56,575 nucleotides of DNA from Desulfobulbaceae bacterium (GTDB lineage Bacteria > Desulfobacterota > Desulfobulbia > Desulfobulbales > Desulfobulbaceae): the NCBI GenBank assembly GCA_015484845.1, contig WFUT01000031.1, forward strand, positions 1 through 56,575. The letters are read 5' to 3'. Position numbers and translations under genes: made by a program. The notes under the pieces are model-generated. The model saw nothing but the letters and a program-made list of their open reading frames with translations. It ran no database searches and was not told the DNA's origin. Shown here one piece after another: positions 1 through 56,575 of this stretch (positions are counted from its first letter, which is position 1; each line of letters starts with the position of its first letter).

Positions 1-579
1 CAGGTAGAGTGCGCCCAGGGTGCGGGCGTTGAAGACCAGGAACAGGCCCAGCGACAGGTTGAAGAGGGAAAAGGCCGCCTCCAGGCCGCGCAGCGGGGTG
101 GTCCAGGTGACGAAGTTGTACACCGAGAGCCGGAAGTCGGCGCCGGTGTAGAGGGTCCTCACCGCGGCGCCGATGAGCAGGATGCCCACCGAGCCGTTGA
201 TGAACAGGAAAAGCTCGTAGACCCGGGCCCCCAGGACGTTGAAAGGCTTTTTCCGGTACTCGTAGCTCACCGCCTGGACGATGAAGGTGAACAGGATCAG
301 CACCCAGACCCAGTAGGCGCCGCCGAACGAGGTGGCATAGAACTTGGGGAAGGCGGCGAACAGGGCGCCGCCGAACAGGACCAGGGTGGTGAAGGTCAGC
401 TCCCACTTGCGTCCCAGGGAGTTGATGACCAGGTCTTTTTCGGTTTCGGTCCTGGCTACCTGCCAGAGCAGGGTCTGCCCTCCCTGGACAAAGGTCAGGA
501 AGAGAAACAGGGCCCCCACAACGGAGCAGAGCAGCCACCAGAGATGCTGCAGGGTCGGGTAATCGAGGTTGGCAATCAT
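1..579 (-). CDS. cydB: Cytochrome bd ubiquinol oxidase subunit II, partial (3' end outside window)
   Basis: The N-terminal 193 residues of a CydB-type membrane protein read from ATG at 579 leftwards and run off the window edge. It is the second subunit of the quinol-oxidising, oxygen-reducing bd complex in the cytoplasmic membrane. Hydrophobic segments alternate with short loops, and it starts one base after the cydA stop, as expected for cydAB. It is very similar to the other cydB at 3062-4216: both share the stretch GRKWELTFTTLVLFGG and the phrase FNARTLGALYL. The two copies are therefore paralogues from a duplication. Family assignment is secure; the C-terminus cannot be seen. Confidence 0.93.
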   Translation of the reverse strand, partial: MIANLDYPTLQHLWWLLCSVVGALFLFLTFVQGGQTLLWQVARTETEKDLVINSLGRKWELTFTTLVLFGGALFAAFPKFYATSFGGAYWVWVLILFTFIVQAVSYEYRKKPFNVLGARVYELFLFINGSVGILLIGAAVRTLYTGADFRLSVYNFVTWTTPLRGLEAAFSLFNLSLGLFLVFNARTLGALYL

Positions 580-580
580 C

Positions 581-2116
581 TTATCCCTCCTCCGGTCCGA
601 TACTGATCTGCTTGGCCATGATGCTCAGCTCGGCGATGAGCAGGATGGTGAACAGGACGGCGAACATGAAAAACGTGGTCTGCACCGTGCCGGTGGTCAG
701 GTTGGAGCGGGCCACGGTCACCGGCAGCAGGTCCTGGATGGTCCAGGGCTGGCGGCCCACCTCGGCCACGATCCAGCCGGCCATGTGGGCGGCAAAGGCG
801 AGCAGGATCATGGGCAGGCCCAGGACCTGCAGCCACTTCTGCTCAAGGAGGGTTCCCTTCCAGGAGAAGTAGAGAAAGGCGATGAAGACCAGGGGAAACA
901 GGGTCCCCAGGACCACCATGATGTGGAAGGCGTTGAACGACGTGGCCACCGGTGGCACGGCCTCCTCGGGCGTGTTCAGAAAACCGTAGCCAAGGTACGG
1001 CTTGTTCTCGTTGAAGCTGGCGAGCGCTGCCGCGGCGCCCTGCGCATCACCGGTCTTTTTCGCCTGCTTGTACTCGGCCAGGCGGGCGATGGCCACCTTG
1101 CCCTTCTTGATCTTCTCGGCCGCACCCATGATGCCCTCGTCCTTGTTGCCATAGACCAGGTCATTGATGCCCGGCACAAAGGTGCCCAGGGAGCGGTTGG
1201 CGAGCAGGGTCAGCAGGCCGGGGATGCGGACCTCGAAATGGAAGGGGTCCTGGTTGTCGCCCACCTTCTTGTCCGGGTTGATCACCCCGAAGGCCACCAG
1301 GCCGGCGTTCTTCTCGCCATGGTACAGTCCCTCGAAGGCGGCCAGTTTCATGGGCTGGTGCTGGGCCACCTCGAAGGCGGCCTCGTCACCGGTCAGGCCC
1401 ACCATGGCCGATGCCAGCAGGCCGAAGATGGAGGCCACCAGGATGGAGCGCTTGGCCATCTGGATATGCCGTCCCTTGAGCAGGTACCAGCAGGAGATGG
1501 AGATGATGAAGAGCGAGGCCAGGAGCATGGACGAGCTGGTGGTGTGGGTGAACTTGGAGACCGCCACCGGGGACAGGACCACGTCGGCGAAGTTCTGCAT
1601 CTCGAAGCGGGCCGTGTCCGGGTTGAAGGACTGGCCGGTGGGGTACTGCATCCAGGCATTGGCCACCAGGATCCAGACCGCGGACATGTTGGAGCCGATG
1701 GCCACCATCCAGGTGGAGAAGAGGTGGAACTTCTTGGAAACCCGGTTCCAGCCGAAGAACATGACGGCAAAGAAGGTGGCCTCCAGGAAGAAGGCGACAA
1801 TACCCTCGATGGCCAGCGGCGCGCCGAAGATATCGCCCACCATCCAGGAGTAGTTGGACCAGTTGGTGCCGAACTCGAACTCGAGGATGATGCCGGTGGC
1901 CACACCGATGGCGAAGTTGATGCCAAAGAGCTTCATCCAGAACTTGGTCAGCCGCTTCCACTCCTCGCTGCCGGTCCGGACGTAGATGGTGTGGTAGAAG
2001 GCGATGATCCAGGTGATGCCCAGGGTCAGGGGCACGAATATCCAGTGATACAGGGCAGTCAGCGCGAACTGCGCCCGGGCCCAGTTCACCATGGTCGGGT
2101 CCATGTTCTCGATCAT
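581..2116 (-). CDS. cydA: Cytochrome bd ubiquinol oxidase subunit I
   Basis: 511-residue CydA, the heme-bearing subunit that oxidises quinol and reduces O2 to water. Visible family residues: H24 in the first helix (FALTALYHW), acidic E104 and E112 in the helix pair that serves the heme b595/d site, H191 (KFTHTTSS) and M400 (FHIMVVLG) as the heme b558 axial pair, the quinol-loop K257 and E262, and the GRQPW signature near 454-458. The Q loop is short to medium in length. The ATG overlaps the stop of the upstream DUF4492 gene (ATGA), and cydB follows one base after the stop, so translation is probably coupled. In an anaerobe this high-affinity oxidase typically serves O2 scavenging or microaerobic respiration (family knowledge, not shown here). 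Confidence 0.97.
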   Translation of the reverse strand: MIENMDPTMVNWARAQFALTALYHWIFVPLTLGITWIIAFYHTIYVRTGSEEWKRLTKFWMKLFGINFAIGVATGIILEFEFGTNWSNYSWMVGDIFGAPLAIEGIVAFFLEATFFAVMFFGWNRVSKKFHLFSTWMVAIGSNMSAVWILVANAWMQYPTGQSFNPDTARFEMQNFADVVLSPVAVSKFTHTTSSSMLLASLFIISISCWYLLKGRHIQMAKRSILVASIFGLLASAMVGLTGDEAAFEVAQHQPMKLAAFEGLYHGEKNAGLVAFGVINPDKKVGDNQDPFHFEVRIPGLLTLLANRSLGTFVPGINDLVYGNKDEGIMGAAEKIKKGKVAIARLAEYKQAKKTGDAQGAAAALASFNENKPYLGYGFLNTPEEAVPPVATSFNAFHIMVVLGTLFPLVFIAFLYFSWKGTLLEQKWLQVLGLPMILLAFAAHMAGWIVAEVGRQPWTIQDLLPVTVARSNLTTGTVQTTFFMFAVLFTILLIAELSIMAKQISIGPEEG

Positions 2117-2385
2117 AATCTTTCTCCTCCTTGTGTTGGAATTTGTCCCCGGGCCGGCGTGGTGATCTGTTCCAGCACGTAGTCGGCCCGCTGTTCATCG
2201 GTTGAAAAGCGTGTCCCCAGGAAATCGTGGAAGAAAAACAGTTTCAGCACGCCGAACATGATGATCAGCTTGATGATGATGACCTTCCACAGGGTGCGGC
2301 CCAGGGTCATCCTGCGAAAACCGTCCACGTAGAACCGCAGGACCGTTGTCAGGATGCCCGGCCGCCGGACCATTGTCTGTTGCAT
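2113..2385 (-). CDS. DUF4492 family small membrane protein of the cyd cluster
   Basis: About 90 residues from the ATG at 2385, which has AAGGA five bases upstream. An upstream GTG at 2457 that overlaps the rrf2 stop would give 114 residues, but the added N-terminus looks like linker sequence and has no clear ribosome site. The core has the DUF4492 pattern: an amphipathic FYVDGFRRMTLGRTLW stretch, one hydrophobic helix (IIIKLIIMFGVLKLFFF), then a short acidic tail. Such proteins sit just ahead of cydA in Bacteroidetes and deltaproteobacteria and are thought to be assembly or accessory factors of bd oxidase. The stop overlaps the cydA start by four bases. Confidence 0.75.
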   Translation of the reverse strand: MQQTMVRRPGILTTVLRFYVDGFRRMTLGRTLWKVIIIKLIIMFGVLKLFFFHDFLGTRFSTDEQRADYVLEQITTPARGQIPTQGGERL

Positions 2386-2453
2386 GGCTTGTCCTTGTCT
2401 TGGGGTGCTCTGTACCGGACCCTGGCATGTCCGGCTTCCCTCTTCTTCCTTGC

Positions 2454-2936
2454 TCACTGCCGGCCGGAACCGGGGTCTTGTTCACCGTCGTTCATCCGCG
2501 GGATCGAGTCCAGCGGGATCAGCGGTATACAGGAATCCTCCCGCGAGAGATCCTCCATGGTGACGCTCTGCAGGGTGGCCCGGAGCTGGTCCCTGGCCTC
2601 CATCCAGACGCGGTGCACGGCACAGTCGCTGGTGATCTTGCAGGAGGACGGCCTGGCGACGCAGTCGTTGAGATAGATCTCGCCGATCATGGTCTCCACC
2701 ACGTCGAGCATGGTGATGGAGGCCGGGTCGCGGGTGAGGACAAAGCCGCCGCGCGCACCCTGCCTGATCTCGATGAACCCGGCCCGGGCCAGGTCCTGGG
2801 CGATCTTGGCCAGGAAATGGGGCGGGATCTCGGCACTGGCGGCGATCTCCTGCCGGCTGCTCAGGATGCCGGTTCCCTGCCTGGCCAGGTAGACCATGCA
2901 CCGGACCGCGTATTCGGCGGCACGTGTCAACCGCAT
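2454..2936 (-). CDS. Rrf2 family transcriptional regulator, probable Fe-S sensor
   Basis: 160 residues from the ATG at 2936 (MRLTRAAEYAVRCMVYLA, the usual Rrf2 N-terminus); GTG codons four and five residues upstream are possible starts. A winged helix covers about residues 1-80. Three cysteines follow in the dimer region, spaced C-x6-C-x5-C (NDC...SSC...SDC), the arrangement that holds an Fe-S cluster in IscR and NsrR. That makes a redox, NO or O2 sensor plausible. The gene lies inside the cyd cluster, between the stand-alone cydB and DUF4492-cydA, so it probably controls this bd oxidase. A palindrome overlapping the promoter at 4313-4341 is a candidate operator. Confidence 0.9.
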   Translation of the reverse strand: MRLTRAAEYAVRCMVYLARQGTGILSSRQEIAASAEIPPHFLAKIAQDLARAGFIEIRQGARGGFVLTRDPASITMLDVVETMIGEIYLNDCVARPSSCKITSDCAVHRVWMEARDQLRATLQSVTMEDLSREDSCIPLIPLDSIPRMNDGEQDPGSGRQ

Positions 2937-3061
2937 GGCTGCCACCACGCGCCGGCCTGGGCGCGACCGGAGCGGCGCCGCGATGCCCCTGCCCCGGGGG
3001 ACGAGGGCAGTCGCTCTGTTATCAGCTCGTGTTTCATCCGTTTCTCTTCAGGGGCAGCCGC

Positions 3062-4216
3062 TCAGTAGACCTCTGCCGAACCCTCGCCGCTGACCTCGTC
3101 CAGGCGGAGTTTCCTGCTGTCCATGGACCACCAGACATAGGCCACGTAGGCGAGGACAAAGGGGATCAGCAGCGCGACCCAGGTCATCACCTGCAGGGTG
3201 TAGATCGAACTGGAGGCGTTGTAGATGGTCAGGCTGGACTGCAGGTCCACCTTGGACGGGTAGAAGGCTGTATTGTTGAAACCGGCCATGCCGAAGACAG
3301 CCAGGCCGAACAGCACCGTCCCCAGGCCCGAGGACCAGATGCCGCAGCGGGCCCTGGACCTGACCGTGAGCAGAACACCGGCCACCACCAGGGCCAGGCC
3401 GGCCACCAGGGCAAGAAACAGGGCCGGCACCTGGACCAGGTTGAGCAGGTACTTCCAGGTGACGCGGACGATCTCGCCGTTGTCGCTGATGCCGAAACCG
3501 TCCATGGGCAGGATCTGGATCAGGACCCAGCCCAGGAAGGGCAGGCTGAGCTTGAAGTTGGTCCACACGGCCGTGCGCAGCCGTTCTTCCAGCTCGCCGG
3601 CGCCATGGAAATCGATGTTGTTGAGCAGGTAGAGGGCGCCCAGGGTGCGGGCGTTGAAGACCAGGAAGAGGCCGACCGAGAGGTTGAACAGGGAAAAGGC
3701 GGCCTCCAGGCCCCGCAGGGAGCTGGTCCAGGTGACGAAGTTGTACTCGTTGAGGGTGAAGTTGGATCCGGTGAAGAAGGTGCCCACGGCGGCGCCGATG
3801 AGGAGGATGCCGACAGAGCCGTTGAAAAACAGAAACCCTTCGTAGACGCGGGCGCCGAGGATGTTGCCGGGCTTCTTGCGGTACTCGTAGCTCACGGCCT
3901 GGACGATGAAGGAGAACAGGATCAGGATCCAGACCCAGTAGGCGCCGCCGAACGAGGTGGCATAGAACTTGGGAAAGGCGGCAAACAGGGCGCCGCCGAA
4001 CAGGACCAGGGTGGTGAAGGTGAGCTCCCACTTGCGGCCCAGGGAGTTGATGACCAGCGATTTCTCCTCCTCTGTCTTTGCCACCTGCCAGAGCAGGGTC
4101 TGGCCGCCCTGGACAAAGGTGAGAAAGAGGAAAAGGGAACCGACCACGGAGCAGAGGAACCACCAGAGTTCCTGGAGCTGGGCGTATTGGGCGTTGTTGA
4201 TCCAGTTGGCAATCAT
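3062..4216 (-). CDS. cydB: Cytochrome bd ubiquinol oxidase subunit II, stand-alone copy
   Basis: 384 residues from the ATG at 4216, preceded by GAGGTGA at good spacing; a longer frame to 4261 has no supporting ribosome site. It is a complete polytopic CydB. The N-terminal half closely matches the cut copy at 1-579, while the loop regions differ. It is the first gene after the promoter and is separated from cydA by rrf2 and DUF4492, so the cluster order is cydB-rrf2-DUF4492-cydA-cydB. Either the two CydB proteins form alternative complexes with one CydA, or this copy is a relic of tandem duplication. The frame is intact, which favours a working gene. Confidence 0.94.
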   Translation of the reverse strand: MIANWINNAQYAQLQELWWFLCSVVGSLFLFLTFVQGGQTLLWQVAKTEEEKSLVINSLGRKWELTFTTLVLFGGALFAAFPKFYATSFGGAYWVWILILFSFIVQAVSYEYRKKPGNILGARVYEGFLFFNGSVGILLIGAAVGTFFTGSNFTLNEYNFVTWTSSLRGLEAAFSLFNLSVGLFLVFNARTLGALYLLNNIDFHGAGELEERLRTAVWTNFKLSLPFLGWVLIQILPMDGFGISDNGEIVRVTWKYLLNLVQVPALFLALVAGLALVVAGVLLTVRSRARCGIWSSGLGTVLFGLAVFGMAGFNNTAFYPSKVDLQSSLTIYNASSSIYTLQVMTWVALLIPFVLAYVAYVWWSMDSRKLRLDEVSGEGSAEVY

Positions 4217-4291
4217 GGACTCACCTCGGAGCTGGTTCGTTGTCAACAGGGACCGGGCCATGCCGGGCGCAGCCCCTGCCAGTGGAAAAAG

Positions 4292-4320
4292 GATATATGA
4301 GATATTTTCGATCTTATATC
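4292..4320 (-). promoter_or_regulatory. Imperfect AT-rich dyad over the -10 box, candidate Rrf2 operator
   Basis: Minus strand reads GATATAAGAT, then a short spacer, then ATATCTCATATATC. The arms pair as GATAT/ATATC and AGAT/ATCT, with a two-base offset. The dyad covers the -10 element and start region, where a repressor would act. Linking it to the Rrf2 gene in the same cluster is an inference. Confidence 0.4.
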
Positions 4321-4341
4321 GAGAGCAGGAATAATTGTCAA
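4313..4341 (-). promoter_or_regulatory. Sigma-70 promoter of the cyd cluster
   Basis: On the minus strand TTGACA (4341-4336) is followed after exactly 17 bases by TATAAG (4318-4313). The match is 6/6 and 5/6 to consensus. Transcription would start about 90 bases before the stand-alone cydB. No other gene lies between. Confidence 0.8.
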
Positions 4342-4387
4342 TAAAAAAACAGCGGTTTTTGAAAATAGGTCTTATGTGGGGCGGGGG

Positions 4388-5260
4388 TCAGGAGAGGGTC
4401 GCCGAGATCCCGTTGGCTTCATCCAGGCGGCAGGCCCACATGTGGATATCGTGGTAAAAGGTGAACCAGCAGTTGCGCTGCCGGTAATGGGCCAGGAGTC
4501 TTTTCTTCTCCTCGATGAGCTCCAGGGGGAAGTTGTCATAGGCCATGATCCAGAGCGGATTGGCATGGGCGTGGGTGGGAAAGAGGTCGCCGAGGTGGAC
4601 CGCGCAGCCCTCGGAGCCGTTGATCTCCACCAGCTGGTGGCCGCGGGTGTGGCCGCCGGTGCGGCGGACGCGGATTCCTTCGCAGATCTCGGCATCACCG
4701 TCAACCAGCTCCAGCAGGCCGGATCCGGCCAGGCCGGTGAAGTTGTCCGGCCAGTAGGAATGGGCGGAGCGGATGTTGGGCGCCAGCACGTCTTCCCACT
4801 CGCGCTCCTGGACGATGTGGCGGGCGCGGGGGAAGGTCAGTTCCGGTCTTCCCTGCGAGACGTGCGTAACCACGCCACCGGCATGATCAAAGTCGCAGTG
4901 GGTGAGGATGACCACGTCCACGTCGGAGCGCCGGATGCCCAGGCCGGCCAGTTCCTCCACCAGGTTCCAGGGCGGGTGGACCCGGAAGATATGGCGCTGT
5001 TTTTCAGTGAGCTTGTTGCCGAGCCCCGTGTCGATGAGCAGGGTCGTCTCCCGGGTCCGGACCAGGAGCGGCGCGTTGCGCAGCCTGATGCAGTTGTCGG
5101 CGTCGGCAGGATATTTTCTGTTCCACAGGACCTTGGGCACGGCGCCGAACATGGTGCCGCCGTCCAGGGCGAACTCGCCGCCGCCAAGCCAGGAGATGGT
5201 GATGGAGCCGAGGTGCAGGGAAGCTGTCATGGGATCTGGTCGGGTGGTTTGGCACAGCAT
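4388..5260 (-). CDS. MBL fold metallo-hydrolase
   Basis: 290 residues from ATG 5260 (or 280 from ATG 5230, where the conserved part begins). It has the metallo-beta-lactamase plan: LLIDTGLG near 75-82, a metal motif, GHTRGHQ, HLGDLFPTHAH and a final FYHDIHMW, resembling YtnP-type hydrolases. The metal motif is HCDFDH (121-126) where most relatives have H-x-H-x-D-H, so the second histidine position holds aspartate. The gene is the last of the propionate operon, 33 bases after the pccA stop. Substrate unknown; a thioester or lactone hydrolase role in acyl-CoA housekeeping is a guess from context. Confidence 0.85.
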   Translation of the reverse strand: MLCQTTRPDPMTASLHLGSITISWLGGGEFALDGGTMFGAVPKVLWNRKYPADADNCIRLRNAPLLVRTRETTLLIDTGLGNKLTEKQRHIFRVHPPWNLVEELAGLGIRRSDVDVVILTHCDFDHAGGVVTHVSQGRPELTFPRARHIVQEREWEDVLAPNIRSAHSYWPDNFTGLAGSGLLELVDGDAEICEGIRVRRTGGHTRGHQLVEINGSEGCAVHLGDLFPTHAHANPLWIMAYDNFPLELIEEKKRLLAHYRQRNCWFTFYHDIHMWACRLDEANGISATLS

Positions 5261-5293
5261 GGCACATGCGTCGGCTGCCGGCAGGGCCGGGGA

Positions 5294-7288
5294 TTATTCA
5301 AACTCCAGGATCACCTGGCCCACGCTGAGGCAGTCGCCGGGCCGGCAGACGATGGTGCCCACGGTGGCGCTCACCGGCGCCCGCAGGACGTTTTCCATCT
5401 TCATGGCCTCGATGACGGCGAGTTCCTGGCCGCACCGGACCAGCTCGCCCTCCTTCACCGATATCTTGACCAGCAGGCCGGGCATGGGCGAGAGCAGGGA
5501 GCGGGAGCAGCCGGCCTCCTGCCGGCACGGCATGAGCCGGTGCAGCTCGGCCGCCCGTGGGGTCAGGACCAGGGCCTCGGTGGTGACGCCCCGGTGCTGC
5601 AACCGGTAGCCCAGGCCGGTGCGCTCCACCTGCATGGCGAACCGCTGGTTGTTGATCACGCCGCGCAGGATATGCTGGCAGAAGGACCAGTCGGTCTTGA
5701 TGCCGAAATGCTGGCCCTCGAAGTCGACCCGGTAGCCCTGGTCGGCCTGGAAGGGCCTGACCGTGATCTCGTGGTAGCGGCCGCCGGTGACCACCACCCA
5801 GTTGTCCAGGACCCGCCGCTCGTGGCCCGGGAGCTGGCCGGAGATCCGGGCCGCCCGGTCCATGTAGAGCCGGTGCATGATGGCGGCCACGATCAGCGGC
5901 AGGGCCGGCGACTCCTGGACCACGTCGCAGTCGCGGAAACCGTGCGGAAACTCCTCGTCGATAAAGGAGGTGCTCAGCTCACCCTGGCGGAACCTGGGAT
6001 GGGCCATGAGGGCGGCCAGGAAGTTGATGTTGTGGCGCACGCCCCGGATCACGTACTCGTCCAGGGCCTCCTGCATGGTGAAGATCGCCTGGTCCCGGTC
6101 CGGGCCCCAGGTGACCAGCTTGGCGATCATGGGGTCGTAGTACATGGAGATGGCGCCGCCTTCAAAGACCCCGGTATCGACACGGATACGGCCATGCTCG
6201 GCCTCGGGCGGCTGGTAGCGGACCAGGCGGCCGGTGGAGGGCAGGAAGTCGGTGGCCGGATCCTCGGCATAGACACGGCACTCCATGGCCCAGCCATTGC
6301 TCCTGATCTCCTCCTGCCGCAGTCCCAGCGCCTCGCCGGCAGCGACCCGGATCATCAGCTCCACCAGGTCCAGGCCGGTGACCATCTCGGTGACCGGGTG
6401 TTCCACCTGCAGGCGGGTGTTCATCTCCAGGAAGTAGAAGTTGCGCTCCCGGTCAACGATGAACTCCACGGTCCCGGCCGAGGTGTAGTCCACGGCCCGG
6501 GCCAGCCGCACCGCCTGTTCCCCCATCTCTTCGCGGGTGGCCTGGTCCAGGAAGGGCGAGGGCGCCTCCTCGATGATCTTCTGGTGGCGGCGCTGCAGGG
6601 AGCATTCCCGCTCGGGCAGGAAGACGATGTTGCCGTGGCTGTCGGCCATGACCTGGATCTCGATGTGGCGGGGCTGTTCGATGAACTTCTCGATCAGGAT
6701 CCGCTCGTCGCCGAAGCTGGAGCCGGCCTCGCTCCTGGCCCGCTCGAATCCCTGCCGGCATTCCTCTTCGTTGCGGGCGATGCGCATGCCCTTGCCGCCG
6801 CCGCCCGCCGTGGCCTTGAGCATGACCGGGTACCCGATCCGGGCCGCCTCGCGCACGGCCTGCTCACCGTCCTCCAGGATGCCGTCAAAGCCGGGGATCA
6901 CGTTGACCCCGGCCTCGGCGGCCAGCCGCTTGGAGGTGATCTTGTCGCCCATGGCCCGGATCGCTGCGGCCGGCGGGCCGATAAAGACGATCTCCTCTGC
7001 CTGCAGGGCCTCGCGGAAGCGGGGATTCTCGGAGAGAAAGCCGTAGCCGGGATGCACCGCCTCGGCGCCGGTCCGGCGGCAGGCATCGACGATCCGGTCC
7101 ATGCGCAGGTAGCTCTCCGTGGCCGGGGCAGGGCCGATATGGACCGCCTCGTCGGCCATGCGCACGTGCAGGGCATGGCGGTCCGCGTCCGAGTAGACGG
7201 CCACGGTGGCGATGCCCATCCGCCTGGCGGTCCTGATGATCCGGCAGGCGATCTCCCCCCGGTTGGCGATCAGTATCTTGTTGAACAT
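5294..7288 (-). CDS. pccA: Propionyl/acetyl-CoA carboxylase biotin carboxylase-BCCP subunit
   Basis: 664 residues. The N-terminal biotin carboxylase domain (NRGEIACRI, HPGYGFLSEN, the glycine-rich ATP loop GGGGKGM, and EHPVTEMVTG) covers about 1-445, followed by a linker domain. A C-terminal biotinyl domain has EAMKMEN with the biotin-accepting lysine at K630. It carboxylates its own biotin with bicarbonate and ATP; PccB then transfers the carboxyl to propionyl-CoA to give methylmalonyl-CoA. It lies 27 bases after pccB in the propionate operon, which fixes propionyl-CoA as the likely substrate. Acetyl-CoA activity cannot be ruled out. Confidence 0.95.
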   Translation of the reverse strand: MFNKILIANRGEIACRIIRTARRMGIATVAVYSDADRHALHVRMADEAVHIGPAPATESYLRMDRIVDACRRTGAEAVHPGYGFLSENPRFREALQAEEIVFIGPPAAAIRAMGDKITSKRLAAEAGVNVIPGFDGILEDGEQAVREAARIGYPVMLKATAGGGGKGMRIARNEEECRQGFERARSEAGSSFGDERILIEKFIEQPRHIEIQVMADSHGNIVFLPERECSLQRRHQKIIEEAPSPFLDQATREEMGEQAVRLARAVDYTSAGTVEFIVDRERNFYFLEMNTRLQVEHPVTEMVTGLDLVELMIRVAAGEALGLRQEEIRSNGWAMECRVYAEDPATDFLPSTGRLVRYQPPEAEHGRIRVDTGVFEGGAISMYYDPMIAKLVTWGPDRDQAIFTMQEALDEYVIRGVRHNINFLAALMAHPRFRQGELSTSFIDEEFPHGFRDCDVVQESPALPLIVAAIMHRLYMDRAARISGQLPGHERRVLDNWVVVTGGRYHEITVRPFQADQGYRVDFEGQHFGIKTDWSFCQHILRGVINNQRFAMQVERTGLGYRLQHRGVTTEALVLTPRAAELHRLMPCRQEAGCSRSLLSPMPGLLVKISVKEGELVRCGQELAVIEAMKMENVLRAPVSATVGTIVCRPGDCLSVGQVILEFE

Positions 7289-7315
7289 TGGCGTTGTCTG
7301 TCTGGTCTGTGGGGT

Positions 7316-8847
<1,532 letters not shown>

Positions 8848-8848
<1 letters not shown>

Positions 8849-9288
8849 TATGGTTGGTCCTCCGGATCGGGGGGCTGCTCTGCTCTGCCGGCCTCGCAGA
8901 GTTCGGTCAGCACCCCGTGCGTGGAGCGGGGATGGAGAAAGGCGATGCGCCTGCCGCCGGCGCCGGTCACCGGCTCGGGATTGATCAGGGTGCAGCCCTG
9001 GTCCCGGGCCCGGGCAAGGTCGCGGTCCAGGTCATCGCTCTGGTAGCCGATGTGGTGGATCCCCTCGCCCCGTTTTTCCAGGAAACGGGCAATGGGGCTG
9101 TCCGGGGCCGTGGGCTCGAGCAGTTCGATGCGGGTCTCGCCCAGGCGGAAGAAGGCGGTGCGCACCTTCTGGGCGGCCACCTCTTCCACCCGCTCGCAGA
9201 CAAGCCCCAGCGCCTCCTCGTAGAGGACGCGCGTCCGGGCGATGGAGTGGACGGCAAAACCGATATGGTCGATTTTTTTCAGCATCAA
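8848..9288 (-). CDS. mce: Methylmalonyl-CoA epimerase
   Basis: 146-residue VOC-fold protein with KIDHIGFAV at the start, [11 protein letters not shown] in the middle and a C-terminal [14 protein letters not shown]. These supply the two metal-binding histidines and glutamate of methylmalonyl-CoA epimerases. It interconverts (S)- and (R)-methylmalonyl-CoA, joining PccAB (S product) to the mutase (R substrate). It lies between mutA and pccB with minimal gaps. Length is typical. Confidence 0.95.
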
Positions 9289-9296
9289 TGGTTCCT

Positions 9297-10932
<1,636 letters not shown>

Positions 10933-10952
<20 letters not shown>

Positions 10953-11886
10953 CGTTCCTTGCGGCCTGCGCCGGCATGATCACCATCCTCTCCACGATCT
11001 CCCGGGCCAGCTCCCTGGGATCCCGGGTTTTTTCGTTCCTGTCGCGGATCCTCTGCCGCAGGGGTTCCCGCAGCAGCTCCAGGGCCTGGTCCAGGGTCTC
11101 CAGTTCACGGGATCGCCGCCGCCGCCTTTCCAGGGCGCCGCCGTCCCGCAGGGCCTCTTCCAGGAGGAAGATGCGGTCGAGCAGCTCGGTTACCCCGCGT
11201 CCCTCGCTGGCCACGGTCTCCAGGATCCGCTGCTGCCGATCGCCCGGGTCCCGGAGGGCGGCGGCCATGTCCAGGCGCAGCCGCTGCGCCCCGGGCTGGT
11301 CCGCCTTGTTGATCACCAGCAGGTCCGCCACCTCCAGGATGCCGGCCTTCATGGCCTGGATCTCGTCCCCGAAGCCGGGCGCCAGGACCATGATGGTGAT
11401 GTCGGCCAGGGCGACGATGTCCATCTCCGACTGGCCGACGCCCACGGTCTCGAGCAGGACGACCCGGCAGCCGCTGGCGGCCATGATCCGGACCGCGGCC
11501 CCGGCCGCGCTGCAGAGCCCGCCCAGGCGGCCGCGGGTGGCCATGGAACGGACCGCGACCCCGGGATCCAGGGCATGGCGCATCATCCGGACACGGTCCC
11601 CGAGGATGGCGCCGCCGGAGAGCGGAGACGACGGGTCGATGGCAACGATGCCCACCCGCAGGTCCCGGTCGCGGAGCTGGCCGATCATCTGGGCGCAGAG
11701 TGTGGATTTACCGGCCCCGGGCGGGCCGGTCACGCCGATCAGCAGGGCCTGCTCGATCCGTTCCCGGTCGAGCTGCTCCAGGATGGCCGTGCCCCCGGCG
11801 TCTCCCTCCTCCACCAGGGTGATGGCCCGGGCAACGCTTCTCGCATCTCCCCGGTGCAGCGCCTGGACAAGAAAATCGACGTTCAT
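10933..11886 (-). CDS. meaB: Methylmalonyl-CoA mutase-associated GTPase MeaB
   Basis: 317-residue G3E GTPase (ArgK/MeaB). It has a P-loop [10 protein letters not shown], the switch segment [28 protein letters not shown] and the guanine-recognising NKAD. It chaperones adenosylcobalamin loading and protects the mutase from inactivation. It sits between the two mutase subunit genes, two bases after the B12-subunit stop, and overlaps mutA by 20 bases. Confidence 0.95.
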
Positions 11887-11888
11887 GC

Positions 11889-12305
11889 CTACCTCGCTTG
11901 CTGCCCAAGGTGTGTCCGGCAGGCCGCCCGGAAGGCCTCGATGATGGTGTCGATGGGGGTGCCGGGCGTGAAGATGGCCGTGATGCCGGCGTTCTTGAGG
12001 GCAGGGATATCCTCGTCAGGGATGATGCCGCCGCCAAGCACCGGGATGTCTGCGCCGCCGGCCCGGGCAAGGGCCTCCACCACGGCGGGAAAGAGCCGCA
12101 TGTGGGCCCCGGACATGGAGGAAAGCCCCACCGCGGCCACGTCCTCCTGGATCGCGGCGGCCGCGATCTCGTCCACCGTGCGCCGGATGCCGGTATAGAT
12201 CACCTCGAAGCCGGCATCGCGCAGCGCCCTGGCGATGAATTTCGCCCCCCGGTCGTGGCCGTCGAGCCCGGGCTTGCCAATGAGAACCCTGTAGCGTTTG
12301 TCCAT
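11889..12305 (-). CDS. Cobalamin-binding small subunit of methylmalonyl-CoA mutase
   Basis: 138-residue B12-binding domain with the base-off signature D-x-H-x-x-G (KPGLDGHDRGAK), then SxL (GLSSMSGAH) and GGG (VLGGGIIPDED) loops. It supplies the adenosylcobalamin half of the split mutase whose catalytic chain is at 9297-10952. The gene is five bases downstream of sucD. Confidence 0.95.
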   Translation of the reverse strand: MDKRYRVLIGKPGLDGHDRGAKFIARALRDAGFEVIYTGIRRTVDEIAAAAIQEDVAAVGLSSMSGAHMRLFPAVVEALARAGGADIPVLGGGIIPDEDIPALKNAGITAIFTPGTPIDTIIEAFRAACRTHLGQQAR

Positions 12306-12310
12306 GAGAG

Positions 12311-13207
12311 CTATCCTGATCCTGTCTCAAGCAGCAGGTTGGCAAAGATCCGGGCGCAGAAGGGGCCGAAGTCGCCCAGGTCCTCGCAGACATGGATGCC
12401 GCAGTCGCGCATGGCGTTGATCTTGGCCGTGGCCGTGCCAGAGGCGCCGCTGACAATGGCGCCGGCGTGGCCCATGCGCCGGCCGGGCGGCGCGGTGAGG
12501 CCGGCGATGAAGCCGACCACCGGGATATCGAGGTGGTCCCGGATCCAGCGGGCCGCCTCTTCCTCGGCCGAGCCGCCGATCTCTCCCACCAGGACCAGGC
12601 CCCTGGTCCGGGGGTCGTGGGCAAAGGCCCGCAGGCAGTCGATGAACGAGGTGCCCACCACCGGGTCGCCGCCGATGCCGATGCAGGTGGACTGGCCGAT
12701 CCCCTGGCCGCTCAGCTGGTGCACCACCTCGTAGGTCAGGGTGCCGGAGCGGGAGATCACCCCCACCGGGCCGGGCGTGTGGATGGGGCCGGGCATGATC
12801 CCCACCTTGCAGACCCCGGGCGTGATGATGCCGGGACAGTTGGGCCCGATCAGGCGGCAGCCGGTCAGGCGGAGAAAGGAGCGGACCTTCAGCATGTCCA
12901 TGAGCGGGATCCCCTCGGTGATGCAGACCACCAGGCCGATGCCGGCGTCCGCAGCCTCCATGATGGCGTCGGCGGCAAAGGGCGGCGGCACCAGGACCAG
13001 GGAGGTATTGGCCCCGGTCTCGCGCAGGGCGTCGGCCACGGTGTTGAAGACCGGGGTCCCGTCCACGGTGCTGCCGCCCTTGCCCGGTGTTACCCCGGCC
13101 ACGATCCTGGTGCCGTAGCGCCGGCACTGGTCGGCGTGGAAGCGTCCCTCCCTGCCGGTGATTCCCTGGACAAGAAGGCGCGTGTTCCGGTCGATGAATA
13201 TACTCAT
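12311..13207 (-). CDS. sucD: Succinyl-CoA synthetase alpha subunit (ADP-forming type)
   Basis: 298 residues from the ATG at 13207 ([18 protein letters not shown]). A start five codons earlier lies in a repeat and is not needed. It has the CoA-binding Rossmann part (QGITGREG), [10 protein letters not shown], and the phosphohistidine region near GHAGAIVSG. With SucC it converts succinyl-CoA, ADP and Pi to succinate and ATP. The last base before the ATG is the edge of a repeat whose terminal AGGA lies at Shine-Dalgarno distance, so the repeat seems to supply the ribosome site. Confidence 0.95.
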
Positions 13208-13451
13208 ACCCAAATCCTGCACTTCGAAAATGAAGAAAAAATTTTCTTTTGCCGTATCAACAGATTATGCGAACGTGATCGTTTTATTCGACTCACTGAC
13301 CGTGGGAAGGATTTTTTCTTCATTTTCTCGCCCGCAGGGATTGGCAATTTTACCGAATCTGCTTCGTTATCAAGGGCGTGAAGTATTCATATACGTCTGC
13401 GCCCTTGATGCCTTGCATCTCCGGCAAAATTGCCAATTGCAGGATTCAGGT
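13208..13451. repeat. Interspersed palindromic repeat, full copy A
   Basis: 244 bp that exactly fills the gap between sucC and sucD. Terminal inverted repeats are ACCCAAATCCTGCA (13208-13221) and TGCAGGATTCAGGT (13438-13451), one mismatch each from the family end. Inside is a hairpin with 17-bp arms (GAAAATGAAGAAAAAAT paired with ATTTTTTCTTCATTTT). A second hairpin pairs GGCAATTTT with AAAATTGCC and encloses a third, ATCAAGGGCG with CGCCCTTGAT. Other copies are at 31992-32238 (full), 51214-51346, 21501-21655 and 45197-45240. No protein is encoded; MITE-like or RNA-structured. Confidence 0.88.
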
Positions 13452-14614
13452 CATAATTCGCCCGCAATGGCTGCTATTTTCCGGGCCGCATCGCCGAGAT
13501 CCACGGCGGTTACCAGGTCCAGGTCCGATTCGGCAAGGATCTGCCTGCCCTGCTCGACGTTGGTCCCCTCCATCCGTACCACCACCGGGATGTTGACCTC
13601 GGTGGCCCGGGCCGCCTCGACCACGCCGCGGGCCAGGACGTCACAGCGCAGGATGCCGCCAAAGATGTTGATCAGGATGGCCCTGACCCGGGGATCGGCG
13701 AGCAGGATGCGGAAGCCGTGCTCGATCATCACGGCGTTGGCCCCGCCGCCCACGTCGAGGAAGTTGGCCGGCGCGGCCCCGGCCCGCTTGATCATGTCCA
13801 TGGTGGCCATGGCCAGGCCGGCGCCATTGACCATGTTGCCGATGTTGCCGTCGAGCCGGATGTAGTTGAGGTTGTACTTCCTGGCCTCCAGCTCCAGGGG
13901 ATCCTGGTCGGCGTCGTCGCGCAGGCCGGCCAGGTCGCGGTGGCGGAAGAGGCTGCTCGAGTCGACCTCGACCTTGGCGTCCAGGAGAAGGAAGCGGTCA
14001 GCGGCCGTGAAGGCCAGCGGATTGATCTCGACCAGGAGCAGGTCGTTTTCAGTCGCGGCCCGGTAGAGGTTGACCAGGAGGTCGAAAAAGGACCGTTCCT
14101 GGACATCGCTCAGGGCCAGGGCAAAGGCCAGCCGCCGCACCTGAAAAGGCTGCAGGCCGGCCAGGGGGTCGATACGGATGCGGGTGATCAGTTCCGGGTT
14201 CTCGGCGGCCACCTCCTCGATGTTCATGCCGCCCCGGGTGGAGCCGATGAGCATCATGGCGCCGCTGGCCCGGTCCGGCAGGATGGAGAGGTAGAACTCG
14301 TGCCGGATCTCCACCCCCTGCTCGACCAGGACCCGCCGTACCCGGCAGCCCTGTTCCCCGGTCTGGCGGGTGCGCAGGGTCATGCCCAGGATGGCGGCCA
14401 GGGCCTCTTCGGCCTCTGCCCGGTTGCGGGCCAGCCGCACGCCTCCACCCCTGCCCCGGCCGCCGGCATGGACCTGGGCCTTGATCGCCACCGGGTAGCC
14501 CAGCCTGTCGGCGGCGGCCAGGCCGGCCTCGACGCTGTCCGCCACCTGGCCCTCTGGCACCGGCAGGCCGTAGCGGGCCAGGAGCTCCTTGGCCTGGTAT
14601 TCGTGCAGTTTCAT
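13451..14614 (-). CDS. sucC: Succinyl-CoA synthetase beta subunit
   Basis: 387 residues, standard length. ATP-grasp N-terminus (MKLHEYQAKELLARYG, KAQVHAGGRGRGGGV), metal and nucleotide contacts (LVEINPLAF), and a C-terminal flavodoxin-like part with NIFGGILRCD. It pairs with SucD for substrate-level phosphorylation or reversible succinate activation. It lies 13 bases after prpE. Its stop codon overlaps the terminal repeat of copy A. Confidence 0.96.
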   Translation of the reverse strand: MKLHEYQAKELLARYGLPVPEGQVADSVEAGLAAADRLGYPVAIKAQVHAGGRGRGGGVRLARNRAEAEEALAAILGMTLRTRQTGEQGCRVRRVLVEQGVEIRHEFYLSILPDRASGAMMLIGSTRGGMNIEEVAAENPELITRIRIDPLAGLQPFQVRRLAFALALSDVQERSFFDLLVNLYRAATENDLLLVEINPLAFTAADRFLLLDAKVEVDSSSLFRHRDLAGLRDDADQDPLELEARKYNLNYIRLDGNIGNMVNGAGLAMATMDMIKRAGAAPANFLDVGGGANAVMIEHGFRILLADPRVRAILINIFGGILRCDVLARGVVEAARATEVNIPVVVRMEGTNVEQGRQILAESDLDLVTAVDLGDAARKIAAIAGEL

Positions 14615-14627
14615 GGTCCGGTCGCTC

Positions 14628-16520
14628 CTAGCGCGGCAGGCCCAGTTGTTTCAGGTTGTCCGTTATCTCGTCCAGGATGGCGGGATTATCGATGGTGGAG
14701 GGCATCCGGTACTCGCGGCCCGCGGCGATGGCACGCATGGTGCCGCGCAGGATCTTGCCGGACCGGGTCTTGGGCAGCCGGGCCACGATGGCGGTCTGGC
14801 GGTAGCAGGCAATGGGACCGATCTGCTCGCGGACCATCTGCACCAGCTCGGCGGCGATCTCGTCGCTGTCCCGGGCTGCGCCGGCCTTGAGCACCACCAG
14901 GCCGAGGGGAACCTGGCCCTTGAGCGAGTCGTCGACCCCGAAGACCGCGCACTCGGCCACATCGGGATGGGTGGCGATCACCTCCTCCATGGCGCCGGTG
15001 GAGAGCCGGTGGCCGGCGATGTTGATCACGTCGTCGATCCGGCCCATGACAAAGACGTAGCCGTCCTCGTCGATGTAGCCGCCGTCGCTGGTCTCGTAGA
15101 AGCCGGGAAAGGAGGACATGTAGGACTTGACGAACCGTTCCTCGTTGTTCCACAGGGTGGCCAGGGTGCCGGGAGGCAGGGGAAGCCTGACCACGATGTT
15201 GCCCTCCTGCTCGGGTCCCAGTTCCTCGCCCTCGTCGCTGAGGATGCGGATGTCGTAGCCGGGCGCCGGCTTGGTGGCCGAGCCGGGCTTGACCGGGAAT
15301 TTTTCAATGCCCAGGGGATTGGCGGCAATGGCCCAGGCGGTCTCGGTCTGCCACCAGTGGTCGATGACCGGCACCTGGAGCAGTTTCCTGGCCCAGTGGT
15401 AGGTGTCCGGATCGAGCCGCTCCCCGGCCAGGAACAGGGCGCGGAAGCCGGAAAGATCGTACTTTTTCAGCAGGGCGCCCTGGGGATCCTCCTTCTTGAT
15501 GGCCCGGAAGGCGGTGGGCGCAGTGAAAAGGGTGCTCACCCCGTGCTGCTCGATGACCCGCCAGAAGGCGCCGGCATCCGGGGTGCCGATGGGCTTGCCC
15601 TCGTAGACGATGGTGGTGCAGCCCTTGAGCAGGGGGCCGTAGACGATGTAGGAGTGGCCCACCACCCAGCCCACGTCCGAGGCGGCCCAGTAGACCTCGC
15701 CCGGCTCCACGTTGTAGATGTTCTTCATGGTCCAGTGGATGGCCACGGCATGGCCGCCGTTGTCCCGCATCACGCCCTTGGGCATGCCGGTGGTGCCGGA
15801 GGTGTAGAGGATGTAGAGGGGATCGGTGGCCCGGACCGGCACGCAGTCGGCGGGCTCGGCATCGCGGACGATCTCCTGCCAGCTCACGTCCCTGGCCTCG
15901 GTCAGCTCGGCCTCGAGGAAATCGCGCTGGAAGATGATGCACTTCTCCGGCTTGTGCTCCGACTGGACAATGGCCGAGTCGACCATGGGCTTGTAGGCGA
16001 GCGTCTTCCTGCCCTCGATGGCGCCCGAGGCGATGACGATGACCCGGGGCCTGGCGTGGTCGATGCGGATGGCCAGCTCGTTGGCGGCAAAGCCGCCAAA
16101 GACCACCGAGTGGACGGCGCCGAGCCGGGCACAGGCCAGCATGGCCACCAGGGCCTCGGGGATCATGGGCATGTAGATGATCACCGTGTCGCCCTTCTGC
16201 ACGCCCTGGGCCCGGAGGGCGCCGGCAAAGAGCGCCACCTGGTCCCGGAGTTCGCTGTAGGTGATGGTGCGGATGGTGCCGGTGACCGGGCTGTCATGGA
16301 TGATGGCCGCCTGGTCGCCGCGTCCCCTTTCCACGTGCCGGTCCACGGCATTGTGGCAGGTATTGAGCTCGCCGCCGGAAAACCAGCGGTAGAAGGGCGG
16401 GTTGGAGCGGTCCAGGACAGTGTCCCACTTGCGGTACCAGTCGATTCCCCTGGCCGCTTCGGCCCAGAAGGACTCCGGATCCTCGATGCTCTGCCTGTAG
16501 ACCTCTTCGTATGCTCCCAT
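14628..16520 (-). CDS. prpE: Propionyl-CoA synthetase (propionate-CoA ligase)
   Basis: 630 residues from the ATG at 16520, which has GGGAGGTG directly upstream; the longer frame to 16604 lacks support. It is an ANL-superfamily enzyme with the N-terminal ACAS pattern FWAEAARGIDWYRKWD, the AMP motif YTSGTTGMPKG, and RTRSGKILRGT holding the catalytic, acetylatable lysine near the C-terminus. NTCHNAVDRHVE is more PrpE-like than Acs-like. It activates propionate with ATP and CoA and is the first gene of a propionate operon. Acetate activity is a possible side activity. Confidence 0.92.
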   Translation of the reverse strand: MGAYEEVYRQSIEDPESFWAEAARGIDWYRKWDTVLDRSNPPFYRWFSGGELNTCHNAVDRHVERGRGDQAAIIHDSPVTGTIRTITYSELRDQVALFAGALRAQGVQKGDTVIIYMPMIPEALVAMLACARLGAVHSVVFGGFAANELAIRIDHARPRVIVIASGAIEGRKTLAYKPMVDSAIVQSEHKPEKCIIFQRDFLEAELTEARDVSWQEIVRDAEPADCVPVRATDPLYILYTSGTTGMPKGVMRDNGGHAVAIHWTMKNIYNVEPGEVYWAASDVGWVVGHSYIVYGPLLKGCTTIVYEGKPIGTPDAGAFWRVIEQHGVSTLFTAPTAFRAIKKEDPQGALLKKYDLSGFRALFLAGERLDPDTYHWARKLLQVPVIDHWWQTETAWAIAANPLGIEKFPVKPGSATKPAPGYDIRILSDEGEELGPEQEGNIVVRLPLPPGTLATLWNNEERFVKSYMSSFPGFYETSDGGYIDEDGYVFVMGRIDDVINIAGHRLSTGAMEEVIATHPDVAECAVFGVDDSLKGQVPLGLVVLKAGAARDSDEIAAELVQMVREQIGPIACYRQTAIVARLPKTRSGKILRGTMRAIAAGREYRMPSTIDNPAILDEITDNLKQLGLPR

Positions 16521-16572
16521 CTGCACCTCCCTTGACTGGACAACGTGTGGGGTTTCCGCCGGGCAACAATTT

Positions 16573-16601
16573 TGTATACCCAATCGGGAACGGGTCTTCA
16601 A
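16573..16601 (-). promoter_or_regulatory. Probable sigma-70 promoter of the prpE-sucCD-mut-pcc operon
   Basis: Minus strand TTGAAG (16601-16596), 17-base spacer, TATACA (16578-16573). Start would be about 45 bases before prpE. It matches consensus at 4/6 in both boxes and is the only reasonable candidate in the divergent gap. Confidence 0.5.
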
Positions 16602-16684
16602 CAAGAAGCGGTGCCATGTGTCGCTTTTTTGCCCACACCCTCTTTTCCTTGAGCCCGCATCTGGCCGGTGGTAGAGTGGAGATC

Positions 16685-17524
16685 ATGTATTGGGAAATCC
16701 GACAGGCCAGGTGCCACATCATGGTGGTTGCGCTCCTGGTCGCGGTCCTGGGGGGCACCCTGTCCTGCCGGGCCGCGGAGCAGGAGCAGGAGCCGGAGAG
16801 CGGCGGCGAGACCGTGGTCGCGATCATCCACCTGCGCCACCGGCCGGCCGCCGGGGTGCTGCCGGCGGTGCGGGCCGCCCTGTCCCCGGCCGGCCGCGCC
16901 AGCGTCGACCGGGTCGGTAACGGCATCGTGGTGAATGACACGGCCGGCCGGGTGGAGCGGATCAGGACCCTGGTCCGCGGCCTGGACGTGCGCGTCCCCC
17001 AGGTGACGGTGCTGTTGCGCTCCCGGAGCAGGGAGCGCAGCGGCCGCAGGCTCTCGACCACGGACGGCATCCGGACACCCCGGCCCGGCCTGCGCCTGGG
17101 CCACGGCACGCCTGGCCGCGAGACCACCCTGATGCTGCGGCTCGGCTCGGGATCCAGCGGCTACCTGCGGTTCGGCCGCGACATTGCCGTGACCAGGCAG
17201 TGGCTCGCCCTCTGTGGCAGGTACGGTTTTTCCTACGGCTGGCTGTCCGGGTACCGGCGCCTGGAAAGCGGGTTTGAGGTGAGTGTCCTGGTCCTGGACA
17301 GCGGTGTCGAGTTGACCCTGGTCCCCAGGATCACCTTTGGCCCGGAACATGCGATCCGCTTTGCCGGGGCAGCGACCAGGATCACGGTGCCGGTCGGGAC
17401 CTGGGTGCCGGTGGCGGTGGTCTCCGGCAGCGGCCGGGATGCCACGACCTTTGTCCTCACCGGCGGTGACCGCGCCGCCGCCACCATGGTCCTGGAGGTC
17501 TTCTGCCGCCTGGACCAGGGCTGA
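16685..17524 (+). CDS. Exported protein with a secretin-type N-terminal (NolW-like) domain
   Basis: 279 residues from ATG 16685 (GGAG four bases upstream); ATG 16721 with AGGTG is an alternative. A hydrophobic leader (MVVALLVAVLGGTLS) ends near CRA-AEQ. Residues about 48-110 resemble a short secretin ring domain (IHLRHRPAAGVLPAVRAAL, then GNGIVVNDTAGRVERIRTLV and VPQVTVLL). The rest is beta-rich with no secretin pore, so it is a periplasmic protein and not a whole secretin. No pilus or type II secretion genes are nearby. Its end overlaps the convergent VanZ gene by 68 bases. Confidence 0.7.
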   Translation: MYWEIRQARCHIMVVALLVAVLGGTLSCRAAEQEQEPESGGETVVAIIHLRHRPAAGVLPAVRAALSPAGRASVDRVGNGIVVNDTAGRVERIRTLVRGLDVRVPQVTVLLRSRSRERSGRRLSTTDGIRTPRPGLRLGHGTPGRETTLMLRLGSGSSGYLRFGRDIAVTRQWLALCGRYGFSYGWLSGYRRLESGFEVSVLVLDSGVELTLVPRITFGPEHAIRFAGAATRITVPVGTWVPVAVVSGSGRDATTFVLTGGDRAAATMVLEVFCRLDQG

Positions 17525-18047
17525 TGGACTGCCGTGGTCTCTGCCGTGGTCTCCGGAGCAGGTGGCCGGCGCAGAGACCTGCCAGGCCGCCGCCACTGTT
17601 GAGCGCCACGTCCCGCAGCTCTCCCACCCGGTCCGGGAGCAGGTACTGGATGGCCTCGTCCACGGCCCCGGCCAGGATGGTGAGCAGCAGGAGGAGCAGG
17701 AAGGGAACGCCCCGGCTGCCGGCCCGGTGGACCAGGAGGCCGAGCAGGCCGTATTCCAGGAAGTGGAACCGTTCTTCGGGTACCTCGATCCGGGACGCGG
17801 CCCAGCCCACGGCGGCCAGGAGCAGGAGCAGGGCCGCGGCAGTGCCGGGACCACGCCGCAGCCCGGCCAGGAGCAGGAGCGCCGCGCAAAGCCCCAGGAC
17901 ACCGTTGACCGCAAGCGACAGGGCCGCCGGGCCCAGCAGGGCATAGAGCCTGGCGAGCAGTGGCCGCATGAAGGGCAGGCTGAGGTAGATGCAGAGGACA
18001 TAGGCCAGGACAAGGGCCCAGCCGTGCCAGGTGTTGCTGTCTGCCAT
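17457..18047 (-). CDS. VanZ family membrane protein
   Basis: 196 residues. About four or five hydrophobic helices up to residue 160, with the VanZ pattern FHFLEYGLLGLL and a later DEAIQYLLPDRVGELRDVALN followed by a final helix. The last 30 residues are arginine- and proline-rich and come from the antisense of the neighbouring gene's end, so the conserved protein is shorter than the frame. Cellular role unknown; the founder protein gives low-level teicoplanin resistance, which should not be assumed here. Confidence 0.8.
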   Translation of the reverse strand: MADSNTWHGWALVLAYVLCIYLSLPFMRPLLARLYALLGPAALSLAVNGVLGLCAALLLLAGLRRGPGTAAALLLLLAAVGWAASRIEVPEERFHFLEYGLLGLLVHRAGSRGVPFLLLLLLTILAGAVDEAIQYLLPDRVGELRDVALNSGGGLAGLCAGHLLRRPRQRPRQSISPGPGGRRPPGPWWRRRGHRR

Positions 18048-18106
18048 CTGTTTATTGGCAACACATCGCTTGGTTAATAAGCGCTTGTTTTTGCGAGCTA
18101 ATAGGT

Positions 18107-18214
18107 GTAAGTCGTCTCAGGTGCCCCGAATTTGTGCAGGCGCGCCGGTTCGCTATAGGCCGCCTAGGCGGACTGGCGCGACCGTGCAAAGGCGGGGTGC
18201 CTGCGACGACTTAC
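18107..18214 (+). other. Long imperfect hairpin (42-nt arms) upstream of the sirtuin gene
   Basis: Arms 18107-18148 and 18173-18214 begin and end with a perfect GTAAGTCGTC/GACGACTTAC. About 32 of 42 positions pair by Watson-Crick. Five more become G-U pairs in plus-strand RNA, while only one position would be a wobble on the minus strand. The tip contains a second palindrome, CCGCCTAGGCGG. No T-run follows, so it is not a simple terminator. It lies 35 bases before the sirtuin ATG and may be a structured leader, an independent small RNA or a miniature mobile element. Confidence 0.7.
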
Positions 18215-18249
18215 GTTTATTGTACCCGTGCCGGAGGATAAGAAAAAGC

Positions 18250-18996
18250 ATGAAGAAGAACCAGGACAGGGACCTGCTCGTTCGCGTAGCCCGGGCGCTG
18301 GCCCGGGCCGCGCACCCCCTGGCCCTGACCGGGGCCGGCATCTCGGTGGCCAGCGGCATCCCGGACTTCAGGAGTCCCGGCGGGCTGTGGAGCCGTTTTT
18401 CGCCTGACGAGTACGCCACCATGGAGGTCTTCCGCCGCGACCCGGCCAGGGCCTGGCAGCTCTTCCGGGCCATGGCCGCGATCCTGCAGGACGCCCGGCC
18501 CAACCCGGCCCACCTGGCCCTGGCCCGGCTGGAACAGGCCGGGGTGCTGCGGGGTGTCATCACCCAGAACGTGGACAACCTGCACCAGGCCGCCGGCAGC
18601 CGCGATGTCCTGGAGATCCACGGCGACCACCAGCACCTGCAGTGCCTGGGCTGCGGCCGCCTCGAGCCCGCGGACGAGGCCCATTACCACATGGAGGAGC
18701 CGCCGCGCTGCCCGGACTGCGGCAGGGTGCTCAAGCCCAACGTGGTCCTGTTCGGCGAGCCGGTCCGGCACCTGGAGGAGATCCAGGCCCGGGTCGCCGG
18801 CTGCGACCTGCTCCTGGTCATCGGCACCTCGGCCCAGGTCCATCCGGCCGCCGGCCTGCCCCGGATCGTCCGCGCGCACGGCGGCCTGCTGGTCGAGTTC
18901 AACCGGGAACGGGCCCTGGCGCCGGCGAGCGATTTTTTTGTTGCCGGTCCGGCCGAGCGCAGCCTGCCCCGCCTTGTTGACCTGGTCCTTTCCTGA
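18250..18996 (+). CDS. Sir2 family NAD-dependent protein deacylase
   Basis: 248 residues. Sirtuin motifs in order: [14 protein letters not shown] (NAD pocket), [24 protein letters not shown] with the catalytic histidine, a C-x2-C/C-x2-C zinc ribbon (CLGC and CPDC), PNVVLFGEP and [10 protein letters not shown]. It removes acyl groups from lysines using NAD. It could control acyl-CoA synthetases such as PrpE, whose conserved lysine is a known sirtuin target in other bacteria; here this is an inference. GGAGG lies ahead of the ATG at slightly long spacing. The gene starts 35 bases after the long hairpin. Confidence 0.94.
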
Positions 18997-19000
18997 GCCT

Positions 19001-19594
19001 TCATCGCCATCCCTTCCACGGAAAGAGCATGGGGACCCGGCGGCAGTAGTCCGCGTAGGCCGGGCCGATCCGGTGGCGCAGCTTGCGCTCTTCGAGCAGG
19101 GTGCCGATGACCAGGTAGAGGGAGAGAATAGCCCGGCTGACCAGGGTGACGTCGGTGACAGGGCCCACGGCCCAGAGCAGGGCCAGGCCGCCCGAGTACC
19201 AGGGATGGCGTACCCACCGCAGGATGCCGTCGGTGCGGAAGGGGATATCTTCCGGGGGCCTGCCGCGGCGAGAGTCCCGCCACTGCCGGATCCCCAGGAA
19301 GGAGTCCATGGCATAGACCCTTTTCCCGCCCGCGAACATGACCAGGGCATAGGCCAGGAGCAGGGCCTGGACGATCCGCCAGGGGCCGTGCCAGGCAAAG
19401 AGGGTCTCCTGGGGCAGGGTGAACTGGTACCAGAGGATGGGCAGCAGGGAGAGGATGGAGAAGAGGACATAGGCCAGCCGGTGGCCACCCTGCCAGGGGC
19501 CGCCCCGCTGCCGCAGCCAGCGGTTGAGCCGCTCGCAGATCAGCAGGGAGTGCAGGAGGCACCAGGTGATCCAGAGCAGGGCCAGGGTGGTCAT
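19001..19594 (-). CDS. Membrane methyltransferase family protein (ICMT/NnrU/PEMT-like)
   Basis: 197 residues from ATG 19594, about five membrane helices. The C-terminal signature GILRWVRHPWYSGGLALLW, then EERKLRHRIGPAYADYCRRVPMLFP, is the SAM-binding pattern of isoprenylcysteine or phospholipid methyltransferases, including NnrU and MddA-like proteins. The acceptor substrate is not predictable. It starts 17 bases after the ferredoxin stop, in the purF-ferredoxin-methyltransferase string. Confidence 0.8.
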   Translation of the reverse strand: MTTLALLWITWCLLHSLLICERLNRWLRQRGGPWQGGHRLAYVLFSILSLLPILWYQFTLPQETLFAWHGPWRIVQALLLAYALVMFAGGKRVYAMDSFLGIRQWRDSRRGRPPEDIPFRTDGILRWVRHPWYSGGLALLWAVGPVTDVTLVSRAILSLYLVIGTLLEERKLRHRIGPAYADYCRRVPMLFPWKGWR

Positions 19595-19611
19595 CCGGAA
19601 TCCGGAAGAGA

Positions 19612-19803
19612 TCAGCCGGAGATCTCGATGCACTTCTCCGGGCAGTAGCTGGCGGCCTGGCGCACGGTGTCGTCGATCTCCGGGTTGAGGACCAGCAGGA
19701 CCGCCTTTTCCGTGGTCTCGTCCAGGCGGAAGACCTCGGGGCACAGCTCCACGCAGGTGGCGCAGCCGGAACAGAGATAGGTGTCGATGATGATCTCGGC
19801 CAT
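19612..19803 (-). CDS. Monocluster ferredoxin
   Basis: 63 residues. CSGCATCVELCP gives C11, C14, C17 and C21; CPEKC gives C54 and C58. This is the layout of Desulfovibrio-type ferredoxin I: one [4Fe-4S] cluster held by C11, C14, C17 and C54, with C21 and C58 free, bridged or lost in relatives. A cytoplasmic low-potential electron carrier. It lies 20 bases after purF, so it is probably co-transcribed. Confidence 0.92.
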   Translation of the reverse strand: MAEIIIDTYLCSGCATCVELCPEVFRLDETTEKAVLLVLNPEIDDTVRQAASYCPEKCIEISG

Positions 19804-19823
19804 GGAACGTTCTCCAGTCCGCC

Positions 19824-28784: not shown

Positions 28785-29986
28785 GGGGCCTCCGGGATCG
28801 TGGTTACCGGTTGGAGCAGGACCACGGCATGGGCGGCGATCCCCTCGCCGCGGCCGGTGTAGCCCATCTGTTCGGTGGTGGTCGCCTTGATGTTGATCCG
28901 GTCCGGCGCCACCCGGCAGGCCAGGGCCAGGTTGTCACGCATGGCGGCCAGGTGGGGGGCCAGCCTGGGCTGCTGGCAGAGGATGGTCATGTCGCCGTTG
29001 GCAAGCCGCAGGCCGCGTTGCCCGGCCAGGGCGACGGTCTCCTCCAGCAGCCTGATGCTGGAGATGTTCTGGTAGCGCTGGTCACTGTCGGGAAAGTGGC
29101 TGCCGATGTCGCCGGCGCCGGCCGCGCCGAGGATGGCGTCGATCAGGGCATGGGTGAGGACATCGGCGTCCGAGTGGCCGAGCAGGCCGCGGTCGAAATC
29201 AATACGCACGCCGCCCAGGACCAGGGCGCGACCCTCTACCAGCCGGTGGGCGTCGAATCCGTGCCCGATCTTCATGCTCCCCTCTCCCCTGAGCAGGCCG
29301 GCGGCCAGGGCCATATCGCCGGGCCTGGTTATCTTGATGTTGCCTTCGTCTCCCTCTGCCACGTACACGGCTATCCCCGCGTGTTCGAGCAGGGAGGCCT
29401 CGTCGGTGCCGGTGAAGCCGGCAGCCTCGGCCAGGGCGTGGGCCCGTTCCAGCAGGTCCCGGCGGGCGGCCTGCGGGGTCTGGGCCTGCCAGAGACCTTC
29501 CCGGTCCACGGTGCGGACGATGCGGCCGGCACCGTCCACCTGCTTGAGGGTGTCCTTGACCGGCACCGCGGCAATGACCGCGCCGTGCTCGCGGACGCCG
29601 GCAATAGAGCGCTGGATCACCTCGCCTGTGACCAGGGGACGGGCACCGTCGTGGACCAGCACGATGTCGATCCCGCCGGGCAGGGCCGCGAGCCCGGCCC
29701 GGACCGATTCCTGGCGGGTGGCGCCGCCGATGGTGAAGACGAGACGGGCCAGCTGGCCAGCGGCCAGGTGGCGGGCCAGCAGTTGCCGGGTCTGCTCCTC
29801 GTGGGGGGGTGGCACCACCACCACGACAGTGGCCACGGCATCGGAGCGGAGAAAGGCGCGGACCGTGTGGACCAGGATCGGCTCGTCGGCCAGGCAGAGG
29901 AACTGCTTGGGAACCGCTGCCCCCATCCGGGAGCCGCTGCCCGCGGCCGGGATGATGACCCCGGTGTGTGGTGTCTGTTCCGCCAT
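28775..29986 (-). CDS. ispDF: Bifunctional IspD/IspF enzyme of the MEP isoprenoid pathway
   Basis: 403 residues, two enzymes in one chain. IspD (about 1-235): IIPAAGSGSRMGAAVPKQF for CTP binding, VLVHDGARPLV, and DTLKQVDGAGRIVRTVDREG; it makes CDP-methylerythritol. IspF (about 243-403): KIGHGFDAHRLVEG with the zinc ligands, GLLGHSDADVLTHA, and INIKATTTEQMGYTGRGEG; it makes the cyclic diphosphate. The two halves bracket IspE in the pathway. The fusion is also known in alpha- and epsilonproteobacteria. The linker near EGSMKIGHG would be the IspF start in split genes. Confidence 0.96.
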   Translation of the reverse strand: MAEQTPHTGVIIPAAGSGSRMGAAVPKQFLCLADEPILVHTVRAFLRSDAVATVVVVVPPPHEEQTRQLLARHLAAGQLARLVFTIGGATRQESVRAGLAALPGGIDIVLVHDGARPLVTGEVIQRSIAGVREHGAVIAAVPVKDTLKQVDGAGRIVRTVDREGLWQAQTPQAARRDLLERAHALAEAAGFTGTDEASLLEHAGIAVYVAEGDEGNIKITRPGDMALAAGLLRGEGSMKIGHGFDAHRLVEGRALVLGGVRIDFDRGLLGHSDADVLTHALIDAILGAAGAGDIGSHFPDSDQRYQNISSIRLLEETVALAGQRGLRLANGDMTILCQQPRLAPHLAAMRDNLALACRVAPDRINIKATTTEQMGYTGRGEGIAAHAVVLLQPVTTIPEAPCR

Positions 29987-30095
29987 GGCTCAGGTAGATG
30001 CCGTTATCCCGTATCTTCCTGTTGGCACAGGGATCCCTGCCCTGCGGGCCGCTCCTGCAGTGTCTTGTACGGGTCTTTTCTGTCTCTGGAAAAAT

Positions 30096-30463
30096 CGGGG
30101 CGGGCTGTAAGCCGAATTCTGTCTCCGCCTGCGCGGACCATGATCATTTGACTGGGATGCCGGTCGCCCGGCACCTCGTGCAACCTACCCGGAAGCATCA
30201 GGCGGGCCGCCTTCAGGCGCTTCCCTATTTGGTCTTGCACCCGGTGGGGTTTACCCTGCCTTCCGTGTCACCACGGAAGCGGTGAGCTCTTACCTCGCCT
30301 TTTCACCCTTGCCTGTGGACGCTTGACGCGTCCCATCGGCGGTGTGTTTTCTGTGGCACTTTCCCCCGGTTACCCGGGGTTCGCGTTACGAACCACCGTG
30401 CCCTGCGGTGTTCGGACTTTCCTCTCCGGCCTTGCTGGCCGGAGCGATCATGCACCCGCCCCG
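30096..30463 (-). ncRNA. rnpB: RNase P RNA, class A
   Basis: About 368 nt on the minus strand. It has the conserved GAGGAAAGTCCG near the 5' side, GGTAAGAGCTCACCGC, GTAAACCCCACC, GCAAGACCAAATAGG and, at the 3' side, ACAGAATTCGGCTTACAG. The outer P1 stem pairs CGGGGCGGG (30463-30455) with CCCGCCCCG near 30096-30104. A short T-run follows the P1 stem, giving a natural terminator. It forms the catalytic part of the enzyme that trims tRNA 5' ends. A TATACT box on the minus strand near 30530 may be its promoter, which would imply a processed 5' extension. Confidence 0.93.
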
Positions 30464-30628
30464 AAAAAGCGGTGTCGATCAGCGGCCGTGCGCGGCAGAC
30501 AGCAGGCCGCCGCACGTTGGCCACAGTATACCCGGATTATCCCTATGGTGCAGGGGAAATTTTCCCGCCCCCATGATCTCCTGCAGAAATGTGGCAACCG
30601 GGAGCCCCTGCGTCGAACCTGCCGGAAT

Positions 30629-31207
30629 TCAGGCCTCGTCAATACCCCGGTTGGCCAGTTCATCGGCGCGCCTGTTCTCCGATCTGGGCACGTGGCGGAT
30701 GCTCCAGCGGGCAAAGCCGGCCAGCAGTTCCGTCACCCTGGCATGCAGCGGCTTGAGGGCCTCTGTCTTTACCCGGTAGGTCCCCTGGACCTGGCGGACA
30801 ACGAGCTCGGAGTCGAGCGAGATGGCCAGCTCGGTGCAGCCCATGTCGCGCGCTGTCTCCAGGCCCAGGATCAGGGCCCGGTACTCGGCGACGTTGTTGG
30901 TACAGCGGCCGAGATAGCTGCTCCGGCTGGCCAGTTCCCGGCCTGCGCCGTCGTAGAGGACGACGCCGGCCCCGGCCTCGCCGGGATTGCCCCTGGCGGC
31001 GCCGTCGGTATAGAGACGGCAGCAGCGGGATACTCCGTCCCCGGGCGGGGGAGGATCGGCCGGGCGGCAGGAGACGCCGCGCAGCAGGTCCCTGATCCGT
31101 TCCGGCGGATGATCGGGGAAGAGCTCCAGCAGGATGCGCTCGTCCAACCGCTCGGCGAGGAGGTCGAGCACCGCCTGCCGGTCCAGCGGGCTCTCCCTAT
31201 GCCTCAA
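30629..31207 (-). CDS. Ribonuclease HI family protein with an N-terminal extension
   Basis: 192 residues. The RNase H core starts at about 62 with LYTDGAARGNPGEAG. It has the acidic metal ligands in YTDGA, NNVAEYRALI, SLDSELVV and RADELANRGID (D-E-D-D set), so it should cut RNA in RNA-DNA hybrids. About 60 residues precede the core and include a leucine-rich helix pair and a proline-rich linker; this is not the eukaryotic hybrid-binding domain by eye. The start overlaps the stop of the zinc-ribbon gene by 11 bases, a pairing common in deltaproteobacteria. Confidence 0.9.
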   Translation of the reverse strand: MRHRESPLDRQAVLDLLAERLDERILLELFPDHPPERIRDLLRGVSCRPADPPPPGDGVSRCCRLYTDGAARGNPGEAGAGVVLYDGAGRELASRSSYLGRCTNNVAEYRALILGLETARDMGCTELAISLDSELVVRQVQGTYRVKTEALKPLHARVTELLAGFARWSIRHVPRSENRRADELANRGIDEA

Positions 31208-31919
31208 CGGTCTCTTCTTCCTTGAAATAGAGGATCCGCTGGCAGGTCGGGCAGAGGTTCATCTTGCTGCCCTTGCGCACCTCGTTGAACTGCTGGGGCG
31301 GAATGGACATGAAGCAGCCCTGGCAGACCCCGTCGATGGCCTGGACCACGGCCAGGCCGTCCCGCTTGCTGAGCAGCATGTTGTAGCGCTTGAGGATGGC
31401 GCCCTGGAGCTCGGCGGCCAGTTCGTCGCGTTTCTTGGTGACGCTCTTCCTGCGGCTCTCGATCTTCCTGATCGCCTTCTTGACCTTGTCCAGCTCCTGG
31501 TTGAGCAGCTCCTTCTCGCCCTGGCAGAGGTTTTTCAGCTCCTCGGCCTCCCGGGTCTTCTCCTCGATCTGCTCCATGATGGCCAGCATCTGCTCTTCGG
31601 TCTCCTTGAGCAGCTTCTTGCTCTCCTCGATCTCCTTGAGCAGGGCCTGGTGCTCACGGCTGGTCTGGACCTGCATCATCTTGTTCTGCCGCTCCTTGAT
31701 GCGGGCGCCGGCATCTTCATGCTCCGCGGTCACGTCCCGTTTCTTCTGCTCGAGTTCCGCTGTCCTGGCCAGGCACTCCTCGATGGCCGTCTCCTTGTCG
31801 GCAATGGACTGTTCCCGGTCGGCGATCTCCTGCTGCCTGTCCTGGATCTCCCGGTTGAAGCCGGCAATTTCAGAGTCGATTTCCTGCAGGTCGATGAGTT
31901 TGCTGATCTCTTCGTTCAA
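31197..31919 (-). CDS. Coiled-coil protein with C-terminal C4 zinc ribbon (COG1579 type), TTG start
   Basis: 240 residues from a TTG at 31919-31917. AAGGAG lies six or seven bases upstream, and no ATG is near; the frame extending to 32081 runs into a repeat. Residues about 1-175 form a long charged coiled coil (EIDSEIAGFNREIQDRQQEI and similar). The end carries GVCQGCFMSIP and NLCPTCQRIL, a C-x2-C/C-x2-C zinc ribbon. Family members are proposed to bind nucleic acid or act as scaffolds; the function is unsettled. It is in operon with the RNase HI gene. Confidence 0.88.
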   Translation of the reverse strand: MNEEISKLIDLQEIDSEIAGFNREIQDRQQEIADREQSIADKETAIEECLARTAELEQKKRDVTAEHEDAGARIKERQNKMMQVQTSREHQALLKEIEESKKLLKETEEQMLAIMEQIEEKTREAEELKNLCQGEKELLNQELDKVKKAIRKIESRRKSVTKKRDELAAELQGAILKRYNMLLSKRDGLAVVQAIDGVCQGCFMSIPPQQFNEVRKGSKMNLCPTCQRILYFKEEETVEA

Positions 31920-31991
31920 TGTTTGCTCCTTGTTCCTGGTAGCCGCGGTGGCCGGAAGTCCGGTACCGCTGTTTTTCCTGAAAAAAGTAAA

Positions 31992-32238
31992 ACCTAAATC
32001 CTGCACTTCGAAAATGAAGAAAAAAATTTTCTTTTGCCGTATCAGCGGATTATACGAACGTGATCGTTTTTTTCGACTCACTAATCGGGTGAAGGATTTT
32101 TTTCTTCATTTTCTCGCCCTTCGGGATTGGCAATTTTACCGAATCTGCTTCGTTATCAAGGGCTTGAAGTATTCGTATACGTCTGCGCCCTTGATGCCTC
32201 GCATCTCCGGCAAAATTGCCAATTGCAGGATTTAGGGT
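31992..32238. repeat. Interspersed palindromic repeat, full copy B
   Basis: 247 bp with ends ACCTAAATCCTGCA (31992-32005) and TGCAGGATTTAGGG (from 32224). The internal plan matches copy A. The first hairpin has A7 in one arm and T7 in the other, whereas copy A has A6 and T6, so arm lengths changed together. Nested hairpins GGCAATTTT/AAAATTGCC and ATCAAGGGC/GCCCTTGAT are present. It lies between the zinc-ribbon gene and the YeiH-like gene. Confidence 0.88.
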
Positions 32239-32533
32239 GCAATATTTCCCTTCCAGTGCAAGATTTCACTTGCACCAGTGGGGCTGACATTGTGGTGGAA
32301 TTGCCGAGGTGTACATAAAATTTAGTCTATAATTTCAGCAAGTTGTTTGGATGGCATGTTGTGGAACACCGCTTGCAATGAAGAAGGTGGCACTGCTGTT
32401 GCCGCCATCCGGCCTCCGGTACGATGGTGGCGGGGTGCCGGGAGCCATCGCCATTCCACGGCTGCCTTCATTCGCGGGCGCCCGCTTGCTTTTCGGGCTG
32501 CCTCCAGACCAACAGCTGCAAGGAGGAGTGACT
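32239..32533 (+). other. Leader region of the YeiH-like gene with a small hairpin and a -10-like box
   Basis: GTGCAAG (32256-32262) pairs with CTTGCAC (32269-32275). TATAAT at 32328-32333 is a perfect -10 hexamer without a convincing -35 at 16-18 bases. No ORF with a ribosome site is seen before the gene at 32534. Confidence 0.35.
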
Positions 32534-33967
32534 ATGACGGAAAAGGAAAAAAATGACATCAAGTTGACCGAGACCGAAGAGGCCTGGGACGAGGAGGCCG
32601 ATGACCTGCGGCTCAAGTCCGTTGGCTGGAAAGAGCTCTACCTCAAGGAGGACTGGTGGGCCATCTGGGTCGCCCTGGGCCTCATCATAGTGGCCTATGC
32701 CTTCTTTCTCACCGGCCACTCCATCAAGTGGATCGCTGTCCATCCGGCCCGCTGGAGCACCCTTACCCAGCTGGCAGCCGATTTCAGTGGTCATATCGTG
32801 CAGTATGTCGCCCAGTTCATCCTGTGGCTCGTGGTCTTCACCCTCAGCCTCAAGGTGATGGGTATCAAGCCCGCAGAGTTTATCCCTTCGTTCATCTTTG
32901 TCTATATCTGTTCGATACTCATCTTCATGGTCGGCGCCTGGGAGCATGCCCATCACTACAACCTGGAGCCGCCCCTGCTGGCCCTGGCCCTGGGCATGGT
33001 GATCGCCAACTTCATCGGCCTGCCCCGCTGGATGGACGCCGGCTTCCGGGTCGAGTACTATATCAAGGTGGGTATCATCCTCCTCGGCGCCACCCTGCCG
33101 CTCACCCTTATCGTCTGGGCCGGGCCGGTGGCCATCGGCCAGGCCTCCATCGTGGCCATCAGCACCTTCCTGGTCATCTTTTTCGTTGGCCGCAAACTGG
33201 GGCTTGACCGGCGGCTCTGCGCCACCCTGGGCGCGGGCGGCGCGGTCTGCGGCGTCTCCGGCTCCATTGCCATCGCCGGTGCCGTGGGCGCGAAGAAGGA
33301 GCATGCCCCCATCGCCATCACCATGGTCATCCTGTGGGCCATTGTCATGATCTTTTTCCTGCCCCTGGTCTCGCGCCTGCTGCAGCTCCACACCGGCGTG
33401 GTCGGGGCCTGGGTAGGGACCTCCGAGTTCGCCGACGCGGCCGGCTTCGCTGCCGCGCAGGCCTATGGCGACATGGCCGCCCATGTTCCCGGTATCCCCG
33501 GCAGTCCCGATGACGCCGTCTGGGGCTTTACCCTGATGAAGGTCGTGGGCCGCGATATCTGGATCGGCATCTGGGCCTTTGTCATGGCCATCATCTCCAC
33601 CACCTTCTGGGACCGCAAGAGCGGGACAAGGCCCAACCCGGCCGAGATCTGGTGGCGTTTCCCCAAGTTTGTCCTCGGTTTCTTCGTGGCCTCCATTATC
33701 ATGACCCTGATCTCCAGCCAGTACTCCCTCCAGGAGTACAACGAGGTCCTCAAGCCCCTGCTGGTCGGACCGATCAAGGCCCTGCGCACCTGGGCCTTTA
33801 TCTTCTGTTTCTTCAGCATCGGCCTGACCACCCGTTTCCGGGAGCTGGCCTCGGCCGGAACCAAGCCGTTCTGGGCCTTTACCAGCGGTGTTGTTGTTAA
33901 TGTCATCCTGGGCTTCATCCTCTCCTCCATCGTCTTTGTCGAGTACTGGCAGAACCTGTCCCACTGA
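32534..33967 (+). CDS. YeiH/UPF0324 family membrane transporter (putative sulfate exporter family)
   Basis: 477 residues from ATG 32534, with AAGGAGG eight bases upstream; the frame extending to 32351 has no such site. An acidic cytoplasmic N-terminus (about 45 residues) precedes about eleven hydrophobic helices. The core has GAGGAVCGVSGSIAIAGAVG and PRWMDAGFRVEYYIKVGIILLG, the YeiH pattern. It is longer than E. coli YeiH by about 130 residues, with a loop near 290-330. The family label as sulfate exporter is weakly supported; in a sulfur-metabolising bacterium a sulfur oxyanion is plausible but unproven. Confidence 0.82.
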   Translation: MTEKEKNDIKLTETEEAWDEEADDLRLKSVGWKELYLKEDWWAIWVALGLIIVAYAFFLTGHSIKWIAVHPARWSTLTQLAADFSGHIVQYVAQFILWLVVFTLSLKVMGIKPAEFIPSFIFVYICSILIFMVGAWEHAHHYNLEPPLLALALGMVIANFIGLPRWMDAGFRVEYYIKVGIILLGATLPLTLIVWAGPVAIGQASIVAISTFLVIFFVGRKLGLDRRLCATLGAGGAVCGVSGSIAIAGAVGAKKEHAPIAITMVILWAIVMIFFLPLVSRLLQLHTGVVGAWVGTSEFADAAGFAAAQAYGDMAAHVPGIPGSPDDAVWGFTLMKVVGRDIWIGIWAFVMAIISTTFWDRKSGTRPNPAEIWWRFPKFVLGFFVASIIMTLISSQYSLQEYNEVLKPLLVGPIKALRTWAFIFCFFSIGLTTRFRELASAGTKPFWAFTSGVVVNVILGFILSSIVFVEYWQNLSH

Positions 33968-34080
33968 TCCGGGGACCGGGATGGAAAGGATGGGATGAGC
34001 CGGCCGCCTTTGCCGGCAGCGCCACGGCCGGGGCAGGGGAGCGTGCTCCGGCCGCGGTGTTTCATGAGAGGGAGGACGAT

Positions 34081-34305
34081 ATGCGAATGGTTCCGGAAAA
34101 GAAGATCTGTCTTAACTGCCTGTTTTTCAGAAACGACCCCGGGTTCCTCGAGTCCGAGTTCAAGGGATGGGGCACCCTGGGCTCTGCCTATGGTTCGGTC
34201 CGCAAGGACGACGGCATCTGTTCCCGGCACGAGGAATACCTCTCCGCCTATGACTGGTGCGACCAGTTCAGGCCGGGGACAGGCCCGGGGGCGGGAGCCG
34301 ACTGA
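34081..34305 (+). CDS. Small four-cysteine protein, unknown function
   Basis: 74 residues from ATG 34081, with GGGAGG upstream at good spacing. The cysteines form two pairs, C-x2-C (ICLNCLFF) and GIC...DWCDQF, suggesting a metal-binding knuckle. There are no membrane helix and no signal. It lies 113 bases after the YeiH-like gene, on the same strand, and is convergent with the sigma-54 regulator. I do not recognise the family. Confidence 0.65.
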   Translation: MRMVPEKKICLNCLFFRNDPGFLESEFKGWGTLGSAYGSVRKDDGICSRHEEYLSAYDWCDQFRPGTGPGAGAD

Positions 34306-34323
34306 ATCGGGACAGCACCCGCG

Positions 34324-35730
34324 TCATCCCCTCGTCTGCCTGTTGCGGAAGCGGTCGGCCGATATGCCGTAGCGCTTCAGGAGCTGCTGCAGGGACTGGC
34401 GCTCGATGCCGGCCCGCTTGGCTGCCCGGGAGACGTTGCCCCCGGTCTTCTCCAGCAGGCTGGTCATGTAGTGGACAGTGAATTTCTCCAGGATGGCCTT
34501 TTTCGCCTCCGGGTAGCTGCGCTCGCAGAGGTCGGCGGCATGGTCCTCGGGCCTGGGCAGGACCGAGAGCTCGCAGTCAAAGTCCCGCGGCATGAGCTGT
34601 TCGCCCCTGGCAAAGATCAGGGCCCGCTTGATGGCGTTCTGCAGCTCGCGGACATTGCCGCTCCAGCCGCGGGCCACCAGGTAGCGAAAGCCCTCGTCGG
34701 AGATCTTTTTGTCTGTTCCCAGTTCCCTGTTGTAGCGGGCAAGGAAATGGTTGGCAATGATCGGGATGTCCTCGGGGATGTCCCGCAGGGCCGGGGTATG
34801 GATGGCCACGCAGGCAAGGCGGTGGTAGAGGTCTTCCCGGAAGGTGCCGGCCATGATCTTTTCCTGCAGGTTCTGGTTGGTGGAGGCCATGATCCGCACG
34901 TCAACGGCCCGGGTGCGGTCATCGCCCAGGGGACGGAGTTCCTTGTCCTGCAGGACCCGCAGCAGCTTGGTCTGCAGGGCAAGCGGCATGTCGCCGATCT
35001 CGTCGAGCACGATGCTGCCGCCATCGGCGGCGACAAAGAGCCCGGCCCGGTCGGTGCGGGCGCCGGTAAAGGCGCCCTTGCGGTGGCCGAAGAGCTCGCT
35101 CTCCAGGATCTCCTCCGGGATGGCCGCGCAGTTGACCGTGACCAGGGGGCCGTCGGCCCGGTCGCCGAGATCGTGGATCATCCTGGCCACCAGCTCCTTG
35201 CCGGTCCCGGTCTCGCCGGTGATCAGCACGGTGATGTCGGTTTTCGCCACCAGGTTGATGGTCTCGACCAGCCTGGTCATGGCCCTGGACTGGCCGATGA
35301 GCCGGTCATTGACCTGCCGCTCCCGGACCCGCCGTGTCAGGTTCCGGGTCCGTTGCCTGAGGGCCCCGTGTTCCAGGGCCTTTTTCAGGGTGTGCAGGAG
35401 CCGTTCCTCGTCAAAGGGCTTGGTGATGAAATCATAGGCCCCCTGCTGGAGCGATTCCACCGCCTTCTCGATGCTGCCATAGGCCGTCATCATGATGACG
35501 ATGGCGTCGCGGTCGACCGCCTTGATCCGCCGCAGCAGTTCCAGGCCGTTCATGCCGGGCATGCGGATGTCGGTCACCACCACGTCAGGACCATGCTGCA
35601 GGTATTCCAGGGCGCTGTCGCCGTTGTCGGCGCACAGGATATCCACGTCCAGCTCCGACTGGAGGAGCCGGGTCAGGAACCCCAGCATGTCGGGCTTGTC
35701 ATCGACGATCAGTATCGATTGCCTGCTCAT
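34324..35730 (-). CDS. Sigma-54-dependent response regulator (NtrC/AtoC type)
   Basis: 468 residues. Receiver domain 1-120 with phospho-acceptor D54 and K104. AAA+ domain with Walker A GETGTGKE (172-179), sigma-54-contact loop GAFTGA (219-224) and LDEIGD. A Fis-type helix-turn-helix sits at the C-terminus (GGNVSRAAKRAGIERQSLQQ). It activates sigma-54 promoters when phosphorylated. The start overlaps the stop of the upstream kinase gene by four bases, so they form a two-component pair. Target promoters were not found in the window. Confidence 0.96.
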   Translation of the reverse strand: MSRQSILIVDDKPDMLGFLTRLLQSELDVDILCADNGDSALEYLQHGPDVVVTDIRMPGMNGLELLRRIKAVDRDAIVIMMTAYGSIEKAVESLQQGAYDFITKPFDEERLLHTLKKALEHGALRQRTRNLTRRVRERQVNDRLIGQSRAMTRLVETINLVAKTDITVLITGETGTGKELVARMIHDLGDRADGPLVTVNCAAIPEEILESELFGHRKGAFTGARTDRAGLFVAADGGSIVLDEIGDMPLALQTKLLRVLQDKELRPLGDDRTRAVDVRIMASTNQNLQEKIMAGTFREDLYHRLACVAIHTPALRDIPEDIPIIANHFLARYNRELGTDKKISDEGFRYLVARGWSGNVRELQNAIKRALIFARGEQLMPRDFDCELSVLPRPEDHAADLCERSYPEAKKAILEKFTVHYMTSLLEKTGGNVSRAAKRAGIERQSLQQLLKRYGISADRFRNRQTRG

Positions 35731-37682
35731 GGTCTTTTTCCCTTCTCCTCCAGGGGAAGGCGGAACCAGAATGTCGTCCCCTTGCCCTCTTCGCTGGTGA
35801 ACGAGATCTCACCGCCGTGTTCTTCAACGATACCGTAACTCACCGAGGTCCCCAGGCCGGTGCCCTGGCCCGGCTCCTTGGTGGTGAAAAAAGGCTCAAA
35901 GACCTTGTGCCGGATGTTGCAGGGTATGCCGCAGCCCGTGTCCGTGAATGCGACCCGTACCATGTGGTCCGCGGCCTCGTACCGGGTGGTGACCAGGATG
36001 CTGCCCCGGCCCTCGATGGCCTGTGAGGCGTTGATCAGCAGGTTGAGGCAGACCTGCCTGATCCTGTCCACCGACATGGGCACCGGCGGCACGCCGGGTT
36101 CGAAGTCGGTCCTGATCGTGATACCGTTGGCCGCAAACTCGCCGTCCACCACCTCGATGACCGAGCGGATGGTCTCGGCGATGTCGGCCGGGACAAGGCG
36201 GCTGTCCGCCTGGCGGGAGAAGTTGAGCAGGTCCTCGACGATCTTCTTGCACATGGCGGCGTTGTTGCGGATGACCTGCAGGTCCCTGCGCACCCGTTCG
36301 TTGTCTGCTGCCTTGAGGAGCAGGCCGGTATAGCCCATGACGATGCTCAGGGGATTGTTGATCTCGTGGGCCACACCTGCGGCAAGCTGGCCGATGGAGG
36401 CCAGTTTTTCAGCCTGCCGGATCTGTTGCTCCATGCTCTTCCACTCGCCGATATCCTTGATGATGCACTCGTAGCGGCATCTCTCTTGGTGCTTGTCCTG
36501 CTGCCGGGTGGCAGTGACGAGGACGTCGATCTCGTCATTGTTGCGTTTCCTGAACCTGGCCTCGAAGTCCTTGACAAACCCGGCGGTCTCCATCTGCTCG
36601 AGGAAGGCGGTGCAGGTCTCCTGGTGGACGAAGAAGTCGTGGATGGTCACGCTGCGCATGAAGTCGTCCCGGTTCTTGCAGCCAAAGAGCTCGATGCCGG
36701 CGTTGTTGACATCCACCATCAGGCCGTCGCAGTCGGTGACAATGATGCCGTCCTTGGATCCTTCGAAGATCTGCCGGTACTTGGCCTCCGAGGCAAGGAG
36801 GTCTTCCTGGGATTTTTTCAGGTGGCCGATCATCCGGTTGAACGACTCGCCCAGTTCGGCGATCTCGTCGCTGCCCTTGACATCCAGGCTCACGTCCAGC
36901 CCCTTCTCGCCGCTGACAACGGACTTGAAGAAGGCGCTGGCCCGCTTCAGCGGCCGGACCGCGACCACGTAGTGGAAATAGTTGAGCAGCAGGAGCACCA
37001 CCATCAGGATCAGGAGGCCGAGCAGGAAGATGGCAAAGGCGGCCTGGCGGATCTTGGAGACCGTGGGATCAACCGGAACGGCGATGGACTCCAGGCCCAC
37101 CACCTGGCCGACTTTCCAGTTGTGACCGTTCGCGGGGCCGTAGCGGCGCAGAAGCGACTTGGGCGCCAGGGCGGGATCGCCATGGCAGAGGAGGCAGGAG
37201 GATTCCATGCGCACCGCCTTGAGGCGGATGAAGTACCGCCTGCCCTGCCTGGTGACCAACCCCTTCCAGCTCGTCATGTCCTGCTGGCTGCTGAAGCGGC
37301 GGATGAACGATTCCTCGAATTTGTCGGCCCTGTTGCGCGGATTCATGGGGTTGAGCGCCACCCGCCGGTAGATGTTGCTGGGAAAGTGCCTGATGACGCG
37401 GGCCATGATCTTCTTGTTGACCACCGAGGTTGACATGGCCTCGCTGACAAACTCGTCCCTGGGCAGCAGGCGCAGCATCCTGGGGCGGAGGTCGTCACGG
37501 ACAAACTCCATGGTGGCGTCGATGAAGCCCAGGGTGAAGCCGGTCTTCTGGTAGATCTCCTCCAGGTAGAGATTCCTGACATAGGAGTAAAAGAAGATGG
37601 AGACAATGCAGTCCGTGGCAAACAGGATCAGGCCCATGCCGAGCATGACCTTGGTGGTGAGTTTCAGGCCCCTGAATTTCAC
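35727..37682 (-). CDS. Sensor histidine kinase with periplasmic heme-c (DUF3365/Tll0287-like) sensor domain
   Basis: 651 residues. TM1 about 10-32, a periplasmic domain 33-213 with a single CLLCH heme-c motif (C163, C166, H167), TM2 about 214-236, HAMP, PAS (from about 300) and HisKA with H439 (GVAHEINNPLSI). An ATPase domain follows with NLLINASQAIE, DTGCGI and GTGLGTSVSYG. Heme binding points to sensing of redox state, oxygen, NO or a similar ligand. It is paired with the sigma-54 regulator at 34324-35730. Its leader contains four hairpins. Confidence 0.94.
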   Translation of the reverse strand: MKFRGLKLTTKVMLGMGLILFATDCIVSIFFYSYVRNLYLEEIYQKTGFTLGFIDATMEFVRDDLRPRMLRLLPRDEFVSEAMSTSVVNKKIMARVIRHFPSNIYRRVALNPMNPRNRADKFEESFIRRFSSQQDMTSWKGLVTRQGRRYFIRLKAVRMESSCLLCHGDPALAPKSLLRRYGPANGHNWKVGQVVGLESIAVPVDPTVSKIRQAAFAIFLLGLLILMVVLLLLNYFHYVVAVRPLKRASAFFKSVVSGEKGLDVSLDVKGSDEIAELGESFNRMIGHLKKSQEDLLASEAKYRQIFEGSKDGIIVTDCDGLMVDVNNAGIELFGCKNRDDFMRSVTIHDFFVHQETCTAFLEQMETAGFVKDFEARFRKRNNDEIDVLVTATRQQDKHQERCRYECIIKDIGEWKSMEQQIRQAEKLASIGQLAAGVAHEINNPLSIVMGYTGLLLKAADNERVRRDLQVIRNNAAMCKKIVEDLLNFSRQADSRLVPADIAETIRSVIEVVDGEFAANGITIRTDFEPGVPPVPMSVDRIRQVCLNLLINASQAIEGRGSILVTTRYEAADHMVRVAFTDTGCGIPCNIRHKVFEPFFTTKEPGQGTGLGTSVSYGIVEEHGGEISFTSEEGKGTTFWFRLPLEEKGKRP

Positions 37683-37734
37683 GTACGCGGTCCCCTTGCT
37701 GCCGGCAACTGAAGACGTGGCGGTCTAATTGAAA

Positions 37735-37860
37735 CCGGCGCAGAGCGCCGGGTGAGGTGTTGCACCGCAGAGCGGTGCAACAAGAGCAACCACCCGCCCG
37801 GGGTTCTGTCACCCGCCCCGGGTGCCACCTCGACCTCGTGACGCCGCTCCGCGGTGTCAC
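37735..37860. other. Cluster of four short hairpins
   Basis: CCGGCG/CGCCGG (37735-37751, loop CAGAG). GTTGCACCG/CGGTGCAAC (37759-37781, loop CAGAG). CCCGGGG/CCCCGGG (37797-37822). GTGACGCCGC/GCGGTGTCAC (37838-37860, with one G-U pair). They fill the gap between the heme-c kinase (leftwards) and DUF47 (rightwards). No T-runs follow. No coding frame explains them. Confidence 0.6.
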
Positions 37861-38064
37861 GTAAGGCTGCTGCCCATTTTCGTTGTTGGTTGTGGCTGTG
37901 ATTCGGAAATCCGGCCCGGGCATGCCGGGTTTATCGATCAAACAGCACCTTTCAGGGTAGCACAAGCCATCCGGCCTGGCAAGGGATGCCGGGCCGGATC
38001 TCCGGATCCGCGGCCAGTTACGACTGACCCGGCCTCTGTTCACTGCCTTCTGGTAAAGAAAGAA

Positions 38065-38093
38065 TTGACAATCTGCATTCTCTTGGATAGCGT
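38065..38093 (+). promoter_or_regulatory. Weak sigma-70 promoter candidate for DUF47-pit
   Basis: TTGACA (38065-38070) is perfect, but the -10 at 17 bases (TAGCGT) matches only half of consensus. It lies 44 bases before the DUF47 ATG. Confidence 0.3.
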
Positions 38094-38136
38094 CGTGTCA
38101 CCTGCGAAAGACAATCCGACTATTCTGGAGGATGTG

Positions 38137-38814
38137 ATGCGAACGTTGATTGCTGATCTTTTTGGGAAATCGCCCTTTGGCCCCATCGTGGAACATAGCA
38201 AGAAGGTTCATGAGTGCGTGGAGTTGCTTTGGCCGCTGATGGAGGCCCTGGTGGCCGAAGAGTATGACACGATCCGCAAGCTGCATTCCAAGATGTCCCG
38301 TCTCGAGCATGAAGCCGACCTGATCAAGCACGAGATCCGCAGTTTCATCTCCAGACGCTATTTCCTTCCCGTTGACCGTTCCGACCTGGTCAACTTCCTG
38401 GCCCGCCAGGAAAAGATCGCTGACCTGGCCGAGGACTTCGCCGTTGTCCTCACCCTCCGTGACACCCGTGTCCATCCTTCCATCCACGACCTTTTTTTCA
38501 GCTATCTGCACCAGGTCTTCCAGGTCAGCGGTACGCTGCTCACCGCGGCGGTGGAGTTCAAGAACCTGGCCGAGGCAGCCTTTGCCGGCGCCGAGGCCGA
38601 GTCGGTCCTGCACCTCATCGAAAACCTGGGCGAAGAGGAATGGAAGAGCGACAAGCTCTCGCGCAAGCTGTCACGCGCCATTTATGCCCTGGAAGGGGAG
38701 GAGGAACTGCTCAATATCCTCTTTTACGAGAAGATGGTGATCATGCTCGGCTCCATTGCCAACCAGGCCGAGAACGCCGGGGACTATCTCCGGGTCATGA
38801 TCGAAAAGCGCTAG
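38137..38814 (+). CDS. DUF47 (PhoU-like) family protein, partner of the phosphate transporter
   Basis: 225 residues from ATG 38137 with GGAGG upstream. All-helical protein of the TIGR00153/DUF47 type: a FGKSPFGPIVEHSKKVHECV start, then metal-binding-like HEADLIKHEI and a C-terminal QAENAGDYLRVMI. DUF47 proteins are encoded with PiT transporters and seem to control them. Here pit follows after about 250 bases. The pair probably imports phosphate. Confidence 0.93.
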   Translation: MRTLIADLFGKSPFGPIVEHSKKVHECVELLWPLMEALVAEEYDTIRKLHSKMSRLEHEADLIKHEIRSFISRRYFLPVDRSDLVNFLARQEKIADLAEDFAVVLTLRDTRVHPSIHDLFFSYLHQVFQVSGTLLTAAVEFKNLAEAAFAGAEAESVLHLIENLGEEEWKSDKLSRKLSRAIYALEGEEELLNILFYEKMVIMLGSIANQAENAGDYLRVMIEKR

Positions 38815-39064
38815 GTACCGGGAAACAGCAGCCAGGGAACGGGGACCGGATCGGCTTGCGCCCGCACCTGCCGCGGGTTCACGGGAAACGGCCTCTCTGT
38901 GCCCCTGGTATATCCTTGCTGTGCCCGGGTGCCGGGAATGCTGGCGTATCCAAAATGTCTGTCCGCAGCGCAAGGGGCGGCGGCATTTTCATGGTTTGTT
39001 GAGGCTGTGACCGGGGCCCCGGTCCAGCTTGGCGGTTTATTGCACAAAGCCTGAGAAGAGAGAA

Positions 39065-40372
39065 ATGGATTTCTATATCATCGGGTTGACGACCCTCCTT
39101 GGCCTGTACATGGCGTGGAACATCGGCGCCAACGACGTGGCAAATTCCATGGCCGACGCCGTGGGATCCAATGCGATTTCCATCCGCAACGCGGTCATTG
39201 CCGCGGGTATCTGCGAGTTCGCCGGCGCGGTCCTGGTCGGCGCCCAGGTCACCAACACCATCCGCAAGGGCATCGTCGACCCGGCCGTGCTCACGTCCCT
39301 GCCGGGTATCACCAGCCAGGATGCGGCCATCATCCTGGTGATCGGCATGTCGGCGGCCCTGCTCTCCGCCGCCTTCTGGCTCCACTTCTCCACCATGTAC
39401 GGCATGCCGGTCTCCACCACCCACTCCATTGTCGGCGCCGTGGCCGGGTTCGGCGTGGTGGCCGCCGGCTGGCACGCGGTCAACTGGATCAAGATGGGGC
39501 AGATCGTTGCCTCCTGGTTCATCTCGCCGGTGGCCGGCGGTATGATGGCCTTTCTCCTCTTCAAGTACATCTCCGGCGCCATCCTCGGCAACGACCGGCC
39601 GGCCCGGGCGGCCATCATTCATATCCCGTTCATCACCTTCCTGCTCACCGTAACGGTCCTGCTGGCCACCATCTACAAGGGGCTCAAGAACGTGATCAAG
39701 GACATCGGCTGGCTCACTGACAGCCGGGCCCTGACCCTGTCGCTCACGGCCTCGCTGCTGGCGGCCGTGGCCTCTTACTTCGTGGCCAGGAGGCGGCTCT
39801 CCGGCCGCGAGAACCGGCCCCTGGGCGAACAGCTCGAGGCCGTTGAACAGATGTTCGTGCCCATGGTGGTGATCAGCTCCTGTTCGGTGGCCTTTGCCCA
39901 CGGCGCCAACGACGTGGCCAACTCGGTGGGGCCCCTGGCCGCCATTGTCCACATTCTCAGAACATCCACCATTGACATGAAGGTGCCGGTGCCGCTCTGG
40001 ATCCTGGCCCTGGGTGGCGGCGGTATCGTGCTCGGGTTGGCCACCTACGGCTACAAGGTCATGATGACCGTGGGCACCAAGATAACCGAGATCACCCCCT
40101 CCCGCGGCGTTGCCGCCGATATCGCGGCCACGGCCACGGTCCTGATCTGCACCCGGCTGTCACTGCCCGTCTCCACCACCCATACCCTGGTGGGCGCCAT
40201 CCTGGGCATCGGGCTTGCGCGCGGGCTCGGCGGTATCAACCGTCACATCGTTACCTCGATCTTCGGCTCCTGGCTCTTCACCGTGCCCGCGGCCGCCATC
40301 ATGTCGGCCATCTTCTTCCTGGCCGGCCGGTTTTTCTTCTTCGATACGCTCCGCCAGGTGATCCATCCCTGA
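39065..40372 (+). CDS. pit: Inorganic phosphate transporter, PiT family
   Basis: 435 residues, about ten to twelve hydrophobic helices. The duplicated PiT signatures are WNIGANDVANSMADAVGS near the start and AFAHGANDVANSVGPLAAI in the second half, each with a later PVSTTHS/PVSTTHT. It imports phosphate with a proton or sodium ion. The ribosome site is weak (GAGA). The last 213 bases overlap the convergent oxoprolinase frame. Its own C-terminus looks normal. Confidence 0.95.
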   Translation: MDFYIIGLTTLLGLYMAWNIGANDVANSMADAVGSNAISIRNAVIAAGICEFAGAVLVGAQVTNTIRKGIVDPAVLTSLPGITSQDAAIILVIGMSAALLSAAFWLHFSTMYGMPVSTTHSIVGAVAGFGVVAAGWHAVNWIKMGQIVASWFISPVAGGMMAFLLFKYISGAILGNDRPARAAIIHIPFITFLLTVTVLLATIYKGLKNVIKDIGWLTDSRALTLSLTASLLAAVASYFVARRRLSGRENRPLGEQLEAVEQMFVPMVVISSCSVAFAHGANDVANSVGPLAAIVHILRTSTIDMKVPVPLWILALGGGGIVLGLATYGYKVMMTVGTKITEITPSRGVAADIAATATVLICTRLSLPVSTTHTLVGAILGIGLARGLGGINRHIVTSIFGSWLFTVPAAAIMSAIFFLAGRFFFFDTLRQVIHP

Positions 40373-43300
40373 GACCGGCCCGAATCCGCCCCCGCCCGGG
40401 GTCTCGATCCGGATCCTGTCGCCCGGCCGGGCCTGGATCTCGTTCTTGGCGCCCAGGCTGATGCGTCGTCCGTCGGCAAAGATGAAGGTGTTGCGCCCCC
40501 GGGCGCCGGGCCTGCCGCCGGCCAGGCCGTAGGGCGCAAAGACCCGTCGCTCCGAGAGGATGGACACCTGCAGCGGTTCGAGGAACTCGATCTCCCGCAC
40601 CAGGCCGTCGCCGCCCCGGTACTGTCCCGCTCCGCCCGATCCCCTGCGGATGGAAAATTCCCTGAGCAGGACCGGGAACCGCTGCTCCAGGACCTCGGGG
40701 TCCGTGATCCTGGTATTGGTCATGTGGGTGTGCACCCCGGACTGGCCATGCCAGGTGGGGCCGGCCCCGGCGCCGCCGCCGATGGTCTCGTAATAGCCGA
40801 AGGTGGCCGAGCCAAAGGTGAGGTTGTTCATGCAGCCCTGGGAGGCCGCGGCCATGCCGAAGGCCCTGAGGACCACGTCAACGATCCGCTGCGAGGTGAG
40901 CACGTTACCGCCCACCACCGCGGCGCGGGGCGAGGGCGCAAGCAGGCTGCCTTCCGGGATCCGGATCCGTACCGGCCGCAGGCAGCCGTCGTTGAGCGGC
41001 AGGTCGGAGCTGATCAGGCAGCGCAGGCAGTAGAGCACCGCCGACCTGGTCACTGCCCGCGGCGCGTTGCAGTTGCCCCAGGTCTCCGGGCCGGTGCCGC
41101 TGAAGTCGAACACCGCGCTGCGGCGGCCGCGGTCGATGGTGAGGGCCAGGCGGATCTCGGTGCCGTCGTCCATGAAGTCGCGGGCGCGGAGCGTGTCCAC
41201 CTCGGCCAGGCCCCGCTCCTGCGACAGCCGGACCAGGCTGCTGCGCACCGCCTCCTCGGCCGCCTCCTGCACATGGCGCATGTAGGCCTGCACGACCTCC
41301 AGGCCGTAGCGCTCCACCATTTCCAGGACCAGCTCCACGCCCTTGGTATTGGCCGCCACCTGGGCCCTCAGGTCGGACAGGTTGTCGGCCAGCCGCCTGC
41401 TGCCGCTGCTCTGCGGCCGGCCGGGCCCGGGCCTGGTCCGGCCCGGGGCCAGGAGCAGGCTGCGGACCGTCTCTTCCTGGAAGACCCCGTCCCGGACCAG
41501 CTTGCAGGATTCGATGCAGGCCCCTTCCTCGGCCAGGGTTTTTGAGTTCGGCGGCATGGAGCCGGGCGAGATGCCGCCGATGTCGGCATGATGGCCGCGG
41601 CTGGCCAGCCAGAAGATGATCTGTTCCTCTCGGAAGACCGGGGTGATCACCGTCATGTCGGGCAGGTGACTGCCGCCGGCCGCCGGATGGTTGGAAAGGA
41701 GCACGTCGCCGGGCCGGATGTCGCTGCCCCGCAGCCGGATCTGCGCCCTGACCGCCTCGCCCATGGAGCCGAGATGGATGGGCACGTGGGGTGCGTTGGC
41801 CACCAGCTCGCCGGAGGCGCTGAACAGGGCGCAGGAGAAGTCCCGCCGCTCCTTGATGTTGGTGGAGATGGCCGTCTTCTCCAGCATCCGGCCCATCTGC
41901 TCGGCAATGGACATGAACAGGTTGCTGAAGATGGCCAGTTGCACCGGATCGACCCTGGTCGTTGCCGCCGGTGCGGCATGTTCCGGCTCCACCGTGATCT
42001 TCACGTCCCCGTATTTGGTGATCCTGGCCGTGCAGCGCGGCTCCACCAGGATGGTGGTGGTATCCTGGACCAGGATGGCGGGCCCGGCGATGGCATGGGC
42101 GGGAGGCAGGGCCTCCAGCCGGTAGACCGGTGTTTTGTGCCAGTGCCCGTCGAGATAACAGGGCCGGGTGCCGAGCAGGGCGGCGCGGGGATCTTCCGCG
42201 GTGTCGGGAGGCCGGTGGCGCCGCAGGCCGTTGGTCCTGCCCCTGGAGCGGACCCGCAGGTCCTGGACCAGGATGTCACGCCCCTGCAGGGAAAAGCCGA
42301 ACTCCCGTTGGTAGGCCCGGCAGAAGGCGCCGGCAAAGTCATGGTCATGGGGCTGTGCGATCATCAGGGGCGTGTCCGTGCCCTGGTAGCGGAGGTTGAG
42401 AAACCGCTGCGTGGTGATGGCGGCCTCGGCAAAACCCTGCTCGCGCAGCTCCTGCCGTGTCTGTTCCGCCAGCCTGTCCAGGGTGGCGTGGACCTGCTGC
42501 ATCGCGTCCGGGGTCAGCACCAGGGAAGCGGGCTGCTGGCGTTCGCTGACCACGTCGGCCCGGCCGATACCGTAGGCCGACAGGATGCCGGAGAAGCGGT
42601 GGATGAAGATCTTCCTGATACCCAGCTTGCGGGCAATGCCACAGCAGTGCTGGGGTCCGGCGCCGCCGAACGTGGCCAGCACGTGCTCCTTGATATCAAA
42701 GCCGCGCTGGACCGAGATCTCCCGGATGGGCCGGACCATGACCTCGTTGGCCACGTCGATGAAGCCCTGGGCCACCTCTTCCACGGTGAACGGGGGCAGG
42801 CCCTTTGCCCGGTAGGCGGCATTGATTCTCTCTGTCAGGTCGGCCATGGCCTGCCAGGCCGCCTCCCGGTCCAGGGGCTGGTCCTCGCTGGGGCCGAAGA
42901 TGCGGGGAAAGAAGTCGGCCTGGATCCGGCCCAGGACCAGGTTGGCGTCGGTGATGGCCAGGTGGCCGTTCTTCCGGTAGCAGACCGGGCCGGGATGGGC
43001 GCCGGCCGAATCCGGGCCCACCACGAACATGTTGTTGGCAAAGAAGAGGCGGCTGCCGCCGCCGGCGGCCACGGTCCTGATGTCGAGCTGCGGCGCCTGG
43101 ATGCGGACGCCGGCGGTCTCGTTTTCCATGCGCAGCTCGTAGTCGCCGGCAAAGCGGGACACGTCGGTGGAGGTACCGCCCATGTCGAACCCGATAACCG
43201 GCCGGCCATCCAGGGGGTCAAAGGCGGTGCTGGCGTAGCCGACAACGCCGCCGGCAGGGCCGGAGAGTATGGCCCGGGAACCGCTGAACCGGCCGGCGTC

Positions 43301-44134
43301 GGTGAGGCCGCCGTCCGACTGCATGAAGAGCAGGCTGGTCTGTCGCAGCCGGCCCCTGAACCGTTGCCGGAACCCGGCCAGGTAGGCGCGGATATGAGGG
43401 TTGAGGTAGGCGTCCACCAGGGTGGTGTCCCCCCGGGCCACGATCCTGGTCATGGGCATGACCTCGCTGGAGAGCGAGACCTGGGTAAAACCCATCTCCC
43501 GGGCCAGGCGGCCGGCGGCCTGCTCGTGGCCGGGCCAGGCATGGCCGTGCATGAAGACAATGGCCACGCTGGTGATGCCGCGGGCCAGGATCTTTTCCAG
43601 GTCAGCGCGCAGGGCGGCACGGTCGAGGGGACGCAGGACCAGGAAGCGCTCGCCGGTGACGCCGCGGACCACACCCCCGGGGTCGTGCTCCTCGTCCGGC
43701 CCAAGCAGCCTGATCCGTTCGTCCACCTCCACCACCTCCCGGTGGAGGATCTCGGGCCGGCGGATCTCCAGGTCAAAGAGATCGGGCCGCTCCTGGTAGC
43801 CGATGCGCAGGATGTCGCCAAAACCCCGGGTGACCAGCAGGGCGCAGGGCGCGCCTTTTCTCTCCAGCAGGGCATTGGTGGCCACCGTGGTGCCCATGCG
43901 GATCCAGTCGATACATTCCTCGTCCACCTGGTCCGGGGACACGGGGTGGCCGAGCACCTCCTCCAGGATGCGGCGGATGCCCTCCCTGGGCGCGTCCTCG
44001 TAGTTGTCCGGGTCCTCGGACAGCAGCTTGACGATCCTGAATCCCGGCTCGCCGGGAACCTCGGCATAGACATCGGTGAAGGTGCCGCCCCGGTCGATGG
44101 AGAAGCGGAACCCATTTAGTGGTTTTACGACCAT
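40160..44134 (-). CDS. 5-oxoprolinase/hydantoinase, fused A and B domains
   Basis: 1324 residues from ATG 44134 (AAAGG upstream). The HyuA half (about 1-690) starts with [13 protein letters not shown] and has [15 protein letters not shown] and [14 protein letters not shown] (ASKHA fold). The HyuB half follows with [18 protein letters not shown] and ends near [12 protein letters not shown]. It would open 5-oxoproline or a similar cyclic amide with ATP. Family members normally stop soon after the GGGGFG motif. Here about 75 further charged residues are read from the antisense of pit, suggesting that the original stop was lost. Confidence 0.88.
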
Positions 44135-44280
44135 GGCCTTTGTGCTAGAGTGGAAAGAAACCGGCACGGCTGGACCGTCTTGCAGGCCACAGCCGCAGCC
44201 GGCCATGAAAATCCGGCGCTCTTTTCACCATGGGCCGGTATGTCCGGAATGGACGGCAGACCCTGCGCCCCGGAATACCC

Positions 44281-44309
44281 TTGACACCCGTTGCCGGGCC
44301 TGGTATCAG
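44281..44309 (+). promoter_or_regulatory. Sigma-70 promoter for the secreted protein gene
   Basis: TTGACA (44281-44286), 17-base spacer, TATCAG (44304-44309). It lies about 50 bases before the ATG at 44367 and is divergent from the oxoprolinase. Confidence 0.55.
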
Positions 44310-44366
44310 ACGGCAACCCGGCATGGCCCATGCGGGCGCGGGAGAACCTCTCCGGAACGGTATAGC

Positions 44367-44999
44367 ATGTTGCGAATCTATCTGTATAGTATTTTTGTGT
44401 TTTTATTGCTCTGCCCCGTCGCGGCCATCCCTGCGCATGCAGGGGAACAGGCCTCTTCGCCGGCAGTGGCCCGGGATGACGTCCTGGTGACCATCAGGGA
44501 GGCGATCAGGCAGTACCGGGCCGGCGATTATGCCGGCGCCGTCTCCAACCTGGACTACGCCTCCCAGCTTATCCGGCAGAAGAAGAGCGAGAAGATGAAG
44601 GAACTGCTGCCGCCGCCGCTCGCCGGCTGGCAGGCCGGCGAGGCCACGGCCCAGGTCATGGGCACGGCGGTCTTCGGCGGCGCGCTCACGGTCAGCCGGG
44701 AATATAAAAAGGGATCCTCCTCGGTGTCCATAGAAATTGTCTCGGATTCGCCTGTCCTGCAGCAGGTGATGATGATGATCAAGAATCCCATGTTCGCCGG
44801 TGCCGGCGGCGGTCACCTGGAGACGATCAAGGGCCAGCGGGCCATTGTCAAGTACGATGGCAAGAGCCATAGCGGCGATGTCAACATCGTTGTCGCCGGC
44901 CGATTCATGGTCACGGTCAAGGGACGGCAGGTGGCAAAGGATGACCTGGTGGCCTACACCAGGGCCATTGACTTCAAGGCCCTGGCCGGCGGCTCCTGA
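44367..44999 (+). CDS. Secreted protein of unknown function
   Basis: 210 residues. A clear Sec signal (MLRIYLYSIFVFLLLCPVAA, cut near AHA-GEQ). Then a helical segment with IREAIRQYRAGDYAGAVSNL and QLIRQKKSEKMKELLPPPLAGW, and a beta-rich remainder (SIEIVSDSPVL, RAIVKYDGKSHSGDVNIVV). Similar exported proteins occur in Geobacter-like bacteria, to my recollection, without assigned function. It has its own promoter and a downstream hairpin terminator at 45139-45193. Confidence 0.8.
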   Translation: MLRIYLYSIFVFLLLCPVAAIPAHAGEQASSPAVARDDVLVTIREAIRQYRAGDYAGAVSNLDYASQLIRQKKSEKMKELLPPPLAGWQAGEATAQVMGTAVFGGALTVSREYKKGSSSVSIEIVSDSPVLQQVMMMIKNPMFAGAGGGHLETIKGQRAIVKYDGKSHSGDVNIVVAGRFMVTVKGRQVAKDDLVAYTRAIDFKALAGGS

Positions 45000-45138
45000 C
45001 GGGCGTACCGGCGTACCGGCCGTCTCCGGGTCCTGAAAGAGGACAGGCGCCCCTGCCGGCAGCCGTTTCCGCGGAAAGGGGAGCAAGGAAGCGATTCTCC
45101 CGGGGAGTGCCGCAGAGGTTTTTCCCGTGCGAGAACGG

Positions 45139-45193
45139 AACCCCTGTTACACCTGGTGTAGAATTGGCCTTCTTCCGGTAACAGGGGTTTTTT
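45139..45193 (+). terminator. Intrinsic terminator with a nested hairpin
   Basis: AACCCCTGTTAC (45139-45150) pairs with GTAACAGGGGTT (45178-45189), followed by a T-run to 45193. The loop contains a second palindrome, ACACCTGGTGT. It is placed 139 bases after the secreted protein gene. Confidence 0.75.
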
Positions 45194-45196
45194 ATC

Positions 45197-45240
45197 GCCT
45201 GGATCCTGCGGTTGGTAATTGGGATGTGCAGGATTTAGGT
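45197..45240. repeat. Reduced copy D of the palindromic repeat (ends only)
   Basis: GCCTGGATCCTGCG (45197-45210) and TGCAGGATTTAGGT (45227-45240) are the two terminal repeats of the family with almost all of the core missing. The right end is a perfect 14/14 match to the family end; the left is degenerate. Confidence 0.6.
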
Positions 45241-45351
45241 TTCAGGGGAAAACAGAAGCCAGAGGACAGAAACCAGACGAGTCAGCACCTGCGGCAGGGG
45301 ACGGCAACGGATCCGCCGGCAGGCGCGTTGCCCTGATTTCGGGAGAGAAAC

Positions 45352-45537
45352 GTGGCTGCAGAGAGGGAGAACAGCAGACAGCAGTATAACCGGCCCATCA
45401 CCGACGAGGCGATCTTCAAGGTCACCAAGGAGATCGTGGTCAAGTTCATCGAGGTGGGCCGCCTGACACCGGCGAATTTCGAAGAGGCCTACGAGAAGAT
45501 CTATGCCACGGTCAAACGGTCGGTGCGCGACGAATGA
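45352..45537 (+). CDS. Small conserved protein upstream of mpl, unknown function
   Basis: 61 residues from a GTG at 45352 with GGGAGAG upstream. Mostly helical: DEAIFKVTKEIVVKFIEVGR, then LTPANFEEAYEKIYATVKRS. It has no signal and no cysteines. The stop overlaps the mpl start (ATGA), so the two are translationally coupled. Comparable small proteins are found near cell-wall or conjugative-type genes. I cannot name a function. Confidence 0.75.
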   Translation: MAAERENSRQQYNRPITDEAIFKVTKEIVVKFIEVGRLTPANFEEAYEKIYATVKRSVRDE

Positions 45538-46976
45538 GCGATGCGGCACGGCTTGACCCGGCGCTGAACCGGCTGCCGGCGGAGGTGGAGCACATCCACG
45601 TCATGGGGATCTGCGGTACCGGCATGGCCGCCCTGGCCGCGATGCTGCAGGAACAGGGCTTCCGGGTCACCGGCTCGGACAGCAACGTCTATCCCCCCAT
45701 GTCCGATTTCCTGGCCGAGGCCGGGATCAGGGTGATGGACGGCTATGGCGCCGCTAACCTGGAGCCGCGGCCGGACCTGGTCATTGTCGGTAATGTCATC
45801 CGGGCTGTCAACCCCGAGGCCCTGCGCCTGGCCGAACTGGAGATCCCCTATCTCTCCATGCCCCAGGCCCTGGCCTCCTTTTTCCTCCACCGCCGCAGGC
45901 CCCTGGTGGTGGCCGGGACCCACGGCAAGACCACCACTTCCTCGCTGCTGGCCACGGTCCTGCACCGGGCCGGCGCCGCGCCCGGCTTCATGATCGGCGG
46001 CATTGTCGAGGCCTTTGGCCGCAACTCGCTGGTCGGTTCCGGTCCCTGGTTTGTTGTCGAGGGCGACGAGTATGACACCGCCTTTTTCAACAAGGTCTCC
46101 AAGTTTCTTCATTACCAGCCCCACTGCGCCATCCTCACCTCCATCGAGTTCGACCATGCCGATATCTTCACCGATCTCGACATGATCAGGGACTCGTTTG
46201 CCCGCTTTGTCCGATTGATTCCCGAAGACGGCGCACTGGTGGCCTGTCTCGATGACCCGGTGGTTGCCGACATCAGTGGCCAGGCCGCCTGCCCGGTGAT
46301 CTCCTATGGCACGGGCGACCAGTGTCGCTGGCAGCTCCGGGACCTGGAGGTGCGGGGGCTGAACAGCCGTTTCACCGTCCACCGGGCCGGCCACCTGTTC
46401 GGCCGCTTCACCCTGCCCATGCCCGGCCTGCACAACGGCCTCAACGCCCTCGCCGTCATCGCCCTCATGGACCACCTCGGCTTTGCCGCCGACACCATCG
46501 GCGTCGGCCTGGCCTCCTTCGAGGGGGTCCGGCGGCGGCAGCAGGTGCGCGGCGTGGCCGCCGGCGTCACCGTGATCGACGATTTCGCCCACCATCCCAC
46601 CGCGGTCCGGGAGACGGTCCGCGCCCTGCGCCTGGCCTGGCCCGGCCGCCGGCTGATCGTGGTCTTCGAGCCCAGGACCAATTCCAGCCGCCGCGCCATA
46701 TTCCAGGACCAGTACGCGCACGCCTTTGCCGACGCCGACCTGGTGCTGGTGCGGGAGCACGTTCCCCTGGACAACGTGCCGGCCGACGAGCAGTTTTCCT
46801 CGTCCCGCCTGGTCCATGACCTGCAGGCCCAGGGACAGCAGGCCCACTACTTTCCTGATACCGACGCGATCCTCGACCATCTCGGCCTCCACTGCCGGCA
46901 GGGGGACGTGGTCGCCATCCTCTCCAATGGCGGATTTGATAATATCCACCAACGGTTACTGTCTCGTCTGCAGTGA
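45534..46976 (+). CDS. mpl: UDP-N-acetylmuramate:tripeptide ligase (murein peptide ligase)
   Basis: 480 residues of the Mur ligase family. It has an N-terminal HVMGICGTGMAALA, the ATP loop GTHGKTTTSS, a central domain with VVEGDEYDTAFFNK, and a C-terminal domain with DDFAHHPTAVRETVRAL. It joins recycled L-Ala-D-Glu-meso-Dap tripeptide to UDP-MurNAc, so it recycles cell wall. Distinguished from MurC by HVMGICGTGM and EGDEYDTAFFNK. It overlaps the preceding small gene by four bases. Confidence 0.93.
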   Translation: MSDAARLDPALNRLPAEVEHIHVMGICGTGMAALAAMLQEQGFRVTGSDSNVYPPMSDFLAEAGIRVMDGYGAANLEPRPDLVIVGNVIRAVNPEALRLAELEIPYLSMPQALASFFLHRRRPLVVAGTHGKTTTSSLLATVLHRAGAAPGFMIGGIVEAFGRNSLVGSGPWFVVEGDEYDTAFFNKVSKFLHYQPHCAILTSIEFDHADIFTDLDMIRDSFARFVRLIPEDGALVACLDDPVVADISGQAACPVISYGTGDQCRWQLRDLEVRGLNSRFTVHRAGHLFGRFTLPMPGLHNGLNALAVIALMDHLGFAADTIGVGLASFEGVRRRQQVRGVAAGVTVIDDFAHHPTAVRETVRALRLAWPGRRLIVVFEPRTNSSRRAIFQDQYAHAFADADLVLVREHVPLDNVPADEQFSSSRLVHDLQAQGQQAHYFPDTDAILDHLGLHCRQGDVVAILSNGGFDNIHQRLLSRLQ

Positions 46977-46982
46977 TTTATC

Positions 46983-47012
46983 TTGACAGGCGGCCCGGCC
47001 TGGATGTATACA
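46983..47012 (+). promoter_or_regulatory. Sigma-70 promoter of the pnt operon
   Basis: TTGACA (46983-46988), 18-base spacer, TATACA (47007-47012). It starts seven bases after the mpl stop. The transcript would have a leader of about 270 bases before pntAA. Confidence 0.65.
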
Positions 47013-47292
47013 ATTCTGAATAGTCATTCATTATCTTTGCGGGAACTGTACCCGTGATTCCGGCCTGTCCGCAGGAGCCGCCGGATATACCGGGCCCATC
47101 AGCCGGTCCCGGCGCGCGGTGCGGCGATGCCGGCAGTCTCTCCCAGCCGTCCCGCTTCCGCATGTCGCGCCTCCATGGCCCGGGATACCTGCGAGAGCCT
47201 GCGCCCTGATTCACGTCACACGACCCGGCGGCGAGGTCGATCCGGCCTGGCTTCCGGGGATCAGTCTTTCTGTTACGACAAGGAGTTGCTCA
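47013..47292 (+). other. Long pnt leader, no gene seen
   Basis: GC-rich sequence between the promoter and pntAA. A short GTG frame from about 47055 has no ribosome site. I see no riboswitch fold that I recognise. Confidence 0.4.
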
Positions 47293-48429
47293 ATGAAGAT
47301 CGCGGTGATGAAAGAGACCCACCCGGGGGAGACCCGGGTGCCGATGATCCCGCCCACGGTGGCCAGGCTGGTCAAGCTCGGCGCAGAGGTTGTTGTCGAG
47401 GCCGGGACCGGCCTGAGCTGCCGCTTCCAGGATAGCGACTATACCGCTGCCGGGGCGACCATCGGTGAGTCGAGGGAGGAGATGCTGGCCACTGCCGACA
47501 TGGTGCTCCGGCTGCGCAAGCCGCCTGCGGAAGAGATCGGGAAGATGCGGCGCGGCTGCATCCATGTCAGTTATCTTGACCCCTTCAACGAGCAGAAACT
47601 GGTTGATTCCCTGCTCGAGGCGGGTATCAGCGCAATCAGCCTGGAGATGATCCCCCGCTCCACCGTGGCCCAGAAGATGGACGTGCTCAGCTCCCAGGCC
47701 AACCTGGGCGGCTATGTCTCCGTGATCCTGGCCGCGGACCACCTGGACAAGGTCTTTCCCATGATGACCACGCCGGCCGGCACCATCAAGCCGGCGCGGG
47801 TCTTCATCATCGGTGTCGGCGTGGCCGGCCTGCAGGCCATTGCCACGGCCCGCAGGCTCGGCGCCCGTGTCGAGGCCTTTGACACCCGGCCGGTGGTGGA
47901 GGAGCAGGTCAGGTCCCTGGGCGCCAAGTTCGTCAAGGTGGACCTCGGCGAGACCGGCCAGACCAAGGACGGCTATGCCAGGGAACTGACCCCGGAGCAG
48001 CTCCAGAAACAGAAGGAGGGCATGGCCAGGGCCTGTGCCCAGGCCGACGTGGTCATCACCACGGCCCAGCTCTTCGGCCGGCCCGCGCCCCGGATCATTG
48101 ACCGCCCCATCATCGCCGGTATGCAGCCGGGCAGCGTCATTGTTGACATGGCGGTGGAGACCGGCGGTAACGTCGAGGGTTCCGAGGTGGACAGGGTGGT
48201 GGAGATCGAGGGCGTCAAGGTGATCGGCCTGGGCAACCTGCCCGGCCGCGTGGCCCAGACCGCGAGCCAGATGTATTCCTCCAACCTTGGTAACTTTGTC
48301 GACCATTTCTGGGACAAGGAGGCCGGAACCTTCCGGCTGGACCTGGAGGACGAGATCATCAGGGGTGCGCTCATCACCCATGACGGCGTCCTGTTCAGCG
48401 AGACCTACAAGAGCATCATGAAAAAGTGA
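47293..48429 (+). CDS. pntAA: NAD(P) transhydrogenase alpha subunit, soluble part
   Basis: 378 residues from ATG 47293 with AGGAG upstream. AlaDH/PNT fold: MKIAVMKETHPGETRVPMIP, then the NAD-binding GVGVAGLQAIATARRLGA and VVITTAQLFGRPAP. It binds NADH and transfers hydride to NADP on PntB, coupled to proton flow. It is a split alpha subunit, with the membrane part in the next gene, as in Rhodospirillum and many deltaproteobacteria. Confidence 0.95.
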   Translation: MKIAVMKETHPGETRVPMIPPTVARLVKLGAEVVVEAGTGLSCRFQDSDYTAAGATIGESREEMLATADMVLRLRKPPAEEIGKMRRGCIHVSYLDPFNEQKLVDSLLEAGISAISLEMIPRSTVAQKMDVLSSQANLGGYVSVILAADHLDKVFPMMTTPAGTIKPARVFIIGVGVAGLQAIATARRLGARVEAFDTRPVVEEQVRSLGAKFVKVDLGETGQTKDGYARELTPEQLQKQKEGMARACAQADVVITTAQLFGRPAPRIIDRPIIAGMQPGSVIVDMAVETGGNVEGSEVDRVVEIEGVKVIGLGNLPGRVAQTASQMYSSNLGNFVDHFWDKEAGTFRLDLEDEIIRGALITHDGVLFSETYKSIMKK

Positions 48430-48437
48430 GGAGTCCC

Positions 48438-48727
48438 ATGGAAGCGGTTTATCTGACCTTTGTCTTTGTCCTGGCGATCTTTCTCGGTTTCGAGCTGATT
48501 TCCAAGGTTCCGTCCATCCTGCACACGCCGCTCATGTCCGGGTCCAACGCGATCTCCGGTATCACCCTTATCGGCGCCCTGGCGTCGCTGCAGACGGATC
48601 ATCACGGTTTCACCGCCTTTCTCGGTACCCTGGCGGTCATCTTTGCCACCATCAACGTGGTGGGCGGCTACGCCGTGACCAACCGGATGCTCGAGATGTT
48701 CAAGAAAAAGGATGAGGGAGGTGCCAA

Positions 48728-48731
<4 letters not shown>
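48438..48731 (+). CDS. pntAB: NAD(P) transhydrogenase alpha subunit, membrane part
   Basis: 97 residues from ATG 48438 (GAGGAG upstream), three hydrophobic helices with LGFELISKVPSILHTPLMSG and a basic C-terminus. It is the short membrane piece of the three-gene transhydrogenase. The stop overlaps the pntB start by four bases. Confidence 0.94.
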
Positions 48732-50116
<1,385 letters not shown>

Positions 50117-50290
50117 GTCCCGGCTGGAAAGTCTCTGCAAAGCGGCATATACTGGGAGGAGAGGGACCGGCCGCCGGGGTGTGCATCCCCCGTCACCCGT
50201 CCCGGCCTGTCTGCGGGCAGGCCAGGGAATTCAACAGAAACCAGGGCGTTTTTTCCTCGTGCCGGGAAGTACCGCCCGGAGGATGTGACT

Positions 50291-50512
50291 ATGAACAGCG
50301 ATCAATCCAACAAGGCTATCCTGTGGTTGCTTGCCGGCATTGTCTGGTTTGTCATCAATATCCGCGTGGCGGCCGGGATCGGCTCCATGACCGAACGGGC
50401 CTTTGACGGCCTGGTGGGGGGCGTGGTCCTGCTGGTCTCCATCTATTATGGCTGCAGGTTCTTTGGCCTGCTCAACGGCGACAACAAGGGCAGGGGCAAC
50501 GATTCCAGGTAG
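50291..50512 (+). CDS. Small membrane protein, unknown function
   Basis: 73 residues from ATG 50291, with GGAGG eight bases upstream; a GTG at 50285 is too close to that site. Two hydrophobic helices (AILWLLAGIVWFVINI and FDGLVGGVVLLVSIYYG) and a charged tail. It is 174 bases after pntB and may share its transcript. Confidence 0.65.
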   Translation: MNSDQSNKAILWLLAGIVWFVINIRVAAGIGSMTERAFDGLVGGVVLLVSIYYGCRFFGLLNGDNKGRGNDSR

Positions 50513-50606
50513 GCAGGGGCCCTGTCGGGCCCTGTTGTCCATAACGGTTGCCGGCAGGTGATTGCCTGCTGCTGGGCCGGCCCTCTCCCGGGGTTGCAGG
50601 TCGCGG

Positions 50607-50966
50607 TCAGCGTTGTTCAGTACGGCGGGGGGCCTGCCTGGTGAAGGAGGCGATCTCTGTCCTGAGCCGGCTCACCTGTTGCGGCAGTTCGGGCACGGTT
50701 GCCGGCGTCGCGCAGCACTGCTCAATGGCATGCGCCATGTCGGCGAGCTCGTGCAGGCCCAGGTTGAGCAGTGCCCCCTTGAGCACGTGCCCTGATTTTG
50801 CGAGTTGTTCCAGGTCGTTGTCCGCGAGATTCTTTTCCAGCCGCAGCATGTGGGCCAGGAGGGTATCCAGGAAGGCGGGCAGAACGGCGTCGATTTTTTC
50901 TTCTGTCAGCAGATAGGCCGAGGCGAGGTGGTCCCGGATCGTCTGCCGGTATGTTTGCCCTTTCAT
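50607..50966 (-). CDS. Hpt domain phosphotransfer protein
   Basis: 119 residues of a four-helix Hpt bundle. The phosphorylatable histidine H60 sits in KSGHVLKGALLNLGL, the standard HxLKG motif. It relays phosphate between a hybrid kinase and a regulator. It is encoded alone, with no kinase or regulator nearby. The hybrid kinase at 24898-27654, which lacks an output, is a possible but unproven source. Confidence 0.88.
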   Translation of the reverse strand: MKGQTYRQTIRDHLASAYLLTEEKIDAVLPAFLDTLLAHMLRLEKNLADNDLEQLAKSGHVLKGALLNLGLHELADMAHAIEQCCATPATVPELPQQVSRLRTEIASFTRQAPRRTEQR

Positions 50967-51213
50967 GGTCTTGCTCCGCTTCTTTCGTCCGCCGGCGTTC
51001 CGCCGATGGCCAGTTTTGATAATGATAGCTCATTTTTTATTGCCCTTCAACGTGTTCCCGGTCGCCGGGGCCGGACAGGCAGGTAAGTTGTCGCAGGCAG
51101 ACCCTCTCTGCACGGGCTCCCCCGGTTCCCTGCTCTGTGCAGCCATTCCGCAGCCGGGTGTTCCTGCACAGGGCCTCGCACCCGTGTCGGTCTTCCGTGT
51201 CGCGTTACATGCA

Positions 51214-51366
51214 ACCTGAATCCCGCCCTTCGGGATTGGCAATCTTACAAAATCTGCTTCGTTATCAAGGGCTTGAAGTATTCTTGTACGTCGGCGCCCT
51301 TGATGCCTCGCATCTCCGGCAAAATTGCCAATTGCAGGATTTAGGTACCAATTGCAGGATGCAGGT
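51214..51366. repeat. Internally deleted copy C of the palindromic repeat, plus a partial end
   Basis: The left end ACCTGAATCC (from 51214) is joined directly to CGCCCTTCGGGATTGGCAAT; the whole first hairpin is missing. The nested GGCAAT.../AAAATTGCC and ATCAAGGGC/GCCCTTGAT hairpins and the perfect right end TGCAGGATTTAGGT (51333-51346) remain. A second copy of the last bases (CAATTGCAGGATGCAGGT) follows to 51366. It lies 42 bases before tilS, with no gene between 50967 and 51408. Confidence 0.8.
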
Positions 51367-51408
51367 GAAAACCTGTGGCTGCGTATCCCGGGACGAGGTA
51401 CGATCCAT

Positions 51409-52452
51409 ATGCACCCGCTCGAGTTGACCATCCGCAGGATCGTGGCTGAAAACAACCTTCCCCTCACCGGAAGGGACGTGGTGGTCGCTGTCTCCGGTGG
51501 CCCCGACTCCATGGCCCTGCTCCACATCCTGGCCTCGCTGCGTAACCTCCTGGACATCGGCCTGCACGTTGTCTGCGTTGACCATGGCCTGCGACCGGGC
51601 GAGACAGGGGCGGAGATCGCCCTGGTCCGGGAGGCTGCCAGGACGCTCGGCCTTGCCTGCGAGGTGGTGCAGGTCGACACCGCCGCCTGGGTGCGCCGGC
51701 ACAGGATCTCCCTGGAGCACGGTGCCCGGGAACTGCGTTACCGTGCCCTCCACCAGGTGGCTGACCGGCTGGAGCGGGCAGTGATCTGTGTCGGCCACAG
51801 CGCCGATGACCAGGCCGAGGAGATCCTGATCCGGCTCATCCGCGGTAGCGGTCGCAGCGGCCTGTCGGGCATGCGGCCGGTGAGCGGCAGGGTGGTACGC
51901 CCCCTGCTCGGCGTGGGCCGGGAGCGCATCCTGGCCTATCTCCGCGACCAGGGCATCGCTTTCTGCCTGGACCCCAGCAACCGGGATCCGCGTTTTCTGC
52001 GCAACCGGGTCCGGCATGAACTCCTGCCCCTGCTGGAGGAGAGGTTTGATCCCGGCATCAGGAAGGCCCTGCTCAAGACCGCAGCCAGCCTGGCAGAGGA
52101 CGAGGCCCTGCTCGACTCCATGACCACCGCGGCATGGGAGCGGCTGGTACGTTGGCGCAACGGCCGGGAGGAGCCAGGGGGGGAACCCGGCTGTCTCCTT
52201 GAGCGGGACGGCTTCCGGGAGCTGCCGCCAGCCCTGCAGCGCCGGCTGGTGGAGCGGATTCTCTGGCGGCTCGGCAGCCGTGCCCGCTACGCGCATATTG
52301 TCCGGGTCGTGGATGCAGCGGTCCGCGGTACACCGGGAAGGGAGCTGCACCTGGGCCGTGGTCTGCGGGTGGGGCTGCAACGGGACGTGCTCGAGTTCAG
52401 CTATCCCGTGGGCAGGGTCCCCTGGCGGGGCCGGCTGGCCGATGGAGCATAG
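51409..52452 (+). CDS. tilS: tRNA(Ile)-lysidine synthase
   Basis: 347 residues from ATG 51409 (GAGGT upstream at long spacing). N-type ATP pyrophosphatase loop AVSGGPDSMALL, CVDHGLRPGETGAE, GHSADDQAEEILIRLIRGSG and DPSNRDPRFLRNRVRHELLP. It changes C34 of tRNA-Ile (CAU) to lysidine with ATP. The C-terminal part has the substrate-binding domain but is shorter than in E. coli. The repeat copy C lies just upstream. Confidence 0.94.
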   Translation: MHPLELTIRRIVAENNLPLTGRDVVVAVSGGPDSMALLHILASLRNLLDIGLHVVCVDHGLRPGETGAEIALVREAARTLGLACEVVQVDTAAWVRRHRISLEHGARELRYRALHQVADRLERAVICVGHSADDQAEEILIRLIRGSGRSGLSGMRPVSGRVVRPLLGVGRERILAYLRDQGIAFCLDPSNRDPRFLRNRVRHELLPLLEERFDPGIRKALLKTAASLAEDEALLDSMTTAAWERLVRWRNGREEPGGEPGCLLERDGFRELPPALQRRLVERILWRLGSRARYAHIVRVVDAAVRGTPGRELHLGRGLRVGLQRDVLEFSYPVGRVPWRGRLADGA

Positions 52453-52504
52453 CGGTGCCGGTCCCGGGGTACGTATTTTAAGATATACGGAAGGAGGAAG
52501 GAAC

Positions 52505-53335
52505 ATGGAGCAGGGGCAATTTGTTGATCTGTCCGCGGCCGAGCTGCGCAGGTACATGGCGGAACATCATGAAGAGGCATACCTCCTGGTCGATGTCCGC
52601 CAGGAAAAGGAATATGCCCGCGCCCACATTCCCGGTGCCAGGTTGCTGCCCCTGGCCGAACTGCCGGCCCGGTTGGCCGAGTTGCCGGCAGACCGGGATA
52701 TCGTTTTTTACTGACGCTCCGGCAAGCGGTCGCGGGCGGCGGCCATTTTCTACAGCAGTGTTCCGGAGGGCTCCCGCGGGATCTACAACCTCAAGGGAGG
52801 CATCCTGGCCTGGGACGGCCGGACCCTCGAGGGCGTGCCGGCGCTCGCTGTCTTTGATCTCTCCGGTGACCCGGCCGATGTCCTGTACCGGGCCATGGAC
52901 CTGGAGCGGGGAGCGCAGCGCTGGTACGAGGCCGTGCTGGCGCGCCACCCGGGGGCCCCGTTTGCCCCGGCCGTGCGCCTGCTGGCCAGGGCCGAGGAGG
53001 AGCATGCCCGCCTGGTGTACCGCTACTGGCGGCGGGAGGCCGGGCAGGCGGCGTCGTTTGCCGAGGTCTATGCTTCCCTGGCCGGCGCCATTGTCGAGGG
53101 CGGCATGGATGTGGCTGCCATGCTCGCCCGGCTCGAGGAGACGGCCGAGGACAGCTGTATCGAGATCGTTGAGATGTCACTGGCCATCGAGCTGGCGGCC
53201 TATGATCTGTACCGGGGAATGGCCCATCGTTTCCAGGGGCAGGGCATGGAGGAACCATTCCTGGTGATCGCCCAGGCCGAGAAGGAACATATGCGGCTTG
53301 CCAGCGAGAGCCTGCAGCTCTGCGAACACTCCTGA
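52505..53335 (+). CDS. Selenocysteine-containing rhodanese fused to a rubrerythrin-like di-iron domain (UGA at 52712-52714)
   Basis: 276 residues when TGA 52712-52714 is read as selenocysteine (residue 70). The ATG follows a strong GGAAGGAGGAAGG. Rhodanese part 1-115: LLVDVRQEKEYARAHIPGA, then IVFY-U70-RSGKRSRAAA, where U70 occupies the catalytic-cysteine slot of CRSGxRS loops, then NLKGGILAWDG. Ferritin-like part about 120-272: E134, E164-x-x-H167, E229 and E259-x-x-H262, a full di-iron set as in rubrerythrin, but no rubredoxin. Both halves are in the same frame, and residues after the TGA continue the rhodanese fold, so this is not a broken gene. Likely sulfur- or selenium-transfer joined to peroxide or O2 detoxification. 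SelD is encoded 30 kb away. Confidence 0.85.
52715..52745 (+). promoter_or_regulatory. Candidate SECIS element of the rhodanese selenoprotein
   Basis: A GC-rich stem (CC-G-CG..GC against GC..GC-GG) is capped by a GGTC loop at 52728-52731, 14-17 bases after the UGA. E. coli fdhF has a GGUCU-type loop at a similar distance. Internal mismatches exist; pairing was judged by eye. Confidence 0.4.
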
Positions 53336-53381
53336 TCCCTGCTTTTTTCCTACTGTCCCAACGTTTTTTTTTGAATGTCCG

Positions 53382-53420
53382 GTCCCTCCTGTGGCAAAAT
53401 ATCACAGGAGGGACATTTTC
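53382..53420 (+). terminator. Hairpin terminator after the rhodanese gene
   Basis: GTCCCTCCTGTG (53382-53393) and CACAGGAGGGAC (53403-53414) pair perfectly over 12 bp, with a nine-base AT-rich loop and a short ATTTT after it. It separates the selenoprotein gene from the chemoreceptor gene. Confidence 0.7.
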
Positions 53421-53567
53421 CGCCGCAAGGCACCGGGACATTCGGCTTCCTCTCTGCTTCCCCCACCGGTCTGTTCTGCTTCCCGCTCCCTCCGGAAGCG
53501 CGGTCCTGCACCGGATCCCGGGGGAACAGGGCGGGGCCCCGGTCAATCAAACAAGGGGAGGAACACG

Positions 53568-55619
53568 ATGCTGAAGGATCTGCCGTTTTTTGTCAAGCAG
53601 CTGCTGGCCTTTGCCGTTGTCATGGTGATGATACTTGTTATCGGAGCAGTGGGCCACTTCGGCATGCAGCGCATAAGTGACCAGGTCCACCAGCTCGACG
53701 CCTTTTTCCCGGTGGTCGATGTCGCCAACGAGATCAAGGTGGCCGTGGTAGAGGAACAGCGGATCCTGATGGATATCCTCGCCGTGACCTCACCTGCCGA
53801 GCTTTCGGAACTCAAGCGGCAGACCGCGGCCAACCACTCCCGGGCGGCCGCTCTCTTCACCGCCCTCCTGGAGGGACGTGAGGGCGACAGGCCCGTTGCC
53901 GCCCTGAAAAACCCTGACCAGCGGGCGGCCGTGGACCAGGCCCGCCGGATCTATTTCCAGAAGATCACCCCGGAGGTGGACAGGGCCGTGGACCTGGCCG
54001 GGAAGCGGCTTGCCGGTGAGCCGGTCCCTGGAAAGGAGATTGCAGAGCTGGATGCCGGGGTGGACCGGCAGGCGACCCGGCTCTTCACGGACCTGGACAA
54101 GCTGGAGGACTTTATTGACCGGGATATCGACCACATCAGTACCGGGACCAGGAAGACCATCACCACCGGTGACCGGCTGCTGCTCGTGGCAACTGTCGGG
54201 GCCGCGGCCGTGGCCGTTGGGATCAGTTTCCTGCTCGCCACGGTGCTTTCGCGCCTCATCAACAAGACCATCGCCTTTACCGAGAACCTGGCCGGGGGTG
54301 ATTTCTCGAGCAGCCTGGAGATAGAGCAGCGGGACGAGTTCGGCCGCCTGGCCGATGCCGTTAACCGGCTCCGTTCCGATCTGCGCAGGAGTTTTCTCGC
54401 CATCAGCCGGGATGCGACCGGCCTGCGGCTGACGGCCAACGAACTCAATGCCGTGTCCGAATCCATGGTCGCCAACGCCGATACCACCTCTGACAAGTCG
54501 TCCATGGTGGCCGCCGCCACCGAGGAGATGAGCGCCAACATGCACTCGGTGGCCGCGGCAGTGGAAGAGACATCGGTCAACATGAACGTGGTGGCCACGG
54601 CCATGGAGGAGATGGGTAACACGGTGCAGGAGATCGCCCGCAGGGCGGAGCGGGCCCAGGAGATCACCGGCCGGGCCGTGGCCCAGTCCGGGTCGGCGCT
54701 GGACAACGTCGATCAGCTCGGCAATGCGGCCCGGGAGATCTCCAAGGTGACCGAGGTGATCAGCGAGATCTCGGCCCAGACCAACCTGCTGGCCCTGAAT
54801 GCCACCATCGAGGCGGCCCGGGCCGGTGAGGCGGGCAAGGGGTTTGCCGTCGTGGCCAACGAGATCAAGGAACTGGCCCGGCAGACCGTTGATGCCACCC
54901 AGGAGATCCGGCAGCGTATCGAGGGCATCCAGGCCACCACCGGTACCACGGTCCGCGAGATCAACGAGATATCCGAGATCATCGGTGAGATCAACGACAC
55001 CGTAACAGGCATCACCTCGGCGGTCGAGGAGCAGTCCGCCACCTCGCAGGAGATCGGCGCCAACATCAGCCAGGCCTCGGAGGCCATCCGGGAGGTGAAT
55101 GAAAACGTCGCCCAGACATCGACCGTGGCCGGAGAGGTTGCCGGCGACATCACCCAGGTCAGCCGCCTGGCCTTCCAGTCAGCCGCCGACGGCGAGGAGG
55201 TCCGCTCCAACGTGCAGGAGCTCAATACCATAGCCGAGACCATGAAGGCCACCGTGGCCCGGCTGAAACTGGGCAGGGTCAACTTCGATATCGAGGCGGT
55301 CAAGCAGGCGCACATGGCCTGGAAGGAAAGGCTGGCACGGGTGGTCAAGGGAGAGCTGCAGCTCGAACCGGACCAGGTCACCACATCGCACGAGTGCGAC
55401 TTCGGCCGCTGGATCGACAGTCCCGAGGGACAGGCCATGGCAGGAAACCGTCATTTCCGCGAGGTGGAGCAGCTCCACCACCTGGTGCACAATCTAGCCC
55501 GTGAGATCGTGGCCGCGGTCAACGAGCAGAAGTTCAACGAGGCCAGGGAAAAACTCAACCGCTTCAATGCAACCCGCGTCCGGATGTTCGCGGGCCTTGA
55601 CCAGATGTACGTCTCCTGA
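53568..55619 (+). CDS. Methyl-accepting chemotaxis protein with C-terminal CZB zinc domain
   Basis: 683 residues from ATG 53568 (GGGGAGG upstream); the frame extending to 53298 is not needed. TM1 about 11-32, a periplasmic helical sensor about 33-200, TM2 about 205-228, HAMP and a signalling hairpin with ISAQTNLLALNATIEAARAGEAGKGF cut here to its core NLLALNATIEAARAGEAG. A C-terminal CZB domain holds H (KQAHMAW), C (HECDFGRWI) and two later histidines (LHHLVHNL), a zinc site linked to redox or hypochlorite sensing. No che genes are nearby. Confidence 0.95.
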   Translation: MLKDLPFFVKQLLAFAVVMVMILVIGAVGHFGMQRISDQVHQLDAFFPVVDVANEIKVAVVEEQRILMDILAVTSPAELSELKRQTAANHSRAAALFTALLEGREGDRPVAALKNPDQRAAVDQARRIYFQKITPEVDRAVDLAGKRLAGEPVPGKEIAELDAGVDRQATRLFTDLDKLEDFIDRDIDHISTGTRKTITTGDRLLLVATVGAAAVAVGISFLLATVLSRLINKTIAFTENLAGGDFSSSLEIEQRDEFGRLADAVNRLRSDLRRSFLAISRDATGLRLTANELNAVSESMVANADTTSDKSSMVAAATEEMSANMHSVAAAVEETSVNMNVVATAMEEMGNTVQEIARRAERAQEITGRAVAQSGSALDNVDQLGNAAREISKVTEVISEISAQTNLLALNATIEAARAGEAGKGFAVVANEIKELARQTVDATQEIRQRIEGIQATTGTTVREINEISEIIGEINDTVTGITSAVEEQSATSQEIGANISQASEAIREVNENVAQTSTVAGEVAGDITQVSRLAFQSAADGEEVRSNVQELNTIAETMKATVARLKLGRVNFDIEAVKQAHMAWKERLARVVKGELQLEPDQVTTSHECDFGRWIDSPEGQAMAGNRHFREVEQLHHLVHNLAREIVAAVNEQKFNEAREKLNRFNATRVRMFAGLDQMYVS

Positions 55620-55698
55620 GAGCCGATCTGCTGCCGCCCCGCCAGGAGGCGAAGATCGCCTGGCACCTCCTGGTATCAAGGCAGCAGCCGCAATGGTC

Positions 55699-55802
55699 AT
55701 CCCTGCCCCGGAGAATAGCCCGGGGCAGGGATCTCGGTCCGGCCGGGGTCCCCCTCCCGTTGGCAGGACAGGTCAATGCCCGGCCGGGGCATCGGCCGGG
55801 CA
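55699..55802. terminator. Two strong hairpins between convergent genes
   Basis: ATCCCTGCCCCGG/CCGGGGCAGGGAT (55699-55711, 55720-55732) is a perfect 13-bp stem. TGCCCGGCCG/CGGCCGGGCA (55777-55786, 55793-55802) is a perfect 10-bp stem. They lie between the chemoreceptor and the flavodoxin. There is no T-run, so terminator function is inferred from position. Confidence 0.5.
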
Positions 55803-55834
55803 CCATGGTGGCGAGTCGGCAGGGTTCAGGTAGA

Positions 55835-56323
55835 TTACCAGGGAAGATCGAGCGCTTCCAGCAAGTGGAGGAGATTGTCAATGTCAGCCTGGTCAGGATG
55901 ACCCTTGGCAGCCTCTGCAGCGGCGATCCAGTCGGGTGGGGGTTGCTGTGATCTGGCCGCCTCGAGAACCTCCGGCGCAACCTCGCCCTGGCAGCTGAAC
56001 TGGCCGACAATTCGCGCCTTATGCGCCAGCTTCTTGGCCTCCTTCATGGCCTGTTCCACCTCTTCGCTCTTCAGGGCGCCGCCATGGGTGGCAAAAAGGA
56101 AGAGTTGATGATCCTCGTTGAATCTTTTGAGGTATTCCTGGGCTGCGGGATCCGGGTGGCCATCCTTTACCCAGAACCCCAGGGCCACAAAGATGAAATC
56201 AGACGGATCAGGAGCCTCCTGGACGGGCTTCAGTTCTTTGTCGCCGGGCAGAAAATCATAGATTGCCTGGGCAAGTTTTTTTGTGTTTCCCGATTTTGAC
56301 GAATAGACTACCAGATAGTTCAT
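55835..56323 (-). CDS. Flavodoxin family protein
   Basis: 162 residues with AAGGAGG ahead of the ATG. The FMN phosphate loop is SSKSGNTKKLA (residues 8-18). FIFVALGFWVKDGHPD and FLFATHGGAL follow the flavodoxin fold. The C-terminus, with ARSQQPPPDWIAAAEAAKGHPD and DIDNLLHLLEAL, is an extra helical tail. It carries electrons or reduces a partner; the partner is unknown. Confidence 0.9.
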   Translation of the reverse strand: MNYLVVYSSKSGNTKKLAQAIYDFLPGDKELKPVQEAPDPSDFIFVALGFWVKDGHPDPAAQEYLKRFNEDHQLFLFATHGGALKSEEVEQAMKEAKKLAHKARIVGQFSCQGEVAPEVLEAARSQQPPPDWIAAAEAAKGHPDQADIDNLLHLLEALDLPW

Positions 56324-56457
56324 AACAGCTTCCCTCCTTTCCAGTGTTGGCCGACTCTAAACCATCCTGCTGTTTTTCAAGATACACAAAAACAAGGTTC
56401 ATGAAAACCGAAGATCTTATTTAATTTTCCGGGGATCTTGAAGAGGTAGGGAGAGAG

Positions 56458-56482
56458 CCGGGAGGAAATTTCCCGGATTTTT
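56458..56482 (+). other. Hairpin followed by a T-run in the flavodoxin-tRNA gap
   Basis: CCGGGA (56458-56463) pairs with TCCCGG (56471-56476), then ATTTTT. It would terminate plus-strand transcription, but no plus gene ends nearby; the tRNA and the flavodoxin are on the minus strand. The rest of 56324-56537 shows nothing else I can support. Confidence 0.3.
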
Positions 56483-56537
56483 AGCGCTCCGTACAGCAGG
56501 GACTTAGGTGGCATTTTGAACGTACTGGAGGAAAAGC

Positions 56538-56575
56538 TGGTGGGCGAGGCGGGATTCGAACCCGCGACCTTCGGC
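56538..56575 (-). tRNA. 3' part of a tRNA (amino acid not determinable), CCA encoded
   Basis: Minus strand: the end of an anticodon stem (GCCGA), a five-base variable loop AGGTC, T-arm GCGGG-TTCGAAT-CCCGC, acceptor strand CTCGCCC, discriminator A and an encoded CCA. The 5' half and anticodon are outside the window. Confidence 0.9.

Follow-up and report, generated by a model that had tools for sequence, protein, structure and literature searches.

We report a gene of a Desulfobulbaceae bacterium that very probably encodes a real selenoprotein (we put the probability at about 0.96 on the comparative evidence), in which a rhodanese domain with UGA-encoded selenocysteine (Sec) at its catalytic position is joined to a rubrerythrin-like di-iron domain. 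The recoding of UGA, the domain fusion and the conservation of the putative iron ligands are each supported by comparison among homologues, and the fusion is not a one-off: 70 of the phylum's 297 genomes searched carry it. Rhodaneses carrying Sec have already been catalogued; the two-domain family was not found in the open-licence literature searched.

Gene architecture and the in-frame UGA codon

The gene lies on the forward strand of the analysed stretch of 56,575 nucleotides (hereafter, the window), where the open reading frame begins with ATG at position 52505 and runs for 276 residues, in a single frame, to a TGA at 53333-53335. Frame, congeners and alignment together identify 52505-53335 as the predicted coding sequence of a rhodanese/rubrerythrin-like selenoprotein. 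Only one in-frame UGA interrupts it, at codon 70 (52712-52714, +), and both frame and alignment place the predicted Sec at the catalytic position of the rhodanese domain. A likely ribosome-binding site, AGGAGG, can be read at 52492-52497 (+), and the preceding gene on the same strand (51325-52452), which we take from its sequence to be TilS, ends 52 bases ahead of the ATG. Past the gene, a 13-bp hairpin followed by ATTTTC (53382-53414, +; folding z -4.4; absent from the pattern-scan listing) forms a likely terminator, and the transcript probably ends at this strong hairpin and its T-rich tail. The next gene, presumably a chemoreceptor to judge from its sequence, has a counterpart at this place in both other genomes of the genus (L157, L158). 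Elsewhere in the window, a class A RNase P RNA occupies 30092-30463 (-) with a score of 305.9 bits.

The rhodanese assignment is taken from Pfam rather than from the structure model: Rhodanese (PF00581) matches residues 21-104 (52565-52816, +) with 71.2 bits against a cut-off of 22.2, and the active-site loop reads URSGKRS. Rubrerythrin (PF02915) matches the same protein with 31.1 bits (cut-off 22.8), its best stretch spanning residues 220-268 and 51 of the 137 profile positions. The initial annotation had proposed an in-frame TGA at codon 70 in the place of the rhodanese active-site Cys, and its coordinates, frame and codon are all correct; the continuation in the same frame into a rubrerythrin-like di-iron domain, which it had also proposed, agrees with the second Pfam match.

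Homologues were assembled into an alignment of 113 rows, of which 73 (70 places from 96 related genomes and three contig-search loci) came from the first searches and 40 from a search of the phylum. Three places were dropped on extraction, two of them partial (G072:C193, G089:C130) and one with TAG and TAA inside (G087:C180), and the rows of L073 and L089 were trimmed at a presumed terminal stop. The phylum search recovered 71 near-full-length fusion places, spread over 70 of the 297 genomes; three further places (G363, G287, G100) are partial and stand outside this count. The 40 rows added to the alignment (L117 to L156) comprise all 23 new TGA-flagged places and 17 others. A single TGA was flagged in 26 of the 71 places, and it is the catalytic codon in 25 of these (the catalytic codon of L117 is TGC). 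Three of 14 relatives in the contig search were full length as well, and their records bear the titles Desulfocapsa, Desulfobulbaceae and Desulfobacterales. In another phylum, that of a genome found by way of an Accumulibacter record, 11 of 299 genomes gave a match at E 1e-20, none extending past the rhodanese part and its edge; five genomes of other records matched in the rhodanese part only, and the plasmid search returned two partial matches.

The position of the rhodanese nucleophile, occupied by UGA in the window, is either Cys or UGA in every homologue (62 Cys and 51 UGA, with no other residue in the column), and no UGA occurs elsewhere in the 113 aligned proteins. Such an alternation among rhodanese-di-iron fusions is what the initial annotation had suggested looking for. 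Shortly after the UGA, residues G73, S76 and G99 are invariant across the alignment. The search of 96 related genomes returned two congeners with one TGA each, encoding proteins 86% and 76% identical to that of the window, together with many further copies with or without TGA; a sequencing slip at the TGA is very unlikely, since three genomes of the genus, including that of the window, share it.

The initial annotation had also made its reading depend on the presence of selA, selB and selC, and all three are found in the window's genome above family cut-offs (selA, 636.5 bits; selB, 386.9; tRNA-Sec, 73.2). A selA match (TIGR00474) was obtained in 26 of the 29 UGA-bearing genomes of the first set. 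Among the relatives, 86 of 96 have selA, so loss of Sec does not by itself account for the Cys forms. The three UGA-bearing genomes with no selA match (G029, G043, G095) all score above cut-off for selB, as do G043 and G095 for tRNA-Sec; tRNA-Sec above cut-off was not found in G029 (74% complete) nor in the congener G002 (79% complete). One of these genomes, G095 (L100, L109, L114), is assembled in two contigs and rated 100% complete; it has a UGA copy and, at 73.9 and 375 bits respectively, tRNA-Sec and selB, with no TIGR00474 match. Its selA has possibly diverged or been replaced, or has fallen into an assembly gap.

A genome-wide change of code, under which UGA would be read as Trp or another residue, has nothing in its favour besides the open frame. 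The gene itself terminates with TGA, the catalytic column holds Cys and never Trp among the homologues, and the Sec machinery is present; we reject this reading on these grounds and consider it scarcely credible.

Downstream hairpin, selection and Sec/Cys exchange

A SECIS-like hairpin with a 6-bp stem (GGTCGC/GCGGCC) and a 5-nt loop (GGGCG) can be formed 13 nt past the UGA, at 52728-52744 (+), its assignment deriving from a stem count over the family. The initial annotation had pointed to 52700-52760 as the place to look for a SECIS element. The hairpin lies in that interval and tracks UGA across the family; the window's copy by itself folds no better than shuffled sequences (z 0.09). A thermodynamic folding test with synonymous-codon shuffles over the 51 nt from the UGA gave a weak contrast between classes (mean z of -0.45 and -0.81 for UGA copies of the near and far clades defined below, 0.03 and -0.28 for the corresponding Cys copies), and a count of stems at a fixed position was adopted because of this. 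With the stem defined as at least five uninterrupted pairs at a fixed position, a definition set after viewing the alignments and applied alike to both classes, and with identical stretches counted once (L042 equals L008 in sequence), the hairpin is found in 48 of the 51 distinct copies with UGA and in 5 of the 60 with Cys (Fisher p 6.5e-22). In the fresh set L117 to L156, the stem is present in 21 of 22 UGA copies and in 1 of 18 Cys copies. No similar contrast between UGA and Cys copies appeared at the 17 offsets used as a control, all of them at later positions, where the highest UGA count (16/51 versus 15/60) fell on an offset overlapping the hairpin.

Three of the 51 UGA copies lack an uninterrupted 5-bp stem, and two of these exceptions (L027, L028) show, as read by eye, a single mismatch in an otherwise paired stem. 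Codon usage within the stem follows the same division in the near clade, where all 13 UGA copies use TCG for the serine of the 5' arm versus 3 of 16 Cys copies (L029, L034, L044). When eight independent Sec/Cys pairs on supported branches of the quick tree were compared, a median of six were concordant with the hairpin, none ran opposite and two showed no difference (median p 0.03, range 0.016-0.22). Five Cys copies retain the hairpin (L034, L082, L087, L104, L148) and are possibly relics of a recent change from Sec to Cys.

The homologues fall into two fully supported clades, a near clade that contains the window's protein (13 UGA and 16 Cys rows) and a far clade (16 UGA and 28 Cys rows). By parsimony, a careful tree of 69 rows requires seven Sec/Cys changes and a quick tree of 111 rows, built with the hairpin columns left out, requires 17, after exclusion of four and two partial rows, respectively; read in this way, Sec and Cys have been exchanged repeatedly in the family. 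Both clades are represented together in four genomes (G003, G015, G090, G095), where the near copy is always Cys and the far copy always UGA. Among the three congeners, Ka/Ks lies between 0.15 and 0.20 downstream of the UGA versus 0.08 to 0.17 upstream, values which indicate purifying selection on the part beyond the UGA.

These observations bear on the reading of UGA as a true stop, by which the locus would yield a 69-residue rhodanese fragment and, by re-initiation at GTG 52835, a separate di-iron protein, or else would be a decaying gene. An open frame of 166 residues from that GTG to 53335 does exist, as such a reading would need. Set against it are the strict alternation of Cys and UGA over 113 homologues, a hairpin that tracks UGA, purifying selection on both sides of the codon and the invariant G73, S76 and G99 beyond it; we therefore reject a true stop with re-initiation, and deem this whole class of explanations highly improbable.

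The di-iron domain and its place among known systems

Residues 119-276 (52859-53332, +) constitute, on the evidence of the structure model and of fold and profile matches, a rubrerythrin-like four-helix di-iron domain. The model predicts long helices at residues 123-147, 154-179, 214-242 and 249-275, which carry in turn the E, ExxH, E and ExxH of a di-iron site. The initial annotation had called this set complete, and so it proves: the putative iron ligands are E134 (52904-52906, +; conserved in 112 of 113 rows), E164xxH167 (52994-53005, +; E164 in 111 of 112 rows, H167 in 112 of 112), E229 (53189-53191, +; 112 of 112) and E259xxH262 (53279-53290, +; 112 of 112 each). To these the alignment adds E198 (53096-53098, +), an extra Glu of an E-G-G motif conserved in 112 of 112 rows, which precedes the third long helix and faces a Glu in the alignment to TM1526 (1vjx). 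This extra Glu stands 31 residues before E229; the additional Glu of rubrerythrin lies on helix 3, at a distance of three residues.

Confidence in the model of the whole protein is middling (mean pLDDT 72.4, with residues 87-116 below 50) because it was built from four sequences; within the di-iron domain, block confidence reaches 90-94 for the first pair of long helices and drops to 71-86 beyond them. Structure comparison ranks PA4880 first among solved folds (Z 16.4, rmsd 2.6, 138 residues aligned), and nigerythrin (1yuz) aligns almost as well (Z 16.2, rmsd 2.1, 137 residues). The fold matches include a broad ferritin-like crowd, with Z still at 14.4 at rank 50, and matches of Z 14-16 to so many ferritin-like chains do not single out rubrerythrin; a Foldseek search with the model gave no match at E 0.001. 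Profile matches of the domain comprise P. furiosus 2fzf, TM1526 (1vjx) and symerythrin, and PF02915 is matched by all 33 family members scanned at E 0.01. The domain thus resembles rubrerythrin, nigerythrin and symerythrin (PF02915) in being a four-helix bundle with E, ExxH, E, ExxH. The protein differs from classical rubrerythrin in having no rubredoxin domain (no Cys4 domain in Pfam matches up to E 1) and, in its stead, an N-terminal rhodanese with Sec or Cys.

If the same selenoprotein housed a ferroxidase or iron store, its rhodanese would supply sulfur for the assembly or repair of Fe-S clusters. Bacterioferritin and Dps-like proteins are indeed among the structural neighbours at Z 14-16, and EncB, a family of encapsulin cargo proteins, matches weakly (E 0.023). 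The Glu-rich ligands with their extra invariant Glu, and the Pfam match of 33 out of 33 members, place the domain nearer to rubrerythrin, and no isc or suf gene occurs among the annotated neighbours (19 neighbour proteins scanned); we regard an iron-storing role as unlikely.

Fusions of a rhodanese with a non-haem iron domain have a precedent in what we take to be the persulfide dioxygenase-rhodanese fusion BpPRF (PDB 5ve3), whose rhodanese part is matched by the window's protein. By analogy, the di-iron site of the selenoprotein might use O2 to oxidise the sulfur of persulfides to sulfite or thiosulfate, a function with which the flavoprotein neighbours seen in the far clade would also fit. 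The iron domain here, however, has a four-helix di-iron fold, whereas persulfide dioxygenases have a metallo-beta-lactamase fold, and BpPRF presumably differs further in domain order and in having no Sec. The three named full-length relatives are moreover records of sulfur bacteria, in which O2 would be scarce, and this alternative seems to us unlikelier still than iron storage.

Among catalogued selenoproteins, predicted Sec rhodanese-like proteins of forms 2 and 4, with the motif UxxG, appear in tables of a review (PMC13188914), and Sec rhodaneses are also tabulated, with no UxxG label in those tables, in PMC9312934. The window's protein shares with the UxxG proteins of PMC13188914, as there tabulated, both PF00581 and Sec, its own motif being U-R-S-G. 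In the far-clade UGA copies inspected, the Gly of UxxG is found at the same place. The UxxG rhodanese probably goes back to a 2007 paper on the selenoproteome of the Olavius symbiont. Unlike the family described here, the catalogued entries come with no mention of a di-iron partner, the words 'ferritin' and 'rubrerythrin' having 0 occurrences in PMC13188914 and PMC9312934; some of the Sec rhodaneses that PMC13188914 catalogues may nonetheless belong to this family. Two further Sec proteins also have a rhodanese part. TsoB (NF045694), listed as a rhodanese/DsbD fusion-like selenoprotein with motif UxxxxU, is likewise a fusion with a rhodanese-like domain but differs in partner domain and motif, and its model scores the window's protein at 23.3 bits (cut-off 805). 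The rhodanese-related (seleno)protein LYCAU (NF041203) is also a Sec rhodanese but has a CxU motif (27.6 bits for the window's protein, cut-off 115). No report of a rhodanese-rubrerythrin-like fusion as a selenoprotein was found in the open-licence literature searched, and a description elsewhere is possible.

Proposed mechanism, gene neighbours and significance

In rhodaneses the nucleophile serves as a carrier of sulfane sulfur; peroxide reduction at rubrerythrin-type sites draws its electrons from a rubredoxin, itself fed by a flavoprotein. We propose that SelB and tRNA-Sec would decode codon 70 as Sec, guided by the hairpin just downstream, to give a 276-residue protein in which a rhodanese domain with Sec as its catalytic nucleophile is joined to the rubrerythrin-like di-iron domain. 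Sulfide or persulfide carriers would then supply the Sec with sulfane sulfur, or else with reducing equivalents, to form a seleno-persulfide, which would pass to the di-iron site and there serve to reduce peroxide or O2. The protein would in effect be a sulfur-fed peroxidase, with the rhodanese in place of the rubredoxin domain of classical rubrerythrin. We hold the relay from Sec persulfide to a di-iron peroxide or O2 site to be plausible at somewhat less than even odds; the selenoprotein identity and this mechanism, taken together loosely, come out on the favourable side of even.

Gene neighbours of the relatives hint at sulfur redox chemistry. Neighbourhoods of the near clade were compared over 23 loci of up to 11.6 kb each, with domains assigned by Pfam on one representative of each kind. 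A TilS-like gene lies within the stretch in 9 of the 23, at 100 bases or less only in the window and L176, while 10 loci have a divergent DUF4405 membrane protein and 12 a histidine kinase. A gene that reads as SelB-like by its sequence stands on the opposite strand, 29-4282 bases off, at seven loci (L159, L163 to L168), six of which are Cys carriers. At four loci, all of them Cys carriers, a gene with two DsrC domains lies on the same strand 205-918 bases away (L164 6715-7416, with relatives in L165-L167).

The far clade was surveyed over 20 loci of up to 8.8 kb each, and 10 of these have beside them, on the same strand, a stand-alone pyridine nucleotide-disulfide oxidoreductase, a flavoprotein that we presume to be akin to NDH-2 and SQR types. 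It is separated from the fusion gene by 15-73 bases in nine of the 10 cases and by 383 in one, and lies downstream in eight. For the two flavoproteins scanned, the nearest model is TIGR03169, which describes the flavoprotein domain N-terminal to SelD, with scores (256.9 and 258.2 bits) below its cut-off of 310. At E 1e-30 the flavoprotein was detected in 5 of the 12 genomes asked, the same model also matching 4 of 14 control genomes, and it was not found in the window's genome at that threshold. An AhpC/TSA-type gene is present within three of the 20 far-clade stretches (two scanned), in one of them 124 bases upstream of the target gene. Beside the window's own gene there is neither the flavoprotein, nor the double DsrC gene, nor any other suggestive neighbour. 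These neighbourhoods would agree with a coupling of sulfur transfer to peroxide or O2 chemistry, and prove nothing.

Extended to the phylum, our proposal would describe a widespread family of selenoenzymes in which a Sec persulfide directly powers a di-iron peroxide or O2 reductase, with sulfane sulfur as electron donor in oxygen defence; the flavoprotein would be a dedicated partner for one clade, and DsrC-like proteins would be partners to part of the other. This broader version we advance as tentative. With UGA taken for a stop, annotation would cut short 51 of the 113 genes examined, and the family is thus probably under-recorded. With repeated Sec/Cys switches on one tree, and a hairpin that accompanies Sec and is mostly missing with Cys, the family offers an unusually clear natural experiment. 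Anaerobic sulfur bacteria lead a sulfide-rich life and meet oxygen at interfaces; if the proposed mechanism is true, sulfur and oxygen stress would in them be linked by direct chemistry, through one protein that pairs a di-iron centre with a sulfur carrier based on selenium.
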